The notes below the pieces were generated by a model. It searched no databases. It saw nothing but the letters and a program-made list of their open reading frames with translations, and was not told the DNA's origin. This document shows, one piece after another, positions 1-35,246 of a stretch of DNA of 35,246 nt. Every line of letters starts with the position of its first letter. Position 1 is the stretch's first letter. This stretch comes from Pirellulales bacterium (lineage in GTDB: Bacteria; Planctomycetota; Planctomycetia; Pirellulales; Thermoguttaceae). Both the position numbers and the translations under genes were made by a program. Location: assembly GCA_016933425.1 (NCBI GenBank), contig JAFGAY010000058.1, positions 1 through 35,246 of the forward strand, read 5' to 3'.

Positions 1-123
1 CTGGGTCCGACGCTGGCGTTCGACCCGGCCACCGAGACGTTCCCCGGCAACGACCAGGCCAACGCCATGCTCACCCGCGAGTATCGCAAACCTTTCGTCG
101 TTCCCCCGGCCGGCGAAGTGTAG
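1..123 (+). CDS. C-terminal fragment of a Gfo/Idh/MocA-family oxidoreductase (5' truncated by window)
   Basis: Frame 1 reads LGPTLAFDPATETFPGNDQANAMLTREYRKPFVVPPAGEV then TAG; the tail resembles planctomycete Gfo/Idh/MocA oxidoreductases (ANAMLTREYRKPFVVP). Confidence 0.6.
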   Translation: MGPTLAFDPATETFPGNDQANAMLTREYRKPFVVPPAGEV

Positions 124-154
124 AACGCGGCGCATTGCCGCAATCGATGCGCGA

Positions 155-195
155 TGAAAAGGAGCGGGCCCACCACCGGGGCCCGCTCCTTTATA
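155..195. terminator. Likely bidirectional rho-independent terminator between convergent genes
   Basis: Perfect 11-bp stem GGAGCGGGCCC (161-171) / GGGCCCGCTCC (179-189), 7-nt loop, followed by TTTAT on + and preceded by AAAA (TTTT on the minus strand). Confidence 0.8.
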
Positions 196-225
196 AAAAC
201 TCGATCCACGGATGCGAGTCGTGGT

Positions 226-1458
226 TTATCTTTTGCGACGAAGCGTCGCAACGCCGCAGGCCGCTAGAGCGCCCAGCAGCAGCGAAATCGTTCCCGGCTC
301 GGGAACGGCCGTCAGCGCGTCGATGTCGCCTTCCCCGTAAGGAGCCGACGCCGCCACCGACAGGCCGATCAGGTTGGAAATGTAGACGACGTTCGCCATC
401 AATCCCCCGGACTCGTTGCCGGTAAGATCGTCAACGATAGTCGTGTCCGGGTCGTCCTCGTCGACGCTGAACAAGAGACACACGATCCGGTCGCCCACGA
501 GGGCGCCCGTCGGGTCCATGCCGAACAGATCGCGATAGGTTTCGAAGTCGACGGTGACAAACTCGAAAGCGTCGACGTCGGTGTCCTGCGGCAGACCGAG
601 ATTCATCACGTCGTCCAGCACTTGGACCTTATTGACCCCGGCCAACGTCATGACGGTCATGTAAATCCCGCCCGGATCGTCGCCCATGTTGGCTTCGTGG
701 TCCGGCGACCAATACCAGAAGGGACAATCCTCAATCGGGTGATAGAGGTCCAGGGCGTCCACATCGTCGTCCATCATTGTGTCCGGCGGGTTGGGCCCCA
801 AACCGAGCGCCACTTCGTCGCGCACCGCGCCGAGCGTCCCCGGGCTCCAGCCCACGAACGGTCCAACGTCCTGGTACACTTCGATATTGCGATCGGGAAG
901 AACCTTGGTCGGCACGTTGCCCGTGTTGTACCAGCCGGGCGCTGCGTCGTCGTCGAACGAAAGGAACAGCACCGTCGGTTCGTGGGCAATGCAATTATTC
1001 ATGCCTTGCGGCACAACGACCACCGGGCCCATGTGCTGGGGCATAACAATCTCAAAGCAGAGCTGGTCCTCGCCGTCCAGGTCGAAGTACTCGCGATAGT
1101 ACTCCTCGGTAATGCCCGGCGCGGCGGTGCCGCCGCCGGCGCCAACCAGAGCGGGCGACGGCTGGAGCGCGGTTTGGTAGGGATAGCCCACGTTCGGCCC
1201 GTCGCCATCGCCGTCGCCGTCGGTCGGGAAGGGCGTAATGCTGTCGTCCTTCTGACGCACCGGCTGCTGGCCGAGAATCTGGGGTTCCTCGTAGACGTCG
1301 CCGCAATCCATCCACTCGTTGCCCTGATTGCCCCCCGGATCACTCCGGTCCAGGTCGCTGCCCAGGTCGGTCGAAAACTCGAACCTCTGGGCCGTCGCCG
1401 AGTTGGCCACGAATGCGGCCAGCGCCATCAAAATCAACACAAACACCAATTTTTTCAT
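226..1458 (-). CDS. PEP-CTERM sorting domain-containing exported acidic protein
   Basis: Signal peptide MKKLVFVLILMALAAFVANSATAQ from ATG at 1458, preceded by AGGGG; C-terminus VPEPGTISLLLGALAACGVATLRRKR is a PEP-CTERM tripartite signal. Confidence 0.85.
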   Translation of the reverse strand: MKKLVFVLILMALAAFVANSATAQRFEFSTDLGSDLDRSDPGGNQGNEWMDCGDVYEEPQILGQQPVRQKDDSITPFPTDGDGDGDGPNVGYPYQTALQPSPALVGAGGGTAAPGITEEYYREYFDLDGEDQLCFEIVMPQHMGPVVVVPQGMNNCIAHEPTVLFLSFDDDAAPGWYNTGNVPTKVLPDRNIEVYQDVGPFVGWSPGTLGAVRDEVALGLGPNPPDTMMDDDVDALDLYHPIEDCPFWYWSPDHEANMGDDPGGIYMTVMTLAGVNKVQVLDDVMNLGLPQDTDVDAFEFVTVDFETYRDLFGMDPTGALVGDRIVCLLFSVDEDDPDTTIVDDLTGNESGGLMANVVYISNLIGLSVAASAPYGEGDIDALTAVPEPGTISLLLGALAACGVATLRRKR

Positions 1459-1841
1459 CACTAGCAGACCCCTTTTTAGAAAAGCAAGATGCCATGGGGG
1501 TGAAACAAACGGACGCATATCGAATGCCTGCCACTCCGTGCCTATCAGGCACCGCCGCCACGCAACCCATGGCGCCTTTCACGACCGCCAAGATGGCCCT
1601 CGAGCCGCGCACGCCGGGAACCGGCGCGACCCACCACCCGCGGCTGCCCGCCGCGTCTTGGCGATGCCTGCTAACCGCAACGAACGTCCGACGCACTTCG
1701 GAATGAATAGATGAGAATTCGTGTTGGCGTTACCCCCATTCCGAAGAGGACTGCGATGAGCTTAACACAATGACCCTCTTTCGTCAACCACTTGGTCCAC
1801 CATTCGTGAGTACCTATACCGGGGGCCCCTATTCTAGGAAG

Positions 1842-2882
1842 TTACACTCTCTCCTTCCCTTTCCCCCCTTTCCCATCTTCCCTTGTCGCCTCCTGGCGAA
1901 TCCTCGCGTCGGCCGCCATGCGGAACCAGAACCAAACGGTCGAAATCAGAAACATGGTCAGCGCCACGATGTGGTCCCAACGCAACGACTCGACAAGCGG
2001 CGGTTCATAGCGATCGAACATCTCGTCGAGGTCGATCTTTTCGCCGCCATAGATGCTCAGCAACGCCGCCAGGTCCTCGCGCGAAAGCCGCCCGGGAATC
2101 GCCCGGACACAGCCGTCGGCCATGAGGACGTGGCCCCCGATCGGCACGCTCCGGATGAAATAGCTCCCCTGGCTGAAATGGTTGCTCCGCGGCACGCTCG
2201 TCTTGCCTCCCGCCGGGCCCAGGGCTTCGTCGAGCGTAACGTCGCGGGGTTCCGCCCAGGGAATCCCGCTATCGGCCACCTCGACCAGCAGGATCGTGTT
2301 GCTCGGCCCGTCGGTAAATTCGTCGAGCGTGCTCCCTCGCTCCCCCGGCCAAGCCGTCCCGGGACCGGTCACGGCGAGGTAGGAGGTATGCCGACCGTCG
2401 TTGTTTTTAACACTCGGGCAACCAAAACTCGTGATCGGGCTCGCCAAAGCGCGGTTGCTCGGCGCGTTCCAGGGTTCGTCATAATGACAGACACTGTGGA
2501 GGCTCGTTTCCTCCATGTGCGCTAGCAGCAACGACCGCCATCCGTGCAACCGTTTTCCGTTCGCATCAGTAACATACGCCGGAGGAAAACAACCGTGAGT
2601 TTTGTAGTAGCAATGCAGCGCCAGTCCAACTTGTTTGAGATTGTTCATGCAGCAAGCGCGCCGACCCGCCTCTCGAATGGACGACACTGCCGGCAACAAC
2701 AAACCGATCCCCAGCACAATGGCAATCACCGCCAGTATCGCGCACCCAAGACGCTTAACGTGGAATCCAACCCCAATGATAACGCAAAACAGCGTCACCA
2801 TGATCCCCGCCGGCCCGAACGCCGCCATCGACGAGGCCAGCACGACAAACAGCACCAGAAGCGTTTTCAGCGTGAATTGCAC
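1842..2882 (-). CDS. DUF1559 domain-containing membrane protein (non-pilin-like N-terminus)
   Basis: LLLPAVSSIREAGRRACCMNNLKQVGLALHCYYKTHGCFPPAY plus the C-terminal GGHVLMADGCVRAI signature; several hydrophobic N-terminal segments and one C-terminal TM segment. Confidence 0.85.
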   Translation of the reverse strand: MQFTLKTLLVLFVVLASSMAAFGPAGIMVTLFCVIIGVGFHVKRLGCAILAVIAIVLGIGLLLPAVSSIREAGRRACCMNNLKQVGLALHCYYKTHGCFPPAYVTDANGKRLHGWRSLLLAHMEETSLHSVCHYDEPWNAPSNRALASPITSFGCPSVKNNDGRHTSYLAVTGPGTAWPGERGSTLDEFTDGPSNTILLVEVADSGIPWAEPRDVTLDEALGPAGGKTSVPRSNHFSQGSYFIRSVPIGGHVLMADGCVRAIPGRLSREDLAALLSIYGGEKIDLDEMFDRYEPPLVESLRWDHIVALTMFLISTVWFWFRMAADARIRQEATREDGKGGKGKERV

Positions 2883-2910
2883 GTCGTTCCCCTTTGTTTC
2901 ACGACCTTTC

Positions 2911-2936
2911 GTAGGTCAGGCACCCCGTGCCTGACA
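2911..2936 (+). repeat. GTAGGTCAGGCAC palindromic repeat, copy 1
   Basis: GTAGGTCAGGCACCCCGTGCCTGACA; internal TCAGGCAC/GTGCCTGA hairpin; exact reverse complement of copy 2. Confidence 0.9.
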
Positions 2937-2998
2937 AACCCAATCCGATGGATCGTGTGGGTGTCGTTTTTGGTTGTCGTTTTGGGTGTGAGTTTGGT

Positions 2999-3024
2999 TG
3001 TCAGGCACGGGGTGCCTGACCTAC
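2999..3024 (-). repeat. GTAGGTCAGGCAC palindromic repeat, copy 2 (inverted relative to copy 1)
   Basis: TGTCAGGCACGGGGTGCCTGACCTAC, exact reverse complement of 2911-2936, 62-bp spacer. Confidence 0.9.
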
Positions 3025-4266
3025 GAGAGAGTTTGGCGGGCGGACGTCGGTTCGGGGGCCGATGGTCATCATCGTGCCGCGCGTCAGCGGAAACTCGCGC
3101 AGGAGCGAGTTCACCTCGTCGAGCGAAACGGCTTCGAGCGTCGCCAGTTCGTCGGCGACGCTCTGGTACTCGCGCCGCACGATCCAATCGCCGCCGACCA
3201 TGAACAGCCGTCCCCGGGGCCGCTCGCCCGAGAGGACCAGCCGCGAACGGACCTTGTTTTTCGCCTGGCGTAGTTCGTCCTCGTCGACCCCCTCGCGCTC
3301 GGCCCGAGCATACAGGTCGCGCACCCGGCGGAGATTGTCGTCGATTGTTTCGGGCGAGCAACCCAGGTAGGTCATCATGACGCCGGCCCCCTCGTATTCG
3401 CAATGGTTCAGTCCGGCGTGTTCGACCAGACCCGGCTCAACCAGTTCCCAATAGAGCCGGCTCCCCAGCTCATCGCCCAGTATCGTGGCCAGCAGCTTGG
3501 CCGCGTGGCGCCGCGGGCTTTCGGCCGAAGGGCCCGGCGCCAGACCGACGGCGTACTGCTGGATCGCCGAATGTTTTTCGACCACGAGAAACTGGTCGAT
3601 CGGCTCGAATTCGGGCACGAGCCGCTCGGCCACCACGGACGGCCACATGCCGCAAGTGCGATCGGCCACGTTGACTAGCGCGTCGAAATCGATCCGGCCC
3701 GCGGCGGCCAACACGACGTTGGCGGGTCCGTATCGCCGGCGGACGTAGTCGCGCATGGCGGCCAGTGAAAGCCTTTCGATGCTTTCGACCGTGCCTAGCA
3801 CGCTGTGCGACAGGGGATGGGCGCCGAAAAACGCGGCCCGGCATTTGTCGTCGGCCCCAAACGGCGGCATGTCCTCATACATGCAGATTTCTTCGACGAT
3901 CACTTTTTTTTCAGTCTCGAAATCCTCCTCGCGCAGCGCCGGCCGCAGGATGTCGGCCAGCAGCGCGACGGTCGCATCCTGGTACTCGGGCAGCACGGCC
4001 GCGTAGAAAATCGTGTGTTCCTCGCTCGTGCAGGCGTTGTAGTGGGCGCCCAGTTCGTCGAACTCGCGATTCACGTCGTCGGCCGATCGGCTTTCGGTTC
4101 CCTTGAACGCCATATGCTCCAGAAAGTGGCTCACTCCGGCCACGTCGGCCGTCTCGTCGCGGGAGCCGGCGCGCACGAAAAAACCCAGCGCCGTCGAATA
4201 GGCCTCGGGATTGACCTCGGCGACCACCTCCAGCCCATTGTCCAGCGTACGGTTACGAAACTCCAT
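3001..4266 (-). CDS. M16 family metallopeptidase, catalytic (HXXEH) subunit
   Basis: MEFRNRTLDNGLEVVAEVNPEAYSTALGFFVRAGSRDE...HFLEHMAFKGT contains the inverted zinc motif HXXEH with downstream EEICMYEDMP; ATG at 4266 overlaps the upstream stop by 14 bp. Confidence 0.9.
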   Translation of the reverse strand: MEFRNRTLDNGLEVVAEVNPEAYSTALGFFVRAGSRDETADVAGVSHFLEHMAFKGTESRSADDVNREFDELGAHYNACTSEEHTIFYAAVLPEYQDATVALLADILRPALREEDFETEKKVIVEEICMYEDMPPFGADDKCRAAFFGAHPLSHSVLGTVESIERLSLAAMRDYVRRRYGPANVVLAAAGRIDFDALVNVADRTCGMWPSVVAERLVPEFEPIDQFLVVEKHSAIQQYAVGLAPGPSAESPRRHAAKLLATILGDELGSRLYWELVEPGLVEHAGLNHCEYEGAGVMMTYLGCSPETIDDNLRRVRDLYARAEREGVDEDELRQAKNKVRSRLVLSGERPRGRLFMVGGDWIVRREYQSVADELATLEAVSLDEVNSLLREFPLTRGTMMTIGPRTDVRPPNSLVGQAPRA

Positions 4267-5497
4267 CGGGCATCTCCAGTTGCTTGGGCCCCAACGTGAC
4301 CACCGTGAAATCGCGCGGCGGGCACTCGGCCAGATATGCATTGATTGATTCGCGCGTGAGCCGGTCGATTCGCCGGCCGACTTCGTCGAGCGTCCTTGCC
4401 CGGCCTAGGTGGTACCAGTCGCGGGCCAGGCTTGAACTTCGCGCCGAGCTCGATTCTTGCTGCATGATCAGCGCGCTTTTGATCCGGGCCTTGAGCCGGT
4501 CGAGTTCGTGTCGCTCGACCCCTTGGCCCAAGCGGACGAGCTCGCCGATGGTCACGTCGAGCGTTTGCTGGGCCCGATCGGCGCTGGTGCCCGCCTGGCA
4601 AAACACGCCGCCGCAATCGCGCAGCGAATGACACGTCGCGTGGATCGAATAGCACAGTCCGCGGCGCTCGCGGACCTCGGTGAACAGCCGAGCGCTCATT
4701 CCGCCGCTCAAGACGCCCACCGCGCCCCAGGCCTCGAAATACCGGTCGTCGCGATAGGGCACGCTCGGATAGGCGACTCCGATTTGCGTTTGTTGCGATT
4801 CGTGGTCCACGTGGCCGGCGGTCGGCCGGTTGGCGGCCTGGTCCGCCGGCGCGGCGGGACTGCCTTGCCAGCGGCTAAACAGCCGGTCCACTTCCTGTTT
4901 CAGCCGCTCCCAGTCGAACCGCCCGGCCACGCCCAGGATCGTTCCCTCGGGCCGAAAACGCTCGGCGACGAACCGCCGGACGTCGCCGATCGCGGTCGAC
5001 TCGACGCCTTCCCGATCGCCCTGCGACGGCCGCCCCCACGGGGCGCGATAATATCGGCGGCGCAGTTCGATGGCCAGTTTTTGCGCCGGCTCGTCCTCGG
5101 TCGCCTGGATATCCTGGAGCATGATCTGCCGGACCATTTCCAGATGCTCTTCCGGCAGGTGCGGCCGTTGGAGCAGATCGGCGTAGATCTCAAGCGCCGC
5201 GAAAAAATTCTCGCAAAGCGTCACCCCGCTCAGGCATCCGTGGGCATCCGAGACCGACTCGTTCCGCTCAACGCCCAGGTGGTCCAGATCGAGGACGAGC
5301 CGGCGGTTGTCGCGCTGGCCGGCGCCGCGCGGGACCATTTCCATGACAAAACTCGCCAGCCCCCCGCGATCGGCCGGATCATGCGCGCAGCCGGCCGGCA
5401 CGAGAAACGTGAACGCCGCCGATTGCAACGACGGCATCGGCTCGGCCACCAGCACCAGGCCGTTGGCAAACACATGGGACAAAATCGTCGCGTTCAC
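4253..5497 (-). CDS. M16 family peptidase-like protein, HXXEH-lacking partner subunit
   Basis: M16 fold features (SARLFTEVRERRGLCYSIHA R/Y region, ILGVAGRFDWERL) but no HXXEH; likely GTG start at 5497 with AAGGAGAT just upstream. Confidence 0.85.
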   Translation of the reverse strand: MNATILSHVFANGLVLVAEPMPSLQSAAFTFLVPAGCAHDPADRGGLASFVMEMVPRGAGQRDNRRLVLDLDHLGVERNESVSDAHGCLSGVTLCENFFAALEIYADLLQRPHLPEEHLEMVRQIMLQDIQATEDEPAQKLAIELRRRYYRAPWGRPSQGDREGVESTAIGDVRRFVAERFRPEGTILGVAGRFDWERLKQEVDRLFSRWQGSPAAPADQAANRPTAGHVDHESQQTQIGVAYPSVPYRDDRYFEAWGAVGVLSGGMSARLFTEVRERRGLCYSIHATCHSLRDCGGVFCQAGTSADRAQQTLDVTIGELVRLGQGVERHELDRLKARIKSALIMQQESSSARSSSLARDWYHLGRARTLDEVGRRIDRLTRESINAYLAECPPRDFTVVTLGPKQLEMPDGVS

Positions 5498-5592
5498 GAA
5501 ATCTCCTTGGAACGAATCTCGATGCGAAAAAAATATCGCCGCGCGAGACAATCACGCGGCGGGGGCTTAGGGCACGGCGGCCTCGAAGGGTT

Positions 5593-6153
5593 TCAAAGAT
5601 AGGCAACCTCGGCGGCCTTGAAAACGGTCTTCACCACGACGAACCCCTCCTGGCGATACAGACGAATGGCCGCGTGGTTTTCGGCGGTCACCTCAAGCGA
5701 AACGCAACAAAGCCCCGCCCGCTGAAAACCCTCGAGCGCGCGGCGCAACAGACTTCGCCCCAGACCGCGGCCGCGGTGCCTGGGCACCACTCCCACGTTC
5801 TGGATCGAACCATAACCGTTCCGCGTATCGAGCCCTTGAATCGTCCCGCAGTTCTCGGGCTGGCTCGTCTCGGGATCGTCGAAAATCGCCAGCCAGGTGG
5901 CCTCGGGCAGAAAACCCGCCTTGGCCGCGATTTCACGCATTAGTCGCAGGCAACCCATCCGATCGCCCAGACACGGAAACACATGGGCGTCCATTTCGTC
6001 GTGGAAGCTCAAAAACTTGGTTTGGGCGTGCAATTCCAAAAGCTCCGGCGCCCACGCTGCCAGCCGATAGCCCGGGGACACCTCGACCTCCGAGAAATCA
6101 CGCCCTCGCAAATCGACTTCCATTCGGTATCGCTTGAAATAAGTCGATGCCAT
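5593..6153 (-). CDS. GNAT family N-acetyltransferase
   Basis: Acetyl-CoA binding motif VGVVPRHRGRGLGRSLLRRALEGF and C-terminal LEVTAENHAAIRLYRQEGF; start taken at MASTYFKRYRMEVDL. Confidence 0.9.
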   Translation of the reverse strand: MASTYFKRYRMEVDLRGRDFSEVEVSPGYRLAAWAPELLELHAQTKFLSFHDEMDAHVFPCLGDRMGCLRLMREIAAKAGFLPEATWLAIFDDPETSQPENCGTIQGLDTRNGYGSIQNVGVVPRHRGRGLGRSLLRRALEGFQRAGLCCVSLEVTAENHAAIRLYRQEGFVVVKTVFKAAEVAYL

Positions 6154-6488
6154 GGGCTCTCGATTCACGATTCTCGGTCAGGGCGGCCTAGGAGAAACAA
6201 CGCTCGCGAAGCGCAGCGATCGCCAACACGCGGCACGGCGGGTCAATCCCGCCAGGCACTAGCCCGATCGGGGGGAATGACTGCTGCTTGTGGACGTTAC
6301 TGCAATCTACAAGGCAGCCCTGTTTCGGTCAACTTACCTACGCATTCCGACATGAAAAAACCACGTATCCCTCTCGAAACGCAACATTGGCGATTCAAGG
6401 GAACCTCGGGTAGAATGGGGGAGACCGATCTATCTTCCCCGCCTCGGCTTTTTTTCTTGAGCACCACGAACCCCGCCGGCCCCCTCCC

Positions 6489-7574
6489 ATGTGCCCTTTC
6501 AAGCGTTTTCTCGCGTGCCTCGTCATGGCGTTTGGCGTCATCGTTTCGCCCGCCGTCGCCGAGCAGTCAATGCTTGCCCATCTGACATCGCCCGTGATTT
6601 TCCCGGGCAGCGAAACCACGGCCTATCGCGACCCGATGGTTGTTTACCACGATGGAGTATTCCATCTTTATTGCACGTTGAGCACTTTCGAGCCCGTCGA
6701 AGGCAAGAAGGTGCTGGTCAACGCCATGGCGCACAGCCAAAGCGACGACTTGAAGCACTGGATGCCGCCCGCCCCGGTCGGTTTCACGCCGCCCGATCCC
6801 GCGCTGAACTACAGCAGCCCGGGCAACGTCATTCGCCGCGACGACCAATGGATTATGTGCCTGCAAACCTATCCGACGACGCCCGACCGCCCCCACGCCG
6901 GCACCGCCGACTCGCGCGTCTGGATCATGCGCAACAACGACAACCTGGCCAATCCGACGAAATGGAGCCCGATGGAGTTGCTTCGCGTCAAGGGCCCCGG
7001 CGTGTCCCAAGAGGACATGGGACGCATGATCGATCCGTATTTGATCGAGGACAAGGACGCGCCGGGCAAGTGGTGGTGTTTTTTCAAGGCCGCGGGAGGC
7101 GGCGTCAGCCGGTCTTTTTCCCACGACCTCAAGACGTGGACCCACGTCGGCAAATATCGCTCCTCGACCGGCGAAAACGTTTGCATTGTCCGCGACGGCG
7201 ACGACTACGCTTTGTTCACTTCGCCCGCCAATGGCGTGAACACTTACCGTTCGTCCGACCTGGCCTCCGACGATTGGACCCTTCAACGCAATATCAGGCT
7301 CGGCCAAGGACAAAAAGGTTGGGACTGGGCAAATGGGCGGCTGACGGCCGGCTACGTCCTCGATTTGCGCGATGAACCGTCCGTCGGAAAATTCGTGATG
7401 TTCTTCCACGGTTCGCGGGCGAGCAAGACCATTCCCGAAACCCACGGAATGGCTTCCATCGGCATCGCCTGGAGCAACGACCTGGCGCGCTGGAGCTGGC
7501 CTGGGATGCCCGGCGACGACAATCACCACGGTCGAGCCGAGCGGAAAAAAGCCCGAACGCGGGCAGGCCGGTGA
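6489..7574 (+). CDS. Secreted GH43/GH32-like five-bladed beta-propeller glycosidase-like protein
   Basis: Signal peptide MCPFKRFLACLVMAFGVIVSPAVAEQ; propeller motifs AYRDPMVVYHDGVFHLYCT, SDDLKHW, SHDLKTWTHVG, IAWSNDLARWSWPG. Confidence 0.7.
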   Translation: MCPFKRFLACLVMAFGVIVSPAVAEQSMLAHLTSPVIFPGSETTAYRDPMVVYHDGVFHLYCTLSTFEPVEGKKVLVNAMAHSQSDDLKHWMPPAPVGFTPPDPALNYSSPGNVIRRDDQWIMCLQTYPTTPDRPHAGTADSRVWIMRNNDNLANPTKWSPMELLRVKGPGVSQEDMGRMIDPYLIEDKDAPGKWWCFFKAAGGGVSRSFSHDLKTWTHVGKYRSSTGENVCIVRDGDDYALFTSPANGVNTYRSSDLASDDWTLQRNIRLGQGQKGWDWANGRLTAGYVLDLRDEPSVGKFVMFFHGSRASKTIPETHGMASIGIAWSNDLARWSWPGMPGDDNHHGRAERKKARTRAGR

Positions 7575-7576
7575 GA

Positions 7577-9265
7577 CTATCCTCGGCGTCGGATCGCTAG
7601 TAGCAGCCCCAGCGATCCGAGCAGGACCAGCCCCATCGGTTCCGGCACGACGGCATTTGCTTCCCCGCCGGCGTGGTCGCCCCAGTTGGCGGCCATAATC
7701 GCGGCGTCGGCCGCATTGACCACGCTGTCGTCGTTGAAATCGCCGTCGGCCCAGCCGGCGTCCGAGGCGCCCCAATGGTCGGCGAGAATGGCGGCGTCCG
7801 TCTGGTCGACCGATCCGTCGCCGTCAGCGTCGCCGGGAATCCACGTCGCCCGCATCCACTCGAGCGTCAGTGCGTTGAGCATCGGCTGGTGATTGCCCAC
7901 GTCGGCCGTGCCCGGCTCGAAAAGAATCGTGAACACCTCGTCCTGGGCCGTGAATTCATGCGTGTAAACGTAAGCAACTTCTTGCAAGCTCTCGTCGATC
8001 CAAACTTCCGGGTTGAATTCATCGAGCGCCAGTTCCCCTTCGATACTTACGTCGAACGTCCGCGCTCCCACCGCGCGCCAGAAGAGCAATTGCAGTTTGT
8101 AGCTTTCGCCCGGAACGACGTCGAGCCGGATTTCCGCCGCACCGCCTTTTCCGTCCGAAGCGTGGTAGGCGACCGTTTCGAGAATGTTTTCCAGTGCATC
8201 GTCGTCCTGGCCCTCGCCGAATTCGGGCCGTGTTCCCGACCAGAATCCCGGACTCATCGTGTTCCGATAGCCCGCGATGGTTTCACGTCCGTCGAGAAAA
8301 CGAAGCCCGCGGATAGTTGTTTCTGCGGACCCGCCGACATTGATCGCGTAGCGGAAATGTCCTTCGAGATCGAGCTGGCTGGGTGAAGTGAATGCGGCCA
8401 GGGCGCCGGGCCGCTCGGGCTTCGACACCGCCGGAATGCCGCCGGCCGAAGGCCCGCCCAGCGACTGCATGGTTGCGTCGTCGTAAGCAAAATCGGACAG
8501 CGCGAAGCTGCCGAGGTAAATCTCCGACGTGCGGCCGGCGCCCGAGCCGTCGCCCTGAAAGACGAGATCCGCGCCCGAGTGATCCGACGCGAAAAGCAGG
8601 TAGTCGTCTCTCGCTTCGCCGCCGGGCGCCGTGCCTTGAAAGACTTGCACGCCGTTGACCCAGTATGTCACCTGATGGTTCAACCGGTCGAACACCAGCC
8701 CAATGCGTTGCCACTGGTCGTAGACGAACTGGTGATCGTCCGTCGTACCCAGCGCGCAGTGGCCCAGGCTGCCGGCCGGCCCAAGATACCACGCGGCGGC
8801 GCCGTCCAGAGCAGGGTCCGTGTTGAACATGCCGTTATATTGCAGATAGCAAGCATCGGGCACCCAGACGTCGAAGACCATCGTCCACTGGTCCATGCGG
8901 CCGTCGGTCGTGCTCGCCTCGAAGCCCGCGTGGTCGACCGCGTATCCCGAACGACCGTTGCAGGGCAGGAGGCCGTGGTGGAGATAGCGCACATGTTGGC
9001 CGTCGATGTCCGACGGTTTGCTGTAGTCGCAGATGGTCCGGCCAAACGTCGTGGCCGCTTCGATTGCGTCGGTCGGGCCCGAGGCGTCGTAATAGCACAT
9101 CGACGCCGTTGCATCCAGCGTATCGGTAGCGGTGAAGTAGGGATTTGCAAAATTCCAGACTGCCGTGGCCGCCTTGGCGGGACCGCAAACCACGACCATC
9201 GCTACGGCCGCCAGGATCATACCCGCCGAGAAACGCTGATTTGCCCACATCACCCGATGGCCCAC
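7577..9265 (-). CDS. PEP-CTERM protein with LamG/concanavalin-like domain and dockerin-like EF-hand repeats
   Basis: IPGDADGDGSVDQTDAAILADHWG and DGDFNDDSVVNAADAAIMAANWGD (dockerin-type calcium repeats) followed by VPEPMGLVLLGSLGLLLAIRRRG; start could be 9265 or 9250. Confidence 0.85.
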   Translation of the reverse strand: MGHRVMWANQRFSAGMILAAVAMVVVCGPAKAATAVWNFANPYFTATDTLDATASMCYYDASGPTDAIEAATTFGRTICDYSKPSDIDGQHVRYLHHGLLPCNGRSGYAVDHAGFEASTTDGRMDQWTMVFDVWVPDACYLQYNGMFNTDPALDGAAAWYLGPAGSLGHCALGTTDDHQFVYDQWQRIGLVFDRLNHQVTYWVNGVQVFQGTAPGGEARDDYLLFASDHSGADLVFQGDGSGAGRTSEIYLGSFALSDFAYDDATMQSLGGPSAGGIPAVSKPERPGALAAFTSPSQLDLEGHFRYAINVGGSAETTIRGLRFLDGRETIAGYRNTMSPGFWSGTRPEFGEGQDDDALENILETVAYHASDGKGGAAEIRLDVVPGESYKLQLLFWRAVGARTFDVSIEGELALDEFNPEVWIDESLQEVAYVYTHEFTAQDEVFTILFEPGTADVGNHQPMLNALTLEWMRATWIPGDADGDGSVDQTDAAILADHWGASDAGWADGDFNDDSVVNAADAAIMAANWGDHAGGEANAVVPEPMGLVLLGSLGLLLAIRRRG

Positions 9266-9643
9266 CCTATGCGTCGTCGAACCAATGGCAAAAGAAACCG
9301 ATCCACGGCGCCAGTATAACGAACCTCATGAGTCGAGCCAGTGACGGCGATGTTTTCGCACGGGAACGCGAATTGAAACGACCGAACAATCCACGGCTTA
9401 CTATACCACCCATCCATTGCAGCCGCCGCAGATACACAAAATGCCACATCCTTCCCAAAATTCCGATAGCATGACTGCCCAATCTCTGGCAAGAAAAAAC
9501 CGTCCCTCGATCTGGTCGCATCGACTTTTTCGGATGGGGGGAATGTTCCTCCCATGCCGATATCAACGATAAGTCGGATCGTCCGACCATCCACTAGGGA
9601 TCAGGACCTGGGTTCTCAAAACCACGCAGCGGGCCGGCCCGTC

Positions 9644-11347
9644 ATGTCGCACTCGGTCAAAAACCAACTTGCCGACTGGCTTTTCCGCGGAGCCGTGTTG
9701 ACACTGATTATTGCGGCCGCCGGCTGCACACCGATGCGCGACTATCTGGCCGGCGGATTCAAGGTCGGGCCTGACTACCAACCCCCGCCCGCCCGGGTCG
9801 CCCCCGACTGGATCGACGCCGCCGACGCGGACGTGAAGAGCCAGCCGGTTGACCTGGCCCGATGGTGGAGCGTTTTCCGCGATCCGGTGCTCGACGCCCT
9901 GGTCACGACGTCCGTGCGTCAAAACCTCACGCTCCGCGAGGCGGGCTGTCGCGTGCTCCAGGCCCGAGCGGCTAGGGCCATCGCCGCCGGCAACCTGTTT
10001 CCGCAGCAACAGCAGGCCGTCGGCGCGTTCGGCCGCAACGCCTTAAGCACGGCGGCGGCCAACACGCAGTTTCTTTCCCAGACGTTTTACGACCAGTGGG
10101 ACGCCGGTTTCAATCTGGCCTGGGAACTCGACTTTTGGGGCCGTTTCCGCCGCGCGATCGAGGCGGCCGACGCCGAGTTGGCGGCATCGGTGGCCGACTA
10201 CGACCAGGTGACCGTCACCCTGCTGGGCGACATCGCGGCGACCTACGTCGAAATTCGCACGCTCCAGGAGCGTATCGCCCTGGCCCAAGCCAACGTCAAA
10301 CTCCAGCGCGAAACCTACACAATCGCCGACGCTCGGTTTCGCGGCGGCCAGGTGAGCGAGCTCGACGTCGACCAGGCCACGAGCACCCTGGCCCAAACCG
10401 AGGCCCTGATTCCCCAGCTCGAACTCCAGCGCCGCGAGGCCTCGAACCGGTTGTGCGTGTTGTTGGGCATTCCGCCGACCGATCTCGACGCCGTGCTCGG
10501 CGCCGGTCCCATTCCCTCGACGCCGACCCAGGTGGTCGTCGGCATTCCGGCCGATCTGTTGTGCCGCCGGCCCGACCTGCGCCGCGCCGAACGTCAGGTT
10601 GCCGCCGAAAGCGCCCGGGTCGGCATCGCCACGGCCGAACTCTATCCCCACATTGGCATCACCGGCACGCTCGCCTACTCGGCCGAGAATTTCCGCGACC
10701 TGTTCGACAGCGCGGCGTTTCAGGGCACGGTCGGCCCGTCGTTCCGCTGGAACATTTTGAACTACGGCCGGCTCATCAACGCCGTTCGCCTGCAAGACGC
10801 CCGGTTGGCCGAGCGGATCGTCGCCTATCAGAACCTCGCGCTTCGGGCCAACGCAGAAGCCGAAAACGGCATTACCCGATTCCTGCGCGGCCGCCAGCGC
10901 GCCCAGGCGCTGGCCAGGAGCGTGGACGCCTCGCAGCGCGCGGTTCGCGTCGCCCTGGCCCAATATCGGGGCGGCATCATCGACTTCAATTGGGTTGCCA
11001 TCGTCGAAAAGAACCTGGTCGACCAACAGGAGCTGCTGGCCCAGGCCCAAGGCGAAACGACCCTCGGCCTGGTCCAGATTTACCGCGCGTTGGGTGGTGG
11101 CTGGGAAAGCTTCCATCAGGCGCCGTGCGTCGCGGCCGTGGGAGCCACGAGTCCCGCGGCGTCCGCGACCGACCCGACCGGCCTACCGATTCCCGAACCG
11201 CTTCCCGCCCCGGAAGCCGAGCCGGCGACGACCGCCCAGCCCGTCCAGGCCGCGTCGCAAACCACTTGGAATCCAACCGCCGGCCTGCCTGTCTTCCGCG
11301 CGCCCCAATCGGTCAACTCGCAGCCCGCCGCCGGACCCGAACTGTGA
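9644..11347 (+). CDS. Efflux transporter outer membrane lipoprotein, NodT/OEP family
   Basis: MSHSVKNQLADWLFRGAVLTLIIAAAGC lipobox, FKVGPDYQPPPA, WW..F.DPVLDALV; repeated OEP domains; PADLLCRRPDLRRAERQVAAESARVGIATAELYPHIGITG is diagnostic of NodT family. Confidence 0.93.
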   Translation: MSHSVKNQLADWLFRGAVLTLIIAAAGCTPMRDYLAGGFKVGPDYQPPPARVAPDWIDAADADVKSQPVDLARWWSVFRDPVLDALVTTSVRQNLTLREAGCRVLQARAARAIAAGNLFPQQQQAVGAFGRNALSTAAANTQFLSQTFYDQWDAGFNLAWELDFWGRFRRAIEAADAELAASVADYDQVTVTLLGDIAATYVEIRTLQERIALAQANVKLQRETYTIADARFRGGQVSELDVDQATSTLAQTEALIPQLELQRREASNRLCVLLGIPPTDLDAVLGAGPIPSTPTQVVVGIPADLLCRRPDLRRAERQVAAESARVGIATAELYPHIGITGTLAYSAENFRDLFDSAAFQGTVGPSFRWNILNYGRLINAVRLQDARLAERIVAYQNLALRANAEAENGITRFLRGRQRAQALARSVDASQRAVRVALAQYRGGIIDFNWVAIVEKNLVDQQELLAQAQGETTLGLVQIYRALGGGWESFHQAPCVAAVGATSPAASATDPTGLPIPEPLPAPEAEPATTAQPVQAASQTTWNPTAGLPVFRAPQSVNSQPAAGPEL

Positions 11348-11407
11348 ACCACAAGCAACAGCGGCCATCACCTTTTTTGGTCCACGACGCGTGGCCGGGA
11401 GGACATC

Positions 11408-12760
11408 ATGCCAAAACCCACTGACATTCGTTTGATCGAGGTTACGAACCAAACCGAGCATTTCAATTACCGAACCCCCATCAAGTTCGGGGGGCGCGTG
11501 GTCGACGACCTGGTGTTGAGGCACGTAGCCGTCGACGTCGAAACCCGAGACGGACGCCGAGGGCGAGGATTCGGCTCCATGCCCGTGGGCAACGTCTGGG
11601 CCTGGCCGAGCCGGAAGGTTCCGGCCGACCGGACGCTGGCGGCAATGATCGCTTTGGGCGAGCGCCTTACGCGCGACGCAAACCAGTGCGGATCGTTCGG
11701 CCATCCGTTGGAGATCGCGCACGAGTTGGCCGAATCTTACGGGCCGGCCGCCGACGCCGTCGCGACGGAAGCCGACCTGGCCGAACCGATGCCGCGTCTC
11801 GCCCAAATCGTGACCGCCAGCCCGTTGGAAGCCGCCATTCACGACGCCCACGGCAAGGCCCTGGGACAAAACTCCTATAATCTGCTGGGAGCCGAGTTCG
11901 TCAACCGCGACATCGGCGACTACCTGGGCGCCGAGTTCGCCGGAGAATATCTCGACCGCTACACGCTCCGCGAGCCGAAGGCGTCGATGCCCCTTTACCA
12001 CTTGGTCGGAGCATTGGATCCGTTGACCGACGGCGACGTATCACGGCCGGTTGGCGACGGGCTGCCGGAAACGTTGGCCGATTGGATTTCTTACAACGGC
12101 CTGACGCATTTGAAGATCAAGCTCAACGGCGACAACCTGGCGTGGGACGTCGACCGCGTTCTCGCGATCGAGCAAGTGGCGGCCGAAATCCAACGCAAGC
12201 GAGGGCAATCTGAGTGGTTCTACTCGGCCGATTTCAACGAAAAGTGCGCCGACGTCCAGTACGTGCTCGACTGGCTGGCCAAGGTCGGCGAATGCTCGCC
12301 CCAGGCGCTCGATCGGCTGCAATACATCGAACAACCCACGCACCGCGACTTAAAGGCCCACCCTGGAAACAAGATGCACAAGGCGGCCAAGATAAAACCG
12401 GTCGTGATCGACGAATCGCTGATCGACTACGAAACCTTTCTGCTGAGCCGGGAGTTGGGCTACTCGGGCGTCGCGCTAAAGGCGTGCAAGGGACACGGCG
12501 AGGCCCTGCTCATGGGCGCGGCCGCACAAAAATTCGGCATGTTCCTCTGCGTACAGGACCTCACGTGCCCGGGCCGTTCATTCCTGCACTCGGCATCGCT
12601 AGCCGCACGAATTCCGACCGTGGCGGCCATCGAAGGCAACGGACGGCAATACTGTCCGGTCGCAAACGCCGAGTGGGCCTCGCGATTCCCCAGCATGTTC
12701 CAAATCACCAACGGCACGGTCGGCACGTCCGTGCTCGAGGGACCCGGCTTGGGGTTTTGA
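11408..12760 (+). CDS. Enolase superfamily protein (mandelate racemase/muconate lactonizing enzyme-like)
   Basis: HLKIKLNGDNLAWDVDRVLAIEQV (KxK), YSADFNEKC, YIEQPTHRDLK, PVVIDESLIDYETFLLSRELGYSGVALKACKGHGEAL follow MR/MLE enolase-superfamily layout. Confidence 0.85.
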   Translation: MPKPTDIRLIEVTNQTEHFNYRTPIKFGGRVVDDLVLRHVAVDVETRDGRRGRGFGSMPVGNVWAWPSRKVPADRTLAAMIALGERLTRDANQCGSFGHPLEIAHELAESYGPAADAVATEADLAEPMPRLAQIVTASPLEAAIHDAHGKALGQNSYNLLGAEFVNRDIGDYLGAEFAGEYLDRYTLREPKASMPLYHLVGALDPLTDGDVSRPVGDGLPETLADWISYNGLTHLKIKLNGDNLAWDVDRVLAIEQVAAEIQRKRGQSEWFYSADFNEKCADVQYVLDWLAKVGECSPQALDRLQYIEQPTHRDLKAHPGNKMHKAAKIKPVVIDESLIDYETFLLSRELGYSGVALKACKGHGEALLMGAAAQKFGMFLCVQDLTCPGRSFLHSASLAARIPTVAAIEGNGRQYCPVANAEWASRFPSMFQITNGTVGTSVLEGPGLGF

Positions 12761-12790
12761 AAGAGACGGCACATCAGCCGTCTGGAGAAT

Positions 12791-12901
12791 TTCCTTTTTT
12801 CCTTCTTTCACAATAACAAATGCCATGGGTAAACGACGTGTTGCTCAAGAGCAAGCTTGGCATTTTCATGCAATTGTCAGGCACGGGAGTGCCTGACCTA
12901 C
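12791..12901 (+). repeat. ~110-bp direct repeat unit A (pyrimidine tract plus palindrome)
   Basis: TTCCTTTTTTCCTTCTTTCACAATAACAAATGCCATGGGTAAACGACGTGTTGCTCAAG...ATGCAATTGTCAGGCACGGGAGTGCCTGACCTAC, closely similar to 12911-13023. Confidence 0.85.
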
Positions 12902-12910
12902 GATTACTTT

Positions 12911-13023
12911 TTCCATTTTTCCTTCTTGCACAATGACTATCGCCTCGGGCAACCGATGTGTTGCTCAAAAGAAAGTATGGCGATTGTTCATGCAATTGTC
13001 AGGCACGGGAGTGCCTGACCTAC
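12911..13023 (+). repeat. ~110-bp direct repeat unit B
   Basis: TTCCATTTTTCCTTCTTGCACAATGACTATCGCCTCGGGCAACCGATGTGTTGCTCAAA...ATGCAATTGTCAGGCACGGGAGTGCCTGACCTAC; offset from unit A is 120-122 bp; its last 32 bp match unit A exactly. Confidence 0.85.
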
Positions 13024-13037
13024 CCTCTACCCCATGC

Positions 13038-14858
13038 TCAAAACATTATGCCTGAGCCGATGGGGAACTCGTCTGAAACTTTGACCGGCAGTTTGCCTGT
13101 TGGTTTGATCTGGCCCTTGAGTAGCCGGATGAACGCGTCGGCGTGGATGGTTTGGTTGCCGTACCAGCCCGACTCACCGTAGCCGACGACGAAGGCGGCC
13201 GCGTCCTTCATGCTCGGCGCGAAGTGTGGGTTGCCGTACGACATGACGACCGTCGCGGCCGGCTGGAGTCGGATCAGCTCGTCGACCAGCGTTCGCTGGG
13301 CCGCCGGCATGGGGGCCGGGTCGCCGTAGGGATCGCGCTGGCAGAAAAGCGAAACCACGACCAGGTCGGCCGTCTTTGCCGCTTCGAGCGCCTGGGCGCC
13401 ACGATCCTCGGGCGCATCCTTCGCTCCCAGCGCGAAATGCTCGACTCTCGGAAGCGCCGCCGCCAGCTTCGACGCTACCACGTCGACGTTCGGGTCCTCG
13501 GGCTTTTTCTGAATGCTCACGTGAACGACTTTCTTGAACCGGCCGGCGTCGGCCGGGAAGAACCCGCCATTGACCAGCACCGTCAACGATCGGTCGGCGA
13601 CCGTGTTCAACAACGCCAGATGCTCCGCGTTTTGCACGATCCCGGGAATCTTTTCGAGATCGACGAGCCGATTTTGGTGCAGATTGAGCCTCGCCTTCCA
13701 ATACAAAATCTTTCGGACCGACTGGTTGATTCGCTCCTCGGAAATTTCGCCCGCGCGGACCGCCTCGACGAGTCCCCCGACCGTCGCGGCGACGTCGGCC
13801 GGCTTGAGCACCGCGTCGTGCCCGGCGGCGACGGCCATGACGCACGCCTTGACGGGCCCGAATCGCTCGACGACCGCGGGATACCACATGTCGTCGGTCG
13901 TCACGATGTTCTTGAAACCGAGCCGATCCTTGAGCCAGCCGGTAACGAGCTTCTCGTTGACGCTCGCCGGCAGTTCCGAGCCCTCGGTGACCGACGGCGC
14001 GGCGACGTGCTCGGTCATGATGTAAACCACGCCCGCGTCGATGGCCGCCTTGAAGGCGCGAAATTCCTCGGCCTCGATCCGCTCGGCCGGCTTGGGGTTC
14101 ACGCTGAACTGCGTGCCGGGAATCGGGTCGACGTCGCCGCGGCCCGGAAAGTGCTTCGCCGTCGCGATCAGCCCGTTTTCCTGCGAGCCGCGAATGTAGG
14201 CGGCGGCCATTCGGCCGACCAGTTCGATATCGCCCCCGAACGATCGCACGCTCGAAGTGGGCCGGTCGGGCCGGGTCGACACGTCGACCACGGGCGAATA
14301 CGTGATATGCACGCCGCACGCCCGCCCCTGCTCGGCCCCCGCCTTGCCCACCGCGTAGGCGATTTCCTCCGAGCCGATCGCGGCCAGGGCCATGATGCCG
14401 GGAAATTCGGTCGCCCCGGTCAACTGTTGCCCGGGCCCACCCTCGAAATCCATCGACACGAACAGGGGCAGCGCCGATTCTCGCTGGAGCCGATTCATCA
14501 GCGCCGCCGTCTCGACGGGCGTTCCGCCGTAGACCACGACCGCGCCGATTTGGCCCTTGCGAGCCAGGTCGAGCATCTTGGCGAACTCCGCCGAATCCTC
14601 GGCCAGGTCGCCGCGCATCTGCTCGCAGATCATCTGGCCGATTTTCTGTTCGAGCGTGAGCTTGCCGAGCGTTTCACCAGCCCAACGCGCCGCCTCGGCG
14701 TCCGAAGCGGCAAGACCAACGGCCGCCGCTCCGGGCGCGGCCGATTCGCCGGCCGCAGAACCGGTTCCCGCCCGATCGCCCGAACCCTCTTCCCGAGCAC
14801 TGCACGCACAGGCCAACAAACCAACGCAAGAAAGAACGGCTAGATGCTTGATTTTCAT
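13038..14858 (-). CDS. Glycoside hydrolase family 3 lipoprotein (NagZ-like, atypical active-site loop)
   Basis: Lipoprotein signal MKIKHLAVLSCVGLLACAC; GH3 motifs EQKIGQMICEQM, SMDFEGGPGQQL, ATAKHFPGRGDVDPIPGTQF, IVTTDDMWYPAV. Confidence 0.88.
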   Translation of the reverse strand: MKIKHLAVLSCVGLLACACSAREEGSGDRAGTGSAAGESAAPGAAAVGLAASDAEAARWAGETLGKLTLEQKIGQMICEQMRGDLAEDSAEFAKMLDLARKGQIGAVVVYGGTPVETAALMNRLQRESALPLFVSMDFEGGPGQQLTGATEFPGIMALAAIGSEEIAYAVGKAGAEQGRACGVHITYSPVVDVSTRPDRPTSSVRSFGGDIELVGRMAAAYIRGSQENGLIATAKHFPGRGDVDPIPGTQFSVNPKPAERIEAEEFRAFKAAIDAGVVYIMTEHVAAPSVTEGSELPASVNEKLVTGWLKDRLGFKNIVTTDDMWYPAVVERFGPVKACVMAVAAGHDAVLKPADVAATVGGLVEAVRAGEISEERINQSVRKILYWKARLNLHQNRLVDLEKIPGIVQNAEHLALLNTVADRSLTVLVNGGFFPADAGRFKKVVHVSIQKKPEDPNVDVVASKLAAALPRVEHFALGAKDAPEDRGAQALEAAKTADLVVVSLFCQRDPYGDPAPMPAAQRTLVDELIRLQPAATVVMSYGNPHFAPSMKDAAAFVVGYGESGWYGNQTIHADAFIRLLKGQIKPTGKLPVKVSDEFPIGSGIMF

Positions 14859-15024
14859 GGAATCCTCGAAGAATGTGCCGCTTGACTACTTCAACCGAAC
14901 AAACCACGCCAACCATTAGGGTCAGTCATCGTGCTTGTCCAATCATTGTAACATCACCACCGCAGGTGTCCAACGGCCACGACGATGCGTGGTTCTCCCT
15001 ATCATCGCGTAGGTTGGCCCGGCG

Positions 15025-17190
15025 TCACGCGCAATCGGAGCGGCACTCATGACGGTCGTCCTCGCGAGCAACAACCCGGAGAGACGGCGGCGTGATCTTG
15101 GACAACTCGGTCGTTGCACTCGCGGCCCAGCGAGCCAGGGCGAGCAGCGGGAAGTAGACGCGGTAGTAATGATAACGGAGATAGAAGACCTGGGGAAAAC
15201 CCGTGCCGGTGAACTCGGGTTCGTCCCAAATGCCATCGGTCGTCTGGCGGTCGACCAGAAATTGGACGGCCCGGGTCACGGCCGGATGGTCCTCCAACCC
15301 GGCGGCCATGAGGCCGAGCATGGCCCAAGCGGTCTGCGACGGCGTTTCGGAGCCGTCGCCGGGAGTGCCGTGCGACTCGTACGTGTCGGCCGATTCACCC
15401 CAACCGCCCGATGGCTTCTGGCACGAAAGAAGCCAATTGACGCCTCGGGCAACCATCGGGTCGCCGGCCGGCACTCCGACAGCCGCCAGCCCGCCGAGCA
15501 CCTCGCCCGTGCCGTAGATATAGTTCACGCCCCAGCGGCCGAACCAGCTTCCGTTGGCTTCCTGCGAGCGGCGCAAATAGGCGACCGCGCAATCGACGGC
15601 CGGATCGCCTACCCGAAGTCCCAACTCGCCCAGCGTACCGAGCACGTGGCCGGTCAGGTCGGGCGTGCTTGGGTCTATCATCGCGTTATGATCGGCGAAG
15701 GGCACATGGCAGAGAAACCGCCGATCGTTGTTCCGGTCGAACGCGCCCCAGCCGCCGTCGCGGTTTTGCATCGCCAGAAGCCAGTCGAATCCCCGCTCGA
15801 TCGCCTTGGTGGAACGGTCGAGTCGGGCCACGCCGACCTCGGCGGGCTCTGCGGTCGCCGGTTCGGTCAGCCGCAAATCGGGCGGCAGCGCGTCGGCCGA
15901 CTCGCCGTTCTTTCCAAACTGGGTTTGCAGCGCCGCCAGCGCCAGCGCCGTGTCGTCGTTGTCGGGATAGAAATCGTTGTGATACTCGAAGGCCCAACCG
16001 CCCGGCTCAGCCGAAACCGTATCCGACCAGTCGCCGGGCGTGAGAATTTGCTTGTCCAGCAGCCAATCGACGCCTCGGGCCAGTGCCGGATGGTCGCGCC
16101 GGAGACCCGCGGCGGCCAGCGAACGAATCACCAGCGCCGTATCCCAAACGGGCGATTTGCACGGCTGCAACCGCAGGGTGTCGCACTCCTCGTCCTCGAT
16201 CGCCAGCGCTTCGAGTTGATCGAGGCATTCGGCCAGCTCGGGGCTGTGCTCGGCGTGGCCCAACGCGCGCAAGGCGACGGCGCTGAAAACGATCGGCGGA
16301 AAAATGGCGCCCAGCCCGTCGCTGCCGGCGAACCGTTTGAGCATCCACGCCTCGGCCCGGCGGATCGCACGGCGGCGCAGCGGCGTGAAACCCCGGCGCT
16401 GGCACCATTTGAGCGTCGAGTCGACCGCGCGGAAGAAACGGTCCCAACCGAACCAGCCCGTATCGCTGTCCGTTCCCGCGCCGCGCAGCGGCGGCCAGTC
16501 CTCGGGCTCGCGGACGAATAGCTCGCGAATGCCTTGCTCCTCGTCGAGCCGGCGCGCCGGGCGGAGGGCCGACACGATCGAAAGAGGAACAATCATCGTC
16601 CGCGACCAAGCACTGACCGACAGCAGATTGACCGGAAACCACTTGGGCAGCAGCATCACTTCCGGCGGCACGGCCGGCGTTTGCTCGTAGGAAATCTGGC
16701 CCAACAACGCCAGATAGAATCGCGTGTAGCTGTTGACCACATCGGCGCCGCCGTGGGCGAGGATCGCCCGACGCGCACGCTGCATGTACTCGGCGCTCGG
16801 ATCGTGGCCGGTGAGCTTCAAGGCGAAATAGGCCTTCACGCTGCCGCTCGGTTCGTGCCGCCCACCCGGATACATGGCCCAACCACCCTCGGGCAACTGG
16901 GTCTCGACAAGACGGTTGGCGGCGCGGCGCGCGCGGTCGGAATGCTCGCGCCCGAAGAAGGCCAACAGAAGAATGTACTCGCTCTCCAGAATGGAATCGC
17001 CTTCGAGTTCCGCAACCCAATGGCCATCGTCGTGCTGCGCGGCGAGCAGCCACTGACGCGCCGCGGCAATCGCGGCGCGCGCCGGCACGATCAATCGTCG
17101 GGCGGCCAGGGGGTCGGGCTCGCTCGGCGCGGGCGATGATCCCGGTTGACCCACCGCGAGACGATTTCTCCCCTCCGACAAAGTCTTCAT
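15025..17190 (-). CDS. shc: Squalene-hopene cyclase
   Basis: DXDD motif in FYPDNDDTALALAALQ; multiple QW motifs (QNRDGGWGAF, QEANGSWFGRWGVNYIYGTGEVL, QKPSGGWGESADTY, QTTDGIWDE). Start taken at MKTLSEGR (17190); an upstream in-frame ATG at 17259 is possible. Confidence 0.95.
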   Translation of the reverse strand: MKTLSEGRNRLAVGQPGSSPAPSEPDPLAARRLIVPARAAIAAARQWLLAAQHDDGHWVAELEGDSILESEYILLLAFFGREHSDRARRAANRLVETQLPEGGWAMYPGGRHEPSGSVKAYFALKLTGHDPSAEYMQRARRAILAHGGADVVNSYTRFYLALLGQISYEQTPAVPPEVMLLPKWFPVNLLSVSAWSRTMIVPLSIVSALRPARRLDEEQGIRELFVREPEDWPPLRGAGTDSDTGWFGWDRFFRAVDSTLKWCQRRGFTPLRRRAIRRAEAWMLKRFAGSDGLGAIFPPIVFSAVALRALGHAEHSPELAECLDQLEALAIEDEECDTLRLQPCKSPVWDTALVIRSLAAAGLRRDHPALARGVDWLLDKQILTPGDWSDTVSAEPGGWAFEYHNDFYPDNDDTALALAALQTQFGKNGESADALPPDLRLTEPATAEPAEVGVARLDRSTKAIERGFDWLLAMQNRDGGWGAFDRNNDRRFLCHVPFADHNAMIDPSTPDLTGHVLGTLGELGLRVGDPAVDCAVAYLRRSQEANGSWFGRWGVNYIYGTGEVLGGLAAVGVPAGDPMVARGVNWLLSCQKPSGGWGESADTYESHGTPGDGSETPSQTAWAMLGLMAAGLEDHPAVTRAVQFLVDRQTTDGIWDEPEFTGTGFPQVFYLRYHYYRVYFPLLALARWAASATTELSKITPPSLRVVAREDDRHECRSDCA

Positions 17191-17428
17191 AGCAGTATCC
17201 GTATCTGCTGATTGTTTCTTCCATGAAATGCCGCCGACCAAGCGGCCCCATCGCGGCACAACGCGTCCGGTAGCTTATGCAATCGAGGGGCAACTGGCAA
17301 GAGAAGTCGAAAATACGAGCCAAGAAGCCGGAAGGGAAAAGGAAGACGCGGGAGAGTAAGAAACGAAAAAGGATTGTGCCGGGTGGCCGCCGGCCGAGCC
17401 TTTTCACTCTTTCGGATAAGATATGTAT

Positions 17429-17541
17429 AAAAAAGAAAAAAGAGAAAAGGGGGAAAGGGGGAATAATGAATAAAACACTGTTCGATACTTATATCAACTC
17501 CGTTGCTTTCCCTTTTTCCCTCTTTCCCATTTTTCCTTCTT
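17429..17541. repeat. Imperfect polypurine/polypyrimidine inverted repeat
   Basis: 35-nt all-purine run 17429-17463 and near-pure pyrimidine run 17506-17541 that is roughly its reverse complement, ~42-nt spacer. Confidence 0.6.
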
Positions 17542-17608
17542 ACACATGGCTGGTTCCTGAATAAAAACCATGTGTTGTCAATTCGTGGTGCATTTCATTG
17601 CTTGTCAG
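17524..17608 (+). repeat. Degenerate third copy of the 12791/12911 repeat unit, lacking the terminal palindrome
   Basis: TTCCCATTTTTCCTTCTTACACATGG...AACCATGTGTTGTCAA...CATTGCTTGTCAG parallels TTCCATTTTTCCTTCTTGCACAATG...AACCGATGTGTTGCTCAA...CAATTGTCAG. Confidence 0.5.
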
Positions 17609-17680
17609 AATCATGCGTGAATCGGTATAATGGGCAACTTGGGGTTTGTGCGGTATTCGTATCCCTCCGAGGTTTGGGTC

Positions 17681-18490
17681 ATGTTGACAGATACGTTTCG
17701 GTTGGCCGTTCCGGCTGTGGTCTTAATGATTCTTTTCGGGGGAGACGCCATGATTTGGGCAGGAGAAAACACGGTGATCGGGCAAGGTGCGTTCGAAAAG
17801 CGGACCTATCGCGATGCGCAGGGCGCGGAGCTGCCCTATTTATGGCTGGCGCCCGCCAAGCCGAGCGGCAACGAACCATCGGGCCATCCATTGTTGGTGT
17901 TTTTGCACGGCCGAGGCGAGCGGGGCACGGACAACCAGGCACAGCTTACCCATGGCGAGGCGATCATGCGCTCGGCGGCCGTCGAGCACGGCGCGTTCGT
18001 GCTCGTGCCGCAATGCCCGCCGAAGCGGCGATGGAACTGCCGCAAGTCAAAAGACACGGATCGCACGCTGACGCCCGAACCGTCCGTGCCGTTGCGGATG
18101 GTCTCGGAGTTGATTCGGCAGTTGAAGAAAGACCACCCGATCGACGCGGATCGGGTTTATCTGATGGGGCTGTCGATGGGTGGATATGGCACGTGGGAAT
18201 TTGCCCAGCGCTGGCCCGAGGTCGTTGCTGCAATTGTTCCCATCTGCGGCGGCGGCGACGTGGCCCGCGCGTCGCGTCTTGCCCGAGTGCCGATTTGGGC
18301 GTTTCACGGCGCGGCCGATTCCGTGGTGCCGGTAAGTCGATCGCGCGACATGATCCGTGCGGTGAGGGAGGCCGGCGGCAAGCCGAAGTACACGGAATAT
18401 GACGGCGTGGACCACGATTCCTGGCGCCGCGCGTTCGCCGAGCCGGGGCTGCTCGAGTGGCTGTTTGCCCAACGACGCCCCGGCAAATGA
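17681..18490 (+). CDS. Secreted alpha/beta hydrolase (dienelactone hydrolase/esterase-like)
   Basis: Signal-like MLTDTFRLAVPAVVLMILFGGDAMIWA; LLVFLHGRGERG oxyanion segment, GLSMGGYGTW nucleophile elbow, AFHGAADSVVPV, DGVDHDSW histidine. Confidence 0.88.
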   Translation: MLTDTFRLAVPAVVLMILFGGDAMIWAGENTVIGQGAFEKRTYRDAQGAELPYLWLAPAKPSGNEPSGHPLLVFLHGRGERGTDNQAQLTHGEAIMRSAAVEHGAFVLVPQCPPKRRWNCRKSKDTDRTLTPEPSVPLRMVSELIRQLKKDHPIDADRVYLMGLSMGGYGTWEFAQRWPEVVAAIVPICGGGDVARASRLARVPIWAFHGAADSVVPVSRSRDMIRAVREAGGKPKYTEYDGVDHDSWRRAFAEPGLLEWLFAQRRPGK

Positions 18491-18523
18491 CTTTCGGGCA
18501 TGGACGAAGGTAAAAAGTTAGAC

Positions 18524-18593
18524 CGGATTTACAAGATTAACAAGATATACGGAATGATTTTTTTGACATCCTGTTCATCTTGTCAATCCTGTC
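18524..18593. repeat. Inverted repeat of the GATTTACAAGATTAACAAGAT / CATCCTGTTCATCTTGTCAATCCTGTC type
   Basis: Arm 18524-18550 and arm 18565-18593 are imperfect reverse complements built from ~9-nt periodic phrases (ATTTACAAG, ATTAACAAG), between convergent genes. Confidence 0.75.
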
Positions 18594-19323
18594 GATTTCC
18601 CTTGCGCCCCAGGAACGTGTAGTAGGGAACCGGCAGGCGAAATTGGTAGGGAAATCGCGTCGTTCCCTCGGCCAATTCGATCGTCTCGAAGCGGCGTTGC
18701 AGATAGGGAATGTGGTCGGGCGAGGGAAAGACATTGTTCGTGGCGAAATAGACCGGCCAGAACGATCGAGCGAGCCAACCGTGGCGACGGCGGCCCTGGG
18801 CCGGAAATTTGCGCGAGACGTAAAAATCGACCACCCCAATCCGACCGCCCGGGGCGAGCATGGCCCAGGCGTTGTCGATCGCCGCGAACCAGTCGGGCAC
18901 CATGGTCAGCGAGTAGGAAAACGTGACGACGTCGGCCGCGCCTTCGGCCGGGCGAAACGTGGCGACGTCGGCCTCGACCGTCTCGACGTTGGTCCAGCCG
19001 TGACGCTCGGCCCGGCGCCGGGCGACCGCCAGCATCGAACCGGACAAATCGACGACGTAGACCTTGGCCAGTTCGGCGATTCGCGGGCCGAGGAATTCAA
19101 GATTCGACGCCGTTCCGCCGCCCAGGTCGACCCAAACACCGCCGCGAGGCACGTCGATCCGTCCATAGACCTCCTCGCGTCCGCGGAGCATCTTGCGGCG
19201 GAACGCGTCGTAGGCCTCGGCCTGGCCGCCGTAAAAATATTCCATCCGCGAGCCGTGGTCCCGGCCGCGAATCGGCCGCAACGTCACCTGGTAAAGCGTT
19301 TTCAGATCGGAGAGGAAGGACAT
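18583..19323 (-). CDS. SAM-dependent methyltransferase, BtaB-like (diacylglyceryl-homoserine N-methyltransferase candidate)
   Basis: MEYFYGGQAEAYDAFRRKMLRGREEVYGRI, VWVDLGGGTASNLEFLG SAM motif I, PDHIPYLQRRFETIELAEGTTRFPYQFRLPVPYYTFLGRK resembles the BtaB C-terminus. Confidence 0.7.
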   Translation of the reverse strand: MSFLSDLKTLYQVTLRPIRGRDHGSRMEYFYGGQAEAYDAFRRKMLRGREEVYGRIDVPRGGVWVDLGGGTASNLEFLGPRIAELAKVYVVDLSGSMLAVARRRAERHGWTNVETVEADVATFRPAEGAADVVTFSYSLTMVPDWFAAIDNAWAMLAPGGRIGVVDFYVSRKFPAQGRRRHGWLARSFWPVYFATNNVFPSPDHIPYLQRRFETIELAEGTTRFPYQFRLPVPYYTFLGRKGNRQD

Positions 19324-19377
19324 GAGCGAGGCTTCTCGGGATGTCGGCCGCGGGACACGCGATGGTGCGCCTCCATT

Positions 19378-19401
19378 GTAGGCCGGATTGAAGCCCGGCG
19401 G
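19378..19401 (+). repeat. GTAGGCCGG short palindromic repeat
   Basis: GTAGGCCGGATTGAAGCCCGGCGG; a related GTAGGCCGGGTTGCAACC lies at 19431-19448. Confidence 0.65.
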
Positions 19402-19452
19402 AAGCAGGTCGATGGGCCGGGGCGCGAGCTGTAGGCCGGGTTGCAACCTTGT

Positions 19453-20340
19453 CTACAACAGGGCCGTGCTGAAATAGCGTTCGGCTCGGTCGGGCAGGAC
19501 GGTGACGACGTTGCCCGGGTGGGTCTTGGCCCATTGGCGCGCGGCCCAGACGTTGGCGCCGGACGAAATTCCGCACAGCAGACCGAAGTCGCGGCCGATT
19601 TGCCGGGTCGTTTCGATGGCGTCCTCGTCGGTCACCTCGATGACCTCGTCGACCAGGGAAATGTCGAGCACGGCCGGAATGAAGCCGTCGCCGATGCCTT
19701 GAATCTGGTGCAGACCCGGCTCGTGGCCCAGCAGGGCCGAGACGTCCTTGGGCTCGACGGCGACTACTTTGGCCTCGGGCCTGTGTTCCTTCAGAAAACG
19801 GCCGACGCCTTGCAGCGTGCCGCCGCTCCCCACGCCGGCGATGAAGCAATCGACCTCGCCCGACATTTGACGCCAGATTTCCTGGGCCGTTTGTTCGTAG
19901 TGGCATCGAGGGTTATCGGGATTGCCGAACTGGTTGGGCACAAAGATGCGCGGATCGGCGGCGGCCATTTCCTCGACCACGCGGACCGCCCCGCCGATGC
20001 TCTCGGCGTCGGGCGTAAGAATCAACTCGGCGCCGAACGCCCGGATGATCTTTTTGCGTTCCTCGCTCATTCCCTCGGGCATGACGATGCGGACACGATA
20101 GCCCTTGAGCCGGCCGATCAGGGCCAGTCCGATGCCCGTGTTGCCGCTGGTCGGCTCACAGATGATGGTGTCGGGTCGCAGTCGCCCGTCGCGTTGGGCC
20201 CCCTCGAGCATGGCCAGGGCAACGCGGTCCTTAATGCTTCCGCCCGGGTTGAGAAATTCGGCCTTGGCAAAGATATTTTCGCCGGCCAGTTGAACCAGCG
20301 GCGTGTTGCCGATCAGATCGAGAACGTTGTCGGTGCGCAT
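19453..20340 (-). CDS. cysK: Cysteine synthase (O-acetylserine sulfhydrylase)
   Basis: LIGNTPLVQL, NPGGSIKDRVAL (PLP lysine), EPTSGNTGIGLA, GVGSGGTLQGVGRFLKE, CGISSGANVWAA. Confidence 0.95.
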   Translation of the reverse strand: MRTDNVLDLIGNTPLVQLAGENIFAKAEFLNPGGSIKDRVALAMLEGAQRDGRLRPDTIICEPTSGNTGIGLALIGRLKGYRVRIVMPEGMSEERKKIIRAFGAELILTPDAESIGGAVRVVEEMAAADPRIFVPNQFGNPDNPRCHYEQTAQEIWRQMSGEVDCFIAGVGSGGTLQGVGRFLKEHRPEAKVVAVEPKDVSALLGHEPGLHQIQGIGDGFIPAVLDISLVDEVIEVTDEDAIETTRQIGRDFGLLCGISSGANVWAARQWAKTHPGNVVTVLPDRAERYFSTALL

Positions 20341-20586
20341 GGTGCGGCCCCCGAGGATCCTGGAGGATTCTTATCGAACCAGGACTATACCACGGCGACG
20401 CGAGCGGCCGCAAGATTGGGCTGGCGTCGGGGCGTTCTTTCCGGGCAGCGAATAAGGCAAGTGACCCCAACGTCCGCGATTCGCGGGGTGGATTGCCGGG
20501 GTGTGGACAATCTGCTAGACTGGACAATTCTCCGAAATCCGATGTTGTCCGTGGCCTGCCCCTTGTCTCAAGGAAACACACGTCCC

Positions 20587-22677
20587 ATGTTCGGAATGCA
20601 TCCGCTTCTGGCCGAGACGGCAACCACCGGCGCGATGGTCGAATCGGCCATTTCCTGGATCGATTGGCTGGTTGTCGCCGGGTATATCTGCGGCGTCGTG
20701 GGCCTGGGACTTTGGGTCGGGCTTCGGCGCAGGGCGTCGGAGGGGGCGGGCTATTTCCTCGCCGAGAAGTCGCTCACATGGCCCGTCATCGGCCTGGCCC
20801 TCTTTTCGACCAACATTTCGACGATCCATCTGGTTGGTTTGGCGCAGTCGGGATACACCACGGGCCTGGCCTACGGCAATTTCGAGTGGATGGCGCCCTT
20901 CACGCTGATTATCCTTTCGCTGTTTTTCGCGCCTTTCTATCTTCGGTCGAAGGTGACCACGCTTCCCGACTTTCTCGAAAAGCGCTATTGCCGTCCGTGC
21001 CGCGACTGGCTGGCGGCCATTTCGATCCTCTCGGCCGTGTTCGTCCATCTGGGATTCACGTTGTTCACCGGCGTCGTTGTGCTCGAGGGCTTCTTGCTCA
21101 ACGATCTGGTGGCCAATCCGGCCGCGTGGCGCTGGGTGACGCTGTGCGTCATCGGCGGGCTGGCCGGACTCTATACGATCGTCGGCGGCCTGATGGCCGT
21201 CGTGCTGACCGAATCGCTCGACACAATCGTGCTGCTAGTCGGCGCGATCTGCATCACAATCTTCGGATTCGTCGCCGTCGGCGGCTGGGACGGGCTCGAA
21301 AAGGCGATGGCCGAATTGGCCGAGGCCAAACAGCTTGCCCAAACGTCGCCCGAGTTGGCCGCCGAGGCTAGTCCGATCAATCCGCATGAGATTCCCGACA
21401 ATGTTGGAAAACACCTGAGCATCGTGCGTCCTCACGGCGACACGTCTACCTTGCCCTGGTACTCCGTCCTGCTCGGCTATCCGGTGATCGGCATCTGGTA
21501 CTGGTGCACCGATCAGACGATTGTTCAGCGCGTGCTCGGGGCCAAGAACGAGAACCACGCCCGGGTCGGGCCGCTGTTTGCCGGGTTCATCAAGGTGTTG
21601 CCGGTGTTCATTTTCGTTTTGCCGGGCATTATATGCCTGACGATGATCCACCAGGGCCAGATGGGCACGCTGCCGGTGATGCTCGACAAGGCCGGCCAGC
21701 CGATTCTCGACGCGGTGACGGGCCAGCCCATCCCCAACACGAAGGCCACGCTCGACACGCTGATCAAGGGTCTTCTGCCGACGGGGCTCAAGGGCCTCAT
21801 GGCGGCCGCGCTCTTGGCGGCGCTCATGAGCACCGTGTCGGGCGCGCTCAACTCGATCGCCACGCTGTTTAGTTACGACCTCTACAAACGATGGCGGCCC
21901 GACACGTCCGACCGAAAACTGGTCGGCATCGGCCGCATCGTGACGGGCTGCGCCATGGTGGCGGCCATTGCCTGGTCGCCCTACGTCGAGAAGCTCGGCG
22001 GCATTTTCGACGGGCTGAACAAGATGATTACCTTCATTGCGCCGCCGATCACCGCTCTATTTCTCTTAGGCGTTTTCTGGCGCAAGGCCACCGGCCGGGC
22101 GGCGCTTGTCACGGCCTGGTTTGGAACGCTGCTCGGGCTGGTCACGTTCCTGCTCACTTTCCTCGGCACGCTCGATGCATTCGAGCCTTTCGGCACGCTC
22201 GACACATGGACCAAACATCTCGGTTTTCAGATTCCATTTCTTCTGATCGGGTTCTATCTCTTCATTGTTTGTTCGATTGTCCTGGTGCTCCACTCCTATT
22301 CGCGGCGGCTGACCATACGGATCAGCGCGGCCGGCACGATCGTCGGCGCCGTCGGGGCCATTGCCATTGCGGCGGGCGCTTTGGATCTCTTGGCCGCGCA
22401 GACCACGACCGCGGCGTCCGACGCATTGCTCGTTTATCCAACGTGGCTCCCGTGGGTGCTCGTACCCGGTTTTCTATTTGGCGTGAGTTCGCCCATCCTG
22501 CTGTTGATCACGCTCTTGGTGCCCGATCAGCCCGAGTCGCCCGAGCGGGACGAGCTTGTCTGGAAATCGCCCTTGGAACCACTCCGCGGTCAAGCGTGGC
22601 GCGGAATCGGCAATTTTCGCGTTTTAACGGTGGTTCTCTTCGTGACGATGATCGTTTTCTACTGGCTTTTCTCGTAG
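20587..22677 (+). CDS. Sodium:solute symporter (SSS family, SGLT-like)
   Basis: GYFLAEKSLTWPVIGLALFSTNISTIHLVGLAQSGY, LPDFLEKRYC, IGIWYWCTDQTIVQRVLGAKNENHAR, LMAALMSTVSGALNSIATLFSYDLY; ORF extension upstream of 20587 is antisense to cysK and rejected. Confidence 0.92.
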   Translation: MFGMHPLLAETATTGAMVESAISWIDWLVVAGYICGVVGLGLWVGLRRRASEGAGYFLAEKSLTWPVIGLALFSTNISTIHLVGLAQSGYTTGLAYGNFEWMAPFTLIILSLFFAPFYLRSKVTTLPDFLEKRYCRPCRDWLAAISILSAVFVHLGFTLFTGVVVLEGFLLNDLVANPAAWRWVTLCVIGGLAGLYTIVGGLMAVVLTESLDTIVLLVGAICITIFGFVAVGGWDGLEKAMAELAEAKQLAQTSPELAAEASPINPHEIPDNVGKHLSIVRPHGDTSTLPWYSVLLGYPVIGIWYWCTDQTIVQRVLGAKNENHARVGPLFAGFIKVLPVFIFVLPGIICLTMIHQGQMGTLPVMLDKAGQPILDAVTGQPIPNTKATLDTLIKGLLPTGLKGLMAAALLAALMSTVSGALNSIATLFSYDLYKRWRPDTSDRKLVGIGRIVTGCAMVAAIAWSPYVEKLGGIFDGLNKMITFIAPPITALFLLGVFWRKATGRAALVTAWFGTLLGLVTFLLTFLGTLDAFEPFGTLDTWTKHLGFQIPFLLIGFYLFIVCSIVLVLHSYSRRLTIRISAAGTIVGAVGAIAIAAGALDLLAAQTTTAASDALLVYPTWLPWVLVPGFLFGVSSPILLLITLLVPDQPESPERDELVWKSPLEPLRGQAWRGIGNFRVLTVVLFVTMIVFYWLFS

Positions 22678-22694
22678 TATGATAGGGGAGTGTC

Positions 22695-22726
22695 GTAGGT
22701 GGCGCGGCCTTCCAGCGCGAGCCACC
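22695..22726 (+). repeat. GTAGGTGGC-type short palindromic repeat
   Basis: GTAGGTGGCGCGGCCTTCCAGCGCGAGCCACC: GGTGGC...GCG / CGC..GCCACC hairpin between symporter and fusion gene. Confidence 0.55.
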
Positions 22727-22766
22727 CAGGCTGCAACGGCATGGCATTAACCGCGTGAGACTCCCC

Positions 22767-25487
22767 ATGTCCACAAACAAGCCGATTGTCGATGATACGG
22801 TTGTCGTCATTCTCGCGGCCGGCAAGGGAACGCGGATGGGCCGCGACGACCAGGCCAAAGTTTGCTTCGAAATCGACGGCGCGCCGGCCATCAACCGGAC
22901 CATCGCCGCGTTCAAGAAAAACCGCTTCAGCCGGTTCGTGCTCGTGCTGGGGGATCGGGCCGAACAGGTGCTCCAGACGGTCGACGCCAAGCACCCGGGC
23001 GCGATGTACGTCTATCAGCATCCTCAGTTGGGCACCGGCCACGCCGGACGCATCGCCGCCGACGCGCTGGCGACCATGGGCCACGAAGGCCATGTGTTTG
23101 TGTCGATGGGCGACAAGCACATCGAACCGGTGGCGATCGAAACGCTCGTGGCCGGCTACGTCAAACTGCAACCCGACATGGCTTTGTTGACCCTGCCGCG
23201 ACCCAAGGGTTCCGACGCGCCCGGCGGACGCGTGTTGTTGGATTCGTCGGGCCAGGCCGTGGACATTATCGAGCAGGCCGACCTGGCGAAGCAGTCGATC
23301 GTCGACGAGTTGACCGACGCGGCAGCGCGGAACGGCTCGGTGTCGGCCGACGAAATCCGCGACGTGGTGGCCCGGCATCTGCCCAAGCCCGACAAGCAAA
23401 AGATCGCCGTGCCCGAACTGCTCGAGCTGGCCCGGCGACGTAAGACGATCGACGCGGCGGCGCTGGCGCGATTGTTCGACGAGGCCCGCTATCACCTGGA
23501 GATCGACGGCCGGCATTATTCCGCGCGGCAAATCGACGGGATGTGCACCGGGTTGAATCCGAGTCTTTATCTGTTTCGGGCCGAGGCATTTTACACGGGC
23601 ATGGGTCTGCTGTGCAACGACAACGCCCAGGGCGAGTACTACATCACCGACGTGATCCGGCGCCTGGCTTCGGTCCGCGACGAACGGGGCGCGGCGCGGT
23701 ATAAGATCCGGTCGGTCCCGGCCGGCAATCGCGATTGGGTCCAGGGTTTCAATTCGCCCGACGAGTTGCTGGCCATTGCCGATTACGTCCGCCGCAAGAA
23801 GCTGAGCCGGGCAAAGGCGGCGTCGCAAGGGCAGGGGGGCCGGCCTCGGCTCAAGCCGAACCAGTATGCCACGGTTCGCCAGTGGCTCTCGAAGATCGAG
23901 GCGGGCCGACCAAGCCTCGGCCGGTGGCTTACGCGGATTTATGGAAAACACGATGCCTTGCACGAGGCCAAGACGAAGGACCTGGCCGCGGTCCTGGCGT
24001 GCTTCGGCAAGCAGTTCGGATTTGATGAAAAAGTCTGCATCGTTCGCGCGCCGGGGCGAGTCAACCTGATGGGCCGCCACGTCGATCACCGCGGCGGATC
24101 GACCAACTTCCTGGCAATCGACCGCGAGACGATCGCCGTGGCCTCGCCGCGCGACGACAACAACGTCGTGGCCGTCAGCACGCGGCCGCGCCAGTTCAAA
24201 CCGGTGCGGTTCAACGTTTCCGAGCTGATCGGCCGATTCGGATGGAGCGATTGGATAAACTTCGTCAACAGCGATTGGGTCCGCAATTTGCTTTACGGCG
24301 CGGCGGGCGACTGGGGCAACTACGTCAAGGCGGCCATGCTCCGGCTTCAACACCAATTTCAGGACGTTCAGGTCCGGGGTCTCAACCTGGCCGTGCATGG
24401 CAACGTGCCGATGGCCGCGGGCCTGAGCAGCAGTTCGACGCTCGTGGTGGCCACGCTCCAGGCGGCCATCGCCCTGAACGGCTTCGAGCTGACCAGCCGG
24501 CAGTTCATCGACCTGTGCGGCGAGGGGGAATGGTTTGTCGGCTCGCGCGGCGGCGCCGGCGATCACGCGGCCATATACCTAGGCCAGCGCGGCAAGATCG
24601 CCCACGTCGGCTACCTTCCCTTCCGCGTCGAACGCATTCTCGACGCGCCGAAGAACTATCAGCTAGTCATTGCCAACAGCCACGTCAAGGCCGCCAAGAG
24701 CGCGGCGGCCAAACACACGTTTAACGAAAAGGTGGCCGCTTACAATCTGGGCCTCGCCCTGCTGAAACAACGCTGTCCCGAGGTTGCCGCCTCGCTTCAG
24801 CACGTGCGCGACATCGATCCGGAACGATTGGGCCGCACGACCAGCGATATTTACCGAATGTTGCTCAAAGTGCCCCAGTTCATGACTCGCCGCGATTTTC
24901 GCTCGATGTTTTCCTCGGAACACGCCGACTTGCTCGACGTGAATTTCGCCACCCACGACGAGCCGGATCGCTACAATCCGCGGGGAATTCTGTTGTATGG
25001 CGCGGCCGAGATCATGAGGAGCCGCATGTGCGGCGACCTGCTCCAAGAGCATCGCATCGAGGAACTGGGCCGGCTCATGAACGTCAGCCACGACGGCGAC
25101 CGGATTAGCCGCCGCGCGGCCGACGGCGCGTATCAAATGGTCGAGGAACCTTATACCGACGCTTGCCTGAACCAGTTGATCTCGGACCTGGCCAGCGAAG
25201 ACCCGGCGCGAGTGCTGGGCGCTCAGCTCTACATGCAGCCGGGCGCCTACCGGTGCAGCACGCCGGAAATCGACCGGATGGTCGACGTGGTCCGCGAAGC
25301 GCCGGGAGTGGTTGGAGCGCAGTTGGCCGGCGCCGGGTTGGGCGGCTGCATCATGATTCTCGCCCACCGCGATCGCATCGATGCCGCGCGCAAGGCATTG
25401 GTCGACCGCTACTATCGCCCCAAGGGGCTCAAGCCCGACGTCCTGCCGTGCATCGCCACCGACGGGGCCGGACTGGCCGAATTCTGA
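22767..25487 (+). CDS. Bifunctional sugar nucleotidyltransferase - GHMP (galactokinase-like) kinase fusion
   Basis: N-terminal VVVILAAGKGTRMG, HPQLGTGHAGR, QGEYYITDVIRRL (GlmU-like pyrophosphorylase); C-terminal VRAPGRVNLMGRHVDHRGG, GNVPMAAGLSSSSTLVVATLQAA and GAGLGGCIMIL (GalK/GHMP motifs 1-3); one uninterrupted frame. Confidence 0.9.
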   Translation: MSTNKPIVDDTVVVILAAGKGTRMGRDDQAKVCFEIDGAPAINRTIAAFKKNRFSRFVLVLGDRAEQVLQTVDAKHPGAMYVYQHPQLGTGHAGRIAADALATMGHEGHVFVSMGDKHIEPVAIETLVAGYVKLQPDMALLTLPRPKGSDAPGGRVLLDSSGQAVDIIEQADLAKQSIVDELTDAAARNGSVSADEIRDVVARHLPKPDKQKIAVPELLELARRRKTIDAAALARLFDEARYHLEIDGRHYSARQIDGMCTGLNPSLYLFRAEAFYTGMGLLCNDNAQGEYYITDVIRRLASVRDERGAARYKIRSVPAGNRDWVQGFNSPDELLAIADYVRRKKLSRAKAASQGQGGRPRLKPNQYATVRQWLSKIEAGRPSLGRWLTRIYGKHDALHEAKTKDLAAVLACFGKQFGFDEKVCIVRAPGRVNLMGRHVDHRGGSTNFLAIDRETIAVASPRDDNNVVAVSTRPRQFKPVRFNVSELIGRFGWSDWINFVNSDWVRNLLYGAAGDWGNYVKAAMLRLQHQFQDVQVRGLNLAVHGNVPMAAGLSSSSTLVVATLQAAIALNGFELTSRQFIDLCGEGEWFVGSRGGAGDHAAIYLGQRGKIAHVGYLPFRVERILDAPKNYQLVIANSHVKAAKSAAAKHTFNEKVAAYNLGLALLKQRCPEVAASLQHVRDIDPERLGRTTSDIYRMLLKVPQFMTRRDFRSMFSSEHADLLDVNFATHDEPDRYNPRGILLYGAAEIMRSRMCGDLLQEHRIEELGRLMNVSHDGDRISRRAADGAYQMVEEPYTDACLNQLISDLASEDPARVLGAQLYMQPGAYRCSTPEIDRMVDVVREAPGVVGAQLAGAGLGGCIMILAHRDRIDAARKALVDRYYRPKGLKPDVLPCIATDGAGLAEF

Positions 25488-25680
25488 ACCGCGCGAAGCT
25501 GTCCGGGCATCCGGGCCGAGGAGCGACATCCGGCGTTCGGGGATTCGCGCGGGCATTCACAAAATTCGCCTAACTCTATTGGCTGGGTAAATAAACGTTC
25601 GGGGTAAAGGTTGTTATTACCCGATCATAAGAGCATAATAAGGGGATCGTGACACCCTCCACCGAATATCCTTCCTTCGC

Positions 25681-26541
25681 ATGGGACCAACTGCCATGAG
25701 TTCCATTCTCCGTTGTGGCCGCTTCGTTTTTTCCACATCAGGCATCGCCAACCGCCGATTGAAGCACGCGCGGCGAGGTTGGGCGCTTCTGATTTTTCTG
25801 GCCCTGGGCGGCGCGTTGTCGGTGGTGGTGGGCGGCGAATGGAAAAGCGGAATCATCTGGCCCGCGCCGCCCGTGGTCGACCCGGGCCCGGTGGGCGGCC
25901 CCCCATCGGATGCGATCGTCCTGTTCGACGGTAAAAACCTCTCGCAATGGGATGGCGGCGAAAATTGGCTCGTCCGGGACGGCGCGGCCATTGTCGGAAA
26001 GGGCAACATCTCGACCAAACAGAGTTTCGGCGATTGCCAGTTGCACGTCGAATGGGCCTCGCCCAAGGAACCCAAGGGCAGCGACCAATCGCGCGGCAAT
26101 AGCGGCGTCTACCTGATGGGCCGTTACGAAGTTCAGATTCTCGACTCCTACCAGAACGAGACCTACGCCGACGGCCAGGCCGGGGCGATTTACAAACAAT
26201 CGCCGCCGATGGTCAACGCGTGCCGGCCGCCGGGCCAGTGGCAGACGTACGACGTCATTTTCCACGCCCCGCGGTTCACGCCCGACGGCGCGGTCGAGCG
26301 TCCGGCCACAATCACCGTGCTGCATAACGGCGTGGTGATTCAAGATCATTTCCAACTAGCCGGCGGCACGTTCTGGCACAAGCCGCCCGAATACGAACCG
26401 CACGCCGAACGATTGCCCATCCTATTGCAGAACCACGGAGCCCCAGTGCGATTCCGCAACATCTGGGTCCGAGAACTCGTGCCGCCGGTCGACAAACAGC
26501 CGATCCAAACCGACACAAACGAAACTGAGAGCAAGGACTGA
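25681..26541 (+). CDS. DUF1080 (3-keto-disaccharide hydrolase-like) domain protein
   Basis: IVLFDGKNLSQWDGGENWLVRDGAAIVGKGNISTKQSFGDCQLHVEW...SRGNSGVYLMGRYEVQILDSY...PGQWQTYDVIFHAPRF...LQNHGAPVRFRNIWVREL. Confidence 0.92.
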   Translation: MGPTAMSSILRCGRFVFSTSGIANRRLKHARRGWALLIFLALGGALSVVVGGEWKSGIIWPAPPVVDPGPVGGPPSDAIVLFDGKNLSQWDGGENWLVRDGAAIVGKGNISTKQSFGDCQLHVEWASPKEPKGSDQSRGNSGVYLMGRYEVQILDSYQNETYADGQAGAIYKQSPPMVNACRPPGQWQTYDVIFHAPRFTPDGAVERPATITVLHNGVVIQDHFQLAGGTFWHKPPEYEPHAERLPILLQNHGAPVRFRNIWVRELVPPVDKQPIQTDTNETESKD

Positions 26542-26605
26542 GCGAAGAATAAAAGCAAGACGAAGAACTGGGCCAGTTTCAGAACGCGTTATGAGGTAAA
26601 ACCTC

Positions 26606-28069
26606 GTGTCCGACCGAGAAACCGCGATCCATTATCGGTTCCTGTTGCCGGTGACGCTGTCCGTCGCGCTGGGGGGGCTGTTGTTTGGCTACGACACGGC
26701 CGTCATCTCGGGGTGCATTGGGTATTTGACCACCCATTTCCATCTCGACGAGGCCATGAAAGGCTGGGTTGCGTCGAGCGCCTTGGTTGGGTGCATCGGC
26801 GGAGCCATGGCTGCCGGCTTCGTCAGCGACGCGATCGGCCGCAAACGCACGTTGATCTTGTGCGCCGCTCTGTTTGCCCTTTCGGCCGTCGGCTCGGCGA
26901 TTCCCCGCACGGTTACCCAACTGGTGCTCGCCCGAATTCTCGGCGGCCTGGCCGTCGGCGGCGCCTCGATGACCGTGCCCATGTACATCGCCGAATTAGC
27001 GCCCGAGCGGATTCGCGGACGGCTCATCTCGCTGTATCAATTGGCCGTCGTCGTCGGAATATCCGTGGTCTTTTTCATCAATATGTTGATCCAGGGGCAG
27101 GGGACCGATGCCTGGAACGTTGAAACCGGCTGGCGGTGGATGTTCGCTTCCGAGACGTTGCCGGCCATGCTGTTCGGCGTTTTGCTCCTCGGGATTCCCG
27201 AGAGTCCGCGCTGGTTGATGGGTCGATCGCGCCCGGCCGAGGCGCGGGCCGTTTTGGATCGGGTTCAGGACCGTCAAGCAGCCAACGTGGTCCTCGCGCA
27301 GATTCAGGATTCGCTTCGCCACGAGAAGGGGGGCTTTCGCGAGGTTTTCGCCCCCGAATTCCGCCCGGCGCTGCTGATCGGCATATGTCTGGCCCTCTTC
27401 CAGCAGTGCAGCGGGATCAATGTGATCATGTACTACGCCCCCGAGATTTTTAAAGCCATAGGGGCGGAGGCCGACAGCGCGTTTCGCCAGGCCGTCGTAA
27501 TCGGCGCGGTCAATCTCGCGTTCACCTTCGTCGCCATCTGGCTGGTGGATCGCGTGGGCCGAAAGGCGTTGATGCTCGTCGGTTCGCTGGTCCAGGCCGT
27601 GGCGCTCGGCGCGGTTGGCTGGCTTTACTACGTGGGCGAGTCCAATTCGTTCACGTTCTCGTTGGGCGGAATCGAGATGTCGGCGTGGTTCCATCACGAG
27701 GGCGGGTCGAGCATGTTGCTGCTCGTTTTTATCCTGGTGTACGTGGCCGCCTTCGCCGCCACGATGGGCCCGGTCGTCTGGATCGTCATCGCCGAAATCT
27801 TCCCGAACAAAGTCCGCGGCCGAGCGATGACCCTGGCCACGTTCGCGCTCTGGACGGCCTGTTACCTCATGTCGCAAACCTACCCGATGCTCGTCGAAAG
27901 CGACATCATCGGAAACGCCGCGACCTTTTGGATCTACAGCGTGGTAAGCCTGCTGACGGTTGCGTTCGTCTGGGGCTACGTGCCGGAAACCAAAGGGCGC
28001 ACCCTCGAGGAAATCGAAGCAAGCTGGCTCTCACGACGACGTTCTATACCAAAAAAACCAATCTCCTGA
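26606..28069 (+). CDS. MFS sugar porter family transporter
   Basis: GGLLFGYDTAVISG, DAIGRKRTLI, LGIPESPRWLM, QQCSGINVIMYYAPEIF, VWIVIAEIFPNKVRGRAM, YVPETKGRTLEEIE; GTG start at 26606. Confidence 0.95.
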   Translation: MSDRETAIHYRFLLPVTLSVALGGLLFGYDTAVISGCIGYLTTHFHLDEAMKGWVASSALVGCIGGAMAAGFVSDAIGRKRTLILCAALFALSAVGSAIPRTVTQLVLARILGGLAVGGASMTVPMYIAELAPERIRGRLISLYQLAVVVGISVVFFINMLIQGQGTDAWNVETGWRWMFASETLPAMLFGVLLLGIPESPRWLMGRSRPAEARAVLDRVQDRQAANVVLAQIQDSLRHEKGGFREVFAPEFRPALLIGICLALFQQCSGINVIMYYAPEIFKAIGAEADSAFRQAVVIGAVNLAFTFVAIWLVDRVGRKALMLVGSLVQAVALGAVGWLYYVGESNSFTFSLGGIEMSAWFHHEGGSSMLLLVFILVYVAAFAATMGPVVWIVIAEIFPNKVRGRAMTLATFALWTACYLMSQTYPMLVESDIIGNAATFWIYSVVSLLTVAFVWGYVPETKGRTLEEIEASWLSRRRSIPKKPIS

Positions 28070-28107
28070 CGTATTTACACCCTGATACACTTGAAGAAAG
28101 GTGAATC

Positions 28108-30720
28108 ATGTCAAGATCGAAAGCCGCCGTTCTGATGTTGACGTTACTCCTGTCGGTCAGCACGAGTCCGTTGCCAGCCGAAGAAAATCTTGTTGTTGAT
28201 TTTGGCTATAAGCCGCCCCAGTGGCGCACGGCCATCTGCCCCCCCGACGACCCGTATAAAACGCTGGTCGACGAACAGGGGACGCTCATGCTCCACTACC
28301 CGGGCCGAGTCCGGTGGTTTGGCACGCATGTTTCCGTAAGAGTTGCCGACGAGGCGAAGATCGTCGATCAGCGACTCGTCTCTCCCCGCGTGGCCATCAT
28401 CGAAACCCGGCAGGAAACTCCCGATCTGTCGATCCTTCAAGAGGCGTTCGCCTTGCGCGAGGAAGGCCCGGCCCAACCACGCCGGAAATACGCCGCCCAG
28501 CGCAAGGACGGCTCAACGCTCGAACGCAACTGGGCTCATCCAACGGGCGACGTCACCGATAAACTGTCGTCGATCGCGGTGCATCGCCAGGTCGCGGTTC
28601 AGTATCACATTGAGGTTCCCCGCGGCGCTTCGGCAACAATTGCCCTGGGACTCTGCGAAGGGTGGCACGATCAGCCGGGCCGGCGAGTGCTGGACCTGAA
28701 CGTCGAAGGCGCGCCGGCGCGCCAGGTCGACATGGTCAAGGACCTCGGCAAGAACATCGCCGGCGCGTTCTGGTTCAAAGCGCGGGACGTCGACGGCGAC
28801 GGCCTGATCAATTTACGGGTAGTCGCCGCCGAAAACGCGCAAGACAAGGCGGCTATTCTCAACGGCTTTTGGGTTTTCGACGGCGACGCGGAACAAGACA
28901 GCGCTGCCCTGCTGGCCGGCAGGCTCGACCGCCAGGCGGCCCTGGTCCACTACGCGGGCCAGCGCGACAATGTCTCGCGCAACGACGTCATCCTTGTCCA
29001 CGTCACCAATAAGAGCGCTGTCGCCCAGACGATCGAACCGGAGGTCGTCGTCAACAGCACCCGAAAGATCGAACTGCTCGACGACCACGTTCGCCTCGAC
29101 GGCCACGAAATCGTCACAACAACCCAACCGGTAGCCGCGATCAAGGAAGAAACGCTTAAGGGGATCCGGCAAGCGACCATGACGCTGGCCCCGCTGGTCG
29201 TTCCGCCGGGCAAGACCGTCCGGTTCGCGGTGGTTTATTGCGGGGGCGGGCGGATTGTGCGCAACCCGACCGCCACGGCCGCCGCCGAACAAGCCCGGCG
29301 CGACTGTGAAACGTTTTGGAAAACGGCCAAATTACCTTACGACCGCGTCACCGTGCCCGATCCCGTCATTCAGAGCCTCATCGACAGCTCGATCCGCAAC
29401 ATCTGGCAGGCCCGGGAAATCAAAAACGGCCTGCCCGCATTCCAGGTCGGCGCAACGTGCTACCGGTCGTTGTTTATCGTCGACGGAGCGTTTATTCTCG
29501 AAGCCGCCAGCCTGGTCGGCGCGGGCGACGATACCCGGGCCGGCATCGAATATATGCTCAGCTTCCAGCAGGACGACGGCCGATTTGAAATTTTGCCGCG
29601 TTACCACAAGGAAAACGGTATTGTCCTGTGGACGTGCGTTCGCCACGCCATGCTCACGCAGGACAAGGACTGGCTCCGCTCGGTTTGGCCCAAGCTCGAA
29701 AAGGTTGTCGCTTATATCGAGCATCTTCGCAAACTCAGCTACCAGGACGCGACGCCTTTAAACGATGGGCTGCTGCCCGCCGGCTTTCCCGACGGCGGCA
29801 TCGGGTGGACCGATCACTACGAATACACGAACGTTTACTGGAATCTCCTGGGACTCAAGGCAATCATCCAGGCGGCGCGATGGCTCGACCGAAACGATCA
29901 GGCCGATCAATGGCAGCGGGAATACGATGATTTTCTCGCCGTCTTTCGCAAGGCTGCCCAGCGCGATACGCGGCCCGACATCCACGGAAACCGCTACCTG
30001 CCCATCCTCATGACGATTGAGGATCGCGTCCTCAGGAAGGCCCACGATTGGTATTACCCCTGCAAGGCCCAATGGTCGTTTTGCCATGGCGTTTATCCGG
30101 GCCAGCTTTTCGACAAGAACGATCCGTTGGTCAAAGGCAACCTCGACATGCTCGCCACGTACCTGCGCGAGGGCATGGTCACGACGACCGGCTGGCTAAC
30201 CGACGGAATCTGGAATTATTTTGCCTCGTTCTACGGCCACGCCCTGTTGTGGCAAGGCGACGGCCGCGGGGCTGCGAAACAGCTCTATGCCTTCGCCAAC
30301 CACGCCTCTCCGTTGCTGGCCTGGCTCGAGGAACAAGGCTATCGCGGCGAAACCGCCTATGAAAACGGCGACATGCCCCACAACTGGGCAAGCGCCGAGT
30401 TCGTCCGCTTGGCGATTCACATGCTGGCGCTCGATCGCGGAAACGAAATGCACTTGTTCGAAGGTTTGCCCGTCGAATGGGCCGGACCGGGAATGGTAAC
30501 GCGACTTTCCGGCATCGCCACGCCATTTGGTGAACTCGCGGCCGAGTTAAAGATGAGCGACGACGGCAAATCGGCCACGCTCTCGGTCGAACCGCTCTCC
30601 GATCCGTCGTGCGAAAAGATCGTGGTTCACCTCGGCGGCTGGGCCAGCACCGACGCCGGGGCAACCAAAACGCTCGATCCGAGTAAAAAACACCGGATAA
30701 CCATCCCCATCGTGCGTTGA
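28108..30720 (+). CDS. Secreted six-hairpin ((alpha/alpha)6) glycosidase-like protein, family unresolved
   Basis: Signal peptide MSRSKAAVLMLTLLLSVSTSPLPA; malectin-like stretch VAVQYHIEVPRGASATIALGLCEGWHD; helical-barrel-like SIRNIWQAREIKNGLPAFQVGATCYRSLFIVDGAFILEAA...GDMPHNWASAEFVRLAIHMLALDRGNEMHLFEGLPVEWAGPG. Confidence 0.7.
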   Translation: MSRSKAAVLMLTLLLSVSTSPLPAEENLVVDFGYKPPQWRTAICPPDDPYKTLVDEQGTLMLHYPGRVRWFGTHVSVRVADEAKIVDQRLVSPRVAIIETRQETPDLSILQEAFALREEGPAQPRRKYAAQRKDGSTLERNWAHPTGDVTDKLSSIAVHRQVAVQYHIEVPRGASATIALGLCEGWHDQPGRRVLDLNVEGAPARQVDMVKDLGKNIAGAFWFKARDVDGDGLINLRVVAAENAQDKAAILNGFWVFDGDAEQDSAALLAGRLDRQAALVHYAGQRDNVSRNDVILVHVTNKSAVAQTIEPEVVVNSTRKIELLDDHVRLDGHEIVTTTQPVAAIKEETLKGIRQATMTLAPLVVPPGKTVRFAVVYCGGGRIVRNPTATAAAEQARRDCETFWKTAKLPYDRVTVPDPVIQSLIDSSIRNIWQAREIKNGLPAFQVGATCYRSLFIVDGAFILEAASLVGAGDDTRAGIEYMLSFQQDDGRFEILPRYHKENGIVLWTCVRHAMLTQDKDWLRSVWPKLEKVVAYIEHLRKLSYQDATPLNDGLLPAGFPDGGIGWTDHYEYTNVYWNLLGLKAIIQAARWLDRNDQADQWQREYDDFLAVFRKAAQRDTRPDIHGNRYLPILMTIEDRVLRKAHDWYYPCKAQWSFCHGVYPGQLFDKNDPLVKGNLDMLATYLREGMVTTTGWLTDGIWNYFASFYGHALLWQGDGRGAAKQLYAFANHASPLLAWLEEQGYRGETAYENGDMPHNWASAEFVRLAIHMLALDRGNEMHLFEGLPVEWAGPGMVTRLSGIATPFGELAAELKMSDDGKSATLSVEPLSDPSCEKIVVHLGGWASTDAGATKTLDPSKKHRITIPIVR

Positions 30721-30790
30721 ATTCGGTTGGCCGGGGGAGGCTATCTGGACAACCGGATTATTTTCTTCTCGAATAAAACCTTTCCTTCAT

Positions 30791-30825
30791 CGCCCCACCG
30801 GCCGAACGCCGGTGGGGCGGTTTTG
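30791..30825 (+). terminator. Rho-independent terminator after the glycosidase gene
   Basis: Perfect 12-bp stem CGCCCCACCGGC / GCCGGTGGGGCG, 5-nt loop, followed by GTTTT. Confidence 0.85.
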
Positions 30826-31101
30826 CCAGCCGTCAGTCGCTTCGGCTCATACCTCTCCACCTGTTCTTTTGAGAGGTTCCCACCTCGGGTCGGTTGGATT
30901 CCGCTTTCCTTGGCTGGTTTCTGATAATGACGCAATTTCTTTCGCTATAAGGCTTTACCAATCACAGTGACTTGAGAATCTAAGTCGACGGTTGCAAGTG
31001 GTGGCGTATAGTGATAGATATAAGTCACATAATGCCGTCATATATGCGTGTTTTCTACCATTGCCGGAGGCACGAAACCCCATTTCAACCGGATTAGGCG
31101 G

Positions 31102-31130
31102 TTGATATCCTCCACAGATTAAGGCATACT
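31102..31130 (+). promoter_or_regulatory. Candidate sigma70-type promoter for the BMC operon
   Basis: TTGATA (31102-31107), 17-bp spacer, CATACT (31125-31130), upstream of ATG at 31183. Confidence 0.4.
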
Positions 31131-31182
31131 TGTGAAAGGAATCCTTCGAGAATCAGCCACCCAGGGTGGGAGACGACGGCGG

Positions 31183-31959
31183 ATGCTGGTCGAACAACGG
31201 CGAAATCAACTGTTGGAACTCGTTCGGGCGAAGCGATTTGCCTCGCTGCCCGAGCTGGTCGAGCAATTGTCGGTTTCCGAGTCGACTATCCGTCGCGACC
31301 TAGAGTATCTGGAGGAACAGGGGGCTGCGAAACGTATTCATGGCGGCGTGCTTTACGCGGGCGAGGCGCCCCAATTGGCCCATTTCGAGCAGCAATCGGC
31401 CCATTGGGAGGAAAAGCGAGCCGTCGCCCGGCGCGCCGTCGAATTGATCGAAGAAGGCGATTCCATCCTGCTGGACGGCGGGAGCACGACGTACGAGGTG
31501 GCCCGGCTCTTGGTTGGGCGCCGTCTGCACGTCGTGACGAATTCGCTTCCGGTGGCCAACCTGCTGTCCGGCAACACGGCGAACGACGTCGTGCTGGTCG
31601 GCGGCAACGTTTGTCCGCGATCGGGCGTGATGCATGGGCCGTTGGCCAACGAGATGATTACCGCGCTTCGCGTGCGCAAGGTCATGCTGAGCGTGGCGGG
31701 AATCAACGACGAGGGATTTTTCAACAACAACCTACTGTTCGTCGAAACCGAGCAAGCCATGATCCGCGCGGCCGACGAGGTAATCGTCGTGGCCGACAGT
31801 TCGAAATTCGGCCGGCGGAGCCTGACCCACGTCTGCCGGCTCAACGAGGTCGATCACCTGGTGGTCGATGACGGAATTTCAGACGAGTGGCGAGAAAAAA
31901 TTATCGCGGCCGGCGTCGATCTGAGGATCGGCTGCCAGATCGAGCACGTTGAAGGATAA
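31183..31959 (+). CDS. DeoR family transcriptional regulator (BMC operon)
   Basis: [56 protein letters not shown] (DeoR HTH), [30 protein letters not shown] effector domain. Confidence 0.93.
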
Positions 31960-31969
31960 AAATCGAACC

Positions 31970-32632
31970 ATGAGCATTGCAGCTTCCCTGGATCGAAGCG
32001 TCGTTGAACAAATTGTTCGCGAGATCGTGCTCGCGCAGACGGGCCGGCGCACCAGCGGGCCCGAGCTGGTCGTGAGCATCTCGGCGCGCCACGTCCACCT
32101 GAGCGACGAGCACGTCGAAACGCTTTTTGGCGCCGGACGCAAGCTGACGCCGGCCAAGGATCTTTTTCAGGAAGGCTATTTCGCGGCCGAGGAGACGGTT
32201 ATGATCGTCGGACCGCGCAAGCGAATGCTGCCGACCGTGCGCATCCTGGGCCCAACCCGCGGCGACAGCCAGGTCGAACTGGCGTTTACCGACTGCATAT
32301 CGCTGGGCATCGACGCACCGGTTCGTCTGAGCGGCGACCACGAGGGAACGCCCGGCTGCGTGCTGGTTGGTCCGGCGGGCGTGGTCGAATTGACCCGGGG
32401 CGTGATCCGCGCCGAGCGCCACGTCCACATGAGCCCGGCCCAGGCGGAGTTTTACGGCGTGAAAAAGGGCGACCTGATGCATCTTCGCGTTCACTCGCCA
32501 TGCCCGACGACGTTCGAGGGCGTGGTAGCGCGGCCGGGCGAAGGATTGAAGCTCGAAGCCCACCTCGACACCGACGAAGGCAACGCGGCCGATTTGGACC
32601 ACGCCACCGGCGTCGAGCTATATAAACCATAG
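31970..32632 (+). CDS. pduL: PduL-type phosphate acyltransferase (BMC-associated)
   Basis: [65 protein letters not shown]; amphipathic N-terminal helix [19 protein letters not shown]. Confidence 0.93.
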
Positions 32633-32708
32633 GGGGGTGTATTACCACGCATCCCACCAAAACTTTCGTATCGTACCAATTGGAGTTACCTTTCGGGAGA
32701 AACCCACC

Positions 32709-33014
32709 ATGGCAAAGAAGATGGAAGCGCTGGGCATGATCGAGACCAAGGGATTCGTCACCCTGGTCGAGGCCAGCGACGCGATGATCAAGGCGGCCAA
32801 CGTCGAGTTCCTCGGCTGGGATAAGGTCGGCAGCGGCATGGTCAGCGCATTCGTGACGGGCGACGTGGCCGCCGTCAAGGCGGCGACCGACGCCGGCGCG
32901 GCCGCCGGCGGCCGAATCGGCGAAGTCGTCAGCGTTCAGGTCATTCCCCGGCCGCACGACGACCTGGGAACCTGCTTGAAGTTCCTCGGCGGATGCCCCG
33001 TCGAGAAGAAGTAG
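32709..33014 (+). CDS. BMC-H microcompartment shell protein 1
   Basis: [63 protein letters not shown]...[13 protein letters not shown] is a canonical BMC (Pfam BMC) domain. Confidence 0.96.
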
Positions 33015-33045
33015 ACCGTGAGGCGCGCGTTCCACGCACCAATGT

Positions 33046-33067
33046 GTAGGTCAGGCTGTGCCTGACA
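33046..33067 (+). repeat. GTAGGTCAGGC palindromic repeat between the shell protein genes (forward copy)
   Basis: GTAGGTCAGGCTGTGCCTGACA. Confidence 0.85.
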
Positions 33068-33087
33068 CACACAAATAATCCGCGTTC

Positions 33088-33108
33088 GTCAGGCACCGCC
33101 TGACCTAC
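33088..33108 (-). repeat. GTAGGTCAGGC palindromic repeat between the shell protein genes (inverted copy)
   Basis: GTCAGGCACCGCCTGACCTAC, inverted relative to 33046-33067. Confidence 0.85.
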
Positions 33109-33192
33109 ATTCCGCGGATGCGTGCTTGCTCGCATCCTAGACAGACAAAACAAAAGACTATCAAACCTTTCGAGAACAAGGAATCAAACACC

Positions 33193-33462
33193 ATGCAAGA
33201 CGCCATAGGACTTTTGGAAACCCGCGGACTCGTGGCTTTGGTTGAGGCGACCGATGCCATGGCGAAAGCCGCGAACGTGCAGATTGTCAAGCGAGTCGAT
33301 ATCGGCGGCGGCCTGGTCACCACGGTTGTTCGCGGCGACGTCGGCAGCGTTCGCGCGGCGGTCGAAGCCGGGGCCAACGCGGCCAGCGGCGTCGGCGAGC
33401 TCGTGGCCAGCCACATCATTCCCCGGCCGGCCGACGGCGTGATCGAAGCCTACCTCAAGTAA
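33193..33462 (+). CDS. BMC-H microcompartment shell protein 2
   Basis: [64 protein letters not shown]...[12 protein letters not shown]. Confidence 0.96.
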
Positions 33463-33520
33463 GCCGAGCGATCCGACGGCGCAACGCGCGACGCATCCGA
33501 ACGCATCAGGAGAAACCGCG

Positions 33521-34705
33521 ATGAAGATACTCGTAGCCAATCTCGGCTCGACGAGCTTCAAATATCGCTTGTTCGACATGGACGATCAGCGCCAACTGGC
33601 GCGCGGCGGGATCGAACGCATCGGCTCGGCCGAAAGCCGGTGCACCGTCGAGACCGGGACGCATCACCGCGAGGAGACCACGCGCGTCGCCGATCATGCC
33701 GCGGCGGTTCGCCAGTGCCTGGCCCAACTGACCGATCCGGAGCATGGCTGCCTTGCCGACGCTTCGGAGTTGGCGGCGATCGGATTCAAGGCGGTTCACG
33801 GCGGTCGCTACACCGGGGTCCAGCGCGTCACGGTCGAGTTGCTCGACGAGATGGAAAAAATGAACCATCTGGCCCCGGCCCACAATCCGCCTTACGTGGC
33901 CGCCATGCGTCAACTGGCCGAGCGTTTGCCCGACATCCCGCTGGTCGCCGCCTTCGAGACGGGATTTCACCAGACGATTCCCGAACGCAACCGGACGTAT
34001 GCCGTGCCCTATGAGTGGGCCGACGAGGTGCTGGTTCGCCGCTGGGGCTTTCACGGCGCCAGTCATCGCTATATCGCCGTGCGGACGGCCGAAATCATCG
34101 GCCGCGACGACCTGCGGATCATCTCGTGCCACCTGGGCGGTTCAAGCTCGCTTTGCGCGATCCGCGACGGCCAAAGCGTGGCCAACAGCTTCGGCATGAG
34201 TCCCCAAAGCGGCCTGCCTCACAACAACCGCGTGGGCCTGTTCGATCCTTTCGCCCTGCCGGCCATTATGCGTCATACGGGCAAATCGCTCACCGAGGTG
34301 CTCGAACTGCTGGCAACCCGGGGCGGGCTGCTGGGAATCAGCGGCACGAGCGGCGACCTGCGCGACGTCGAAGCGGCCGCCGCGTCGGGCGACGCCCGAG
34401 CACGGTTGGCCGCCGACGTCCTGGTGACCGAGGTGCGTCATTGGCTCGGCGCGTATCTGGTCGAATTGGGCGGCGCCGACGTGATCGTTTTTACCGGCGG
34501 CATTGGCGAGAATCGCGCCGCATTTCGCGAGTCCGTCTGCCGCGATCTGGACGCCTTCGGCATCGTGCTCGACCCACAAGCCAACCGCGAAGCTCAAGGC
34601 GAAGCCAAAATCAGCGCGGCCGATAGCCGCGTTCAGATTTGGGTTATCCCGACCAACGAAGAGTTGGTCGTCGCACGACAAACCAAGGAGTTGCTCGAGA
34701 ACTAG
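33521..34705 (+). CDS. ackA: Acetate/propionate kinase
   Basis: [92 protein letters not shown]. Confidence 0.96.
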
Positions 34706-34800
34706 GGTGCGAACGAGCACTCGAATCTCGGCCGGGTCGCGTCCCGGCGGCAAAAAACAACCTAGCCGGGCGTCGCCCCGGCCTACGGAGGACAACCATC

Positions 34801-35121
34801 ATGTTCGTCGGCAAGGTAACCGGCTCGCTCGTTTCGACGCAGAAGCTCGAAGCGATGCGCGGCCGCAAAATGTTGCTGGTCGAGCCTTATTGCCTCGACA
34901 AAGAAACCCAGAGCGTCCTTTCGACGATCGGAAAGACGTTCGTGGCCGTCGACACGGTCGGCGCCGGCGAGGGCGAGTTCGTCCTGGTCGTCCAGGGCTC
35001 TAGCGCCCGGCTCACACCCGAGACAAAAGACCTGCCGGTCGACGCCGTGATCGTCGGCATCGTCGATTCGGTCCACGTCCGAAACCAATGCGTTTATTCG
35101 AAAGAGGAATCTAGGGATTAG
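34801..35121 (+). CDS. EutN/CcmL-type BMC-P pentameric vertex protein
   Basis: MFVGKVTGSLVSTQKLEAMRGRKMLLVEPY...FVAVDTVGAGEGEFVLVVQGSSARLTPETKDLPVDAVIVGIVDSVHV; GGAGGA-type RBS upstream. Confidence 0.95.
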   Translation: MFVGKVTGSLVSTQKLEAMRGRKMLLVEPYCLDKETQSVLSTIGKTFVAVDTVGAGEGEFVLVVQGSSARLTPETKDLPVDAVIVGIVDSVHVRNQCVYSKEESRD

Positions 35122-35178
35122 GGATTAGGGATGATTAGGGATTAGGGATTAGGGATGTGAGATTTGAGATTTGAGATT
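35112..35178 (+). repeat. Heptanucleotide tandem arrays: (TAGGGAT)3, GAT, (TAGGGAT)3, then (TGAGATT)3
   Basis: Read directly: 35112-35132 and 35136-35156 each three TAGGGAT units; 35158-35178 three TGAGATT units. Confidence 0.9.
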
Positions 35179-35246
35179 GGAGGTGGACTAAAATCCCCGT
35201 TCATAGCCGCGGGCGGAAGCCCGCGCGAAGCCAACCTCAAGAACAA

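Follow-up and report, generated by a model that had tools for sequence, protein, structure and literature searches.

A planctomycete fusion of a GlmU-type nucleotidyltransferase and a galactokinase-type GHMP kinase, with a predicted role in nucleotide sugar formation from free sugar

The window analyzed here, a stretch of 35,246 nucleotides from a Pirellulales bacterium, carries on its forward strand a gene (22767..25487, +, from ATG at 22767 to a TGA ending at 25487) for a 906-residue fusion of a GlmU-type nucleotidyltransferase with a galactokinase-type GHMP kinase. Based on its sequence, we consider it likely (with a probability of roughly 0.8) that this protein is a bifunctional enzyme that phosphorylates a sugar and then attaches a nucleotide to it, whatever that sugar may be. 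In the reaction that we propose, the C-terminal kinase would phosphorylate the free sugar at C1 at the expense of ATP, and the N-terminal domain would combine the resulting sugar-1-phosphate with UTP, the presumed nucleotide donor, to give UDP-sugar and pyrophosphate. The sugar would most likely belong to the N-acetylhexosamines (similar to GalNAc or GlcNAc), and may have an acidic or otherwise modified C6 recognized by Arg437 of the kinase together with a basic residue, 117, of the nucleotidyltransferase.

The preliminary description of this DNA had proposed a single 907-residue frame in which a GlmU-like pyrophosphorylase is joined to a GHMP kinase. The single frame and the fusion are both borne out, the latter by Pfam, NCBIfam and homologue evidence; the length is, however, 906 residues, the figure of 907 having included the stop codon. 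Homologues begin at the same methionine in the alignment, and an in-frame GTG at 22755, upstream of the ATG, would give 910 residues. Pfam places four domains on the protein, all above their cut-offs, namely NTP_transf_3 (residues 13–140, a MobA-like nucleotidyltransferase), GalKase_gal_bdg (412–461), GHMP_kinases_N (518–606) and GHMP_kinases_C (817–883), while NCBIfam assigns the first half to GlmU and the second to galactokinase, with both scores well below the curated cut-offs. Taking GlmU family models, PDB sequence matches and Foldseek together, the nucleotidyltransferase domain extends over residues 12–340 (22800..23786, +), and Pfam, NCBIfam and PDB sequence matches place the kinase domain at residues 409–903 (23991..25475, +).

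The fusion is genuine. Homologues at 71–78% identity, either full-length or truncated by contig ends, are present in metagenome-assembled genomes of Pirellulales (Planctomycetota); within the order, 24 of the 397 genomes gave matches, nearly all of them full-length and all in one family, and across the phylum 10 of 392 genomes did so, where fusions at 56, 41, 37, 34 and 32% identity occur along with unfused kinases. Both halves are under purifying selection, with dN/dS values against close relatives of 0.10–0.24 for the kinase, which is the better conserved half, and 0.19–0.40 for the nucleotidyltransferase. Since the full-length homologues (32–78% identity) have common catalytic residues and the frame is under purifying selection, an origin by chance or as a frameshift artefact can be ruled out. 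Judged from the alignment, both halves retain their catalytic residues, and the loss of such residues from one domain, which the preliminary description had named as speaking against its reading, is not seen in the aligned fusions.

Within the nucleotidyltransferase half, the alignment of fusions shows a nucleotide-binding signature, LAAGKGTRM (22812..22838, +), with G19, R23 and M24 invariant, followed by a G115–D116 pair (23109..23114, +), in which D116 aligns in profile with the metal-binding Asp of GlmU and presumably shares that role, which we take from general knowledge of GlmU. PDB sequence matches and the alignment also identify GlmU-like acceptor-site segments comprising N264, Y268 and NAQGEYYITD (residues 286–295; 23556..23651, +), corresponding to the GlmU pattern N..Y..NAQxExY(L/I)TD. 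The uridyltransferase residue set of GlmU (GxGTRM, K, Q, GT, GD, E, N, NAQxExY) is thus present, and R23, K31, Q84, G89, T90, D116, E169, N264, Y268, N286, Q288, E290, Y292 and N329 are invariant in all 28 fusions. The best 35 Foldseek matches to a model of this half are all GlmU, so that the uridyltransferase domain of GlmU is the nearest family by both sequence and fold, with catalytic and acceptor residues in common.

By the tests run, nevertheless, the fusion is not a member of the whole bifunctional GlmU family: it scores 99.4 bits with TIGR01173 (whole GlmU), below the cut-off of 366.85, and Pfam detects no hexapeptide acetyltransferase domain in it. In contrast to GlmU, it has no detected left-handed beta-helix acetyltransferase and carries a variable insertion within the nucleotidyltransferase domain (residues ~178–255; 23298..23531, +), itself absent from two relatives (L072 and L074). 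A further difference lies directly after the GD pair, at K117 (23115..23117, +), which is Lys or Arg in 27/28 fusions and Ser, Thr, Val or Ala in the GlmU-type proteins compared; this residue may contact the sugar. The AlphaFold model of the whole protein, made with an input of seven sequences, is confident over most of the nucleotidyltransferase half except the insertion, and too poor in the kinase half for residues of that half to be placed on it.

The kinase half has what is expected of the GHMP superfamily, that is, the Pfam N- and C-terminal domains, an SSSS phosphate-binding loop (GLSSSS, residues 552–557; 24420..24437, +, from sequence and alignment) and a catalytic Asp, D599 (24561..24563, +), which PDB matches and the alignment pair with the catalytic Asp of galactokinases and which is Asp in 27/28 fusions. 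R431, H438, D440, R739, H775 and R779 are invariant (28/28). Its sugar-binding signature, GRVNLMGRHVDHRGG (residues 430–444; 24054..24098, +), has R437 in place of Glu43 of galactokinase and H441 in place of a Tyr four residues beyond the Glu. These E-to-R and Y-to-H changes, already pointed out in the preliminary description, are properties of the family, as the GEH of galactokinases reads GRH in each of the 28 aligned fusions and H441 is His in all except one. The best NCBIfam model for the kinase is TIGR00131 (galactokinase), at 158.9 bits against a cut-off of 226.65, and the galactokinase signature GEHTDYN is not found in the fusion, which has GRHVDHR instead; by these tests, the fusion falls outside the galactokinase equivalog.

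When a profile of 13 fusions was compared with the PDB, the first match was the human GalNAc kinase GALK2 (2a2c, E 3.9e-47), followed by yeast galactokinase and GlmU, and GALK2 was also the first match to two family members used as single queries (L049 and L053); AbGHMP (PDB 9ulx) was a weaker match. GALK2 is thus the nearest solved relative of the kinase half, and in both proteins a Phe (Phe652 in the fusion) replaces Tyr236 of human galactokinase. They differ in that GALK2 has GEHIDYCG whereas the fusion has GRHVDHRG, an insertion of ~45 residues after SHDGDR, and the fused nucleotidyltransferase. We take Glu43 of galactokinase to bind the C6 hydroxyl of the sugar. In the FKP complex (PMC11982464), the equivalent of H438 stacks on C4–C5–C6, the C2-OH contacts the match of D599, the C3-OH those of D440 and H441, and the C4-OH that of D440; by position, this contact map has R437 facing C5/C6.

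The source genome (3.7 Mb, 89% complete) carries two ordinary galactokinases with the GEHTDYN motif, both outside the clade of the fusion family, and galactose would therefore already be served. With these separate enzymes and with signature changes that run through the family, the earlier suggestion that some sugar other than galactose is the probable substrate gains support. A third galactokinase-like paralogue of the same genome (L079:3833-5431, −) has the motif GRVEVLGKHTDYAGG.

In architecture, the fusion is of the same type as two known enzymes, with both catalytic domains on one chain and the pyrophosphorylase first. FKP, the L-fucokinase/GDP-fucose pyrophosphorylase of Bacteroides fragilis (949 aa), is a single chain that converts a free sugar into a nucleotide sugar, with the pyrophosphorylase N-terminal and the GHMP kinase C-terminal (PMC11982464). 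The analogy with the logic of FKP that was drawn previously is thus sound, but the "reversed domain order" claimed with it is not, as the order is the same. The N-terminal half of FKP has a beta-helix and uses GTP, and its kinase places Trp599, Asp601 and Thr602 at the sugar (PMC11982464), whereas the fusion has a GlmU-like nucleotidyltransferase with no acyltransferase domain detected (no hexapeptide model matches) and a galactokinase/GALK2-like kinase, for which models and PDB matches are of galactokinase type, with no FKP chain among the matches. The zebrafish protein DrGKUP, a glucuronokinase/putative UDP-GlcA pyrophosphorylase of ~260 + 357 aa, likewise has an N-terminal nucleotidyltransferase and a C-terminal GHMP sugar-1-kinase, although its kinase is a different one and, by the published alignments, its halves belong to other branches of both superfamilies (PMC3938481). 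The kinase of DrGKUP takes glucuronate, while its pyrophosphorylase activity could not be demonstrated (PMC3938481). Because DrGKUP has this layout, the two-step logic is not new; the present fusion was not found described in the literature searched, a limited library.

A tree built on the kinase half groups the 33 rows in a single clade, with a support of 99, separate from ordinary galactokinases. Fusions branch outside as well as beside the unfused relatives, which suggests an early origin of the fusion and its later loss in some lineages. The position of R437 is Met in four unfused relatives (L050, L052, L053 and L078) and Arg in one (L054). The unfused kinases of L052, L053 and L078 come after a gene for a hexapeptide-repeat protein, and that of L052 also after an inositol-monophosphatase-family gene. 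One genome with an unfused kinase (G051) encodes a stand-alone nucleotidyltransferase (L101:6091-7269) that resembles the fused one and has an insertion at the same place, and the two perhaps constitute a split version of the system. Plasmid records gave only ordinary galactokinases, at ~25% identity.

Directly upstream of the fusion gene, ending 90 bases before it, lies a gene for an SGLT-like sodium:sugar symporter (19441..22677, +), and a symporter of this kind is also directly upstream of the fusion in a close relative (L075). The SGLT-like domain is preceded by ~400 residues with no family match (19441-20740, +), which in L075 form a separate open reading frame (2985-4148). Elsewhere in the window are a squalene-hopene cyclase gene (15025-17259, −), genes for a dockerin type I domain protein (7577-9265, −) and a PEP-CTERM protein (226-1518, −), and a set comprising a DeoR-type regulator, a PduL-type phosphate propanoyltransferase, a BMC shell protein and an acetate kinase (31132-34702, +), apparently a section of a planctomycete bacterial microcompartment locus. 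Between a XylE-like transporter and these microcompartment genes is an 870-residue frame with no Pfam or NCBIfam match (28108-30720, +).

Neighbors of the fusion gene vary between genomes, and the sole recurrent one is an amidohydrolase resembling NagA, the N-acetylglucosamine-6-phosphate deacetylase family. It is found directly upstream of the fusion in three genomes of one tree clade (G598, G690 and G725), and ~1.5 kb downstream in another (G630); in a fifth (G253), it immediately precedes the unfused kinase gene. These amount to 3 independent lineages of ~20, for a gene chosen after all neighbors had been scanned and present in one to three copies per genome; three independent adjacencies by chance are unlikely, with a rough estimate of ~1e-5 that becomes ~0.01–0.05 when all neighbors scanned are allowed for. 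The copies beside the fusion or unfused gene all score below the NagA model cut-off, and the source genome gave no NagA match at E 1e-15. Two other readings of the neighbors were discarded. An acetate theme was suggested by an acetate kinase adjoining the gene in L060/L061 and an acetate-CoA ligase near L072/L074, but the acetate kinase of the window belongs to the microcompartment-type locus and the ligase near L073 is a fatty-acyl ligase; a DHDPS-family neighbor in L071 was ruled out as NanA, being DapA.

Two lines of evidence bear on the substrate. An N-acetylhexosamine-type sugar is indicated by GALK2 as the nearest solved kinase, the GlmU-type acceptor residues and the NagA-like neighbors, and on these grounds we regard a role in HexNAc-type salvage, in the broad sense, as an even bet. 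As regards GalNAc itself, GALK2 is simply the nearest solved structure to the kinase half, and Arg437 would fit plain GalNAc poorly since GALK2 retains the Glu. The invariant Arg437 and the conserved basic residue 117 point to an acidic or altered C6. Both lines would be satisfied by an aminouronic acid or a 6-substituted HexNAc, whereas plain GalNAc or a plain uronate would set them at odds. A specific version that we tentatively put forward, itself rather unlikely, is the formation, by a route so far undescribed, of a UDP-sugar whose C6 is acidic (an aminouronic acid, for instance, or a 6-sulfo- or 6-phospho-HexNAc), in which a basic residue added to each active site, R437 and K/R117, would read the charge at C6.

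Nearly on a par with this version, although doubtful, is salvage of a uronic acid, in which C1 phosphorylation of galacturonate or glucuronate would lead on to UDP-uronate, as by plant galacturonokinase and UDP-sugar pyrophosphorylase or by DrGKUP. The plant galacturonokinase reportedly has the motif GAHIDHQGG, close to the GRHVDHRGG of the fusion, and Arg437 on the C6 side, along with the basic residue 117 of the nucleotidyltransferase site, would suit a 6-carboxylate. The domain order, too, is common to DrGKUP, a glucuronate kinase fusion, but the nucleotidyltransferase of DrGKUP is of another group, aligned with 1H5T and 2PA4 (PMC3938481). That of the fusion is instead of the GlmU, N-acetylhexosamine type, and the NagA-like neighbors do not fit a uronate. 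Cell-wall recycling, with MurNAc and/or GlcNAc phosphorylated at C1 and then uridylylated, would share its two-step logic with the separate enzymes AmgK and MurU and would fit both the NagA-like neighbors and a dipeptide-epimerase-like neighbor in L060/L061; the anionic lactyl group could also call for a basic residue. On the FKP map, however, R437 would lie on the C6 side and the lactyl group on the C3 side, the dipeptide-epimerase-like neighbor occurs in one genus only, and the gene is patchy in a phylum whose members mostly keep a wall, making this explanation improbable.

Slightly less probable again is a plain galactokinase and UDP-galactose pyrophosphorylase in which the motif change is neutral, since the 159 bits that make TIGR00131 the best NCBIfam model fall short of its cut-off, the Glu-to-Arg change is fixed in the 28 fusions, and the genome has its two GEHTDYN enzymes outside the clade. 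Finally, most holders of the fusion have no other GlmU-like match at E 1e-10, which would be expected if the fusion replaced GlmU in de novo UDP-GlcNAc synthesis with the kinase half secondary. Against this stand several non-holders that lack GlmU as well, the better conservation of the kinase half, and the presence of PF01704 (AGX-like pyrophosphorylase) in 49 of 53 planctomycetes, whether or not they hold the fusion (it is absent from 14 control genomes), and we consider this replacement very improbable. The fusion as the sole source of UDP-GlcNAc is likewise not supported, given how widespread PF01704 is and the missing GlmU of several non-holders. None of 56 Planctomycetota genomes gave a full-length GlmU that scores above the cut-off of TIGR01173, and many of them have a GlmU-type nucleotidyltransferase of ~250 aa instead.

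Enzymes able to convert a free sugar directly into its nucleotide form are rare, and they are of use in preparing sugar donors in one catalytic step. With a GlmU-type domain joined to one of GALK2 type, the fusion would add another, distinct pairing to those of FKP and DrGKUP, and the fixed Glu-to-Arg change provides a testable case of substrate change among galactokinase-like enzymes. The identity of the substrate would show which sugar these planctomycetes salvage.
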